DNA from: Gammaproteobacteria bacterium | Lineage (GTDB): Bacteria > Pseudomonadota > Gammaproteobacteria > Arenicellales > Spongiicolonaceae | DNA: 46,589 nt | Direction: 5' to 3' | Assembly (NCBI GenBank): GCA_028817275.1 | Contig: JAPPPZ010000063.1 | Span: forward strand, 1 to 46,589 | Made by a program: the position numbers and the translations under genes | In this document: in pieces, positions 1-46,589 of the stretch | Numbering within the stretch: position 1 is the first letter of the stretch | Layout of the letters: the number at the start of each line of letters is the position of its first letter | The notes under the pieces: generated by a model | What the model was told of the DNA's origin: nothing | The model's input: the letters and a program-made list of their open reading frames with translations, nothing else | Databases searched by the model: none

Positions 1-83
1 GACAGAAAATAGCCGAGCGCAAACGGCACAATCACCCGCACCGCCGCGGCGCGCAATCCGGAAATGGCGGGCGCGGGGGTCAT
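1..83 (-). CDS. MFS transporter, N-terminal end only (cut by window edge)
   Basis: An ATG on the minus strand at 83 opens a frame that runs off the window. It encodes 27 residues, including GLRAAAVRVIVPFALGYFLS. That hydrophobic first segment resembles the first transmembrane helix of proteobacterial major facilitator permeases, many of which read VPFALGYFLSYLFR at this point. The gene lies 15 bases downstream of the NRDE/TANGO2 gene on the same strand, so the two may be co-transcribed. The substrate cannot be inferred from so little sequence. The family call rests on one short segment and is tentative. Confidence 0.5.
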   Translation of the reverse strand, partial: MTPAPAISGLRAAAVRVIVPFALGYFL

Positions 84-98
84 GATGGCGGCGGTGGC

Positions 99-905
99 TT
101 AAGAAGCGTTGGAGTCAACGGTGAAACTGTAGGCGCAGTCGCCGCTGCTGTTGCCGTCGGCGTCCCAGCCGCGCTCGTGGAACTGCACCAAGCCGCTTTT
201 GTGCAGCAGCAGGATGCTGGAGTTGACGGTGCCGTAGGCGGCGCCGCGGATGCGGATCGCGGGCGTGTAGATGGCGGACAGCGCGCGCTCCAGCGGCGCG
301 CCGATGCCGGTATCCGGCAGGCCGGCATCAGCCGCCGGCGTTGCATCGTGCAGCAGGGTGAACAAATCCTCGGGCTGCGGGCGCGGGTTTTTAATCAGGG
401 CGGTGAGTTGGGCGACGCCTTTTTTCACTTTCGGCCACGGCGTGTTCAGCAGGTGGTTGCACAAACCGTGCACGCCGGGCGGCAGCGGCCGGGCTTCACC
501 CTCACCGCCTCGGTTGGAATAAAAAAACACCGCCGCGGCCTCACCGGCGATGAAACTGAAGCCGGCGTAGTCGCGCCGCCGCGCGCGTAAATTATCGATG
601 AAATCCGCGGTGCCGATGCTGCGCGCAAGAAAGTCGCGCACTAAAAGTCCACGCGACGGCATGGCATCGGTCTTGTTGCCGGCGGCGCCGGCGTCACGGT
701 AGTTGGTCACCGCCGCAAAACGCCCGCCCCGGGTGACGCCGAGCCATGTTCCCCCGGCGCGCAAGTCGCGGCCGGCCAAAAGATGCGGATGCTCGCGCCA
801 GAACCGCGCCCGCGCCGCCGGCCGCTGGTAAAACTCATCGCGGTTGGCGGCAATGATGAGCGGAAAATCAGGATGACGGTGAAGCGCAAAAAGCAAAATG
901 CACAT
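99..905 (-). CDS. NRDE/TANGO2 family protein (DUF833)
   Basis: The 268-residue product starts MCILLFALHRHPDFPL and then reads IIAANRDEFYQRPA, the N-terminal signature of the TANGO2 (Transport and Golgi organisation 2, NRDE) family. The frame stays open for nine codons upstream of this ATG. I chose the ATG at 905 because the family begins with Met-Cys, and the cysteine at position 2 is thought to be an Ntn-hydrolase-like nucleophile once Met is removed. The family further shows GGTWLGV and TNYRD, both present. The biochemical role is unsettled; links to haem or acyl-lipid handling have been proposed for eukaryotic members. A Gly/Glu-rich loop (NRGGEGEARP) is encoded by a G-rich stretch at 494-510 of a kind seen in several other genes here. 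Confidence 0.85.
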   Translation of the reverse strand: MCILLFALHRHPDFPLIIAANRDEFYQRPAARARFWREHPHLLAGRDLRAGGTWLGVTRGGRFAAVTNYRDAGAAGNKTDAMPSRGLLVRDFLARSIGTADFIDNLRARRRDYAGFSFIAGEAAAVFFYSNRGGEGEARPLPPGVHGLCNHLLNTPWPKVKKGVAQLTALIKNPRPQPEDLFTLLHDATPAADAGLPDTGIGAPLERALSAIYTPAIRIRGAAYGTVNSSILLLHKSGLVQFHERGWDADGNSSGDCAYSFTVDSNAS

Positions 906-939
906 GGCGCGGAATGATAGCAAATTGCGCACTCCCTAA

Positions 940-1056
940 CCCGCCCGCGCCGCCCGGCACCGCGGGCCCTTGAGTGCGCGCGGCCAAGTCGTTGCCGGCG
1001 TCGATGCTGACTCCGCTGTCCTGGTAGCGCAACGGGATGTTTGGCAGGGTGGTCAC
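940..1056 (-). pseudogene. purM remnant (N-terminal stub)
   Basis: From a GTG at 1056 the minus strand reads VTTLPNIPLRYQDSG and then VSIDAGNDLAARTQG. This matches the start of phosphoribosylformylglycinamidine cyclo-ligase (AIR synthetase), whose E. coli form has LSYKDAGVDIDAGNALV at the same place. The next recognisable piece is a shortened GGAGGLG where PurM has a GGLGGFG loop. Nothing of the remaining 300 or so residues follows: the frame runs straight into the NRDE gene start. I read it as a purM copy reduced to about 35 codons. A functional purM must be elsewhere if the cell makes purines. The alignment is from memory, but the IDAGN core is distinctive. Confidence 0.6.
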
Positions 1057-1164
1057 TGGGGTTGTTCGGGGATGAGTCGAGCAACGCTTGCGCGGGAAAG
1101 CGATGATGTTTGATGGCATGAGGAAAACGGCAACGAACGCATGCCTTCTCAATCGTTTTGGCGC

Positions 1165-1371
1165 TTATTTTATTTTCGCGCCGTTGGGGTTTCTCAGCGC
1201 CAAATACACGGCGATGAACAGCGCCGCCAACAACAAAATCAAAACCCCGGCGACGACAAACCGACTGCCGGCAAACCACAACGGCGGCGCCTCATCCACG
1301 CCGACTTTGATGGCGACCCAGGTGGACCCCCAACTCAAACACAGTACGGCGAACAGGAACAGGTTGAGCAT
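1165..1371 (-). pseudogene. EamA/DMT-family transporter stub
   Basis: From the ATG at 1371 the frame encodes 68 residues. They begin LNLFLFAVLCLSWGSTW and continue VAIKVGVDEAPPLWFAGSRF, which is the opening of EamA (DMT superfamily) permeases: helix 1 with WGSTWVAIK, then the PPLWFAGSRF lead into helix 2. Family members have ten helices in about 290-300 residues. Here the frame stops after two hydrophobic segments and a basic tail ending NGAKIK. Residues after about 45 (LLLAALFIAVYLALR) no longer resemble the usual helix 2-3 region, so a deletion probably joined helix 1 to an unrelated end. It could also be a real two-helix micro-protein, but decay is more likely given the stubs on either side. 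Confidence 0.6.
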
Positions 1372-1440
1372 GGGTGGCCTGCCACGTCCGTCAGATTGAC
1401 CGTATTCCATCTATTTTGTTTGTTATTCAAGTTATGCGTT

Positions 1441-1599
1441 TTAGGTGTCTTCGACGTCGGGGGCGCCGGGTTGGAAAGGCTTGAATTTTTTTTGCTCGTC
1501 GGGTGTTGCGCCCAGCCTGGGGCCGCCGGACGCCGTGCTGAATTTGAGACGATAGCGGGTGTTATCCGAGAGCATTGTATGTGCGTTATATATACGCAT
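1441..1599 (-). CDS. Small hypothetical protein (52 aa)
   Basis: An ATG at 1599 opens a 52-residue frame (MRIYNAHTMLSDNTRYRLKF at the N-terminus, then a Gly/Pro-rich and acidic end, PGAPDVEDT). No family is recognised. An inner ATG (codon 9) would give 44 residues. It lies downstream of the broken MuF-like gene on the same strand, in a part of the window with lower GC than its neighbours, so it may belong to the same phage-derived remnant. The sequence is hydrophilic, with no membrane segment or metal-binding cysteines. Whether it is expressed is unknown. Confidence 0.3.
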   Translation of the reverse strand: MRIYNAHTMLSDNTRYRLKFSTASGGPRLGATPDEQKKFKPFQPGAPDVEDT

Positions 1600-1620
1600 G
1601 TTTGCGGGGTTTGTGGATTT

Positions 1621-2345
1621 TTATTTTGCCGGGGCGCAGGCGCGTTTGCCATCGCCGATTTCGGCGGGGATTTCGTCGAATCTGCGGGTTGCGTCGGGGA
1701 ACAGCGCGCGGGCGAGTTGCAGACGTATTTGTTCTGCGGGGTTGCAGCGCACTTCAAAGTAGTTGGCGAAGCATTCGGCGAGGTTTATGTCGGTGATTTG
1801 GGTGAATTCATTTCTTTTTCAGATGCTCGCTCCACCGCGTCTTGTACTTATCCAACTCCTTATCCACAGGCGATTTCTTTGGCGCAGCGGGTTTCGGCTT
1901 GGGTTTAACACCCGCATACTGCCTTTCATACTCCTTTGGTCCCCGCAAAACAAGCCGCCCTGTGCGCGCCGCAACGCCGCAAGCCGCGCGGCTATCTCGC
2001 TGCCCAGCGTGTCTTTTTAACCCATAATTCAGTAAGGAAATTGGTGAAATCGGCTTCACTTCTGAACCCAGCGTGCAACCTCTCGCCAATAACATCAGCC
2101 GTGGTAAAGCGGCCGGGCGCGCCGCCAATCGGCAACCCTGGCACGGCCTCTGCCGGGGTTGCGGCATCGGCATCAGCGCGCTGGCTTTCCGGCACCACGC
2201 GCGTAATCACCACACAGCGGCATGGAATTGTATTTGCGGGCAGACCAGCAGGGTCGCCGGGATACAAGGCCTTCTGTCCCGCGGCGTAATGCACGCGGTA
2301 GTTCCTTACCGCGGCTTCCTGGTGATACAGTGTTTCTTTCGACGG
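1621..2345 (-). pseudogene. Phage MuF/SPP1 gp7-like head protein remnant, broken over three frames
   Basis: Reading the minus strand from about 2345, the first frame gives YRVHYAAGQKALYPGDP followed by AGLPANTIPCRC. This resembles the C-terminal end of MuF-type minor head proteins, which typically end with H..dGq...YPGDPsG.a..tInCRC. This frame stops at 1992. A second frame continues with RGPKEYERQYAGVKPKPKP and stops at 1808 (EHLKKK). A third carries INLAECFANYFEVRCNPAEQ and stops at 1621. Each piece has coding-like composition with no start codon of its own, so two frameshifts in one gene, or in two adjacent genes, are the simplest reading. The 5' end is lost at the rlmE boundary. MuF domains also occur in polymorphic toxins, so a toxin origin is possible. 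Confidence 0.45.
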
Positions 2346-2383
2346 TGAACTCTGATGTGCAACCCGCAACCCGGTAATCGGCG

Positions 2384-3016
2384 ATGACTGCGGCCGGCCG
2401 CCGCTGGCTGCGTGCACACGCGGCCGACCCGTTTGTGCAGCGCGCGCGGCGCGAGAACTACCGTTCGCGCGCGGTGTTCAAGTTGGCGGAGATCGACCGC
2501 CGCGAGAAGTTGTGCCGGCGCGGGATGACGGTGCTCGAGTTGGGTGCGGCGCCGGGCGGGTGGACGCAGTATGTGCGCGAGCGCGTACTGCCCGGCGGCG
2601 TGGTGGTGGCGGTGGACCGTGCGCCGCTGGCGGAGTTGCCGGGAGTGCAGGTGGTGAATGGTGACGCCGGTGACGAAATGACGCGCAAGAAAATTATCGC
2701 CGCCTGCGGCGATGGGCGCGCGCATCTTCTGCTGTCGGACATGGCGCCCGATTTAACCGGCGTTGCCGCCACCGACCAGGCGCGCGGCGCGGCGCTGGTG
2801 GAAATTGCGCTGGCCATTGCGCGCGACTGTTTGCGCGCCGACGGCGTGATGCTGGTGAAGTTTTTTCAGGGCGCGGAAAGCGCGGCGCTGCGGCGGCGGT
2901 GCGGAGAGATGTTCGGGAGGGTGAAGGCGGTGAAGCCGGCGGCCTCGCGCGGGCGCAGCCGCGAGCAGTATCTGCTGTGCCGGGCGTTGAAAACGCCGCC
3001 GGCCGGCCCCAGTTGA
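2384..3016 (+). CDS. rlmE: 23S rRNA (uridine-2552 2'-O)-methyltransferase RlmE (FtsJ)
   Basis: The 210-residue protein is the right length for RlmE, which methylates the 2'-OH of U2552 in the A-loop of 23S rRNA late in 50S assembly. The Rossmann SAM-binding site is LELGAAPGGWTQ near residues 50-61. The K-D-K-E catalytic tetrad can be placed at SRAVFKL (Lys), LLLSDMAPD (Asp), MLVKFFQG (Lys) and SREQYLL (Glu). It precedes ftsH, as in E. coli and most gammaproteobacteria. The ATG at 2384 is the natural start, because the RRWLRAHAADPFVQRAR lead matches the family. An 84-base gap with a strong promoter separates it from ftsH, so ftsH need not depend on rlmE transcription. Confidence 0.95.
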   Translation: MTAAGRRWLRAHAADPFVQRARRENYRSRAVFKLAEIDRREKLCRRGMTVLELGAAPGGWTQYVRERVLPGGVVVAVDRAPLAELPGVQVVNGDAGDEMTRKKIIAACGDGRAHLLLSDMAPDLTGVAATDQARGAALVEIALAIARDCLRADGVMLVKFFQGAESAALRRRCGEMFGRVKAVKPAASRGRSREQYLLCRALKTPPAGPS

Positions 3017-3030
3017 CAATGGAAAACGGG

Positions 3031-3059
3031 ATGACAAAACCGCCGCGCGCGCTTATAAT
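3031..3059 (+). promoter_or_regulatory. Sigma-70 promoter for the ftsH operon
   Basis: ATGACA (3031-3036, five of six matches to the -35 consensus) and a perfect TATAAT (3054-3059) are separated by 17 bases. Transcription would begin near 3066, about 35 bases before the TTG start of ftsH. A GGAGA Shine-Dalgarno motif lies just upstream of that start. This is the best promoter match seen in the window. Confidence 0.75.
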
Positions 3060-3100
3060 CCCCGCTTTATGCCAACCGCCAAATTCGCGGAGAAACCGTT

Positions 3101-5086
3101 TTGAGCAACCTGACTAAAAACCTCATCATGTGGGTGGTTATCGCCATGGTGCTGGTGGCGGTGTTTAACACCATGACCTCCACCGACGGCGACAGCGCGC
3201 GCGAGATCGACTATTCCACATTCGTCACCCAGGTGCACCAGGGCAATGTGGCCAAAGTGCGCATCAACGGCTCGGTGATTGAAGGCCGCTACCACAACGG
3301 CGGCGCCTTCTCCACCTACTCGCCCGGCGACCCGCAACTGGTGAACGACCTGTTGGAAAAGGGCGTCAGCATCGACGTGGAGCCGCCGGAAAAAACCTCG
3401 CTGCTGGTGAACATTTTAATCAGTTGGTTTCCGCTGCTGCTGCTGGTCGGCATCTGGATTTTTTTCATGCGCCAGATGCAAGGTGGCGGCGGCCGCGGCG
3501 CGCTGAGTTTCGGCAAAAACCGCGCGCGCCTTTTGACCGAGGATAAAAACAAGGTCACTTTCGCCGATGTGGCCGGTGTGGAGGAGGCCAAGGAGGAGGT
3601 CGGCGAGTTGGTGGAGTTCCTCAGCGACCCGTCGCGGTTTCAGAAACTCGGCGGCCGCATTCCGCGCGGCGTCCTCATGACCGGCAACCCCGGCACCGGC
3701 AAGACGCTGCTGGCCAAGGCCATCGCCGGCGAGGCCAAGGTGCCGTTTTATTCGGTCTCCGGCTCTGACTTTGTGGAAATGTTTGTCGGCGTCGGCGCGT
3801 CGCGGGTGCGCGACATGTTTGAGCAGGCGAAAAAGAACCCGCCGTGCATTATTTTCATCGACGAGATCGACGCCGTCGGCCGCCAGCGCGGCGCCGGCCT
3901 CGGCGGCGGCCACGACGAGCGCGAGCAGACGCTGAACCAGTTGCTGGTGGAGATGGACGGTTTTGAGGGCGGCGAGGGCATCATCATCATCGCCGCCACC
4001 AACCGCCCGGATGTGCTGGATCCGGCGCTGCTGCGGCCGGGGCGCTTTGACCGCCAGGTGCACGTGCCGCTGCCGGACATTCGCGGGCGTGAGAAGATTC
4101 TGCAGGTGCACATGCGCAAGGTGCCAGTGGCCGACGATGTGGACACCGCTGTTCTGGCCCGCGGCACGCCGGGTTTTTCCGGCGCCGACCTGGCGAATTT
4201 AATTAACGAGGCCGCGCTGTTCGCCGCCCGCTCGCGCAAGCGCCGCGTCACCATGCGCGAGTTTGAGCTGGCCAAGGACAAGGTGGTGATGGGCGTCGAG
4301 CGCCGCTCCATCGTCATGCCCGAGGAGGAGCGCCGCAACACCGCCTACCACGAGTCGGGGCACGCCGTGGTGGCCAAGGTGCTGGAGCACGCCGACCCGG
4401 TGCACAAAGTCACCATCATCCCGCGCGGCCGCGCCCTCGGCGTCACCATGCAGTTGCCGGAGCAGGACCGCTACAGCCACAACCGCGGCTACCTCCACGA
4501 CAAGATCGCCGTCCTCATGGGCGGCCGCATCGCCGAGGAGTTGTTCATGAACCAGATGACCACCGGCGCCTCCAACGATTTTGAGGTGGCCACCGACATC
4601 GCCCACAACATGGTGGCGCGCTGGGGCATGAGCGACGAGTTGGGGCCGCGCGTGTACAGCGAAAACGACTCGCAGGTGTTCCTCGGCCGCGACATGATCA
4701 CCCACCGCAACCTGAGCAACGCCACCGCCGAAAAAGTGGACCGCGAAGTCACCCGCATCGTGGACCAGCAATACGCCCGCGCCCGGGAAATTCTGCAGAG
4801 CAACACCGACAAGGTGGAGGCCATGGCCGGCGCGCTGCTGGAATGGGAAACCATCAGCGCCGAGCAAATCGACGACATCATGGCCGGCCGCCAGCCGCGC
4901 CCGCCGGCCCCCGAGCCCGAACCCGAAACCAAAAGCGCGGCCGATGCCGGCGCCGGTGGTGAGGGCGGGGGTGAAGGTGGGGGTGAAGCCGGCGATGAAA
5001 CCCCCGCCGCCAACGACGATGGTGACGCCCAGGCCGCCGCCGCTGATGCCAGGCTGGCCCCAGAGCGGGGCCGCGGCCGCCGGTGA
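3101..5086 (+). CDS. ftsH: ATP-dependent zinc metalloprotease FtsH
   Basis: This 661-residue protein is the inner-membrane AAA+ protease that degrades membrane and regulatory proteins. Two transmembrane segments (about residues 7-25 and 104-122) flank a periplasmic domain. The AAA module follows, with the P-loop at about 194-201, Walker B (CIIFIDEID) and the second region of homology ([20 protein letters not shown]). The zinc protease site HESGH lies near residue 417. The P-loop reads GNPGTGKT rather than the usual GPPGTGKT. The start is TTG at 3101 with GGAGA nearby, and the product then begins SNLTKNL as in relatives. The C-terminal tail is low-complexity (Gly/Glu/Ala), encoded partly by a G-rich repeat-like stretch. 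It overlaps folP by four bases (GTGA). Confidence 0.97.
4954..4990 (+). repeat. G-rich Gly/Glu-coding element (ftsH tail)
   Basis: This stretch contains GAGGGCGGGGGTGAAGG followed by a second GGGGGTGAAG unit and encodes [11 protein letters not shown]. Nearly the same string occurs on the opposite strand inside the glutamate dehydrogenase gene (21742-21780), and looser versions lie in soxD and the DUF1015 gene. The shared bases, and not only the shared amino acids, suggest a dispersed short repeat tolerated in protein loops and tails. Confidence 0.4.
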
Positions 5087-5928
5087 CAGCGGCCCTGTCC
5101 CGGGCGGCGCAAGCCCCCGCCGTGCCGCCCGCCTTGATGGGGGTGGTCAATGTCACCCCGGACTCGTTTTTTGACGGCGGCCGCTATTTTGACCCGGCGC
5201 GCGCCATCGCCCACGGCGTTGCCCTGGCCGGGGCCGGCGCCGACATTGTGGACATCGGCGGCGAGTCCACCCGCCCCGGCGCCGCGCCGGTGGCGGCTGC
5301 CGAGGAGTTGCGCCGGGTGTTGCCGGTGGTGGAGGGGCTGGCGGCAAAGGTGAAGGCGCCGCTGTCCATCGACACTTCCAAGCCGGAGGTGATGGCCGCG
5401 GCGGTGGCGGCCGGGGCGGTGATGATTAACGACGTGCGGGCCTTGCAGTCGCCCGGCGCGCTGGCGGCGGCGGCGGGGTGCGGAGTGCCGGTGGTGCTAA
5501 TGCACATGCAGGGCGAGCCGGCGACCATGCAGCATGCGCCGCGCTACGGCGATGTGGTGGCCGAGGTCACCGCCTTCCTCAAAGCCCGCCGCGACGCCGC
5601 CATCACCGCCGGCGTGGATCCCGGCAATATTTACGTCGACCCCGGCTTCGGTTTCGGCAAAACCCCGGCGCACAACCTCGCCCTTCTGGCCAACATCAAA
5701 ACCATCGCCACGGTCGCCCCGGTGGTCGCCGGTCTCAGCAACAAATCCATCATCCGCCACATCCTCGGCGCCGTGGACGCCGCCGCCCTCACCGCGGCCA
5801 GCGCCCAATTAGCCGCCGCCGCCGCCGCCAATGGCGCGGCCATCATCCGGGTGCACGACGTCACCGCCACCCGCCGCGCCCTCGCCGTGCAGCGCGCCAT
5901 TTCCGGCGTCCACACCATCGCCGCCTGA
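5083..5928 (+). CDS. folP: Dihydropteroate synthase FolP
   Basis: FolP joins p-aminobenzoate to 6-hydroxymethyl-dihydropterin diphosphate to make 7,8-dihydropteroate in folate synthesis. The 281-residue protein has the TIM-barrel pterin signatures in order: [43 protein letters not shown] and a terminal IRVHDV. The GTG start at 5083 overlaps the ftsH stop codon (GTGA), which suggests translational coupling. A leader of about 17 residues precedes the first conserved strand. Folate supply is directly relevant to the C1 pathways encoded later in the window. The ftsH-folP-glmM order is the standard gammaproteobacterial one. Confidence 0.96.
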
Positions 5929-5931
5929 GTC

Positions 5932-7302
5932 GTGTCCACCGCCCGGCGCAAGTTGTTCGGCACTGACGGCATCCGCGGCGCCGTCGGCGAGGAGCCGCTG
6001 ACGCCGCAGACCGTCACCCACCTCGGCTGGGCCGCCGGCCGGGTGCTGGTGGGCGACCGCCTGCCGGGCAAAATTCTCATCGGCAAGGACACCCGCATCA
6101 GCGGCTACATCATGGAATCCGCGCTTGAGGCCGGGCTGAACTCGGCCGGCGTTGACGTGGGCCTGCTCTACACCATGCCGACGCCGGCCATCGCCTACCT
6201 GACCCGCACCTCGCGCGCCGGCGCCGGCATCGTGATAAGCGCGTCGCACAATTTGTACCAGGACAACGGCATCAAGTTTTTCACCCGCGGCGGCGCCAAA
6301 CTCGGCGACGATGCCGAGGCCGCCATTGAAAAAATGATGGCCCAACCGCTGACCATGATGGCGGCGCGCCACCTCGGCAAGACTGCCAACTTTGACGGCG
6401 CCGCCGGCCGCTACATTGAGTTTTGCAAGAGCACCATTCCCCACCGCGACTCGCTGGAGGGCCTCAAACTGGTGGTGGACTGCGCCAACGGCGCCGCCTA
6501 CCAGGTGGCCCCGCAACTGCTGCACGAACTGGGCGCCGAGGTGGTGGCCATCGGCGACCGCCCGGACGGTTTCAACATCAACCAAGGCTGCGGCAGCACC
6601 AGCCTGGGCGCCCTCAGCAAGGCCGTCACCGCCCACGGCGCCGCCTGCGGCATCGCGCTGGACGGCGACGGCGACCGCCTGATCATGGTGGACGCCGCCG
6701 GCGGCACCGTGGACGGCGACCGCCTTCTGTATATTCTCGCCGCCGGCCGCCATGCCGCCGGCGGCGATAGTCTCGGCGGCGGTGTGGTCGGTACCGCCAT
6801 GAGCAACATCGGCCTCGCGCGCGGCCTGGCCGGGCTCGGCATTGCGTTTGCGCGCAGCGCGGTGGGCGACCGGCATGTGCTGGCCGAGTTGAACCGGCGC
6901 GGCTGGCTCCTCGGCGGTGAAGCCTCCGGCCATCTCATCTGCCTTGACAAAAACACCACTGGCGACGGCATCATCGCCGCGCTGGAAGTGCTGCACGGCA
7001 TGACCCGCGCCGGCCGTACGCTGGCCGAACTGGCCGCGGCCATGCCGGCGGTGCCGCAGGCGACGGTGAACGTGCCGCTGGCATCCGCCGCCGCCGACCG
7101 GGTGCTCGCCGCCGGCCGGGTGCAGGATGCGGTCGCCGATGCCGAAAGCGCCCTCGGCGAGGGCGGCCGCGTACTGCTGCGGCCGTCCGGCACCCAGCCG
7201 CTGGTGCGGGTGATGGCCGAGGGTGAGGACGCCGCCGCCGTGCAGCGCGCGGCCGGTGACATCGCCGATGCGGTGCGCGAAAGCATCGCCGCCGTGCAAT
7301 GA
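5932..7302 (+). CDS. glmM: Phosphoglucosamine mutase GlmM
   Basis: GlmM converts glucosamine-6-phosphate to glucosamine-1-phosphate on the way to UDP-GlcNAc for peptidoglycan and LPS. The 456-residue protein begins RKLFGTDGIRG after a short leader. The active-site serine is in ISASHNLYQDNG (relatives usually have SASHNPYxDNG, so Leu replaces Pro). The metal site reads ALDGDGDR. GGEASGHLI and RPSGTQPLVRVM provide the sugar- and phosphate-binding loops. The GTG start at 5932 lies three bases after the folP stop. The stop overlaps the tpiA start (ATGA). Confidence 0.96.
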   Translation: MSTARRKLFGTDGIRGAVGEEPLTPQTVTHLGWAAGRVLVGDRLPGKILIGKDTRISGYIMESALEAGLNSAGVDVGLLYTMPTPAIAYLTRTSRAGAGIVISASHNLYQDNGIKFFTRGGAKLGDDAEAAIEKMMAQPLTMMAARHLGKTANFDGAAGRYIEFCKSTIPHRDSLEGLKLVVDCANGAAYQVAPQLLHELGAEVVAIGDRPDGFNINQGCGSTSLGALSKAVTAHGAACGIALDGDGDRLIMVDAAGGTVDGDRLLYILAAGRHAAGGDSLGGGVVGTAMSNIGLARGLAGLGIAFARSAVGDRHVLAELNRRGWLLGGEASGHLICLDKNTTGDGIIAALEVLHGMTRAGRTLAELAAAMPAVPQATVNVPLASAAADRVLAAGRVQDAVADAESALGEGGRVLLRPSGTQPLVRVMAEGEDAAAVQRAAGDIADAVRESIAAVQ

Positions 7303-8060
7303 CCCGCCCGCTGATTGCCGCCAACTGGAAGATGAATGGCGACCTCGCGCTGGCCGAGGCGGTGATTGCCGGCCTGGCCGAGGGTGGTGGCGGCGGCGTG
7401 GATGTGCTACTCTGTCCGCCGTTTGTTTACCTGCGCGAAGTGGCGCGGATGGTGCGGCAGGCGAAAGTTACCGGGCTGGCGGTGGGCGCCCAGAACCTGG
7501 ACTACCACGCCCACGGCGCGTTCACCGGCGAGGTTTCGGCGGCGATGATTGCCGATGCCGGATGCGAGTACGTGATTGTCGGCCATTCCGAGCGGCGTGC
7601 GCTGTTCGGCGAGAGCGACGATGATGTGGCGCGCAAGGCGCAGGCCGCGCGCGGCGCCGGGCTGGCGGCGGTGGTTTGCGTGGGGGAGACTTTCGCCGAG
7701 CGCGAAGCCGGCCGCACTGAAGCCGTGGTGGAGTCGCAACTTGCGCCGCTGGCTGGGTTCTTTGCCGACAGTGACGGCGGTGATTTTGCCGCCGCATATG
7801 AGCCGGTGTGGGCCATCGGCAGCGGGCAGAGCGCGACGCCGGGCGATGCGCGGGCGGTGCATGAATTCATCCGCCGCCGCATCGCCGACCACAATCCGGC
7901 GGCGGCAAGCCGGGCGCGGGTGATTTACGGCGGCAGCGTCAAGCCCGGCAACGCCGCCGGTTTGTTTGCCGAGCCGGGCATTGACGGCGCGCTGGTGGGC
8001 GGCGCATCGCTTGCCGCGCGGGATTTTCTTTCTATCATCAGGAGCGGTTATGCTGACTAA
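7299..8060 (+). CDS. tpiA: Triosephosphate isomerase TpiA
   Basis: TpiA interconverts dihydroxyacetone phosphate and glyceraldehyde-3-phosphate. The 253-residue TIM barrel shows the substrate lysine in AANWKMNG, the catalytic histidine in IVGHSERR, the catalytic glutamate in AYEPVWAIGSG and the phosphate loop YGGSVKPGN. It begins within the glmM stop (ATGA) and overlaps the secG start by 11 bases, so glmM-tpiA-secG are likely translated in a coupled way. Placing tpiA directly before secG is common in beta- and gammaproteobacteria. Confidence 0.97.
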   Translation: MTRPLIAANWKMNGDLALAEAVIAGLAEGGGGGVDVLLCPPFVYLREVARMVRQAKVTGLAVGAQNLDYHAHGAFTGEVSAAMIADAGCEYVIVGHSERRALFGESDDDVARKAQAARGAGLAAVVCVGETFAEREAGRTEAVVESQLAPLAGFFADSDGGDFAAAYEPVWAIGSGQSATPGDARAVHEFIRRRIADHNPAAASRARVIYGGSVKPGNAAGLFAEPGIDGALVGGASLAARDFLSIIRSGYAD

Positions 8061-8382
8061 CATTCTTCTCGGGCTTCACCTGGCGGTGACGGTGGCGGTG
8101 ATTATTCTGGTGCTGCTGCAGCAGGGCCGCGGCTCGGACGCCGGTGCGGTGTTCGGCGGCTCGTCGCAGAGCGTGTTCGGCAGCCGCGGCTCGGCCAGTT
8201 TTCTGAGCCGCCTGACGGCCGGCCTGGCCACGCTGTTTTTTGTCAACAGCCTGGTCCTGGCCTGGCTGTACAACCGCGACCAGGCCGACCTCAGCGTCAC
8301 CGCCCCGGCGGCGGTGGAGGCGGTGACGGAGGAGGCGGCCGAGCCGCAGTCCGATGTGCCGGACGCGCCGGACTCCAACTGA
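8050..8382 (+). CDS. secG: Preprotein translocase subunit SecG
   Basis: SecG is the small membrane subunit of the SecYEG translocon. The 110-residue protein has two transmembrane segments (LTNILLGLHLAVTVAVIILV and LTAGLATLFFVNSLVLAWL) joined by the conserved loop QGRGSDAGAVFGGSSQSVFG. The ATG at 8050 is preferred over upstream in-frame codons because AGGAG sits 5-9 bases before it and the protein then starts at the first membrane helix. The C-terminal tail is acidic and Ala/Pro-rich. The tRNA-Leu gene follows eight bases after the stop. Confidence 0.95.
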   Translation: MLTNILLGLHLAVTVAVIILVLLQQGRGSDAGAVFGGSSQSVFGSRGSASFLSRLTAGLATLFFVNSLVLAWLYNRDQADLSVTAPAAVEAVTEEAAEPQSDVPDAPDSN

Positions 8383-8390
8383 GCAAACCA

Positions 8391-8475
8391 GCCGAAGTGG
8401 TGGAATTGGTAGACACGCCGTCTTGAGGGGGCGGTGGCGCAAGCCGTGCCGGTTCGAGTCCGGCCTTCGGCACCA
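8391..8475 (+). tRNA. leuU: tRNA-Leu (anticodon GAG)
   Basis: The 85-base gene folds as a class II tRNA. The acceptor strands are GCCGAAG and CTTCGGC, the D-arm contains TGGTAGA and the T-arm contains GGTTCGAGTCC. The anticodon arm CCGTC-TTGAGGG-GGCGG places GAG as the anticodon. The variable arm is long, as expected for leucine, and the CCA end is encoded. Sequence and position after secG match E. coli leuU. Confidence 0.96.
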
Positions 8476-8487
8476 GGCACCGGTGTG

Positions 8488-8778
8488 ATGCAATCTCCCT
8501 GGCTGCTCATCATCGCGGCCCTGGTCGCGGCCAACGCGCCGTGGATTTCCGACCGCGTTTTGTTTTTGTTCCGCCCGGCCGGCGAAAAGGGCGCCGCTGT
8601 CCGGCTGCTGGAATGGCTGCTGATGCTGGCCCTCACCGCCGCCCTGGCCGCCGGCCTGGAGCGCAAGGCCACCGGCGCCATCGCCGCCCAGGACTGGGAG
8701 TTTTATGTGGTGAACTTTTTTCTGTTCGCCGTGTTCTCGCTGCCGGGAATTCTGTGGCGGCTGGGCCGGCGGCGGTGA
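8488..8778 (+). CDS. DUF2818 membrane protein
   Basis: The 96-residue product begins MQSPWLLIIAALVAANAPW, followed by three more hydrophobic stretches (for example LLMLALTAALAAGL and NFFLFAVFSLPGIL). This matches the DUF2818 family. In many beta- and gammaproteobacteria this gene is the last one of the NADH dehydrogenase (nuoA-N) operon, and the usual order is secG, tRNA-Leu, nuoA-N, DUF2818. Here only 12 bases separate the tRNA from this gene and no nuo gene is present. The in-frame codons upstream lie inside the tRNA, so the ATG at 8488 is the start. Its function is unknown. Confidence 0.8.
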   Translation: MQSPWLLIIAALVAANAPWISDRVLFLFRPAGEKGAAVRLLEWLLMLALTAALAAGLERKATGAIAAQDWEFYVVNFFLFAVFSLPGILWRLGRRR

Positions 8779-8788
8779 GGGTTTGGTT

Positions 8789-9673
8789 TTACAGCGGCGA
8801 CTCGACGCCATGCGCGCGGCAGGCGAGGGTGACGGTATTGTGCAGCAGGCAGGCGATGGTCATGGGCCCGACGCCGCCGGGCACCGGGGTGATGGCGGCG
8901 GCGACTGCGGCGGCGGCGGCAAAATCCACATCGCCGACCAGGGCCGGTTTGCCGCCGCCGCGGTCCACCCGGTTAATGCCCACGTCCACCACCACCGCGC
9001 CGGGCTTAATCCAGTCGCCGCCCACCAGCCGCGGCCGGCCCACCGCGGCGACCACGATGTCGGCCCGGCGGCATTCACCGGGCAGGTCGCGGGTGCGCGA
9101 GTGGGCGATGGTGACGGTGCAATGCTCACGCAGCAGCAGTTGCGCCATGGGCTTGCCCACAATGTTGGAGCGGCCGATGATGATGGCGCGCATGCCGGCG
9201 AGGTCGTCCACCGTGTTCTTAATCAGCATCAGGCAGCCCAGCGGCGTGCACGGCACCACGGCGTCGCCGCTGCCGCTGGCCAGCAGGCCGGCGTTCACCG
9301 GGTGGAAACCGTCGGCGTCCTTGTGCGGCGCGATGGCGTTCAGCACCGCGGCCTCGTTAATGTGCGGCGGCAGCGGCAACTGCACCAAAATGCCGTGCAC
9401 CTCGGGGTCGCCGTTCAGTTCGGCAATCAGCGCCAGCAGTTCGGACTCGCCGGTTGCGGCGTCCAGCCGGTGCTCCAGCGAGCGCATGCCGGCGGCCGCG
9501 GTCTGCTTTGCCTTGTTGCGCACATACACGCGGCTGGCCGGGTTGTCGCCCACCAGCACCACCGCCAGGCCGGGGCGCAGGCCGTGGCACTCCACCAGGC
9601 CGGCCACCGCCCCAGTCAGGCGCTTGTGCAATTCCTCGGCGGTTGATTTTCCGTCTATAATGCGGCTGCTCAC
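8789..9673 (-). CDS. folD: Methylene-THF dehydrogenase / methenyl-THF cyclohydrolase FolD
   Basis: FolD oxidises 5,10-methylene-THF to methenyl-THF with NADP+ and hydrolyses it to 10-formyl-THF. The 294-residue protein has the catalytic tyrosine and lysine in YVRNKAKQ, then [10 protein letters not shown], the nucleotide loop [11 protein letters not shown] and the terminal [10 protein letters not shown]. The start is a GTG at 9673. The frame remains open upstream for more than 180 codons, but that part is antisense to the corrinoid gene, and family members begin with an SSRIIDGK-like lead. It is divergent from the corrinoid cluster across 72 bases. With fhs at 42873 it could run C1 oxidation to formate. 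Confidence 0.95.
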
Positions 9674-9745
9674 GGTGTCGCCTCCGGCGGTTGACCGGGC
9701 GAGTATAATCTTTTTCCACTTGCCATTCGCACAGGGCGCAAAATC
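9674..9745 (+). promoter_or_regulatory. Divergent folD / corrinoid-cluster intergenic region
   Basis: A TATAAT hexamer lies at 9704-9709, 36 bases before the corrinoid-protein ATG. No good -35 stands 16-18 bases upstream, because the TTGACC at 9691-9696 is only seven bases away. The corrinoid cluster may therefore need an activator, or the hexamer may be chance. No clear operator dyad was seen. Confidence 0.3.
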
Positions 9746-10461
<716 letters not shown>

Positions 10462-10465
<4 letters not shown>

Positions 10466-11205
10466 CGGTTGCAGCCTTGAAAATGGCCGCGCCGGCGCCG
10501 GAGGCGGAAAACGCCGGGTGCAAGATGGCGGGTGCAGAGTCCAAAGTGCCGGATGCAGAGTCCCAGGTGCTGGTCATCGCCTGCGGCGCGCTGGCGCGGG
10601 AGATACTTTGGCTGTGCGAGTCCGGCGGCTGGCGCCACTTTAAGTTGCAGTGCCTGCCGGCAAAGTTGCACAACCGCCCGCAGCGCATCCCCGAGGCGGT
10701 GCGCCGCCAGATTCATGCCGGCCGCCGCCGCGGCCACCGCCGCATTTTCATCGCCTACGGCGACTGCGGCAGCGGCGGGTTGCTGGACCGCATGATTGCC
10801 GAGGAAAACGCCGCCGCCGCTGATGGCGAATTTAAGATTGAGCGCCTGCCCGGCGCGCACTGCTATGAGTTTTACGCCGGCGGTGAGCTTTTTCAATCGC
10901 TGAGCGAGGCCGAACCCGGCACTTTCTACCTCACCGACTTTCTCACCCGCCACTTTGAGCGGCTGATAATTCAGGGCCTCGGCGTTGACCGCCACCCGCA
11001 ACTTGCCGAAATTTATTTCGCCCACTACAAAAAAATGGTTTACCTGTCGCAGCGCGACGATGCGCAGTTGCGCGCCGCCGCCGCCAGCCACGCCGCGCGG
11101 CTGGGCCTGGCGTTTGAGCACCGCGCCTGCGGCTACGGCGAACTGGGCCTCACCCTCGCGCGCATCGCGCAGCCGCAACCGCAACCGCAAAGGCCGGGCG
11201 CATGA
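10462..11205 (+). CDS. DUF1638 protein of corrinoid methyltransferase clusters
   Basis: The conserved region begins [14 protein letters not shown] near residue 36 and runs to the end of the 247-residue protein. It contains [10 protein letters not shown], a conserved-looking cysteine site, and [11 protein letters not shown]. These features fit DUF1638, a family of unknown function that accompanies MttB-type corrinoid systems. Cysteines and histidines in these motifs hint at metal or cofactor binding, but that is inference. The GTG start at 10462 gives a 35-residue leader made largely of a 7-residue tandem repeat ([14 protein letters not shown]). The true start could be an internal ATG or even lie closer to the domain. 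It overlaps both neighbours by four bases. Confidence 0.8.
10531..10572 (+). repeat. Two-copy 21-bp tandem repeat in the DUF1638 leader
   Basis: Two adjacent 21-base units share TGCAGAGTCC and a downstream GTGC. They encode the related heptads GAESKVP and DAESQVL. A partial related unit (GGGTGCAAGATGGC) precedes them. The repeat keeps the reading frame and lies outside the conserved domain. Confidence 0.7.
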
Positions 11206-11507
11206 GCGGCGCGCGGCTGACCGTGGTGTGGTGGCGCGACATCCCGGCGCAAGTGACGGCCAAGCGCGGCCGCGAACGGGCCGCCGCGCCGCTGCCGGAA
11301 CGTTTTCAGGAAGCCATCGACCGCGCCGCCATGCGCGCCGGGCTGGCCGGCACCGACGAATACCTTTCCGAATGGCGCCGCGAGGCGCGCGACTGCGGCG
11401 GTGACTTGCAGGCCGAGGCCGAGGCTGAAGCCGGGCGCCTGGACGCCGGGTTCAGCGACCAGCGGCTGCAGGCGCTGGTGTCCAACCGGGGCGTCGCGCC
11501 GGAGTAG
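11202..11507 (+). CDS. 'Virulence factor' family small protein (PF13769-like)
   Basis: The 101-residue product starts with LTVVWWRDIPAQVTAKRG and contains FQEAIDRAAMRAGLAGTDEYLSEWRR split over the middle. This fits a small family labelled 'virulence factor' in databases that is regularly found in MttB/MtbC corrinoid clusters. Despite the label there is no evidence of a virulence role. The conserved WWRDIP suggests a structural or binding motif. Its position between the DUF1638 and MTHFR-like genes, with ATGA overlap upstream, points to a job in the same C1 pathway, perhaps assembly or regulation of the corrinoid complex. The C-terminal half is Glu/Ala-rich and probably helical. Confidence 0.75.
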   Translation: MSGARLTVVWWRDIPAQVTAKRGRERAAAPLPERFQEAIDRAAMRAGLAGTDEYLSEWRREARDCGGDLQAEAEAEAGRLDAGFSDQRLQALVSNRGVAPE

Positions 11508-11509
11508 TG

Positions 11510-12415
11510 ATGAACGCCGACGCCAAAGCCCAGGTGCGTGATTTCATGGCCGGGTTCACCATTGAAACCACCCCCGGCGCTGCGGCAAAAATCGCCGACT
11601 ACCGCGAGCATTTGCGCCCCGGCGCCACCGTCGCCGTCACCTTCCTGCCCGGCTCCGACTACGCCGCCACCGTCGCCGTCGCCCGCCGCCTGCGCGCCGA
11701 AGGCTTTGAACCGTCGCCGCACATCGCCGCGCGCTCCATCACCGGCGAGGCGGTGTTGCGCGACTTTCTCGCCCGCCTGCGCGGCGAGGCCGGCGTCACC
11801 CGCGCCGTGGTGCTGGCCGGCGCCGTGGACAAGGCCCTCGGCCCCTACGACAGTTCCATGGCGGTGCTGGAAAGCGGCCTGCTGGACGAGTTCGGCATCA
11901 CCACCATCGGCGTCGCCGGCCACCCCGAAGGCAGCCCCGACATCAGCGACGAGGCCCTGGCCGCCGCGCTGCAATTCAAAAACGACCTGGCCGAGCGCAG
12001 CGGCGCCGACTTTTACCTGGTCACCCAGTTCGTGTTTGAGGCCGCGCCGGTGATTGCCTGGGAACGGGCGGTGCGCGCCGCCGGCAACCGCCTGCCGGTG
12101 CATGTCGGCATCCCCGGCCTGGCCACGTTGAAAACGCTCATCAACCACGCCCGCGCCTGCGGCATCGGCCCGTCCATGCGCTTTCTCACCCGCCAGGCGC
12201 GCAATGTGGCCAGGCTGGTGAAGGTGAGCGCGCCGGACAAACTGGTGCTGGACCTCGCCCGCCACAGCAAAGCGGATGCCGGCTGCGGCATCGTCAAAGC
12301 GCACATCTACCCCCTCGGCGGCCTGCGGCGCAGCGCCGAGTGGGCCTACGCGCTCAGCGACGGCGCCTTCACCGCCGCCGGCGATGTGTTGACACCGGAC
12401 GCGGCGGTGGATTAA
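11510..12415 (+). CDS. Methylenetetrahydrofolate reductase-like protein
   Basis: The 301-residue protein has the fold order of FAD-dependent MTHFR. It begins FTIETTPGAAAKIADY, then shows TFLPGSDY, later VAGHPEGSPD, FYLVTQFVFE and VGIPGLATLKTLI. MTHFR interconverts 5,10-methylene-THF and 5-methyl-THF. In a catabolic corrinoid cluster it is expected to oxidise methyl-THF, the opposite of the methionine-synthesis direction. The sequence is more divergent than housekeeping MetF, which fits a dedicated copy. A GTG (11507) directly precedes the ATG (11510). I prefer the ATG because GGAG lies six bases upstream of it. A 60-base gap follows before the methyltransferase gene. Confidence 0.85.
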   Translation: MNADAKAQVRDFMAGFTIETTPGAAAKIADYREHLRPGATVAVTFLPGSDYAATVAVARRLRAEGFEPSPHIAARSITGEAVLRDFLARLRGEAGVTRAVVLAGAVDKALGPYDSSMAVLESGLLDEFGITTIGVAGHPEGSPDISDEALAAALQFKNDLAERSGADFYLVTQFVFEAAPVIAWERAVRAAGNRLPVHVGIPGLATLKTLINHARACGIGPSMRFLTRQARNVARLVKVSAPDKLVLDLARHSKADAGCGIVKAHIYPLGGLRRSAEWAYALSDGAFTAAGDVLTPDAAVD

Positions 12416-12475
12416 AACGCCGCGACTTTTTTCACCGCAACCATCGCCCTCACCTGCAACCCCGCCGCGCCCGCC

Positions 12476-13408
12476 ATGACCGACACCATTCTCAGTTCCG
12501 CCAGCCGCGAAACCGTCATCGGTTTTGAACGCCCCTTCGTCATTATCGGCGAGCGCATCAACCCCACCGGCCGCAAAATTTTGGCCGCCGAGATGGCCGC
12601 CGGCAATTACGAGCGCGTCAGCGGCGATGCGCTGGCGCAGGTGCAGGCCGGCGCCGCCATGCTGGATGTCAACGCCGGCATTCCGCTGGCCGACGAGCCG
12701 CGCATCCTCGCCGAGTGCGTCGAGTTGGTGCAGTCGCTCACCGATGTCCCGCTGTCCATCGACTCCTCCATTGTCGCCGCGCTGGAGGCCGGCCTCGCCG
12801 TCTACCGGGGCAAGGCGCTGGTGAACTCGGTGACCGGCGAGGAGGAGCGGCTGGAGAGCGTTCTGCCGCTGGTCAAAAAACACGGCGCCGCGGTGGTCGC
12901 CATTTCCAACGACGAGAGCGGCATTTCCGAGGACCCCAACGTGCGCTTTGCGGTGGCGAAGAAAATTGTCGAGCGCGCCGCCGACCACGGCATCCACTAC
13001 AGCGACGTGGTGGTGGACCCGCTGGTGATGCCCATCGGCGCCGTCAACAGCGCCGGCCGCGGGGTGATGGAATTAATCCGCCGCCTGCGCGGTGAACTTA
13101 AAGTGAACACCACTTGCGGCGCCTCCAACGTCAGTTTCGGCCTGCCCAACCGCAACGGCCTGAACGCGGCCTTCCTGACCATGGCCATCGGCGCCGGCAT
13201 GACCAGCGCCATCACCAGCCCGCTGCACGAGGAGGTCATTCAGGCCGTCATGGGCGCCGATGTCATGGCCGGCCACGACCCCAACTGCGCAAAGTGGATT
13301 AAAAAATACAGCGCCAACTCCGCCGCCGGCGCCGCCGAACCCCGAACCGGCGGCCGCGGCAGCCGTGAAGAAAGAGAAGCCCGGCGGGCGGCGCGGCGCC
13401 GGGCTTGA
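12476..13408 (+). CDS. Methyltetrahydrofolate:corrinoid methyltransferase (pterin-binding, MtrH/MtvA-like)
   Basis: The 310-residue protein belongs to the pterin-binding methyltransferase family that moves methyl groups between a corrinoid protein and tetrahydrofolate. Recognisable parts in order are IIGERINPTGRK, MLDVNAGIP, LSIDSS, ALVNSV, VVVDPLVMPIGA and TTCGASNVSFGLPNR. These supply the Asp and Asn residues that hold the pterin ring. It should receive the methyl group from the corrinoid protein encoded at 9746 and make 5-methyl-THF for the MTHFR-like enzyme. After about residue 280 the sequence becomes a basic Arg/Glu/Ala tail that is not part of the family core. Confidence 0.9.
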   Translation: MTDTILSSASRETVIGFERPFVIIGERINPTGRKILAAEMAAGNYERVSGDALAQVQAGAAMLDVNAGIPLADEPRILAECVELVQSLTDVPLSIDSSIVAALEAGLAVYRGKALVNSVTGEEERLESVLPLVKKHGAAVVAISNDESGISEDPNVRFAVAKKIVERAADHGIHYSDVVVDPLVMPIGAVNSAGRGVMELIRRLRGELKVNTTCGASNVSFGLPNRNGLNAAFLTMAIGAGMTSAITSPLHEEVIQAVMGADVMAGHDPNCAKWIKKYSANSAAGAAEPRTGGRGSREEREARRAARRRA

Positions 13409-13411
13409 GCG

Positions 13412-13870
13412 ATGCGGTTCCTGATCAATGCCGTCGGCATCCTGTCCGCTGTTGCCGGCGCCGCCATCGCTGTTGTCGGCGCGGCCGCCATTGTGGGAAT
13501 TGATTTTTCGGGCGCGGCCGCAAACCCTCCTTTTCCCGGCGCTCTCTTCATGATTATGGTCGGCGCGCTGCTCGCCTTTAACAATACGCGCTGCATTTTC
13601 AGCAAACAAAATTCCATCAGGTTTTTAACCGTCACCGCCGGGGTCGCCATCGCCGCCGCCGTTGGCGGCATTGCTGTCGCTGTCTACGGCGTTTTCCGCA
13701 TGCAGAGCAGCGCCGGCGGCCTGGGCGCCATCCTGGCCGGCCTGCTGATTAATATGCTGAGCGTCGCGCTGCTGGCAAATATCCGGGGAATGCTCGGCGG
13801 CGCAAATCGCGGCATTGGCGGCGGCGCCGCCGCTGGGGACGGGTCGGATTCATCCGGAGTCAAACCATGA
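13412..13870 (+). CDS. Hypothetical membrane protein inserted in the corrinoid cluster
   Basis: No family is recognised. The 152-residue product has four likely transmembrane segments: about residues 5-28, 43-60, 70-92 and 100-122. A short basic loop sits between helices 2 and 3, and the C-terminus is a soluble Gly/Asp-rich tail. It starts three bases after the methyltransferase stop and its own stop overlaps a 20-codon stub (ATGA), so it is transcribed with the corrinoid genes. The helices are built mostly from Ala, Val, Gly and Ile, so composition alone inflates any similarity. It could transport or sense a methylated substrate, but nothing in the sequence proves this. Confidence 0.6.
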   Translation: MRFLINAVGILSAVAGAAIAVVGAAAIVGIDFSGAAANPPFPGALFMIMVGALLAFNNTRCIFSKQNSIRFLTVTAGVAIAAAVGGIAVAVYGVFRMQSSAGGLGAILAGLLINMLSVALLANIRGMLGGANRGIGGGAAAGDGSDSSGVKP

Positions 13871-13929
13871 GCGAATACCACGGCAGATGCCTGTGCGGCG
13901 CGCCGCGCCATCGCGGCGGGCGCGGTTGA
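13867..13929 (+). pseudogene. Stub of a GFA (glutathione-dependent formaldehyde-activating) family gene
   Basis: Twenty codons begin MSEYHGRCLCGAPRH and then stop (TGA, 13927-13929). The opening resembles the first strand of GFA/CENP-V-type zinc proteins, which commonly start with Y.GSCLCGAVR, where the CxC pair binds zinc. The rest of the expected 120-150 residues is absent, and the RACo-like gene starts one base later. The frame starts inside the stop of the preceding membrane-protein gene. A truncated copy of a formaldehyde-linked family inside a C1 cluster is notable, but twenty residues limit certainty. It could also be a leader peptide. Confidence 0.45.
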
Positions 13930-13930
13930 C

Positions 13931-15961
13931 ATGGCCGCTGACGCGCTGGTGGTGTTTACTCCTTCGGGTCGGCGTGGGCGCTTTCCCAAAGGGACGCCGG
14001 TGTTGCAGGCGGCGCAGCAACTCGGTGTCGACCTTGATTCCGTTTGCGGCGGGCGCGGCATGTGCGGCAGGTGCCAGGTGCTGCTCAGCGCCGGGCGTTT
14101 CGCCAAGCACGGCCTCACCTCGCGCGCCGAGCACCTGAGCGAGCCCGGCGACACCGAGGAGGAATACCGCGAAGTTTACGGCATGGAAGAGGGCCGGCGG
14201 CTGGGCTGCTCGGCGCAAATCCTCGGCGATGTGGTGATTGACGTGCCGCCGGACAGCCAGGTGCACCGCCAGGTGGTGCGCAAGGACGCCGAGGTGATGG
14301 ACATCAACCTCAATCCGGTGATTCGAATTTATTACGTGGAGGTGCAGCAGCCCGACATGCACGACCCGGCCGGCGATTTGTGGCGGTTGAAAAAGGCGCT
14401 GGAGTTTGAGTGGCGGCTGGAGGATCTGGTGGTGGACATTGGCCCGTTGCACGACCTGCAGGGCGCGCTGCGCGCCGGCGAGTGGAAAGTGACGGTGGCG
14501 GTGCACCACGGCCCGCGCGCCGACCGCATCATCGCCGTGTGGCCCGGCTTTCGCGCGCGCGCCTATGGCATCGCCGTGGACGTGGGCTCCACCACCATCG
14601 CCGCCCATCTGTGCGACTTGTCCAGCGGCGAGGTCGCAGCCTCGGCCGGCGCCATGAACCCGCAGATTCGCTTCGGCGAAGACCTGATGAGCCGGGTGTC
14701 ATATGTGATGATGAACCCCGGCGGCGACAAGGAGATGACCCGCGCGGTGCGCGAAGCGGTGCAGAAACTGGCCGGGGAAGTGGCCGCCGCGGCCGGCATC
14801 GGCGTGGGCGACATTCTGGATGTGACCTTTGTCGGCAACCCCATCATGCACCACCTGCTGCTCGGCATCAGCCCGGTGGAGCTCGGCGGCGCGCCGTTTG
14901 CGCTGGCCACCGACGAGGCGCTGAGTCTGTGGGCCAACGAATTGGACTTGCGCCTGCACCCCAACGCACGGGTTTTTGTGCTGCCGTGCATCGCCGGCCA
15001 TGTGGGCGCCGACACCGCCGCGGTGGCGCTGTCCGAGGCGCCGCACTTGCGTGACGAGATTTCGCTCATCGTGGATGTGGGCACCAACGCCGAGATTCTG
15101 CTCGGCAACCGCCGCCGCATCCTCGCCGCCTCCAGCCCCACCGGCCCTGCTTTTGAGGGCGCGCAAATCAGTTGCGGCCAGCGCGCCGCGCCCGGCGCGG
15201 TGGAACGGGTGCGCATTGACCGTAAAACGTTGGAGCCGCGCTTCAAGGTGATTGGCTGCGATGCGTGGTCCGACGACCCGGCTTTCGCCGCCGGCGCGGC
15301 CGGCATCGGCGTCACCGGCATCTGCGGCTCGGGCATCATTGAGGCGCTGGCCGAAATGTTTCTCGCCGGCATCATCAGCGCCGATGGCGTGATTGACGGC
15401 GCACTGGCATCGCGTACACGGCGCATTGTTAAAGACGGCCGCACTTTTCAATATGTCCTCCACCAGGGCGGCGGTGAAGGCGGCGGCCGCGCGCTCACCA
15501 TCACCCAGAACGACGTGCGCGCCGTGCAACTGGCCAAGGCGGCGCTGTACGCCGGCGTCAAACTGCTGATGGACCACCTCGGCGTGCCGGCGGTGGAGCG
15601 CATCCGCCTGGCCGGCGCCTTCGGCAGCCGCATCGACGTCAAATACGCAATGGTGCTCGGCTTGATTCCGGACTGTGAATTGTCGCAGGTCAGTTCGGCC
15701 GGCAACGCGGCCGGCGCCGGCGCCCGCATCGCGCTGCTGGACGGCAACTCGCGCACCGAAATTTCCGCGGCGGTGCGCAATATAGAAAAAATCGAAACCG
15801 CGGTGGAGCCGCGCTTTCAGGAACACTTCGTGGACGCCATGGCCATTCCGCACAAGAGCGATGCATTCCCGCACCTGGCGCGCGCAGTGGACCTGCCGCC
15901 GCCGAAAATTTCCGCCGCGCAGACTGGCGCCGGCAAAAAACGCCGCCGCCGCCCGGCTTGA
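13931..15961 (+). CDS. ASKHA-domain reductive activator of corrinoid proteins (RACo/RamA-like)
   Basis: Corrinoid proteins sometimes oxidise from Co(I) to inactive Co(II). RACo-type proteins use ATP and an iron-sulfur cluster to reduce them again. The 676-residue product has an N-terminal [2Fe-2S] ferredoxin domain with CGGRGMCGRC and a fourth cysteine in RLGCSAQ. A linker domain and a large ASKHA (DUF4445) ATPase domain follow, with phosphate loops GIAVDVGSTTIAAH (near 214) and LIVDVGTNAEILLGN, and GSGIIEALAEM and GAFGSRID nearer the C-terminus. The last 15 residues are basic (GKKRRRRPA). It closes the corrinoid cluster. The electron donor is not encoded beside it, although two ferredoxins lie elsewhere in the window. 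Confidence 0.92.
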   Translation: MAADALVVFTPSGRRGRFPKGTPVLQAAQQLGVDLDSVCGGRGMCGRCQVLLSAGRFAKHGLTSRAEHLSEPGDTEEEYREVYGMEEGRRLGCSAQILGDVVIDVPPDSQVHRQVVRKDAEVMDINLNPVIRIYYVEVQQPDMHDPAGDLWRLKKALEFEWRLEDLVVDIGPLHDLQGALRAGEWKVTVAVHHGPRADRIIAVWPGFRARAYGIAVDVGSTTIAAHLCDLSSGEVAASAGAMNPQIRFGEDLMSRVSYVMMNPGGDKEMTRAVREAVQKLAGEVAAAAGIGVGDILDVTFVGNPIMHHLLLGISPVELGGAPFALATDEALSLWANELDLRLHPNARVFVLPCIAGHVGADTAAVALSEAPHLRDEISLIVDVGTNAEILLGNRRRILAASSPTGPAFEGAQISCGQRAAPGAVERVRIDRKTLEPRFKVIGCDAWSDDPAFAAGAAGIGVTGICGSGIIEALAEMFLAGIISADGVIDGALASRTRRIVKDGRTFQYVLHQGGGEGGGRALTITQNDVRAVQLAKAALYAGVKLLMDHLGVPAVERIRLAGAFGSRIDVKYAMVLGLIPDCELSQVSSAGNAAGAGARIALLDGNSRTEISAAVRNIEKIETAVEPRFQEHFVDAMAIPHKSDAFPHLARAVDLPPPKISAAQTGAGKKRRRRPA

Positions 15962-16014
15962 CCTTCACCCTTGGCCCGCGCATACTTGCCTCCCCCGTTG
16001 TTTCCGACCGCGCC

Positions 16015-17664
16015 ATGACTTACCTCGCCCTCGCCCGCAAGTGGCGCCCGCGCACTTTTGCCGAAGTTTCCGGGCAAAAGCATGTGGTGGACACGCTGGT
16101 CAATGTGCTGGACTCCGGGCGCGTGCACCATGCGTTTTTGCTGAGCGGTACGCGCGGCGTCGGCAAAACCACGCTGGCGCGCATTTTTGCCGGCGCGCTT
16201 AACTGCGAAAAGGGAATCAATTCATCGCCGTGCGGCGAGTGCGGCAACTGCCGCGCGGTGGAGCAGGGCGGTTTCGTGGACTTGATTGAAGTGGACGCGG
16301 CTTCGCGCACCCGCGTGGAGGAGACCCGCGAGTTGCTGGACAATGTCCAGTATGTTCCCACCATCGGCCGCTTTAAAATTTATTTAATCGACGAAGTGCA
16401 CATGCTGTCGGCGCACAGTTTTAACGCGCTGCTGAAGACGCTGGAGGAGCCGCCGGAGCATGTCAAATTTCTGCTTGCCACCACCGACCCGCAAAAATTG
16501 CCGGTGACGGTGCTGTCGCGCTGCCTGCAGTTTCACCTGCGCGCGCTGGAGCCCGCCGAGATTGCGGCACGGCTGACGTTGATTCTGCGCGAGGAGAAGG
16601 TGGAGGCTGACACTGCCGCCGTGGACATTCTTGCGCGCGCGGCAGCCGGCAGTTTGCGCGACGCCCTCAGCCTCCTGGACCAGGCCATCGCCTACGGCGG
16701 CGGCGAGGTGCGCGAGGCGGCGGTGCGCGCCATGCTCGGCATGATTGATGAGGCGCACACCGAGGCGCTGCTCGGCGCCATTGCCGGCAACGACGCCGAG
16801 GGCGCCCTGGCGGCGGTCGCTGCCATGGCCGAAAAATCGCCGGACTATGCGGTGGCGCTGGACGATTTGCTGCTCTGTTTTCACCGCCTGGCCCTGGCGC
16901 AAAGCGCGCCCAAGGCCGCGCAAAGTCTGGACGGCGTACCGGCCGGCGCGCTGGCCCTCAGCGGCCGCTTCAGCGCCGAGGATTTGCAGTGGTGCTACCA
17001 GGCCGCGCTGCTGGGCAAGCGCGACCTGCCCCTGGCCCCCGACCCGCGCAGCGGTTTTGAAATGGTGCTGTTGCGGATACTGGCGTTCCGGCTGGAGGAG
17101 GGTGCGGCGACGTCGGTTGCGCCGTCTGCAAAACCGCCGGTTGCGGCGCCGAAAACGGTGACGTCAACTGCAAAACCGCCCGCTGCACCGTCAACAACGC
17201 CGCCGCCTGAATCACCGCCGCCGGAAGCACCGTCCAAACCACCGGCGAAATTCAAGCTCGGCGAACTCAACGCCGAAACCTGGCCGCAGTGGGTGGAGGC
17301 TTCGGGCGCCCGGGCGATGGTGCGGCAGTTGGCGCTGCATTCCAGGCCGGTCAAGGTGGACGGTGACTGCGTGCACTTGGCGCTGGACAATGCGCCCATG
17401 TTCCACGAAGACCGGGCGGCGTCGCTGGCCGGTTGTCTGAGTCGCATGACCGGCGTCGCGGTGCGGCTTGAATTCAAAGACGCCGGGGAAGTGGACGGCG
17501 CCGATGCCGCGACGCCGGCGCAAAGCCAAAGCGAACAGGCTGACAATGCCGCCGCAGAAGTGCGCCGCAGCGTGGACAACGACGATCATGTGCGCGCAAT
17601 CAAAGAGCGCTTCGGCGCCAGCGTGGTGAATGTGAAGAACGGAGACGGCGGCGATGGTGTTTGA
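16015..17664 (+). CDS. dnaX: DNA polymerase III subunit gamma/tau DnaX
   Basis: DnaX is the clamp-loader ATPase of the replicative polymerase. The 549-residue protein starts MTYLALARKWRPRTFAEVSGQ, the usual opening, so the ATG at 16015 is preferred to an in-frame ATG 19 codons upstream. It has the P-loop GTRGVGKTT, a four-cysteine zinc knuckle (C-x8-C-x2-C-x2-C around ECGNC), Walker B LIDEVHML and the sensor region FLLATTDPQKLP. A Pro/Ala-rich linker near residues 365-415 leads to the tau C-terminal domain. No A-rich slippery site was seen where E. coli makes gamma by frameshifting. It overlaps ybaB by 11 bases. Confidence 0.95.
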   Translation: MTYLALARKWRPRTFAEVSGQKHVVDTLVNVLDSGRVHHAFLLSGTRGVGKTTLARIFAGALNCEKGINSSPCGECGNCRAVEQGGFVDLIEVDAASRTRVEETRELLDNVQYVPTIGRFKIYLIDEVHMLSAHSFNALLKTLEEPPEHVKFLLATTDPQKLPVTVLSRCLQFHLRALEPAEIAARLTLILREEKVEADTAAVDILARAAAGSLRDALSLLDQAIAYGGGEVREAAVRAMLGMIDEAHTEALLGAIAGNDAEGALAAVAAMAEKSPDYAVALDDLLLCFHRLALAQSAPKAAQSLDGVPAGALALSGRFSAEDLQWCYQAALLGKRDLPLAPDPRSGFEMVLLRILAFRLEEGAATSVAPSAKPPVAAPKTVTSTAKPPAAPSTTPPPESPPPEAPSKPPAKFKLGELNAETWPQWVEASGARAMVRQLALHSRPVKVDGDCVHLALDNAPMFHEDRAASLAGCLSRMTGVAVRLEFKDAGEVDGADAATPAQSQSEQADNAAAEVRRSVDNDDHVRAIKERFGASVVNVKNGDGGDGV

Positions 17665-17980
17665 CGGCGGCGCCGGGCTGGGCGACCTGATGCGCCAGGC
17701 CGGGGAAATGCGCAAGCAACTGCAAAAGGCGCAGGAGGAGTTGGCCCTCACCGAGGTCAGCGGCGAGTCCGGCGCCGGCCTGGTGCGCGTGCTGATGACC
17801 TGCGACTACAAAGTGCGCCGCGTGCGGGTGGACCCGTCGCTGCTTGCGGCGGATGAAAAAACAACGCTGCAGGATTTGCTGAAAGCCGCGTTCAACGATG
17901 CGCTGCACAAGGTGGAGCGGGCGGCGCGCGACAAGTTGCCCGAGATCGGCGGCGCCGGTTTTCCCCGCATGCTTCCGTGA
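17654..17980 (+). CDS. ybaB: YbaB/EbfC nucleoid-associated protein
   Basis: The 108-residue protein is of typical family length. It has an N-terminal helix rich in Gln, Lys and Glu (MRQAGEMRKQLQKAQEEL), the strand region GLVRVLMTCDYKVRRVRVDPSL, and a C-terminal helix (DLLKAAFNDALHKVE). Family members form dimers that bind DNA and sit between dnaX and recR in most bacteria, as here. The start overlaps the end of dnaX. The stop overlaps the recR start (GTGA), indicating coupled translation. Confidence 0.93.
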   Translation: MVFDGGAGLGDLMRQAGEMRKQLQKAQEELALTEVSGESGAGLVRVLMTCDYKVRRVRVDPSLLAADEKTTLQDLLKAAFNDALHKVERAARDKLPEIGGAGFPRMLP

Positions 17981-18573
17981 GTCGCGCGCGCGCCATTGAA
18001 GTGCTGCAGCGGGCGCTGCGCCGCCTGCCCGGCGTCGGCCCCAAGGGCGCGCGGCGCATGGCTTTTCACCTGCTGGAGCGCGACCGCGAAGGTGCGCGCG
18101 AAATCACCGCCGCCCTCACCCGCGCGCTGGACGGCGTGGTGCACTGCAAACGCTGCAATAATTTCAGCGAGGCCGAACTGTGCGAGATTTGCGCCTCGGC
18201 AAAAAGAAACGCGCGCCAACTGTGCGTGGTGGAAACGCCGGCCGACCTGCAGACCGTGGAGCAGGCCGGGGTTTATGACGGCTTGTATTTTGTGCTGATG
18301 GGAAAATTGTCGCCGCTGGACGGCGTGGGCCCGGAAGATTTGCACCTGCACCGGCTCGGTGAAGTTTGCCGCGACAACGCCGTGGAAGAAATGATTCTCG
18401 CCACCAACCAGACCACCGAAGGCGAGGCCACCGCCGACTACATCAGCGACCTGGCGCGCGCGTTGAACCTGAAAATTACCCGCCTCGCCCGCGGCCTGCC
18501 AGCCGGGGCCGAGTTGGAATACGTGGACCCCGGCACTTTGCAGCGCGCTTTTCTCGACCGCCGCGAATTGTGA
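17977..18573 (+). CDS. recR: Recombination mediator RecR
   Basis: RecR acts with RecF and RecO to load RecA at gaps. The 198-residue protein shows the helix-hairpin-helix LRRLPGVGPKGARRMAFHLL, a four-cysteine zinc finger (CKRCNNFSEAELCEIC), and a Toprim domain starting LCVVETPADLQTVEQAG. The conserved LATNQTTEGEATADYI follows. The start is a GTG at 17977 overlapping the ybaB stop. It is convergent with the glutamate dehydrogenase gene, with only 18 bases between the stops. No clear terminator is seen there. Confidence 0.96.
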   Translation: MSRARAIEVLQRALRRLPGVGPKGARRMAFHLLERDREGAREITAALTRALDGVVHCKRCNNFSEAELCEICASAKRNARQLCVVETPADLQTVEQAGVYDGLYFVLMGKLSPLDGVGPEDLHLHRLGEVCRDNAVEEMILATNQTTEGEATADYISDLARALNLKITRLARGLPAGAELEYVDPGTLQRAFLDRREL

Positions 18574-18591
18574 GCGCGGCGGCTGCCGCCG

Positions 18592-21500
18592 TCACCCGGC
18601 CCCCGCATCGCTGCGCAATTTTTTCAACTCGTTCACCGCCACGCTCAGCATGGCGTAATCCGGGTTGCCGGTGGTTTGCAGTTCCTCCATCACCTGCAGA
18701 AACCGTTCCTTGGGCGCGCGGTGTTTGGCCAGCCAGGCCTTCACCATCGCCTTCGGTTTTGCGCCGCCGCTTTCGTTCAGCACTGCCGCCGCCAGCAGGC
18801 GCTGCTCCTGCCGCAGGTTGTTGTGCAGGCCGAACCGGGCGAGGGTGTGCCAGTGGTTTGCGGTTTCCAGGTGCGCCGCCATGTCGCGCAGCCACTGCAA
18901 CTCCAGTTGCGCGCCGAGGGTGAAATACACCTGCGCCGTGGCCAGTACGCCGCGCCCGGCTTCGGCCGCCACTTCCACGATGTCCAGCGCGGATGACAGC
19001 GCGATGAAGCCGGCGACTTTGTTGGCCAGCGTTTCCGGCACGCCGCGCCGGAGCAGTTGCCGGGCGTGCCGGGTCTGCGCCAGACGGTTGGGCGCGGCCA
19101 GCAGGCGGGCCAGGCTGCCGCTGAGTTCGGCGACGCCAGGCTTGAAGTGCTCCACGGTGGCGGAAATGTCCAGCGGCATGCGCCGGTTGCGCAAAATCCA
19201 CGAGGCGGCGCGCTCAACCAGGCCCACGGCGTATTCGGTCATTTCGTACTGGACGTCGCTGGCGACTTTGTTGTCCAGCGATTCAATTTCGCGCCGCGTT
19301 TCGTCCATGGAAAAAATTTCCACCGCCGCGATATAAGCGCGCGCCATGTCGGCCGAGTCGGCGCCGCCCAACTCTTTCATGCGCTCGGCAAAGGTCGGGC
19401 CCATGGTGTTCAGCATTTCGTTGGTGATGGCGGTGGCGATGATTTCACGCCGCAACTGGTGGCGCTCCATGTCGTCGCGGTGGCGCTCGCCGAGCAGCGG
19501 CGGAAAATAATCCACCAGCCTCCGGTGCAAAAAAGCATCCTCGGGCAAATCCGAGCGCACCAGTTCGTTGTACAAAACAATTTTTCCGTAGGCCAGCAGC
19601 ACCGCAAGTTCCGGCCGCGTCAGGCCCTGCCCGGCCACCTGGCGCTGGCGGAGCTCGTCGTCGCCGGGCAGAAATTCCAGCGCGCGGTCCAGTTGGCCGC
19701 CGCGCTCAAGGCGCCGGATCATGCGCGCGTCGTCACCGATGGTGTGGGGCGCGTTGCGGGCGGCGAAGCCGAGGGCGCGCGACTGCGCGTAGTTGTCGGC
19801 CAGCACCAGGCCGCCCACCGTGCCGGTCATGTCGGCGAGCAGCGCGTTGCGCCGGTCCATCGCCAGTTTGCCGGCGGCCACCGCGGCGTTCAGCAGAATC
19901 TTGATGTTGATCTCATGGTCGGAGGCGTCCACGCCGCCGGAGTTGTCGATGAAGTCGCTGTAACAGCGCCCGCCCTGGGGGCCGCCGCCGTGCTGGCTGT
20001 ATTCAATGCGCCCCAGTTGGGTCAGGCCCAGGTTGCCGCCCTCGCCCACCACCCGGCAGCGCAACTCGCGGCCGCACACCCGCACACCGTCGTTGGCGCG
20101 GTCGCTGATCATCTCGTCGGTTTCCGCGGCCGCTTTGACATATGTGCCGATGCCGCCGTTCCACAGCAAGTCCACCGGCGCCTTCAGCATGGCGTTGATT
20201 AACTCGTTGGGCGTCAGTTGCTGCGCGTTAATTTTCAGCGCCTCGCGCGCTTCGGCGGACAGCGCGATGGATTTTGCACTGCGCGCAAACACGCCGCCGC
20301 CGGCGGAAATTAAACCCGGATCGTAGTCGCTCCAACTGGAGCGCGGCAGGTTGAACAGGCGCCGGCGCTCTTTGAATGATGCTTCCGGGTCCGGGTCCGG
20401 GTCGAGAAAAATGTGCAGGTGGTTAAACGCGCCCACCAGTTTCAGGTGCCGCGACAAAAGCATGCCGTTGCCGAATACGTCGCCGCCCATATCGCCGATG
20501 CCGACGGCGGTGAAGTCCATGCTCTGGGTGTCCACGCCGAGTTCGCGGAAGTGGTGCTTCACCGACTCCCATGCGCCTTTGGCGGTGATGCCCATTTTTT
20601 TGTGGTCGTAACCGGTGCTGCCGCCGGAGGCGAAGCCGTCGTCCAGCCAGAAGTTATATTCCGCGGCCACTTCGTTGGCGGTGTCGGAGAAGGTGGCGGT
20701 GCCTTTGTCGGCGGCAATCACCAGGTAGGGGTCGTCCTCGTCGTGGCGCACCACGTCGGCCGGGGCGGCCACCGCGCCGTCCACCAGGTTGTCGGTGAGG
20801 TCCAGCATGCCGCGGATGAAAGTTTTGTAGCACTCCACCACTTCGGCCATGAGTTTTTCACGGCCGCCGTCTTCCGGCGGGCGCTTGACCACGAAGCCGC
20901 CCTTGGAGCCGGTGGGGACAATCACCGCGTTCTTCACCATCTGCGCCTTAACCAGGCCCAGCACTTCGGTGCGGAAGTCTTCGCGGCGGTCGGACCAGCG
21001 CAGGCCGCCGCGCGCGATGCGGCCGCCGCGCAGGTGCACCGCCTCCACCCGCGGCGAATAGACGAAGATCTCAAACATCGGCTTGGGCTCCGGCATGCGC
21101 AGGATTTTTTGCGGGTCCAACTTAAAAGAGAGGTACGGCTTGTCCCCGCCGCCGGCGTCTTTCTGGTAGAAGTTGGTGCGCAGGGTGGACTCGATGACAT
21201 TGAGAAACGCGCGCAGGATGCGGTCCTCGTCCAGGTTGGCGACGCGTTCCAGGCCCTCGCTGATTTCGGTGACCAGCGCACCGTCGGCGGCGCCGGCACC
21301 GGCCGGGTCAAAGCGCGCATGGAACAGGCGCACCAGCCGCCGCGCCATGTGCGGGTTGCCGCCCAGCGTTTCAATCATGTAGTTCTCGCTGTAACGGATG
21401 CGGATTTGCCGCAGGTATTTGCAAATAGCGCGCAGCACGCTGACCTCGCGCCAGTGCAGTCCGGCGCTCAGCACCATGCGGTTAAAACCGTCGTTCTCGG

Positions 21501-23424
21501 CCAGGCCCTCCCAGGTGCGCAGAAAAGATTCGGTGACATGGCCGCGGTGCTCCGCATCCAGCCGGAGTTCACCGCCGCCGCCGGGCGCAAGCGCAAACTC
21601 GTGCACCCACACCGCCGCCGCGTCCGCCGGGTGCGCAAGGTAGGTGCGCACGGCCACCGCCCGCAGCCCCATCGCCTCCAATATCGGCAGCGTGTCCGAC
21701 GGCGGCACCGGTTTTTCGCGCGAAAACAATTTCAGTTTCAGTGCGCCGCCGCCTTCACCCCCGCCCTCGCCGCCGGCGGCCAGGCGAATGCCGAGTTGCC
21801 GCCGGCCGCCCATGCGTTCCATCTCGGCAATGTCGCGCACCGCATTGGCGGCGCTGAAGTCTTCCTGGTAGCCGGCCGGAAAAGCGGCGGCGTATTTTTT
21901 GAACAGCAGGGCGGCGCGCTGCGGTTCGGCGGCGGCCAGCGCCTCGCGCAACTGGTCGCCCCACGAGCGCGCCGATTCCATGATGCGCCGCTGAATTTCG
22001 GCCGCCGAAAGTTTGGCCTCGCTGTCGGTGGGGGCGTGAATGATGAAGTGAATGCGCGCCAGCATGGACTCGGAAAACAAAGTTCCGAACTCAAAGCCGG
22101 TGCCGTGCAGCGCGTCCATCAGAATGTCCTGAAAGCGCAGGCGCAACTCCCGCGTGTAACGGTCGCGCGGCAGGTAAATCATGCAAAAATAAAACCGCCG
22201 GTGCACATCGCGGTGCACAAACAGGCGGATGCGCTGGCGTTCCTGCAGTTCCAGAATGCCCATGCAAATTTCAAACAGTTCCTCCTCCGGAATCTGGAAA
22301 AGACTGTCGCGGGGAAAACTGTCCAGCACATCCTGCAGTGCCTTGCCGCCGTGGCCGTCCACGGCGAAGCCGCTGCGCTGCAGAATTTTTGAGCCGCGCA
22401 GGCGCAGCAGCGGAATGCTGCGCGTCGGCTGGCGGTACAGGGTGGAGGTGAACAGGCCGAGAATGCATATCCGCCCGCGCGGCCGGCCGTTGGCGCCGCG
22501 GCGCAGGATGCTGATGCAGTCCATATAGGCCGGGCGGTGAATGCGCGACTGGGCGCTGGCTTTGGTGACCATCAGCGGCTCGCCGGGCTGCATGAAATTT
22601 TCCGAGGCCGCCGGCAGTATGGCATTGCAACTTTCCTCGTCCAAAGTGCGCAGCACGCCCAGCGCCGAGCGCGGGTTGATGCGCGAGCCGGCGGCGGCGG
22701 TGTCATATTCGCAGTAGCCGAGAAATGTGAAGTTGTTGTCGGCAATCCAGCGGCAGAAATCGGCCGCCTCGCCGAGGTCGGCCGCGTCAACTCCGGCCGC
22801 CGGCGCCTCAGCGCCGAGCGCGGCGATGGCGTCGTTTACTTTGCCGAGCATGGGCTTCCAGTCGTCGCAGGCGCGGCGGATTTCGCCGAGGATGGTTTTA
22901 ATCTCGTCCTGCAGCCGGTGCATGGCGCCGTCCTCAGGCTGCCGGTCCACCTGAAAACGCATCCACGATTCCGCGGTGGTATTTTTTGCACTGTCGGGAA
23001 CGGCGGTTGCACTCAGCAAATTGCCGCCGCTGTCGCGGGCTACGTGCACCACCGGATGAATGGTCAGGTGAATGGTGAGGCCGTGCCGGTTAAGCGCGAT
23101 GGAAACCGAGTCCACCAGAAACGGCATGTTGTCGGTGACGATCTCAAGCACGGTACCGGCGGACTGCCAGCCGTCACGTTCGCGCTGCGGATTGTAGATG
23201 CGGCATAGCGCCTCGCCGGCGGCGCGCACTGTGGCGAAGTCGCGGTGGGCAACCACTGCGCCGCGCAAATCGCCGCGGTCGGCGGCGGCCAGGTCTTCCG
23301 GCGGCGCGCGGTGGTAGTAGTGGCCGAGCAGCGCGGCCAGTGACGAATCCTGTTCTTCGCGCAACAGTTGCGCAAGTGCTGCAACCGGCTTTTGCGCGCG
23401 CGCCGGTTTTTTCTCTCTTGTCAT
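18592..23424 (-). CDS. gdhB: Large NAD-specific glutamate dehydrogenase (about 180 kDa class)
   Basis: This 1610-residue protein belongs to the large NAD-dependent glutamate dehydrogenases, which oxidatively deaminate glutamate to 2-oxoglutarate and ammonium. The length fits the class (about 1600). The catalytic dehydrogenase part lies roughly in residues 720-1200, with RGGLRWSDRREDFRTEVLGL, a GSKGGFVVKRPP loop and FNHLHIFLDPDPDPEASF. N-terminal ACT-like regulatory regions (TDNMPFLVDSVSIAL) precede it. Starting at 23424 gives MTREKKPARAQ. The frame is open 40 codons further, but that extension is antisense to the aacS start. A Gly/Glu-rich insert near residue 550 is encoded by a G-rich element. 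The role is amino-acid nitrogen release, fitting growth on amines. Confidence 0.95.
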   Translation of the reverse strand: MTREKKPARAQKPVAALAQLLREEQDSSLAALLGHYYHRAPPEDLAAADRGDLRGAVVAHRDFATVRAAGEALCRIYNPQRERDGWQSAGTVLEIVTDNMPFLVDSVSIALNRHGLTIHLTIHPVVHVARDSGGNLLSATAVPDSAKNTTAESWMRFQVDRQPEDGAMHRLQDEIKTILGEIRRACDDWKPMLGKVNDAIAALGAEAPAAGVDAADLGEAADFCRWIADNNFTFLGYCEYDTAAAGSRINPRSALGVLRTLDEESCNAILPAASENFMQPGEPLMVTKASAQSRIHRPAYMDCISILRRGANGRPRGRICILGLFTSTLYRQPTRSIPLLRLRGSKILQRSGFAVDGHGGKALQDVLDSFPRDSLFQIPEEELFEICMGILELQERQRIRLFVHRDVHRRFYFCMIYLPRDRYTRELRLRFQDILMDALHGTGFEFGTLFSESMLARIHFIIHAPTDSEAKLSAAEIQRRIMESARSWGDQLREALAAAEPQRAALLFKKYAAAFPAGYQEDFSAANAVRDIAEMERMGGRRQLGIRLAAGGEGGGEGGGALKLKLFSREKPVPPSDTLPILEAMGLRAVAVRTYLAHPADAAAVWVHEFALAPGGGGELRLDAEHRGHVTESFLRTWEGLAENDGFNRMVLSAGLHWREVSVLRAICKYLRQIRIRYSENYMIETLGGNPHMARRLVRLFHARFDPAGAGAADGALVTEISEGLERVANLDEDRILRAFLNVIESTLRTNFYQKDAGGGDKPYLSFKLDPQKILRMPEPKPMFEIFVYSPRVEAVHLRGGRIARGGLRWSDRREDFRTEVLGLVKAQMVKNAVIVPTGSKGGFVVKRPPEDGGREKLMAEVVECYKTFIRGMLDLTDNLVDGAVAAPADVVRHDEDDPYLVIAADKGTATFSDTANEVAAEYNFWLDDGFASGGSTGYDHKKMGITAKGAWESVKHHFRELGVDTQSMDFTAVGIGDMGGDVFGNGMLLSRHLKLVGAFNHLHIFLDPDPDPEASFKERRRLFNLPRSSWSDYDPGLISAGGGVFARSAKSIALSAEAREALKINAQQLTPNELINAMLKAPVDLLWNGGIGTYVKAAAETDEMISDRANDGVRVCGRELRCRVVGEGGNLGLTQLGRIEYSQHGGGPQGGRCYSDFIDNSGGVDASDHEINIKILLNAAVAAGKLAMDRRNALLADMTGTVGGLVLADNYAQSRALGFAARNAPHTIGDDARMIRRLERGGQLDRALEFLPGDDELRQRQVAGQGLTRPELAVLLAYGKIVLYNELVRSDLPEDAFLHRRLVDYFPPLLGERHRDDMERHQLRREIIATAITNEMLNTMGPTFAERMKELGGADSADMARAYIAAVEIFSMDETRREIESLDNKVASDVQYEMTEYAVGLVERAASWILRNRRMPLDISATVEHFKPGVAELSGSLARLLAAPNRLAQTRHARQLLRRGVPETLANKVAGFIALSSALDIVEVAAEAGRGVLATAQVYFTLGAQLELQWLRDMAAHLETANHWHTLARFGLHNNLRQEQRLLAAAVLNESGGAKPKAMVKAWLAKHRAPKERFLQVMEELQTTGNPDYAMLSVAVNELKKLRSDAGAG
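21742..21780 (-). repeat. G-rich Gly/Glu-coding element (glutamate dehydrogenase loop)
   Basis: On the minus strand this reads GGCGAGGGCGGGGGTGAAGG plus flanking GGCGGC, encoding [11 protein letters not shown]. The core GAGGGCGGGGGTGAAGG is identical over 17 bases to the element in the ftsH tail. The two proteins are unrelated at this point. Confidence 0.45.
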
Positions 23425-23479
23425 GGCCGCACCGATGTTTACAATGGCGGGAACAGCATAGCAAACACCGGGCGCTAAA

Positions 23480-25459
<1,980 letters not shown>

Positions 25460-25463
25460 CGCC

Positions 25464-25494
25464 CGCCATCGCCGCCGGATGGCGCGGGTTTAAT
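25464..25494 (+). terminator. Hairpin at the aacS/fdxA convergence
   Basis: CGCCATC (25464-25470) and GATGGCG (25478-25484) form a perfect 7-bp stem with a 7-base loop, followed by CGGGTTTAAT. It stands just after the aacS stop and overlaps the last codons of convergent fdxA. The short T-run makes it a weak intrinsic terminator. Confidence 0.45.
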
Positions 25495-25834
25495 CTTCGC
25501 CGAGGGCGCCCGCTCCTTCGGGCATGAATTTTTTTAATTTTTCCGGCGTGTCTTTGTGCCGGTCGGCATCGGCGGGGACTTCACCCTTGGCGGTGATGTT
25601 GGGCCATTCCTGGGCGTAGTGGAGGTTGAAGGCGATCCATTTTTTGGCGCCGGGCTCGGTGTCGGGGACGATGGCCTCCACCGGGCATTCGGGTTCGCAC
25701 ACGCCGCAGTCAATGCACTCGTCGGGGTGGATGACCAGCATGTCCTCGCCTTCGTAGAAGCAGTCCACCGGGCACACTTCAATGCAGTCCTGGTATTTGC
25801 ACTTGATGCATTTTTCGTTGACGATGTAAGTCAT
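25490..25834 (-). CDS. fdxA: Seven-iron ferredoxin FdxA ([3Fe-4S][4Fe-4S])
   Basis: The 114-residue protein carries two clusters' worth of ligands: [18 protein letters not shown] near the N-terminus and [16 protein letters not shown] near residue 40. The first set has the spacing seen in Azotobacter FdI-type seven-iron ferredoxins. The C-terminal segment ([20 protein letters not shown]) is characteristic of alphaproteobacterial-type FdxA. It is the last gene of the sulfite-reduction operon and its start overlaps the DUF934 stop (ATGA), so it is a likely electron donor to sulfite reductase. It could also serve the corrinoid activator, which is speculation. Confidence 0.94.
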
Positions 25835-26379
25835 GTTTTTGCCGGCGTGGTGATGGCGGTGGCGCGCAGTGTAGCACGGTTGGCCTGGGCGCGCGCTTCA
25901 AGAATATTGCGCGCCGTGGTTTGCGCATAACCGGACTGGTAGGCGAGGGACAGCGCCCGCGCTTCGCGCAGCCATGTTTGCACGTCGTCACCGTCGGCGA
26001 TTTCCACGCTGTCCGCGCCGCAGCGCCGGAGGAAGTCAAACTGGTCGGGCAGCAGTTTGCCGATGGCGCGAATCTCGCCGCGATAACCCCGCCGGCGCAG
26101 CGAGCGGATGACCGAGAAGCCGCGGCCATCGGTGAACGCCGGGAAGATGACGCTGACCAGGGCCGCGGTGCTGATGGCGGCGGCGTGGCCGGCGGCTAAG
26201 GCCAGGTCTTCACCGGGGTCGATGTGCACGCCGACTTCACCCGCGCGCGCGGCGAGTTGTTCGCGCTCGGCGAGAAAACGCCGCAGGGTGACGGTGACTT
26301 TGCCGGCCGGCAGATCTTCACCGTCGTCCACCGCGCGCCACGAATCTTCGTGCGCAACAGAGACGCCCCTAAGCAGCAT
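25831..26379 (-). CDS. DUF934 protein of the sulfite reductase operon
   Basis: The 182-residue protein is the DUF934 family member that normally follows cysI. Its conserved core reads [21 protein letters not shown], then [27 protein letters not shown]. The biochemical role is not established; association with CysI and siroheme genes suggests assembly or regulation of sulfite reduction. I placed the start at the ATG at 26379 (MLLRGVSV), which overlaps the cysI end by 11 bases. The frame is open far upstream, but only as antisense to nothing and as an alternate frame of cysI. In alphaproteobacteria cysH often follows DUF934, whereas here fdxA follows. Confidence 0.85.
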
Positions 26380-28033
26380 ACAGCGCCTCCTTGAACGGCT
26401 GTGTGCCGACGCGGCGGTAGGTGTCGATGAAAGTTTCGCCGGCGCGGCGGATTTTAAGGTAGGTGCCGACGACCAGGTCCACCGCGTCGCCCACCTCCTC
26501 GGCGGCGAAGCCGGGGCCGACGATGTCGCCGATGGCGGCGTTTTCATCGGCGCTGCCGCCGAGGGTGATCTGGTAGAACTCGCGGCCTTTCTTTTCCAGT
26601 CCGAGGATGCCGATGTTGCCGACATGGTGGTGGCCGCAGGCGTTGATGCAGCCGGAGATGTTGATGCTGAGTCCGCCGATGTCGCGCTGGCGTTTGGCGC
26701 CGCCGAGTTGCAGGCTGAGTTGCCGGGCGACCGGAATGGAGCGCGCGGTGGCCAGGGTGCAGTAGTCCAGCCCCGGGCAGCAGATGATGTCGCCGGCGAG
26801 TCCGGCGTTGGCGGCGGCGAGTCCGGAATCGCGCAGGCCGCGCCACAATTCATGCACCTCGGCGGCGCGCACCCAGGGCAGCACCAGGTTTTGCTCATGG
26901 CTGACCCGCACTTCGCCGTGGCTGAACCGTTCGGCGAGTCCGGCGACGCTGCGCATCTGTTCGGCGGTGGCGTCGCCGGGAATGCCGCCGGCCGGTTTTA
27001 AGCTGACGGTGACAATTGCATGGCCGGGGATTTTGTGCGCGGCCAGGCTGGCGCGGCACCACAGGTCAAAGTCACCGTCAGTGCCGCGCGCGGCGCGCAA
27101 TTTTTTCGCGCCCTCACCATCGGCCTCGGCCCCGCCGATGGGCGGGGCGAAGTAGCGGGCGATGCGCTGGATTTCGGCGGCGTCGGGCAGCGCCTTGCGC
27201 GCCTGGCCGGCGGAATTTTCATATTCGCGCTCCACTTGCGCGGCGAATTGCGCGGCGCCGATTTCGTGCACTAAAATTTTCACCCGCGCCTTGTATTTGT
27301 TGTCGCGGCGGCCGTGCAAATTGTACACCCGCATGATGGCCTCGAGGTAGGCGAGAATTTCATCCCGCGCCAGCCAGCGGCGGATGGTTTTGCCGATCAT
27401 GGGCGTGCGCCCCTGGCCGCCGCCGACCACCACTTCAAAGCCCGGCGCGCCGGCGGCGTTGCGGTGCATGCGCAGGCCGATGTCGTGTACTTTAATTGCA
27501 GCGCGGTCATGGGGCGCGCCGGTGACGGCGATCTTAAATTTGCGCGGCAGGAAGGTGAACTCCGGGTGGAAGGTGGACCACTGGCGGATTAATTCGCAGA
27601 TGGGCCGCGGGTCTTCAATCTCATCGGCGGCGGCGCCGGCAAACGGGTCGGCGGTGACGTTGCGGATGCAGTTGCCGCTGGTCTGGATGGCGTGCATTTC
27701 CACCTCGCTGAGCTCGCCGAGGATGTCCGGAATGTCGCGCAGTTGCGGCCAGTTGAATTGAATGTTCTGGCGGGTGGTGAAGTGGCCGTAGTTTTTGTCG
27801 TAAACGGCGGCGATGTGCGCGAGTTTGCGCAACTGCCGCGACGACAACGTGCCGTACGGCACCGCAACGCGCAGCATGTAGGCGTGCAGTTGCAGGTACA
27901 CGCCGTTCATCAGCCGCAGCGGTTTGAATTCTTCCTCGCTCAGTTCGCCGGACAGCCGCCGCGCCACCTGGCCGCGAAATTGCGCCACCCGCTCGCGCAC
28001 CAACCGCGCGTCAAATTCGTCGTAACGGTACAC
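26369..28033 (-). CDS. cysI: Siroheme-dependent sulfite reductase (hemoprotein) CysI
   Basis: The 554-residue protein reduces sulfite to sulfide using siroheme coupled to a [4Fe-4S] cluster. Family hallmarks include FKPLRLMNGVYLQLHAYMLR, YGHFTTRQNIQFNW, IQTSGNCIRN, and the cluster ligands CCPGLDYCTLA and GCINACGHHHVGNIG in the C-terminal half. The start is a GTG at 28033 giving VYRYDEFDARLV, which is where homologs begin. The open frame continues 90 codons upstream through the DUF2849 gene, but in a different frame from it. No cysJ flavoprotein is nearby, so the two ferredoxin genes at the operon ends are the likely electron source. Confidence 0.95.
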   Translation of the reverse strand: MYRYDEFDARLVRERVAQFRGQVARRLSGELSEEEFKPLRLMNGVYLQLHAYMLRVAVPYGTLSSRQLRKLAHIAAVYDKNYGHFTTRQNIQFNWPQLRDIPDILGELSEVEMHAIQTSGNCIRNVTADPFAGAAADEIEDPRPICELIRQWSTFHPEFTFLPRKFKIAVTGAPHDRAAIKVHDIGLRMHRNAAGAPGFEVVVGGGQGRTPMIGKTIRRWLARDEILAYLEAIMRVYNLHGRRDNKYKARVKILVHEIGAAQFAAQVEREYENSAGQARKALPDAAEIQRIARYFAPPIGGAEADGEGAKKLRAARGTDGDFDLWCRASLAAHKIPGHAIVTVSLKPAGGIPGDATAEQMRSVAGLAERFSHGEVRVSHEQNLVLPWVRAAEVHELWRGLRDSGLAAANAGLAGDIICCPGLDYCTLATARSIPVARQLSLQLGGAKRQRDIGGLSINISGCINACGHHHVGNIGILGLEKKGREFYQITLGGSADENAAIGDIVGPGFAAEEVGDAVDLVVGTYLKIRRAGETFIDTYRRVGTQPFKEALYAA

Positions 28034-28037
28034 TTTT

Positions 28038-28316
28038 TCAGCCTTTCGCCTGCGCCACGCTCGGCCCGCGGTGGCGCAGTTGTTCGCGCAGGCGCAACGG
28101 TGACGGCCCGCCCCGGCAAAGTTCCACTTCCACCAAATACGGTCCCACCACGCGGTTGTCGCGCACTGCGGGCTGCGATGCGGCGAGCAATTTTTTTGCT
28201 GCGTCACGGTCGGCGGCGACCGCGGCATCGCCGATGTCGCCGCTCCAGCCGCCGGCGGTGCAATACACCACGGTGCCGGCGGCCAAATCGTTGGCGCTGA
28301 CAATCCAGCCGCTCAT
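28038..28316 (-). CDS. DUF2849 protein
   Basis: The 92-residue protein resembles DUF2849 members found between cysG and cysI in alphaproteobacterial sulfite-reduction operons. It starts MSGWIVSANDLAAGTVVYCT and contains the conserved VVGPYLVEVEL. Its start overlaps the cysG stop (ATGA) and its stop lies four bases before the cysI GTG. There is no recognised catalytic motif. It is small, probably soluble, and may interact with CysI. The function is unknown. Confidence 0.82.
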   Translation of the reverse strand: MSGWIVSANDLAAGTVVYCTAGGWSGDIGDAAVAADRDAAKKLLAASQPAVRDNRVVGPYLVEVELCRGGPSPLRLREQLRHRGPSVAQAKG

Positions 28317-29371
28317 GCCCGCAACTCTTTTGGTGACCGCAAAGGCGGCGGCGGCGGAGTGTGCAGCGGCGGCGGCGGTTTGGGTGCGACGGTGATGAGC
28401 GCCGGGCTGCGGATGCCGGGGACGACGTCCACAGTGATGCCGCCGGCGCGGAGGGCGTTGATCGCGGTTGCGGAAATGACGGTGCCGGGTGCGGAAATGC
28501 AGGCCACGTTGCGGCCGGCTTTAACGTGGCTGATGAGTTGACGGTGTACATCGCCGCCGCCGGCGTCCACGCGTTCGGCGTCGCGGCGCGCGTATTCCAG
28601 AATGGCGCCGCCGACGCTGCAGTCGTGCACAATGACATCGGCCTCCTGCAACTTGCGCACCGCTTTCAGGGTGAGCAGTTCGGCATCGGCCGGGGCGCTG
28701 AGCACACTGACCATGCCGTCCGCCTTGACCCTCGCGCGCGCCAAAAGTTTTTGTGCCGCGCGCCGCGCTTCGGGGAATCTTCCCTGCGCGATGAGCGTGG
28801 CGGTGCGCCCGGCGCTGGCGTGGGCGAAAAAATTTTCCCAGAATGCCCGCACGCGCGACGGCGGAACGGTTTCTGCAACCTCGGCGCGCAAACTTTGCGC
28901 GAATTTTGCCAGCGCGCCGGTGGCCGGCGGCAGCATGGTCTCAATTTTGCTTTTGATGCGCCGCGCCAGCACCGGCGCCGCGCCTTCGGTGCCCACCGCC
29001 ACCACCACCGGGTCGCGGTCCACCAGCGCCGGCGTGTAAAAAGTGCACAGCGCCGGCCGGTCCACGGTGTTGACCGGAATGTTGCGCGCCTGCGCGGCGG
29101 CGGAAACTTTTTTGTCCATGCGCGCATCGCCGGCGGCGGCGAACACCAGAGCGGCGCCGTCGGCGTCAGTGTCGCGGAAGTTGCGGCGGGCGAGGGTGAT
29201 GGCGCCGCGCCCGGCCAGCCGGCGCAACTCGGCGGACGGCGCCGGCGAGAAGACGTTGATGGCGGCGCCGGTTTTGGCCAGCAGGCGGACTTTTTGCGCT
29301 GCCTGCTCGCCGCCGCCGGCGACCGCCACGCGCCGCCCGCGCAGGCGAATGAAAACCGGGAAAAACTTCAC
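28313..29371 (-). CDS. cysG: CysG-type siroheme synthase with a shortened, degenerate methyltransferase half
   Basis: Full CysG (about 460 residues) both methylates uroporphyrinogen III and oxidises/chelates precorrin-2 to siroheme. This copy has 352 residues. The N-terminal dehydrogenase/ferrochelatase half is intact: AVAGGGEQAAQKVRLL, VNTVDRPALC (Asp104 retained) and GAAPVLARRIK. The C-terminal SUMT half is altered. The SAM loop GAGPGDPELLT reads LSAPADAELLT (224-234), the KGGDPFIFGRGGEE region is replaced by CISAPGTVISATAINAL, and the protein ends soon after VVPGIRSPALI with a Pro-rich tail. The fold core (LLTLKAVRKLQEADVIVHD) is still recognisable. The methylation step probably relies on another SUMT (CobA), or this half has a new role. 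Confidence 0.85.
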   Translation of the reverse strand: MKFFPVFIRLRGRRVAVAGGGEQAAQKVRLLAKTGAAINVFSPAPSAELRRLAGRGAITLARRNFRDTDADGAALVFAAAGDARMDKKVSAAAQARNIPVNTVDRPALCTFYTPALVDRDPVVVAVGTEGAAPVLARRIKSKIETMLPPATGALAKFAQSLRAEVAETVPPSRVRAFWENFFAHASAGRTATLIAQGRFPEARRAAQKLLARARVKADGMVSVLSAPADAELLTLKAVRKLQEADVIVHDCSVGGAILEYARRDAERVDAGGGDVHRQLISHVKAGRNVACISAPGTVISATAINALRAGGITVDVVPGIRSPALITVAPKPPPPLHTPPPPPLRSPKELRA

Positions 29372-29378
29372 CGCGGCT

Positions 29379-29693
29379 TCACCGGGAGTCGGCCAGGCGC
29401 AGGCCGAGGCCGTCCAGCGCGCGGTTCCAGATGACCTGGCAGCTCAGGCGCGAGTTTTCCGTGGCGCTGTCCAGGTCCTCCAGCATGTCGCGCTCGTCGT
29501 CACGCGCCGGGTGCAGTTTTTCCGCCCACCGGCTGTCCACGATGACATGGCAGGTGGCGCAGGCGCAGGCGCCGCCGCAAACCGCTTCGATCTCAAGGCC
29601 GTGGTCGCGGATGATTTCCATCAGCCGCCAGCCTTCGGCCGCGGCCAGGGTGTGTTCTTTGCCCTGGTGGTCGGTGACTTTGATGGTGCCCAT
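29379..29693 (-). CDS. [2Fe-2S] adrenodoxin-type ferredoxin
   Basis: The 104-residue protein has the plant/adrenodoxin-like [2Fe-2S] pattern: CGGACACATCHV (C-x5-C-x2-C) and a distal cysteine in SRLSCQVIW. It begins MGTIKVTDHQGKEHTL, so the ATG at 29693 is preferred although the frame is open to 29945. It carries one-electron equivalents, presumably for sulfite reductase or an oxygenase. It is the first gene of the minus-strand operon through fdxA, seven bases before cysG. Its promoter region contains operator-like palindromes, one of them 86 bases upstream of its start, shared with the XRE-cupin gene. Confidence 0.9.
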   Translation of the reverse strand: MGTIKVTDHQGKEHTLAAAEGWRLMEIIRDHGLEIEAVCGGACACATCHVIVDSRWAEKLHPARDDERDMLEDLDSATENSRLSCQVIWNRALDGLGLRLADSR

Positions 29694-29779
29694 GGGATTG
29701 TCTCCGGTGTGGTTTTTTTGTGTATAGTGTGCTGTCGGGGCGGCGGCCGGGCGGTTTTCCGCGCCGCGCCGCTGCCGGG

Positions 29780-29795
29780 GTTCTTTATATAGAAC
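29780..29795. promoter_or_regulatory. Operator-like palindrome, copy 1 (GTTCT-N6-AGAAC)
   Basis: GTTCTTTATATAGAAC has perfect 5-bp arms around a 6-bp AT spacer. On the opposite strand, copy 2 (29896-29911) matches it at 15 of 16 positions. It sits 86 bases upstream of the ferredoxin start. An XRE-type dimer such as the divergent regulator is the likely ligand. Confidence 0.65.
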
Positions 29796-29815
29796 AATGC
29801 TATCATAAAAATCAT

Positions 29816-29877
29816 CCAAATGGAGAAAAAATAAATCATTATTATTCAATGATTTATGAGTTTTCTCTAAAATTTGG
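29816..29877. repeat. 62-bp hyphenated inverted repeat in the divergent promoter region
   Basis: The core arms ATAAATCATT (29831-29840) and AATGATTTAT (29848-29857) are perfect complements around a 7-base centre. The symmetry continues outward as GAGAAAA (29823-29829) with TTTTCTC (29861-29867), and CCAAAT (29816-29821) with ATTTGG (29872-29877). The centre is near 29844, almost midway between the two operator-like palindromes. It is very AT-rich against a GC-rich genome. It could form a cruciform or bind a multimeric regulator; TAAAAT at 29868-29873 could serve as a -10. Confidence 0.7.
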
Positions 29878-29895
29878 ACTTTATAAAGACCTTTT

Positions 29896-29911
29896 GTTCT
29901 AAATAAAGAAC
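29896..29911. promoter_or_regulatory. Operator-like palindrome, copy 2 (GTTCT-N6-AGAAC)
   Basis: GTTCTAAATAAAGAAC has the same arms as copy 1. Its reverse complement differs from copy 1 at one base only, so the two sites face each other. It ends 27 bases before the ATG of the XRE-cupin gene, where it could block transcription of that gene (autoregulation). Confidence 0.65.
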
Positions 29912-29938
29912 AGGCGAAATGTAACACCGCAAAACCTG

Positions 29939-30550
29939 ATGTCAAGGCCCGCGAAAAAAAATAAAAGCCGCGCCGCCGCGGTTGCCGACTCGCCGCAGAT
30001 GGGGCTGACCATTCAGCGGTTGCGCAAGGCGTACAAACTTTCCCTGGGCGAGTTGTCGGAGCAGTCGGGGGTGGCGAAGTCGGTCATCTCGCAGATTGAA
30101 AAAAATGAAACCAACCCGACGCTGAGCACCATCTGGCGGCTGAGCCAGGCGCTGGATGCGAGCATGGACGAAGTGCTGCAGTCCGGCGCGCAGGAAAAAT
30201 TTCTGGAGCACGTCGGCCCGCCCGGCACGCCGCTGCTGACCAGCGAGGACGGCCTCTGTAGACTGCGCATCATCGGCTGGCTGAAGACCGTGGACTGGGT
30301 GCAGTGGTATGATTTTGTCGCCGAGCCGGGCGGCGTGCTGGAGTCGGAGCCGCACCAGAAAGGCTCGGTGGAAAACCTCACCGTGTTAGGCGGGACGCTG
30401 GAGGTGACGGTGGACGACCGTGTCCACCGCGTCGCCGCCGGTGAAACTTTGCGCTACCGCGGTGACTTTCGCCACGCCATCCGCAACCCGGGCGACACCA
30501 CCGCCCACGCCACGATGGTGAACATTCTGAAAACCACGGTGATGGACTGA
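29939..30550 (+). CDS. XRE-family regulator with C-terminal cupin sensor
   Basis: The 203-residue protein has an N-terminal helix-turn-helix of the XRE type (residues 21-77, [20 protein letters not shown] followed by [21 protein letters not shown]) and a C-terminal cupin barrel (about 125-200, with [18 protein letters not shown] and [14 protein letters not shown]). Such regulators bind small ligands, often amino acids or amines, in the cupin. It lies directly upstream of glyA and soxB, so a role in controlling sarcosine/C1 genes is likely. The two GTTCT-N6-AGAAC sites in its promoter region are probable targets. The ATG at 29939 lacks a clear Shine-Dalgarno motif. A basic 18-residue leader (KKNKSR) precedes the HTH. 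Confidence 0.9.
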
Positions 30551-30584
30551 ACCCTCACCCTCGCCGCCAACCAACGAGAGAAAA

Positions 30585-31841
30585 ATGTACCACAGAAGCG
30601 ACCGCATTAAAAATTTTGACGCGCCCTTGTGGGATGCACTGGAAAAAGAGCGTGTGCGGCAGGAGCGGCACATTGAGTTAATTGCGTCGGAAAACTACGC
30701 CAGCCCGCGCGTGCTGGAGGCGCAGGGCGGCCAGTTGACCAACAAATACGCCGAAGGTTACCCGGGCAAGCGCTACTACGGCGGCTGCGAGTTTGTTGAC
30801 ATTGCGGAGTCGCTGGCCATCGAGCGCGCCAAACAATTATTCGGCGCCGACTTCGCCAATGTGCAGCCGCATTCCGGCTCCTCGGCCAACGCCGCCGTCT
30901 ACATGGCCATGCTGGCGCCCGGCGACACCATTTTAGGCATGAGTTTGGCCCACGGCGGCCACCTGACCCACGGCGCCGGGGTGAATTTTTCCGGCAAGGT
31001 GTTCAACGCCGTGCAGTACGGCGTGCGCGACAGCGACGGTGAAGTGGACTACGACGCGGTCGCCGCGCTGGCCCGCGAGCACCAGCCGAAGATGGTGGTG
31101 GCCGGTTTTTCCGCCTACTCGCGGGTGCTGGACTGGAAAAAATTCCGCGCCATTGCCGATGAAGCCGGCGCCTGTTTGTTTGTGGACATGGCCCATGTGG
31201 CCGGCTTGGTGGCCGCCGGCCACTACCCCAGCCCGGTGCCGGTCGCCGACGTGGTCGCCACCACCACCCACAAAACCCTGCGCGGCCCGCGCGGCGGACT
31301 CATTTTGGCGCGCGCCAATGCGGCGGTGGAAAAGAAACTCAACGCGCTGGTCTTCCCCGGCATGCAGGGCGGGCCGCTGATGCATGTCATCGCCGCCAAG
31401 GCGGTGGCGTTCAAGGAGGCCATGGCGCCGGAGTTCAAGGACTACCAGGCGCAGGTGGTGGCCAACGCGCGCGCCATGGTGGCCGCGTTTCAGGCGCGCG
31501 GCTACAAAATCGTTTCCGGCGGCACCGACAACCATCTGTTCCTGCTGGATTTAATTGACAAAAACATCACCGGCAAAGACGCCGACGCCGCTTTCGGCCG
31601 CGCCAACATCACCGTCAACAAAAACGCGGTGCCCAACGACCCGCGCTCGCCGTTTGTCACCAGCGGCGTGCGCATTGGCACCCCGGCGTCCACCACCCGC
31701 GGCTTCCGCGAGCGCGAGATGACCGCGGTCACCCACTGGATGTGCGATATTCTGGACCGCATGGGCGACGAGTCGGTGGTGGACCAGACGCGCGCCAAGG
31801 TGAAGGAGTTGTGCGCGCGGTTTCCGGTGTATGGCGACTGA
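30585..31841 (+). CDS. glyA: Serine hydroxymethyltransferase GlyA
   Basis: GlyA interconverts serine plus THF with glycine plus 5,10-methylene-THF. The 418-residue PLP enzyme has [20 protein letters not shown], the PLP lysine in [13 protein letters not shown] (near residue 229), [15 protein letters not shown] and [20 protein letters not shown] stands just upstream of the ATG. In sarcosine-oxidase operons GlyA uses the glycine and methylene-THF that the oxidase makes, forming serine. It follows the XRE-cupin gene by 34 bases and leads into soxB. Confidence 0.97.
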
Positions 31842-31889
31842 GGGGCGGCGGTGCCGGCGTTAAAAATGACAGTGGCGGCGTAGTCGGCG

Positions 31890-33140
31890 GTGCAGAAATA
31901 TTCCATCTTCGCGCTGGCGCGCAACGCGCTGAGTCGCCACCGCCACTGGCGGCCGGCGTGGCGCAGCCCGCAGCCGAAGCGCGAATACGACGTGGTCATC
32001 GTCGGCGGCGGCGGCCACGGCCTCGCCACCGCCTACTATCTCGCCAGCGTCCACGGCCTCACCAACGTCGCGGTGCTGGAGAAGGGCTGGCTCGGCGGCG
32101 GCAACACCGGCCGCAACACCACCATCGTCCGCTCCAACTACCTGTGGGACGAGGCCGCGATGCTGTATGAAAAATCGCTGCAACTGTGGGAGGGCCTCAG
32201 CAAAGAACTGAACTACAACGTGATGTTCAGCCAGCGCGGCGTGATGAACCTCGGCCACACGCTGCAGGAAATGCGCGACATTGAACGCCGCGTCAACGCC
32301 AACCGCTTAAATGGAATCGACGCCGTGGTGCTGCAGCCCGACGAGATTAAGCGGCGCGTCCCCATCATGAACACCGCGCCTGATGCGCGCTACCCGGTGC
32401 TCGGCGCATCGTTCCAGCCGCGCGGCGGAGTGGCCCGCCACGACGCTGTCGCCTGGGGCTATGCCCGCGCCGCCGACGCGCGCGGCGTGGACATCATCCA
32501 GCAGTGCGAAGTCACCAGCATCCGCCGCGACAACGGCGCCGTTACCGGCGTCGACACCACCCGCGGCTTCATCAAGGCGGCCAAGGTCGGCGTGGTCGCC
32601 GCCGGCCACAGCAGCGTGCTCGCCGCCATGGCCGGCCTGCGCCTGCCGATTGAAAGCCACCCATTGCAGGCGCTGGTGTCGGAGCCGCTGAAGCCGGTGC
32701 TGGACACCGTGGTCATGTCCAACGCGGTGCACGGCTACATCAGCCAGAGCGACAAGGGCGAGTTGGTGATTGGCGCCGGCATCGATTCCTACAACGGCTA
32801 CGGCCAGCGCGGTGGCCTGGACGTGGTGGAGGGCGCGGTCGCCGCCATCGTGGAACTGTTCCCGGTGTTCAGCCGCGTGCGCCAGTTGCGCCAGTGGGGC
32901 GGCATCGTGGACACTTGCCCCGACGCCTGCCCGATCATCGGCACCACCCCGGTGCGCGGCCTGTTCTTCAACTGCGGCTGGGGCACCGGCGGCTTCAAAG
33001 CCACCCCCGGCTCCGGCTGGGTCTTCGCCCACACCATCACCCACGGCGCGCCGCACAAATTGAATGCGGCTTTCTCCCTGGACCGCTTCGTCAGCGGCGC
33101 GCTGATCGACGAGCATGGGGCGGCCGGGGTGGCGCATTGA
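31890..33140 (+). CDS. soxB: Sarcosine oxidase beta subunit SoxB
   Basis: SoxB is the FAD-binding subunit where sarcosine is oxidised in the heterotetrameric enzyme. The 416-residue protein begins with a GTG-encoded start and [16 protein letters not shown], the usual lead of the family. It then has the FAD dinucleotide fold [19 protein letters not shown] and [29 protein letters not shown] contains the histidine (near residue 183) that binds FMN covalently at the alpha-beta interface in known enzymes. [13 protein letters not shown] near the C-terminus is also typical. soxB is normally followed at once by soxD, but here a DNA methyltransferase gene and an unknown gene intervene (33194-34766). 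Confidence 0.96.
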
Positions 33141-33154
33141 TTTTTGACCAAATG

Positions 33155-33184
33155 TTGCGCTCTCGTCCTTCAATCGTCTACAAT
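33155..33184 (+). promoter_or_regulatory. Candidate promoter for the inserted DNA methyltransferase gene
   Basis: TTGCGC (33155-33160) and TACAAT (33179-33184) are separated by 18 bases, with the start codon at 33194. If used, the transcript would have almost no leader. A TTGACC at 33144 is too far from the -10 to pair with it. The match is fair, not strong. Confidence 0.4.
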
Positions 33185-33193
33185 AAAGCCGCC

Positions 33194-34330
33194 ATGTATA
33201 AAGAAATCCAACTCACCCGGGCGAAATCTCTCAGTAAAAAAGAGATTGGTTTGATTGATTCCTTCAATCACCAGTTTCGCAAGCGGGATTTTCACGTCGT
33301 GCCGGATGGGAATTCGGTGCAGATTCTCTTGCGGGAAGTTGACATGCCCCGCTTGAAAAAATCCGTTGAGGAATTGTCCGCCGGGAACGGCTTGCTGACC
33401 GATATTCTCGCCGCTGTGGAGGGCGTTGGGGGTTACGGCATTCGCGGGAAAAAGCGCGATTATGTAAACTACAACAAAGAGCGCAAGGTAAAAAACCGCG
33501 CTGCAAAAGAATTGCAGCGGGGTAAATTTTATTACGCCAAGGATCACGGTTATTCAGCCCGGAATAGCGATGTTCCTGCACGCTATGTGAATAAAATTAT
33601 CTGCGGTGACAGCGCGACGGTGCTGAAAAAACTGCCGGATAACTGTGTGGATTTGATATTCACCTCGCCGCCCTACAATTTCGGCCTGGATTACGCCGCC
33701 GGCGCGGATGATTTTGACTGGCCGGGTTATTTTGACAAACTGTTCGCGGTTTTTGACCAGTGCATCCGCGTTCTCAAGCACGGCGGGCGCATCGTGGTCA
33801 ACATCCAGCCGCTTTACTCGGACTACATCCCCAGCCACCACATCATCAGCAACCACTTCATCAACAAAAAGTTGATCTGGAAGGGCGAAATCCTGTGGGA
33901 GAAGAACAACTACAACTGCAAGTACACCGCCTGGGGCAGTTGGAAAAGCCCGGGCAACCCGTATCTTAAATACACTTGGGAATTCATTGAGATTTTCTGC
34001 AAAGGCGACATCAAGAAACCCGGCCGGCGGGACGACGCCGATATTTCCGCCGAGGAATTCAAGCGGTGGGTGGTGGGCAAATGGAGCATCGCGCCGGAGC
34101 GCAGGATGAAACAGTTCAACCACCCGGCAATGTTCCCCGAATCCCTCGCCCGGCGCGTGCTTAAACTGTTCAGTTTTCGCGGCGATTTCGTCGTAGACCC
34201 GTTCAACGGCGCCGGCACCACCACTTTAGCGGCCGGGCAAAGCGGGAGGAGGTTTCTGGGGATAGACATATCCGAAGAATACTGCCAAACGGCAGAAGAT
34301 CGCCTGTCCCAAAGCGAAATCCGTTTTTGA
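33194..34330 (+). CDS. Site-specific DNA methyltransferase (beta-type order, N4-cytosine or N6-adenine)
   Basis: The 378-residue protein has the catalytic motif IV as FTSPPYNFGLDYA (near residue 157) ahead of the SAM motif I as VDPFNGAGTTTLA (near 334). This is the permuted order of beta-class amino-methyltransferases. SPPY is most common in N4-cytosine enzymes but also occurs in N6-adenine ones, so the target base is open. Residues 1-130 form an extra N-terminal region of unknown fold, rich in Lys and Arg (KKRDYVNYNKERKVKNRAAK), which may help recognise DNA. The gene splits the sox operon and has its own candidate promoter. Its composition is less GC-rich than soxB. No recognisable restriction enzyme is adjacent. 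Confidence 0.9.
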   Translation: MYKEIQLTRAKSLSKKEIGLIDSFNHQFRKRDFHVVPDGNSVQILLREVDMPRLKKSVEELSAGNGLLTDILAAVEGVGGYGIRGKKRDYVNYNKERKVKNRAAKELQRGKFYYAKDHGYSARNSDVPARYVNKIICGDSATVLKKLPDNCVDLIFTSPPYNFGLDYAAGADDFDWPGYFDKLFAVFDQCIRVLKHGGRIVVNIQPLYSDYIPSHHIISNHFINKKLIWKGEILWEKNNYNCKYTAWGSWKSPGNPYLKYTWEFIEIFCKGDIKKPGRRDDADISAEEFKRWVVGKWSIAPERRMKQFNHPAMFPESLARRVLKLFSFRGDFVVDPFNGAGTTTLAAGQSGRRFLGIDISEEYCQTAEDRLSQSEIRF

Positions 34331-34373
34331 TAAAATCGTGTAAACTCATGGCTTTACTATACTGAGGAATACA

Positions 34374-34766
34374 ATGCTGGACCCAAAAAATCCCCAAAGT
34401 ACGCACGGCTACGAGCCCGAAGATTGGCAAAATGCCAAAGTACAGGCGAAAGTCCACTTGGCCAGCGTGGCAAAGCGCCAAGGTTGGGAAACTTATGGTG
34501 GGCTGGTGAAAAAAATTGACGCCATCCGATTTGCACCCAATGACCCTGCGCTGGCCGCTCTGTTAGGTCAAATAAGCAGTGAAGAACATAATGCCGGCCG
34601 AGGCATGCTTACCGCAATTGTGGTGCATAAAGACGGTGACCGGAGACCCGGCAAGGGATTTTATAAACTTGCGCGGTATCTGGGCCTGGATACATCCGAC
34701 AAGGATGCACTTTGGGTTTCCGAAACCGGGAAAGTCTGGAACTATTGGAAAAACCAGAAGGTCTGA
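34374..34766 (+). CDS. Hypothetical protein beside the DNA methyltransferase (130 aa)
   Basis: The product is small, soluble and probably alpha/beta. It contains AIRFAPNDPALAALLGQISS and then EEHNAGRGMLTAIVVHKDGD, with GKGFYKLARYLGL and a Trp-rich end (VWNYWKNQKV). I recall uncharacterised bacterial proteins with a very similar RGML..VVVHK.GD..PG.GF..LA..LG pattern, so it looks like a conserved family, but I know no function. GAGGAA lies just upstream of the ATG and a TATACT (34358-34363) could be a -10, suggesting separate transcription. Possibilities are a partner of the methyltransferase or an unrelated cargo gene. Restriction-enzyme motifs (PD-ExK, HNH) are not visible. Confidence 0.65.
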   Translation: MLDPKNPQSTHGYEPEDWQNAKVQAKVHLASVAKRQGWETYGGLVKKIDAIRFAPNDPALAALLGQISSEEHNAGRGMLTAIVVHKDGDRRPGKGFYKLARYLGLDTSDKDALWVSETGKVWNYWKNQKV

Positions 34767-34775
34767 CAGGCCGAG

Positions 34776-35072
34776 ATGCTCCTAATCCCCTGCCCCTGGT
34801 GCGGCCCCCGTGACCAGTCCGAGTTCTCCTACGGCGGACAGGCGCACATTGTGCGGCCGGCCGAGCCGGCGGCGCTGGGCGATGGCGAGTGGGCCGATTA
34901 TCTTTTTATGCGCGACAACCCCATGGGCGCGCACCGGGAGCAGTGGTGCCACAGCGGCGGCTGCCGGCGGTGGTTTAATGTCAAGCGCGACACCGTCACC
35001 TACCGCATCCTTGCGGTTTACAAAATCGGCGAGAGCGGCGGTGAGGGTGAAGGCGGAGGCGGTGCGCCATGA
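34776..35072 (+). CDS. soxD: Sarcosine oxidase delta subunit SoxD
   Basis: The 98-residue zinc-binding subunit starts MLLIPCPWCGPRDQSEFSYG, with a CxxC pair, and has a second ligand group in QWCHSGGCRRWF. DYLFMRDNPMGAHREQWCH is the standard family core. The last 13 residues (ESGGEGEGGGGAP) are a Gly/Glu tail encoded by a G-rich element. SoxD is needed for assembly of the oxidase tetramer. Its stop overlaps the soxA start (ATGA). It is separated from soxB by the methyltransferase island. Confidence 0.93.
   Translation: MLLIPCPWCGPRDQSEFSYGGQAHIVRPAEPAALGDGEWADYLFMRDNPMGAHREQWCHSGGCRRWFNVKRDTVTYRILAVYKIGESGGEGEGGGGAP
35029..35067 (+). repeat. G-rich Gly/Glu-coding element (soxD tail)
   Basis: The stretch contains GGCGGTGAGGGTGAAGGCGG and encodes GGEGEGGGG at the C-terminus of SoxD. 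Its GGCGGTGAGGGTGAAG core also occurs, on the minus strand, in the NRDE gene at 494-510. Confidence 0.4.
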
Positions 35073-38065
35073 GTTATCCCAGCCAGGGCCGCCGCCTGCC
35101 CGAAGGCGGACTCATAGACCGCGGCTCGCCGCTGCTTTTTCATTTCAACGGCAGGACCTGCAGCGGTTACGCCGGCGATACCCTGGCCTCGGCGCTGCTG
35201 GCCAACGGTGTGACGCTGGTCGGGCGCAGTTTTAAGTACCACCGCCCGCGCGGCATTGTCGGCAGCGGCGCCGAGGAGCCCAACGCCATCGTCCAGGTCG
35301 GTGAGGGCGCGCTGACCGTGCCCAACATGCGCGCCACGCAGACCGAGTTGCACAAAGACCTGGTCGCCGCCAGCGTCAACGCCTGGCCCGGCGTTTCTTT
35401 TGACCTGGCTGCGGCGGCCGGCGGGCTGGCGAAAATTCTGCCGCTGATGCCGGCCGGGTTTTACTACAAAACTTTCATGTGGCCGCAAAGTTTCTGGCGG
35501 CATTATGAGCGCATCATACGCAAAGCGGCCGGCCTCGGCCGCGCGCCCGGGGCGCCGGACCCGCAGCGGCGCGACAAGATTAACATTCACTGCGACGTGC
35601 TGGTGGCCGGCGGCGGGCCGGCCGGGCTGGCCGCCGCGCTGGCCGCCGGGCGCTGCGGGGCGCGGGTGATCCTTGCCGATGAGCAATTTATTTTCGGCGG
35701 CAGTTTGCTGCCCGGCGACGCCGCCATTGACCGCCGCCCGGCGCGCGACTGGGTTGGCCGGGCGGTGGACGAGTTGCGCGCGATGAAGAGGGTGAGGCTT
35801 TTGCCGCGCACCACGGTGTGCGGTTATTTTGACCACAACTTTCTCTCGCTGCTGGAGCGCATGCCCGGGCAACCGCTGGCGGAGCGCCTGTGGAGGGTGA
35901 GGGCGCGGCGCGTGGTGCTGGCCGCCGGCGCCATTGAGCGGCCGCTGGTGTTTCCCAACAACGACCGCCCCGGCGTCATGCTGGCATCGGCGGTTTCGCA
36001 GTATGTCCGCCGCTACGCTGTCCGGCCCGGCACCTGCGGCGCGCTGTTCACCAATAACGACTCCGGCTACACCGCCGTTCTGGATTTGCTCGACAACGGC
36101 ATCAGCGTGGCCGGCGTTGTGGACCCCAGAACCACCGTCCACGGCCCTCTGCCCGGCAGGGTGCGCGAGCGCGGCGTCAAAATCCACACCGGCTGCGTGG
36201 TTACCAACGTCGCCGGCCGCCGGCGCGTACGCGGTGTGCAAGTCATGACACTCAGCCAGGCCGGCAACACCGTCACCGGCAAAGCCGCGACTCTGCAGTG
36301 CGACCTGCTGGCGGTTTCCGGCGGCTGGAGTCCGGCGGTGCATCTGCATGCACAGTCCGGCGCGCGACCGGTGTTTGACGAGTCCAGAGCATGTTTCGTC
36401 CCCGGCGAGTCGGTGCAGGCCGAGCAGTCAGCCGGCGCCGCCAACGGTGTTTTTGATCTCGCCGCCTGCCTTGCCGAGGGCCACGCCGCCGGCGCCGCCG
36501 CCGCCGCTGCTGCAGGCTTCAGCGCCGCCGGTGGCGGCGAGGCGCCATCTGCCGAGCCGGCGGAACAGGCGCCGCTGATGCCGCTGTGGCTGGCGCCGGC
36601 GCCGCCCGGCCACGGCAAGCGGTTCGTGGACTACCAGAACGACACTGACGCCGCCGACCTGCAACTGGCGGTGCGCGAGAATTACCGCGCCATGGAGCAT
36701 GTCAAACGCTACACCGCCCTCGGCTTCGGCACCGACCAGGGCAAACTCGGCAACATCAACGGCATGGCCATCGTCGCCGCCGAGACCGGCGCCGGCATTG
36801 CCGCCACCGGCACCACCACTTTCCGGCCGCCGTATACGCCGCTGGCTTTCGGCGCCCTGGCCGGGCGTGAGCGTGGACAGTTTTTCGACCCGTTGCGCAA
36901 GACCGCGATCCACCAGTGGCACGTGGACCACGGCGCCGAGTTTGAAAATGTCGGGCAGTGGAAGCGGCCGTGGTTCTACCCGCGCCCCGGCGAGCGCATG
37001 GTGGATGCGGTGAACCGCGAGTGCCTGGCCGCGCGCGGCGCCGTTGGCATTCTGGACGCCGGCACCCTCGGCAAGATCGACGTCCGCGGCCCTGACGCCG
37101 CCGAGTTTCTGAACCGCATCTACACCAACGCCTGGGACAAACTGAAGATCGGCGCCTGCCGCTACGGCCTGATGCTGGGCGAGGACGGCATGGTGATGGA
37201 CGACGGCGTCACCGCCCGCATCGCCGAGGACCGTTTCCACATGACCACCACCACCGGCGGCGCGGCGCATGTGCTGGCCTGGATGGAGCGCTGGTTGCAG
37301 ACCGAGTGGCCGCACCTCCGGGTTTTCCTGACCAGCGTCACCGAACGGTGGGCGACGGTGTCGCTGGCCGGGCCGCGCAGCCGGGCGGTGATGGAAACGT
37401 TGTGCGGCGGCATTGACTTCGCCGCCGCCGCGTTTCCGCTGATGGCTTTCCGCGACGGCACTGTTGCCGGCATTGCGGCGCGCGTGTTCCGCATTAGTTT
37501 CAGCGGCGAGTTGTGCTACGAGGTGAACGTGGCCGCCGGCCATGGCCGCGCGCTGTGGGATGCCTGCATGGAGGCCGGAGCAGTGCACGGCATCACGCCC
37601 TACGGCACCGAGACAATGCACGTGCTGCGCGCTGAAAAAGGCTACATCATTGTCGGCCAGGACACCGACGGCTCGGTGACGCCGATGGATTTGGGGATGG
37701 AATGGATACTCTCCAAAAAGAAAGACTTCCTCGGCAAACGCTCCCTGTCGCGCCCCGACTGCGTGCGCAAAGACCGCAAGCAACTGGTCGGACTGCGCAC
37801 CATGGACCCGCAGGAGGTGCTGCCGGAGGGCGCGCAGTTGACCGACTCGCGCATTGTGTCCAGGCCGGCGCCGATGGTCGGCCATGTCACCTCCAGTTAC
37901 TACAGCGCATGCCTCAAACACTCCATCGCCCTGGCGCTGGTCAAGGGCGGCCGCGCGCGCATGGGCGGAACGGTGTACGCGCCGCTGGTGGACGGCCGCA
38001 CCGTCGCCGCCGAGGTGTGCAGTCCGGTGTTTTACGATCCCGAAGGGGCAAAGCAGAATGGCTGA
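35069..38065 (+). CDS. soxA: Sarcosine oxidase alpha subunit SoxA
   Basis: SoxA (998 residues) binds NAD+ and tetrahydrofolate and couples sarcosine oxidation to methylene-THF formation. It has an N-terminal ferredoxin-like domain (SGYAGDTLASALLANGV, SFKYHRPRG), then a nucleotide fold DVLVAGGGPAGLAAALAAG near residues 175-195. A second flavoprotein region includes VVLAAGAIERPLVFPNNDRPGVM. The C-terminal GcvT-like folate domain runs from about residue 640 (GAVGILDAGTLGKIDVRGPD) to the end, with GTETMHVLRAEKGYIIVGQDTDG. A low-complexity Ala/Gly stretch near 470-495 separates the halves. It overlaps soxD by four bases and soxG by eight. Confidence 0.96.
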   Translation: MSYPSQGRRLPEGGLIDRGSPLLFHFNGRTCSGYAGDTLASALLANGVTLVGRSFKYHRPRGIVGSGAEEPNAIVQVGEGALTVPNMRATQTELHKDLVAASVNAWPGVSFDLAAAAGGLAKILPLMPAGFYYKTFMWPQSFWRHYERIIRKAAGLGRAPGAPDPQRRDKINIHCDVLVAGGGPAGLAAALAAGRCGARVILADEQFIFGGSLLPGDAAIDRRPARDWVGRAVDELRAMKRVRLLPRTTVCGYFDHNFLSLLERMPGQPLAERLWRVRARRVVLAAGAIERPLVFPNNDRPGVMLASAVSQYVRRYAVRPGTCGALFTNNDSGYTAVLDLLDNGISVAGVVDPRTTVHGPLPGRVRERGVKIHTGCVVTNVAGRRRVRGVQVMTLSQAGNTVTGKAATLQCDLLAVSGGWSPAVHLHAQSGARPVFDESRACFVPGESVQAEQSAGAANGVFDLAACLAEGHAAGAAAAAAAGFSAAGGGEAPSAEPAEQAPLMPLWLAPAPPGHGKRFVDYQNDTDAADLQLAVRENYRAMEHVKRYTALGFGTDQGKLGNINGMAIVAAETGAGIAATGTTTFRPPYTPLAFGALAGRERGQFFDPLRKTAIHQWHVDHGAEFENVGQWKRPWFYPRPGERMVDAVNRECLAARGAVGILDAGTLGKIDVRGPDAAEFLNRIYTNAWDKLKIGACRYGLMLGEDGMVMDDGVTARIAEDRFHMTTTTGGAAHVLAWMERWLQTEWPHLRVFLTSVTERWATVSLAGPRSRAVMETLCGGIDFAAAAFPLMAFRDGTVAGIAARVFRISFSGELCYEVNVAAGHGRALWDACMEAGAVHGITPYGTETMHVLRAEKGYIIVGQDTDGSVTPMDLGMEWILSKKKDFLGKRSLSRPDCVRKDRKQLVGLRTMDPQEVLPEGAQLTDSRIVSRPAPMVGHVTSSYYSACLKHSIALALVKGGRARMGGTVYAPLVDGRTVAAEVCSPVFYDPEGAKQNG

Positions 38066-38681
38066 GCCGCAAAGCCCGCTGCACGATGTTGCCGTGGCAG
38101 GCGGCGCGGCGGCGGCCGAATTTGTCTCGCCCGGCGGCGCGGTGCGCATGTGCGAGTTGCCGTTCCTCGGCCACTTTCACCTGCGCGGCGCGCCGGATGA
38201 TGCGAAGTTTTTGTCGCAGGTGAAGGCGGCCCTGGGTTGCGCGCTGCCGCTCACGCCGAACACCACCGCCGCCGGTGAGGCCGGCGGTGTCCTGTGGCTT
38301 GGCCCGGATGAGTGGTGGATTCTGACCGCCGCCGGGGGCCGCGCCGAGGTTTTACAATCGCTGGAAAAAGCCGTCGCCGGCATGTTCGCCTCGCTGATTG
38401 ACCAGAGCCCCGGCCACACCGTCATCCGCATCATCGGTGAGGGGGATGGCGAGCCGGCCCGCAACCTGCTGCGCAGCGGCTGCACCCTAGACCTGCACCC
38501 GGAACATTTCCCCCCCGGCCGGTGCGCCCAGACTGTCTTCGCCAAAACCAATGTCACCCTGCTGCCTGCAGAGGACGAAAAAAACCGGTGGCGCTGCGAC
38601 CTGGTTGTCCGCCGCAGTTTCGCCGACCATCTGTGGCGCTGGCTGGAGGAGGGCGCGGCCGGAGTGGACGGGGGCGGGTGA
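38058..38681 (+). CDS. soxG: Sarcosine oxidase gamma subunit SoxG
   Basis: SoxG is the small GcvT-like subunit that completes the heterotetramer. The 207-residue protein starts at an ATG (38058) inside the end of soxA. It shows family features GAVRMCELPFLGHFHLRG, LWLGPDEWWILTAAG and DQSPGHTVIRIIGEG, and RNLLRSGCTLDLHPEHFPPG in the second half. Gene overlap with soxA suggests coupled synthesis in equal amounts. The stop is followed within 10 bases by the -10 box of the next gene pair. Confidence 0.92.
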   Translation: MAEPQSPLHDVAVAGGAAAAEFVSPGGAVRMCELPFLGHFHLRGAPDDAKFLSQVKAALGCALPLTPNTTAAGEAGGVLWLGPDEWWILTAAGGRAEVLQSLEKAVAGMFASLIDQSPGHTVIRIIGEGDGEPARNLLRSGCTLDLHPEHFPPGRCAQTVFAKTNVTLLPAEDEKNRWRCDLVVRRSFADHLWRWLEEGAAGVDGGG

Positions 38682-38693
38682 GGGGGCTATAAT
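38665..38693 (+). promoter_or_regulatory. Candidate promoter for the DUF5678/retropepsin pair
   Basis: TGGACG (38665-38670, four of six -35 matches) and a perfect TATAAT (38688-38693) have a 17-base spacer. The -35 lies inside the end of soxG. Transcription would start near 38700, about 25 bases before the ATG at 38724. Confidence 0.55.
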
Positions 38694-38723
38694 CAAGGGT
38701 CATGTTCAACCCCGGAGTCTCTC

Positions 38724-39005
38724 ATGTTGAATAAAGAACTGAAATTTTACGCAAGCCAGCATAAAAAATGGCTTAAAAAATATCCCGGCCAATTCGTTCT
38801 GATCAAGAACGATGAGTTGGTGGGGGCTTTTGCAACCCATGACGAGGCCTTTCTCGAAGGTGTCCGTCTGTATGGGAATGCCGCTTTTCTGATTCGCCAA
38901 GTGGAGGAATCGGAAAAGGAAGAAGTGTTCATCCCCGCTCTCGCACTGAACCTGATTCATGCCGATACTGCACACACATTTCACGGCTCAGGCAAGAACT
39001 CCTGA
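38724..39005 (+). CDS. DUF5678-like small protein, partner of a retropepsin-like gene
   Basis: The 93-residue product begins LNKELKFYASQHKKWLKKYP and continues GQFVLIKNDELVGAFATHDEA, then FLEGVRLYGNAAFLIRQVEE. The pattern of an N-terminal helix, GqfVLIkndelvGvF.t..eA and a terminal LIRqV strand resembles the DUF5678 family, whose role is unknown. The C-terminal 20 or so residues overlap, in another frame, the start of the aspartyl-protease-like gene by 47 bases. This points to an old, fixed two-gene unit with translational coupling. GGAG lies near the ATG. Base composition is lower in GC than in soxG. Confidence 0.7.
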   Translation: MLNKELKFYASQHKKWLKKYPGQFVLIKNDELVGAFATHDEAFLEGVRLYGNAAFLIRQVEESEKEEVFIPALALNLIHADTAHTFHGSGKNS

Positions 39006-39447
39006 GGGAAAGATGCATGAGGTGAACCCTCAGGTCGCCCTTTTGGGAAGAAGGCCGATTCTTCCGGTCACCATCGGCGTTCACGATGCGGTTGCCTCCG
39101 AAATGCGCGAGCGCGGAATGGAAATTCCGCCGCCGGCCGCCGGTCATGCGTTGTTGGATACCGGCGCTTCCGTTACCTGCATTGACGATGCCGCGGCACA
39201 AAAATTAAAACTGAGGCCCATCGGCATTGCAAATATGGCCTCAGCCTCTCACTCTGCAACAAAAATGAAAGTGTATCCGGCACGCATACACTTGGTGGGA
39301 ACCGATATTCTTATTTCAACGCAGCATGCGGTTGGCGCGTCGCTTGGCGCGCAGGGCGGGATTATTGCGCTGATTGGAAGAGACATTATGAAAGACTTCA
39401 CCCTGTTTTATAATGGTCCGGCCGGGGCGATTACGCTCGCGCTGTAA
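38959..39447 (+). CDS. Retropepsin-like aspartyl protease domain protein
   Basis: The 162-residue protein contains one retroviral-type aspartyl protease domain. The active-site motif is HALLDTGASVTCIDD (Asp near residue 67), and the C-terminal half has GGIIALIGRDIMKDFTLFYNG, the usual closing hydrophobic-hydrophobic-Gly-Arg-Asp motif. Such one-domain enzymes act as dimers. There is no signal peptide or membrane anchor, so it probably works in the cytoplasm. The start at 38959 (MPILHTHFTAQA) overlaps the preceding gene. Substrates of bacterial retropepsin-like proteins of this type are largely unknown. Confidence 0.82.
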   Translation: MPILHTHFTAQARTPEGKMHEVNPQVALLGRRPILPVTIGVHDAVASEMRERGMEIPPPAAGHALLDTGASVTCIDDAAAQKLKLRPIGIANMASASHSATKMKVYPARIHLVGTDILISTQHAVGASLGAQGGIIALIGRDIMKDFTLFYNGPAGAITLAL

Positions 39448-39459
39448 CTTTTCATCCAG

Positions 39460-40452
39460 ATGAACATCCTCTTCGCCGACAAATTTCCCGACAAGCAGGC
39501 CGCGGTTTTGCGGGCGGCCGGGCATGATTGTGTGTTTAATCCTGAACTCGGGGCGGAGGACTTGGCTGGGGCACTGGGCGGGTTTGAGGTGCTGGTGGTG
39601 CGCAGCACGCAGGTTTCGGCGGCGGCGGTGGCGGCCGGCGGGGCCTTGCGGATGATTATCCGCGCCGGCGCCGGTACCAACACCATTGACAAGGCCGCCG
39701 CCGCCGCCGCCGGCATGTTTGTGTGCAATGTGCCGGGCCGGAACGCGCTGGCGGTGGCGGAGTTGACGCTGGGTTTAATTCTCGCCGTGGACCGCCGCAT
39801 CGCGGACAATGTGCGCGATTTGCGCGCCGGCAAATGGAACAAGAAAAAGTATTCCACCGCCGCCGGCGTCTACGGCAAAACCATCGGCATTGTCGGCCTC
39901 GGCGCCATCGGCCTTGCCGTCGCCGAGCGCGCGCACGCTTTCGGCATGAATATCAGCGCGGTTTACAAGCCTCAGCGCCCGGCCAAGGCGCAGGATTTTT
40001 TACGCGCCCTTGGCGTCGATTATGTGGACAGCATGGAGCAACTGGCGGCGGCCGGCGATATTCTCACTCTCCATGTGCCGCAGTCGCCGCAGACGCGGAA
40101 ACTGGTGGACGCAAAACTTCTTGCGCGGATGAAGCCCGGCGCGATTTTGATTAACACTTCGCGCGGCGATGTGGTGGACGAGGCCGCGCTGATTCGCGCC
40201 ATGGACGAAAAGGGCATCCGCGCCGGGCTGGATGTTTACGCCGGTGAACCCGGCGCCGGTGAAGGCGAGTTCACCTCGGCGCTGGCGCAGCACCCGAATG
40301 TTTACGGCACCCACCACATCGGCGCCTCCACCGACCAGGCGCAGGACGCCGTCGCCGAAGGGGTGCTGGAAATCATCGCCGCTTTCGCCGACGGCAAAGC
40401 ACTGCACTGTGTCAACGCGCCGCTGCAAGCGGCTGCGGAGGCGCCGGAGTAG
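39460..40452 (+). CDS. serA: D-3-phosphoglycerate dehydrogenase-like (2-hydroxyacid dehydrogenase) protein
   Basis: The 330-residue protein is a D-2-hydroxyacid dehydrogenase with the NAD loop GIVGLGAIGLAVAE (near residue 146), catalytic Arg in NTSRGDVVDE, Glu in VYAGEPG and His in GTHHIGAST. RAGAGTNTIDKAAAAAAGM is typical of phosphoglycerate dehydrogenases. It is the short form without an ACT domain. Its position ahead of serC supports 3-phosphoglycerate oxidation to 3-phosphohydroxypyruvate, but another hydroxyacid is possible. It starts 12 bases after the retropepsin-like gene and ends 36 bases before serC. Confidence 0.88.
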   Translation: MNILFADKFPDKQAAVLRAAGHDCVFNPELGAEDLAGALGGFEVLVVRSTQVSAAAVAAGGALRMIIRAGAGTNTIDKAAAAAAGMFVCNVPGRNALAVAELTLGLILAVDRRIADNVRDLRAGKWNKKKYSTAAGVYGKTIGIVGLGAIGLAVAERAHAFGMNISAVYKPQRPAKAQDFLRALGVDYVDSMEQLAAAGDILTLHVPQSPQTRKLVDAKLLARMKPGAILINTSRGDVVDEAALIRAMDEKGIRAGLDVYAGEPGAGEGEFTSALAQHPNVYGTHHIGASTDQAQDAVAEGVLEIIAAFADGKALHCVNAPLQAAAEAPE

Positions 40453-40488
40453 AATCCCCCAACCCCAACCCGACCCGAGGATAATTGG

Positions 40489-41577
40489 ATGGCCAACCGA
40501 GTTCATAATTTTTGCGCCGGCCCGTGCACCCTGCCGTTGGAGGTTTTGCGGGAGGCGCAGGAGGAGTTTGTCGATTACCGCGGCGCCGGCATGTCGCTGG
40601 TGGAAATGAGCCACCGCGGCGATTTGTACGGTGAGGTGCACCAACGGGCGACGGCGCTGGCCGGTGAAGTGTTCGCCGCGCCGGAGGATTTTCACGTGCT
40701 GTTCATTCAGGGCGGGGCGAGTCTGCAGTTCGCCATGGCGCCCATGAACCTGCTCGCCGCCGGCGGCAGCGGCGCATATGTTAACTCCGGCGTGTGGGCC
40801 GCCGGCGCCATTCAGGACGGCGCGCACCACGGCGACATCTACACCGTGTGGGACGGCGCCGGGTGCGGCTTCACCCGCATGCCGGAGGATGAAGAGTTGC
40901 AACTGCGCGACGGTACCCGCTACTTGCACCTCACCTCCAACGAAACCATCGGCGGCATCCGCTTTGCGCGCTGGCCGCAGGCGGCGGTGCCGCTGGTGGG
41001 CGACATGTCGTCGGATTACATGTCGCGGCCGGTTGCGTGGGAGAAGTTTGACCTGGTGTACGGCGGCGTGCAGAAAAACCTTGGGCCGTCGGGCACCGCG
41101 CTGGTGTTTGCGCGCAAGTCGGTGGTGGACAACCCGCCGCAAAACATCGCGCGCTACCTGCGCTACGACATTCACGCCAGGAGCGGCTCCATGTTCAACA
41201 CGCCGCCGGTGTTCAGCATTTACATGGTGGGCAAAGTTTTGCAGTGGATTAAAAACAACGGCGGCGTGCCGGCGATGGAAAAAATGGCGGCGCGCAAGTC
41301 GGCAAAACTTTACCGGGTCATTGACGCAAGCGGCGGCTATTACAGCAACCCGGTGGACCCCGGCTGCCGCTCGCACATGAACGTGATTTTCCGCCTGCCC
41401 GATGAGGGGCGGGAAAAACTTTTTCTCGCCGAGGCCGAAGCCGCCGGCCTGGTCAACCTCAAAGGCCACCGCAGCGTCGGCGGCTGCCGCGCCAGCATTT
41501 ACAACGCCATGCCGGAAGCCGGTGTAGACGCGCTCGCGCAGCTCATGGAAGATTTTCAAGGCCGCAACTGCGGCTGA
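40489..41577 (+). CDS. serC: Phosphoserine aminotransferase SerC
   Basis: SerC transfers an amino group from glutamate to 3-phosphohydroxypyruvate to give phosphoserine. The 362-residue PLP enzyme has HNFCAGPCTLPLEVLREAQ, GMSLVEMSHRG, FIQGGASLQFAM and the PLP lysine in YGGVQKNLGPSG (near residue 196). GHRSVGGCRASIYNAMP is at the C-terminus. GAGG lies upstream of the ATG. Together with the serA-like gene and GlyA it gives the cell both phosphorylated and C1-based routes to serine. Confidence 0.96.
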   Translation: MANRVHNFCAGPCTLPLEVLREAQEEFVDYRGAGMSLVEMSHRGDLYGEVHQRATALAGEVFAAPEDFHVLFIQGGASLQFAMAPMNLLAAGGSGAYVNSGVWAAGAIQDGAHHGDIYTVWDGAGCGFTRMPEDEELQLRDGTRYLHLTSNETIGGIRFARWPQAAVPLVGDMSSDYMSRPVAWEKFDLVYGGVQKNLGPSGTALVFARKSVVDNPPQNIARYLRYDIHARSGSMFNTPPVFSIYMVGKVLQWIKNNGGVPAMEKMAARKSAKLYRVIDASGGYYSNPVDPGCRSHMNVIFRLPDEGREKLFLAEAEAAGLVNLKGHRSVGGCRASIYNAMPEAGVDALAQLMEDFQGRNCG

Positions 41578-41595
41578 CGGCGCCGGCCGCCCGCC

Positions 41596-42873
41596 ATGAA
41601 AGTCCGGCCTTTTGACGGCTGCATTGTGTCCCCTGCGCTGGCGGCCGAGGTGGTGACGCCGGCTTATGATGCGATGCTGCCCGAGGAGCGCGCGCGCTTT
41701 GCCGAAAGTCATCCGCTGAATTATGTGAACGCGATGCGCTCGCCGGAGGAGTTTCCGGCCGGCCGGGCGCCGCCGCTTGCGCAACTGCTGGCCGGCAACC
41801 GCGCGCAACTGGTTAAACTGCTGGGGAAAAATGCATTCCGCCCCATCGGCGGGCGGTGTTTTTTTATCTACCGCCTGCGCGCCGGCGGCCACACGCAAAC
41901 CGGCGTGGTGGCACAGGTCGCCATTGACGAATACGCCGCCGGCGCAATTAAATTGCACGAAGACACCACCCGCGAAAAAGAACGGCAGTTGGCGCGCTAT
42001 CTGGACGCCGTGGGCGCGGTGTCCAGCCCGGTGTGCCTGGCCTGCGCCGGCGATGGCGCCATCGATAGTTGCGTTGGCCGGCTCAGCGAGAGGGAGCCCC
42101 TGCTGGATTTTGACATCGGTGACGGCGTCCGCCAGAGCATCTGGAAAGTTGGCGGCGGTGATGTTCACCACTTGCACGGTTTGCTCGGCGCGGTGCGCAC
42201 CGCCTACCTGACCGACGGCCACCACCGTTGCGCCGCCGGTCTGCGCTATGCTGAACAGCGCCGCGCCGCAGGCGAGGGTGAAAGCGGGGGCGAGGGCGGC
42301 GCCGGCCACAACTGGCTGCTGGTCGCGTTCTTTCCGCAAAACCAGTTGCGCGTCCTTTCCTACCACCGTTGCGTGCGCGATTTGAACGGCCTCAGCCTCG
42401 ACCAATTCCTGGCCAAAGTCAGCGAGAACTTCACCCTCAGCGCCGCTGACCCGGCCGACCCTCTGCCGAAAAAGCGCGGCCGCTTTGCGCTTTTTGTGGA
42501 CGGCCGCTGGCATGCGCTCAGCATCAAAGCACCGCCGCCGCCGGACCCGGTGGAGCAGTTGGACGTGCGCGTGCTGGAACAAAAATTGCTGGCGCCGGTG
42601 CTCGGCATCACCAGCCCGCGCGACGACCCGCGACTCGGTTATGTCGCCGGCGTCAGCGGCGCCGCCGGCCTCGCCGAGCGCTGCCGCCGCGACTGGCGCC
42701 TCGGCATCGCCTGCCACCCGGTTTCGCTGCCGCAAATCATGGCGGTGGCCGATGCCGGTAAAATGATGCCGCCGAAGTCCACCTGGTTTGACCCGAAAAT
42801 GCGCTCGGGAATTTTTCTCACCCGGTGCAACCGGCCGGCCGCTTCCGCCAACCCCGACGACTGGAGTGAATAA
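41596..42873 (+). CDS. DUF1015 family protein
   Basis: The 425-residue protein has the DUF1015 core: [27 protein letters not shown], the INYVxA-like [14 protein letters not shown] and the conserved [17 protein letters not shown] near residue 210. The family often lies beside serA/serC and may be a kinase-like or serine-linked enzyme. In archaea some members are reported as serine kinases (SerK-related), but that relation is not shown here. A Gly/Glu-rich insert ([11 protein letters not shown]) follows the conserved motif and comes from a G-rich element. The stop shares a base with the fhs start (TAATG). Confidence 0.85.
42271..42300 (+). repeat. G-rich Gly/Glu-coding element (DUF1015 gene)
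   Basis: The string GGCGAGGGTGAAAGCGGGGG followed by CGAGGGCGGC encodes [10 protein letters not shown]. It resembles the elements in ftsH, soxD and the glutamate dehydrogenase gene. Confidence 0.4.
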
Positions 42874-44546
42874 TGCCCGAAGTCAAAAGCGACATTGAGA
42901 TCGCCCGCGCGGCGACCATGAAACCCATCACCGAAGTCGGCGCCCGGCTCGGCATTCCCGAAGGCGCGCTCATCACCTACGGACGCGACAAGGCCAAGGT
43001 GGACCTCGGCGCCGTCAGTACCAAAGGTGCAACCGGCAAATTGGTCCTCGTGACCGCCATGTCGCCGACGCCGGCCGGCGAGGGCAAGACCACCACCACC
43101 GTCGGACTCGGCGATGCGCTCAACCGCATCGGCAGGAACGCGGTGATTTGCCTGCGCGAGCCGAGTCTGGGCCCGTGCTTCGGCATGAAAGGCGGCGCGG
43201 CCGGCGGCGGTTACGCCCAGGTGGTGCCCATGGAGGACATCAACCTGCATTTCACCGGCGACTTCCACGCCATCGGCGCGGCGCACAACCTGCTGGCCGC
43301 GCTGATCGACAACCACATCTACTGGGGCAACAGCGCCGGCCTCGATTCGCGGCGCGTCACCTGGCGGCGGGTGGTGGACATGAACGACCGCCCGCTGCGC
43401 GACATCTCCATCGCATTGGGCGGCGTGGCCAACGGCTTCCCGAGGCAGACCGGTTACGACATCACCGTCGCCTCCGAGGTGATGGCGATTTTCTGCCTGG
43501 CCGGCGGGCTCGGCGATTTGCAAGAGCGACTCGGCAATGTGATTGTCGGCTACACCCGTGAGCGCAAAGCGGTGACCGCCGGGCAACTGGAGGCCGCCGG
43601 CGCCATGACCGTGCTGCTCAAGGACGCCATCATGCCGAACCTGGTGCAGACCCTGGAGAACAACCCGGCGTTCATCCACGGCGGCCCGTTTGCCAACATC
43701 GCCCACGGCTGCAACTCGGTGGCGGCCACCCGCGCCGCCCTCGGCCTGGCCGATTATGTGGTCACCGAAGCCGGCTTCGGCGCCGACCTGGGCGCCGAGA
43801 AATTTTTTGACATCAAGTGCCGCAGCGCCGGCCTGCAGCCGGCGGCGGCGGTGATTGTCGCCACCTGCCGCGCGCTTAAGATGCACGGTTCGGTGGCGCG
43901 CGCCGACCTCGGCCGCGAAAACCTGCCGGCGCTGGAGAAAGGGCTGGCCAATCTTGGCCGCCACATCCGCAACCTCGGTTACTACGGCGTGCCGGTGGTG
44001 GTGGCGGTGAACCGTTTCGCCGGCGACAGCGCGGCCGAGGTGAAACTGGTCGGGGAATACTGTGCGCAGTTCGGCGTGGAGGCTTTTGCGTGCACCCACT
44101 GGGCCGACGGCGGCGCCGGCGCCGAGGAACTTGCGCGCAAAGTCGCCGAACTCGCCGATTCCGGCAGCGCGCAGTTTCGCACCCTGTACAAGGACGAGGA
44201 TTCGCTGTGGGACAAGACCCAGACCATCGCGCGCAAAATTTACGGCGCCGGGGAAATCATCGCCGACAAAAAAGTGCGCGCGCAGTTTCAGCAGTTTCAG
44301 GACGACGGTTTCGGCGCGCTGCCGGTGTGCATGGCCAAGACGCAGTACAGTTTTTCCACCGACCCCAATCTGCTTGGCGCTCCCGATGATTTTGTCGTGC
44401 CGGTGCGCGAGTTGCGCCTGGCGGCCGGCGCCGGTTTTGTGGTCGCCATCTGCGGCGAGATTATGACCATGCCGGGCCTGCCGCGGACGCCGGCGGCGAA
44501 CAGCATCCGCATCAACCGGCGCGGCGAGATTGACGGTCTGTTTTAA
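42873..44546 (+). CDS. fhs: Formate-tetrahydrofolate ligase Fhs
   Basis: Fhs joins formate, THF and ATP to 10-formyl-THF; in catabolism it can run backwards and make ATP. The 557-residue protein has the standard length. The ATP site [18 protein letters not shown] is near residues 70-88, followed by [41 protein letters not shown] and, near the C-terminus, [17 protein letters not shown]. It shares one base with the upstream DUF1015 gene. With FolD (8789-9673) and sarcosine oxidase, it completes a methylene-THF to formate route. Confidence 0.97.
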
Positions 44547-44563
44547 CAGCGGCGGTGAAAAAC

Positions 44564-45457
44564 ATGAATGCGGTCAACGGTATCTGGGCGCCCGCGCTGA
44601 CGCCCCTCCATGCGGACCTGGCGCCGGACCACGCCGGTTGTGCCGCGCACGTTAAGCGCCTGCTGGGCGCGGGCTGCCATGGCGTGGTGCTGTTCGGCAC
44701 CACCGGCGAGGCCAGCAGTTTTTCCGTGGACGAGCGCCGCGCCGTGCTGGAGGCGGTGCTTGCGGCCGGCGCAGCACCCGAAAGAATCATGGTCGGCACC
44801 GGTTGCTGCGCCCTGAGCGACACCATCACCCTGTCGCGCCACGCCCTTACCCTGGGCTGCCGCAAACTTCTGGTGCTGCCGCCGTTTTATTACAAAGGTG
44901 TCTCTGACCGCGGGGTTTTCGCCTGCTATGAAAAATTAATTGACGCGCTTGACGGCGGCGTGCGCATTTTTCTCTACCACTTCCCGCGCCTGTCGGCGGT
45001 GCCGATTACCATGCCGCTGATTCGTTTTCTTGCGGAAAATTACGGCGAGGTCATCGCCGGAATCAAGGACAGCAGCGGCGAGCGCGAGCACACGCTGCAA
45101 TTGATTGAAAAGTTTCCGCACCTCTCCGTTTTCCCCGGCACCGAAATGCTGCTCCCCGACACCCTGCGCGCCGGCGGCGCCGGCTGCATCACCGCCACCG
45201 CCAATGTGAACGCCGAGGCGATTCGCCGGACTTACGATTTGTTTCTGAACAAAGACCCGGACGCGGAAAAATCCCAGGCCGCCATTAACGCCGTGCGCAC
45301 GGTGCTGAACCGGGTGCCGACGATAAGCGCTCTCAAATGGATCATGGCCAAGCGCGAAAACAACGACCACTGGCTCCACATCCGCCCGCCCCTGGAGCCG
45401 CTCGGCATTCCCGATGCAGAGAAAATTATGCGGGGGCTGCGGCTTGGGGAATTGTGA
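44564..45457 (+). CDS. DapA/N-acetylneuraminate lyase family aldolase
   Basis: The 297-residue protein is a class I aldolase-like TIM barrel of the dihydrodipicolinate synthase family. GTTGEASSFSVDER carries the phosphate or carboxylate-binding Thr-Thr pair, the catalytic Tyr is in IFLYHFPRL, and the Schiff-base lysine is in AGIKDSSGERE (near residue 165). The site differs from DapA: YHFP replaces YNxP, and FYYKGVSDRG is a feature of a divergent subgroup. The substrate is therefore unlikely to be the normal lysine-pathway one. The ATG at 44564 has GGTGA upstream; a GTG at 44555 is an alternative. It probably joins the fhs transcript. Confidence 0.85.
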   Translation: MNAVNGIWAPALTPLHADLAPDHAGCAAHVKRLLGAGCHGVVLFGTTGEASSFSVDERRAVLEAVLAAGAAPERIMVGTGCCALSDTITLSRHALTLGCRKLLVLPPFYYKGVSDRGVFACYEKLIDALDGGVRIFLYHFPRLSAVPITMPLIRFLAENYGEVIAGIKDSSGEREHTLQLIEKFPHLSVFPGTEMLLPDTLRAGGAGCITATANVNAEAIRRTYDLFLNKDPDAEKSQAAINAVRTVLNRVPTISALKWIMAKRENNDHWLHIRPPLEPLGIPDAEKIMRGLRLGEL

Positions 45458-45485
45458 TTCTGTGCGCGGGCGGTGACGGTGCGGC

Positions 45486-46322
45486 TTACATGGGCTTGCC
45501 ATCGCCGAAATTCACATTGCGAAACAGAAAATTTCTTCTGTCCAGACCATACCCGCCGACTAATTTAAATCCCCGGGGATACAAAAAATCGATGGCCATG
45601 GGCAGGGTTGTTTTTTGCCCCAACCCTCTTTCGGGGCCAAGGTCGGCGGCGATATATTCGATTCGGTGGAGAATTTTCTCCGCGCCCATCAGGACTTCCG
45701 GTTCGGCGCCTTCGGTTTCCACTTTCAGAATTTTGATTTTTCCGATGCCGTGGTCGGCGGCAAACTTTTCCAGGGTGATGGCCGAAATATTAACCACGCG
45801 CTCGTGGTGCGGCGGTTCAATAATAGAACTGTCGTCATTGGCGGTGGATTCGTAAAATTGAACACGGCCGTTTTCTTTCCACAGCGCCTGCTGCAACACC
45901 GTTTTTCCGGGGTTGTTCAACCGGCAGCACAAGGCCTCTTTGTCCATCGGTTCGAGGGCGAAATAATTCACCCCCCCCCCCCCGCACGAGGGCGTAGTAC
46001 ATTCCAATTTCACCGATGTTGGCGCCTACATCCACCACCACATCGCCGTCAGCGACATCCACCATGTCGAGCGAATACGACTTTGCCAGTGCCCGCAGGC
46101 GCGCCATCACATCGAAGCGCATCATGTCGCGCAAGGATTGTTGCGGCCGCGCCAGATAAATTCGCGCACCACAGTTGGGGATGTCGGCGTAATAAATCTC
46201 CCGGGCAGCGCTATAACGAAACCACGGGCCGCCCCGTATCCCGTACGAAAAGTTGAATACCAGGCAAAAAACTTGCCCGTGCGGGAAAATTTCCAGCGTC
46301 TGATGCGGTCATTGATTCTCAT
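45486..46322 (-). pseudogene. FkbM-family methyltransferase interrupted at two homopolymers
   Basis: Three consecutive frames together give one protein of about 275 residues. The start at 46322 reads MRINDRIRRWKFSRTGKFF. A T6 run (46266-46271) then breaks the frame. A second frame continues IYYADIPNCGARIYLARPQQ up to the SAM motif VVVDVGANIGEIGMYYALVRG. A G13 run (45971-45983) breaks it again, and the third frame continues VNYFALEPMDKEAL to GDGKPM. One more T and one fewer G restore a continuous reading frame. The glycine run encoded there sits in a loop between the SAM motif and the acidic strand, so length change would be tolerated. FkbM proteins O-methylate sugars or other surface molecules. 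It may be phase-variable, decayed, or misread in sequencing. Confidence 0.8.
45971..45983 (-). repeat. Homopolymer tract of 13 G (C on the + strand)
   Basis: Thirteen identical bases lie inside the methyltransferase coding region. At 13 the frame is broken; 12 or 15 would join the two halves. Runs of this length mutate readily by slipped-strand mispairing and are also error-prone in sequencing. Confidence 0.95.
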
Positions 46323-46453
46323 GGTTCGGCCTCCGAATTGTCGAAACAGTATACCACAATACGACGACGGTGACGGCGGCAGCGTCGTCACAGCCAACTG
46401 TGCCGCCCGCACGTTGGCTTATAATGCGCCCCCGATTCCCCGCCGGCGCCGTT

Positions 46454-46589
46454 ATGAGCGTTCAACTTACGGAAACCCTCACCGCCCTGGAAAATGATTT
46501 CCCCGCCGCCGCCGGTGTTGCGCGTTGCGGGGCCTTGGTGCGGGTGCTGGCGGCGGCGCGGTCGGCGGGGGTGATTTTGCTGAGCGGTG
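46454..46589 (+). CDS. Unidentified protein, N-terminal end only (cut by window edge)
   Basis: An ATG at 46454 opens a frame that remains open to the window end (45 codons). The product begins MSVQLTETLTALENDFPAA and continues VARCGALVRVLAAARSAGVI, probably two helices. No family is recognised. A perfect TATAAT at 46420-46425 could be its -10, but no convincing -35 stands upstream. It is divergent from the broken FkbM gene. Confidence 0.5.
   Translation, partial: MSVQLTETLTALENDFPAAAGVARCGALVRVLAAARSAGVILLSG

Follow-up and report, generated by a model that had tools for sequence, protein, structure and literature searches.

A candidate XRE-cupin operator pair between divergent sulfite-reductase and sarcosine-oxidase operons in a gammaproteobacterium

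Introduction

What is controlled by an AT-rich stretch of bacterial DNA that is framed by two mirrored palindromes and set between two divergent operons, and which protein reads it? The question is raised by a locus in a gammaproteobacterial genome of 2,018,755 bp, with an estimated completeness of 92.9%. The window, which is the whole 46,589-nucleotide stretch of DNA that was analyzed, has a GC content of 65%, as against 22.7% for the 132-bp region at positions 29780 to 29911, its most AT-rich stretch of that length. A first-pass annotation had described this region as distinct from its GC-rich surroundings, which it clearly is, and had proposed that it might hold a looped regulator complex that couples sulfur reduction to the use of C1 units.

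Results

Both palindromes lie where the annotation had placed them. The left candidate operator, O_L (29780-29795; GTTCTTTATATAGAAC), is located 86 bp upstream of a leftward operon of 2Fe-2S ferredoxin, cysG, and sulfite-reductase genes, and the right one, O_R (29896-29911; GTTCTAAATAAAGAAC), is located 27 bp upstream of the start codon of an XRE-cupin regulator gene. Their reported identity at 15 of 16 positions when one of them is inverted is correct (13 of 16 in direct orientation) and is largely automatic, since both are near-perfect palindromes. A genome-wide search for the exact motif GTTCT-N6-AGAAC returned two matches in the 2,018,755 bp, O_L and O_R, and no further similar site appeared in the whole genome when up to two mismatches were allowed; the many random sites that would have counted against an operator role are therefore not present. 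Base composition predicts 0.65 sites per genome, and 6.5e-5 sites in a 117-position stretch as AT-rich as this one. A degenerate third palindrome (29876-29891; GGACTTTATAAAGACC), with three mismatches to the operator and overlooked in the first-pass annotation, is positioned 20 bp, or about two helical turns, from O_R and is possibly a weak tandem site. It is eroded in a sister species of the same genus, known from a metagenome-assembled genome (L033; 13 of 16 positions identical). In Hyphomicrobiales and Caulobacterales, the main site is repeatedly accompanied by a weaker tandem site 20-22 bp away.

The gene content bears out the annotated division between a ferredoxin/sulfite-reductase operon and an XRE-cupin/glyA/sox operon. 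On the reverse strand, the leftward operon opens with the 2Fe-2S ferredoxin gene (29379-29693; Fer2), followed by a CysG-like siroheme synthase (28313-29371), a DUF2849 protein (28038-28316; PF11011), and a nitrite/sulfite reductase hemoprotein (26369-28237; NIR_SIR) whose start codon is uncertain, and the same-strand run ends with an FdxA-type ferredoxin (25490-25834; NF045490). Every NCBIfam match of the hemoprotein falls under its equivalog cut-off, so that, judged by sequence, it may possibly act in nitrite reduction. On the forward strand, the regulator gene (29939-30550) is followed after 34 bp by glyA, encoding serine hydroxymethyltransferase (30585-31841), and by genes for the sarcosine oxidase beta (soxB, 31890-33140; TIGR01373), delta (soxD, 34776-35072; TIGR01374), and alpha subunits (soxA, 35069-38065; TIGR01372). 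Between soxB and soxD, the sarcosine oxidase operon also contains a forward-strand DNA methylase gene (33194-34330; N6_N4_Mtase) and a small forward-strand gene without a Pfam match (34374-34766); a DNA methylase gene follows soxB in the sister species as well. In two other gammaproteobacterial loci, the space between glyA and soxB is occupied by a serine dehydratase gene identified by its Pfam match (L039:6102-7055) and by a gene that resembles it at its start (L042:5940-7316).

No convincing sigma-70 promoter was found under either operator, nor a convincing rightward site. The best leftward match, TTGACA-16-TACATT (29945-29918), would set a putative leftward start near O_R; we rejected this candidate, whose -35 element lies inside the start of the regulator gene.

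The 203-residue regulator combines an N-terminal HTH domain (Pfam HTH_3, residues 25-78) with a single C-terminal cupin domain (Cupin_2, residues 128-194), the layout of SutR-like XRE-cupin regulators, which are about 180-200 aa long, and a monomeric AlphaFold model displays a helical N-domain followed by a beta barrel (mean pLDDT 82). Within the HTH domain, a stretch of 16 residues is nearly invariant among relatives, in keeping with the constancy of the operator described below.

Forty loci encoding relatives of the regulator were compared, 39 of which were counted as orthologous, with proteins 55-99% identical. An operator with an AT core lies within 400 bp upstream of the regulator in 31 of the 39 orthologous loci and at no other place in the 317 kb that these loci comprise; the loci are related, so the 31 cases are not independent events. 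The sister species, with the same gene order, keeps the pattern: 31 of 32 operator bases are identical, as against 84% identity between the operators and 85% in the left flank. The single operator change turns O_L into a perfect palindrome (GTTCTTTATAAAGAAC), and O_R is identical. The Caulobacterales form of the operator, GTTCTATATATAGAAC, is almost invariant; a weaker GTTC...GAAC site often precedes it by 21-22 bp, most of these loci have a single strong site, and a -35 element sought upstream of it displayed only weak column conservation. Paired sites, one by each divergent start, recur in six loci (L034-L038 and L040) and are found in Hyphomicrobiales, where L034, L036, and L037 carry tandem sites 21 bp apart beside the regulator. 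Three Roseiarcus-type orthologues (L041, L043, L044) have neither an operator site nor sulfite genes, and two gammaproteobacterial loci (L039, L042) keep the ferredoxin/glyA/sox context with only a degenerate site. Site and regulator thus occur together in Caulobacterales, Hyphomicrobiales, Rhodomicrobium, and the present gammaproteobacterium, and the genes to the right of the regulator vary. This joint occurrence across orders supports the suggestion that the palindromes serve as XRE-cupin operators.

Nearly all alphaproteobacterial loci have siroheme synthase (cysG)/sulfite reductase genes divergent from the regulator gene. In L034, L036, and L037, the divergent operon opens with a TrxR-type ferredoxin-NADP reductase gene, followed by a 2Fe-2S ferredoxin gene. 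The motif was scanned in the whole genomes of 37 relatives, and the genes at second AT-core sites were inspected. Among 26 Caulobacterales genomes, 16 had such a site 23-113 bp upstream of a gene for a plant-type ferredoxin-NADP reductase. This reductase is the likely target, since the gene on the other side of the site varies. The TrxR-type reductase that opens the operon in the three former loci suggests that the same function has been captured by a different gene. Upstream of cysDN, the genome of L036, an alphaproteobacterium, has a further copy of the operator and, 20 bp from it, a tandem site. As a general target, cysD was rejected: the site precedes it in one of six genomes checked, and the five other cysD genes are without it. 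In two related alphaproteobacterial genomes, an AT-core operator (L093:3798-3813 and L131:2070-2085) stands some 50 bp ahead of a RimK-like ATP-grasp gene, a possible additional regulon member. Apart from this last case, the motif associations all relate to the reduction of sulfite or sulfate or to the electrons needed for it, and they point to a small predicted regulon for ferredoxin-dependent sulfite reduction; we found no publication on it in the open-access literature, and it appears to be undescribed.

Only in gammaproteobacterial loci (L033, L039, L042) is the regulator followed by glyA and sox genes, which makes the C1 link a lineage-specific addition. The annotated reading of the region is partly supported: the sulfite-reductase and glyA/sox operons do adjoin, but the C1 side is confined to this class.

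Between the operators, the annotated 62-bp hyphenated inverted repeat exists (29816-29877), and its center at 29846.5 is close to the operator midpoint at 29845.5. The core (29831-29857) has the form ATAAATCATT-N7-AATGATTTAT, a perfect 10-bp stem with a 7-nt loop, and the perfect blocks stand in mirror order as ATAAATCATT/AATGATTTAT, GAGAAAA/TTTTCTC, and CCAAAT/ATTTGG. A symmetry beyond that of a normal operator pair, as had been claimed, is not supported, the statistics being only marginal. When the same 100 bp between the operators was subjected to dinucleotide shuffling, 13% of the shuffles matched the best ungapped inverted repeat (p = 0.13; p = 0.33 in the sister species), and 0.7% equalled the gapped alignment of the two halves (p = 0.007; 0.3%, p = 0.003, in the sister species). 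The sister species keeps 9 of the 10 core pairs, with one coupled change from T-A to C-G at 29836/29852, and most of its other substitutions disrupt pairs in the window register of the repeat. We consider the repeat to be probably the mirror-image promoter and spacer sequence of two similar divergent promoters, with no special structure. A Fur box in the central dyad was rejected, its best match (13 of 19 positions) being equalled by 18% of shuffles.

The gene content of the host suggests where the sulfite may originate. Neither ATP sulfurylase (PF01747) nor the PAPS-reductase/CysD family (PF01507) had a match in this genome, which is 92.9% complete; the latter family was found in all 14 control genomes. 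Sulfoacetaldehyde acetyltransferase (Xsc), which releases sulfite, is present with a match above the cut-off. The host thus seems to have lost sulfate assimilation and retained sulfite reduction, and because sulfate activation is undetected and Xsc is present, the substrate of the regulated reductase is likely sulfonate-derived sulfite, to the extent that the genome is complete. Away from the window region, the genome has a gene for a TrxR-type ferredoxin-NADP reductase (C33), with no operator; a plant-type one gave no match in a search that had no positive control and is uninformative. A sponge origin is likely, in view of a study of sponges from CO2 seeps in Papua New Guinea. Life on taurine by way of Xsc has been documented for a gammaproteobacterial symbiont of sponges, Candidatus Taurinisymbion ianthellae (PMC10356861).

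Discussion

We are confident, short of certainty, that the region is a divergent-operon control region in which the palindromes would serve as operators of the adjacent XRE-cupin protein, most likely an autoregulating local repressor with one operator for each promoter; the motif itself is very probably the operator of this protein. In the proposed mechanism, each site would be recognized at its GTTCT/AGAAC ends by the two HTH domains of a regulator dimer. The leftward ferredoxin-cysG-sulfite reductase promoter would be controlled from one operator, and the rightward promoter of the regulator, glyA, and sox from the other. In one ligand state of the cupin domain, dimers would occupy both operators and block RNA polymerase, possibly aided at O_R by the weaker tandem site 20 bp away. 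A change in a sulfur signal, for which sulfite, sulfide, cysteine, or its precursor are candidate ligands, would release the dimers and turn both operons on. The pairing of the operons is biochemically sensible, since serine, formed by glyA with C1 units from sarcosine, would accept the sulfide produced by the leftward operon. Binding by the XRE-cupin protein, repression as opposed to activation, and the co-transcription of each operon are what we infer from the sequences; overall, this is an ordinary kind of switch.

Several other readings of the region were weighed against this one. Were the regulator to recruit polymerase to one or both promoters under sulfur limitation, the palindromes would be activator sites, a role in line with the annotation of E. 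coli SutR as a dual regulator and with weak native promoter matches that would fit the need for an activator. However, O_R and many orthologous sites lie 20-120 bp from the regulator start codon, where occlusion is usual; activation is thus a serious yet doubtful alternative, and repression is the more likely mode. The looped complex envisaged in the first-pass annotation would consist of a regulator tetramer that bridges the operators, loops the AT-rich DNA between them, and represses both promoters jointly, and it is favored by an operator distance close to 11 helical turns (116 bp in the window, 117 bp in the sister species), by the AT-richness of the intervening DNA, and by an inner symmetry that survives the gapped test. 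This spacing is conserved within the genus only: elsewhere, the two sites of a pair are separated by 111 to about 140 bp with no constant helical phase, a single strong site is the rule in Caulobacterales, and each site is near its own gene start, where one operator per promoter would suffice without a loop. With spacing and phase varying among relatives and the inner symmetry weak, looping is possible but unsupported, and we consider it unlikely.

The palindromes might instead belong to another transcription factor, with the XRE-cupin gene merely adjacent. Yet site and regulator co-occur across orders while the genes to the right of the regulator change, which makes this very unlikely. Even harder to sustain, to the point of being barely plausible, is an RNA element, such as a hairpin leader or terminator, in place of a DNA element at the 62-bp repeat. 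The perfect stem with its 7-nt loop and the coupled change in the sister species would suit an RNA, but no Rfam match reached the gathering score, the single coupled change stands against several pair-breaking ones, and the repeat, placed between both presumed promoters, would be transcribed from neither side.

A possible picture, toward which we lean less than halfway, is that of an undescribed, widespread regulon whose XRE-cupin protein responds to a sulfur intermediate and coordinates ferredoxin-dependent sulfite reduction with the supply of electrons for it. Here, in what is likely a sponge symbiont, the regulon would have been reduced to one locus. Through its mirror-image and possibly looped control region, sulfite from host sulfonates (e.g., taurine) would be coupled to sarcosine-derived serine for the synthesis of cysteine. 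The large group of uncharacterized XRE-cupin regulators gains a concrete, testable candidate operator and regulon from the analysis, which would also link ferredoxin-dependent sulfite reduction to a single control protein in marine alphaproteobacteria. For a host with Xsc and with no detectable ATP sulfurylase or APS/PAPS reductase families, it suggests sulfite from sulfonates as the regulated sulfur source.

Comparison with known systems

Looping regions of the lac/gal type combine a tetrameric, bridging repressor with operators on the same helical face at a conserved spacing, an arrangement of sites that the relatives of the window operators do not share. Cysteine biosynthesis in gammaproteobacteria, including assimilatory sulfite reduction, is controlled by CysB/Cbl-type (LysR) regulators. 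Assimilatory sulfite reduction is the theme that these regulators have in common with the present locus, but their protein family and sites are unrelated to those of the XRE-cupin protein, and the electron donor here is apparently a ferredoxin system in place of NADPH-CysJ.

The nearest solved structures, in both sequence and fold, are a Vibrio cholerae HTH_3/cupin regulator (PDB 1Y9Q) and a cupin domain (PDB 6B8W), which are distant from the window protein at 23-24% identity. To our knowledge, neither has a ligand or DNA site assigned.

A closer link is offered by SutR (YdcN) of E. coli, an XRE-cupin regulator of sulfur utilization (Yamamoto et al. 2015, cited in PMC8464067). In a single BLASTP comparison, it is a full-length homologue of the window protein (29% identity and 52% similarity over 173 aa, E = 1e-27), with the same domain order, an alignment that spans both HTH and cupin, and a sulfur link common to both. 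The sutR-ydcO intergenic region of E. coli K-12 contains two 16-bp palindromes, GTGCGTTATAGCGTAC and GTCCGTTATAACGCAC, which share a GT...TTATA...AC frame with the window operators but differ in their half-site letters. These palindromes, with TTATA cores 32 bp apart (L097:5591-5606 and 5623-5638), are candidate SutR operators. The neighbors of sutR are ydcO and rlhA, with no sulfite-reductase or ferredoxin genes beside it, whereas the window regulator is flanked by the sulfite-reductase and glyA/sox operons. Because neighborhood and half-sites differ, we do not name the window protein SutR and regard it as a relative; judged by its sequence, it belongs to the SutR-like XRE-cupin regulators.

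Follow-up and report, generated by a model that had tools for sequence, protein, structure and literature searches.

The window, the 46,589-nucleotide stretch of DNA analysed here, carries a sarcosine oxidase (sox) operon with two open reading frames (ORFs) between soxB and soxD, as an earlier note on this DNA had described. All genes of the region are on the plus strand. The left flank is soxB (31890..33140), which encodes the beta subunit of sarcosine oxidase and whose orthologue is 97% identical in the sister genome and 68-81% identical in the 28 other relatives whose locus was fetched. Then come a gene for a beta-class N4-cytosine/N6-adenine DNA methyltransferase of 378 aa (33194..34330), identified by PF01555, PADLOC MTase_II, full-length homologues and dN/dS, and, 43 nt downstream on the same strand, a 130-aa ORF (34374..34766) with homologues in a rare mobile family. 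The stop of the 130-aa gene is separated by 9 nt from soxD (34776..35072), the right flank, identified as an ORF that adjoins soxB in the relatives. The next gene, soxA (35069..38065), recognized as an ORF and by soxA matches in relatives, overlaps the soxD stop.

The insert between soxB and soxD

A soxB search yielded 30 loci, which left 28 relatives for the junction comparison after removal of the source genome (G000; 93% complete, 166 contigs) and its sister (G001; 88% complete). The assumption that soxB is normally contiguous with soxD was borne out: the two genes adjoin in all 28 relatives, with a predicted gap of -1 to 72 nt, vs 1635 nt in the window. The insertion into the sox operon is real. 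The lower GC content attributed to the inserted genes was likewise found (51-52% vs 67-68% for soxB and soxD), with 52.4% in the methyltransferase and 51.5% in the 130-aa gene vs 68.0% in soxB, 67.0% in soxD and 65.1% in the whole window. Third-position GC was 0.68 and 0.53, respectively, vs 0.90 in soxB, 0.80 in soxD and 0.84 in soxA.

In the sister genome (locus L030; MAG PNGst_C_binSS3), the methyltransferase gene likewise follows soxB, at a distance of 54 nt, and is cut by the end of the contig. Since the methyltransferase occupies the same site in both genomes, it was inserted before these species diverged. The 130-aa gene had no match in the sister genome, which is 88% complete and whose contig ends within the methyltransferase, before the place in question.

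The inserted genes had also been credited with promoter-like signals of their own, which a promoter scan of 32900-35200 did not support: it returned a single promoter-like site, on the minus strand, vs 1.2 expected in shuffled sequences, i.e., chance level. A ribosome-site-like GAGGA was seen by eye ahead of the ATG of the 130-aa gene. Searches for flanking repeats that might mark a mobile element returned short or imperfect pairs, none of which bracketed the insert. Because the gap between the 130-aa gene and soxD is only 9 nt and no terminator-like site was found in it, the methyltransferase may well be transcribed together with the sox genes.

The methyltransferase matched Pfam N6_N4_Mtase (PF01555; E 1.7e-38, 133.2 bits vs a cut-off of 26.7) and PADLOC MTase_II (PDLC03353; 4.5e-63). 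Its catalytic motif IV, TSPPYN (residues 157-162; 33662..33679, plus strand), was invariant in a 47-row family alignment, and most residues of the AdoMet-binding motif I, DPFNGAGTT (residues 335-343; 34196..34222, plus strand), read from the translation, were also invariant. With this profile match and both motifs present, the SPPY-type assignment holds. Motif IV stands ahead of motif I, which we take to be the beta-class order, and together with the curated profile match this places the enzyme among the beta-class N4/N6 amino-methyltransferases; the TSPPY form presumably suggests N4-cytosine as the target.

The family was sampled at 97 loci, comprising the best 80 of 203 relatives in genome contigs and 17 in viral contigs. 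The alignment contained 46 of these 97 relatives, picked for full length, and the window enzyme. The 46 full-length homologues were 55-63% identical to the window enzyme, residues 1-130 included, and homologues were spread over many phyla. The N-terminal part of the match was missing in some relatives, mainly viral ones. Cyanophage relatives of the catalytic part were 52-55% identical and annotated as 'restriction enzyme, type II R/M system 1' or similar.

The N-terminal region (residues 1-130; 33194..33583, plus strand) had been called unknown, which is true in that it has no Pfam match up to E=1, yet it is conserved along the methyltransferase family in all 47 rows. The structure prediction proposed for it succeeded in part. 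In an AF2 model of the whole enzyme (mean pLDDT 79.3; poor at residues 163-168, 208-210 and 237-261), residues 1-80 formed a confident beta-alpha-beta-beta-alpha-alpha domain with pLDDT block means of 80-93, whereas residues 81-120 were low (51-76). The best PDB sequence match (1.7e-25) covered residues 132-373. Sequence comparison places the methyltransferase in a widespread family of a known kind.

The 130-aa gene and its pairing with the methyltransferase

The 130-aa protein had no Pfam, NCBIfam or PADLOC match (Pfam and PADLOC up to E=1) and thus belongs to no PADLOC model of a known anti-phage component; one PHROGs match (E=0.19) was not meaningful. Alignment of its family revealed a conserved core, ITYsEL ... 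GRGMLS.xVVHK.GD..PGxGFF, and the protein was 48% identical to a homologue in genome G019. With the own genome counted, homologues were found in 2/41 relatives and 12/369 genomes of the class (E<=0.001) and in 18/398 genomes of the phylum (1e-8), many of those at class and phylum level being remote. Three of 385 genomes in the class of G698, that genome included, carried one (1e-12), as did 4 of 72,556 plasmids (E<=0.01), from Rhizobium, Methylobacterium, Citricoccus and Streptomyces. The single protein used as query retrieved no relative from viral contigs, genome contigs or phage records (0/50,697), and a later profile search placed the family on three viral contigs. By these matches, the 130-aa gene is an accessory gene belonging to a separate, rare and mobile family. 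The literature yielded nothing on BPTD_3080 or on an alkyltransferase-like protein tied to restriction, which does not prove the 130-aa family undescribed.

The neighbourhoods of close homologues of the 130-aa gene were inspected at 16 loci. At six of them, defence-type genes were present among the neighbours picked for scanning or annotated. An AbiU/AIPR gene lies immediately upstream of the homologue in G520, with a 4-nt overlap. In G662, a Z1/MzaC-like gene is adjacent, accompanied by a GHKL ATPase and by a C5-methylase 6 kb off, and G019 has McrBC-like genes and GmrSD nearby. An island common to Rhizobium and G698 contains a type III-like methyltransferase near the homologue, and in Methylobacterium a PbeA-like helicase is located 4 kb away. 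The other ten loci, judged by eye or annotation rather than by systematic scanning, were the three viral contigs, plasmid regions of Citricoccus and Streptomyces, and loci in G599, G767, G363, G1085 and G977. In G977, four tandem genes of the family (L231:6283-7935) lie beside ABC-transporter-like genes, and a homologue of the window methyltransferase with its restriction enzyme is encoded elsewhere on the same contig.

The gene might have been derived from a phage or plasmid as a counter-defence gene and stand beside the methyltransferase by chance. In favour of this are the four plasmids and the tandem copies in G977, together with two of the viral contigs (L194 and L195), on which the homologues lie amid ORFs that by eye resemble phage structural genes; two of these ORFs were scanned and had no Pfam match. 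Several homologues are, however, part of defence clusters in cellular genomes or have other genes around them, and none was found in the 50,697 phage records, and we give this origin a rather low probability.

The fold of the 130-aa protein was approached by model and by profile. The structure prediction that had been recommended gave no usable model (AF2, pLDDT 52.7, 4 sequences). In a profile comparison, the family resembled the DNA-binding domain of O6-alkylguanine-DNA alkyltransferases and alkyltransferase-like proteins (AGT/ATL; PF01035) with a probability of 24-45% over local stretches of 16-41 columns, the 'SYgdiA' segment of that domain aligning with 'ITYsEL'; reversed and unrelated controls reached <=0.3%, and global mode gave 6%. 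PDB profile matches to 1mgt (0.16) and 3gva (1.2) were weak and stood among better-scoring unrelated proteins (myosin light chain, 0.009). AGT/ATL proteins have a PCHR or PWHR motif, whereas the 130-aa translation has neither, nor does it match PF01035 up to E=1, so that it was not assigned to this family; for an AGT/ATL-like winged-helix fold, the profile similarity was weak and local. The alkyltransferase-domain likeness is a lead, not a result. On this weak evidence, the 130-aa protein would most likely bind DNA via a helix-turn-helix-like segment.

Two remote relatives (L019:352-1215 and L003:1291-2214) are similar in their N-terminal part (E 4.2e-6 and 0.0013), and their C-terminal part has a weak likeness, below cut-off, to Tox-REase-9 (6.3e-4 and 0.023). 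Taken together with the neighbourhoods, these would fit DNA-binding modules of an undescribed family, one that is common to unrelated DNA-targeting defence systems (AIPR/AbiU, Z1/Mza-like, McrBC/GmrSD and type III R-M), is carried by viruses and plasmids, and is fused to a nuclease-like C-terminal part in remote relatives; beside an orphan methyltransferase, such a module would steer or read its methylation. We put this forward as a speculative proposal that is doubtful at present.

The earlier note had suggested that the two inserted genes could act together as a compact unit for modification or defence. In that case, the 130-aa protein would be an effector, specificity factor or inhibitor replacing a restriction enzyme, and the 43-nt spacing on one strand and the recurrence of the small family by defence genes (G520, G662, G019, Rhizobium and G698) speak for such an arrangement. 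Against it, the 130-aa gene was present in the fetched DNA of 0/97 other loci of the methyltransferase family (genome loci being the best 80 of 203). Conversely, three methyltransferase queries detected a methyltransferase at 3/16 close-homologue loci (type III-like in Rhizobium and G698, C5 in G662) and none at 13/16, i.e., the survey proposed earlier found homologues of the small gene mostly away from methyltransferases. The adjoining defence genes also vary among loci, save for the island common to Rhizobium and G698. The association of the small family with defence genes thus stands at six of 16 loci, while its pairing with the methyltransferase is not supported; the two genes are probably not one system, and a single unit appears unlikely. 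The 0/97 and 3/16 counts and the difference in third-position GC (0.53 vs 0.68) point to a separate origin of the 130-aa gene, and the most likely history is one of two separate arrivals.

The restriction enzyme and selection on the methyltransferase

Downstream of the methyltransferase, a BLAST-linked cluster of ORFs, mostly 226-266 aa, was present in 27 of 98 sources (the 97 loci and the window), and one member matched PADLOC REase_II (PDLC03499; 2.5e-87). A profile built from 17 cluster members confirmed 25 of the 27 and detected this type II restriction-enzyme family of ~236 aa at 36/80 genome loci (best 80 of 203) and 1/17 viral loci. At 35 of these 36 genome loci, the restriction-enzyme match was found downstream, no more than 0.6 kb from the methyltransferase and in either orientation; at the remaining one (L106), it was ~7 kb upstream. 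The other 44 of the 80 genome loci had no restriction-enzyme match, some being cut by contig ends and some having other neighbours. On one Dehalococcoidia chromosome (contig OY282456.1; L039 and L043), there are two methyltransferase copies, each with a restriction enzyme.

Nothing in the window matched the restriction-enzyme profile. With a second profile, the enzyme was also absent from the matches in the source genome (93% complete) and the sister genome (88%); G977 served as positive control and matched at 4.8e-94, its own sequence being included in the profile. An earlier single-sequence search of the source genome, which had no control, was empty. The searches of both genomes covered the one nuclease family known to accompany the methyltransferase. 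At other loci, the methyltransferase is followed by a 7-member cluster of ORFs (183-246 aa), one member of which had no Pfam, NCBIfam or PADLOC match, and the methyltransferase family may pair with other nucleases too. The source genome, at 93% completeness and in 166 contigs, might still encode a restriction enzyme from a different family or have one in a stretch that the assembly lacks. At two other loci, the region downstream of the methyltransferase contains short ORFs that match the restriction-enzyme profile (L044:9381-9557 and L063:9251-9418); these are perhaps broken copies, hence intermediates of partner loss.

The methyltransferase had been described as solitary, and this agrees with the searches of the window and both genomes. 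As no cognate endonuclease of the known partner family is nearby, the locus does not qualify as a type II R-M system of that kind; an intact, conserved gene with no cognate enzyme found in the incomplete genomes corresponds instead to an orphan type II methyltransferase. On the profile evidence, the enzyme is an orphan with respect to the known restriction-enzyme family, and since that partner is common in the family and was not found in either genome, the orphan would be derived from a type II R-M system.

The methyltransferases of the window and the sister genome (L030) are identical at 257/271 residues, with dN 0.024, dS 0.29 and dN/dS 0.082 over 270 codons (0.126 for residues 1-130 and 0.051 for residues 131-270). 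For comparison, dN/dS in the same genome pair was 0.10 for soxB and 0.073 for glyA. The sister's 271 codons contain no stop codon. The dN/dS of 0.08 indicates that the methyltransferase is under purifying selection. R-M relics are common, and a decaying relic with no present function would agree with the partner not found in either genome and the short ORFs at L044 and L063, but the low dN/dS over 270 codons in both parts of the protein, the lack of a stop codon in the sister and the retained catalytic motifs make it highly improbable here.

We consider it likely that the insert consists of an orphan type II methyltransferase and an independently acquired passenger gene. The methyltransferase would methylate one short DNA motif genome-wide without restriction, probably at N4 of cytosine. 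The gene may be kept for this activity, which most likely shields the genome from restriction enzymes that recognize the same motif and are carried by neighbours or incoming elements, or alternatively serves gene regulation. The 130-aa gene would be a mobile accessory that came to lie next to the methyltransferase rather than its dedicated partner. The methyltransferase seems to have persisted after the loss of its restriction enzyme and to have become part of an unrelated metabolic operon. The 130-aa family is an unannotated set of accessory genes whose members in defence operons merit experimental tests.

Genome setting and comparison with known systems

Each of the two genes is fairly ordinary in kind; the number of methyltransferases in the genome is unusual. 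PF01555 had 28 matches in the source genome (2.0 Mb) and 27 in the sister (1.8 Mb), some of them being pieces of one gene. In 44 other relatives of the order, 0-17 matches were found, with none in 22 of the 44. Besides the window, 25 methyltransferase places of the source genome were fetched, two further matches not being among those listed, and 84 of the 94 neighbour ORFs were scanned, 10 being left out. Among the Pfam matches listed (25 of 63), ResIII was found in three neighbours and RE_Eco29kI in one, the others being mainly metabolic families. The PADLOC matches listed (25 of 38) included six restriction-enzyme models, four of type II and two of type III, each with a single member, perhaps with the same few proteins recurring among them. 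These neighbours suggest that some of the methyltransferases have restriction partners. At 12/25 places, one of 20 fetched stretches of the sister genome matched with 87-95% identity, a match being counted when it covered at least part of the methyltransferase and flanking DNA, or extended up to a contig end. Many of the methyltransferases are thus inherited.

Ten methyltransferases of the source genome form a subfamily with best-paralogue identities of 45-63%, and nine of the ten have a DPPF motif. Apparently solitary methyltransferase genes were seen, mainly by eye, amid metabolic or housekeeping genes (L244:3970-5199, L251:3159-4409 and L243:3562-4893); one example lies between a serC-like and a prephenate-dehydratase-like gene, recalling the sox insert. 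The bacterium probably lives in marine sponges, as judged from the name of the sister MAG and a study whose main text does not name the bin (PMC6742649). An enrichment of R-M genes has been reported for sponge symbionts (PMC5649159, PMC8163846). The wider setting, with 27-28 N4/N6 matches per 1.8-2.0 Mb and several amid metabolic genes, is of more interest than the insert, and whether stacked self-methylation protects such bacteria is a testable question.

In a Foldseek search of the PDB, the first structural match of the methyltransferase model was TTHA0409 of Thermus thermophilus (2zie/2zig; 9.5e-18), followed by the bdelloid N4-cytosine methyltransferase (8s9m-8s9o; 4.5e-16). The matches listed for the whole model gave no sign of a counterpart to residues 1-130 of the methyltransferase. 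The closest system is the type II R-M family that combines PADLOC REase_II (PDLC03499) with an N6_N4-type methyltransferase, to whose members the window enzyme is 55-63% identical over the full length. Many members of that family have the restriction enzyme adjoining, whereas it was not found at the window locus or in the sister. Active orphan methyltransferases were reported in 111/230 organisms (48%) (Blow et al., 2016; PMC4752239). Like the orphan type II enzymes described there, the methyltransferase of the window is solitary and intact, and it is present in both genomes of the genus; it differs from the active orphans of that study in being known from sequence alone and in its position within an unrelated metabolic operon.
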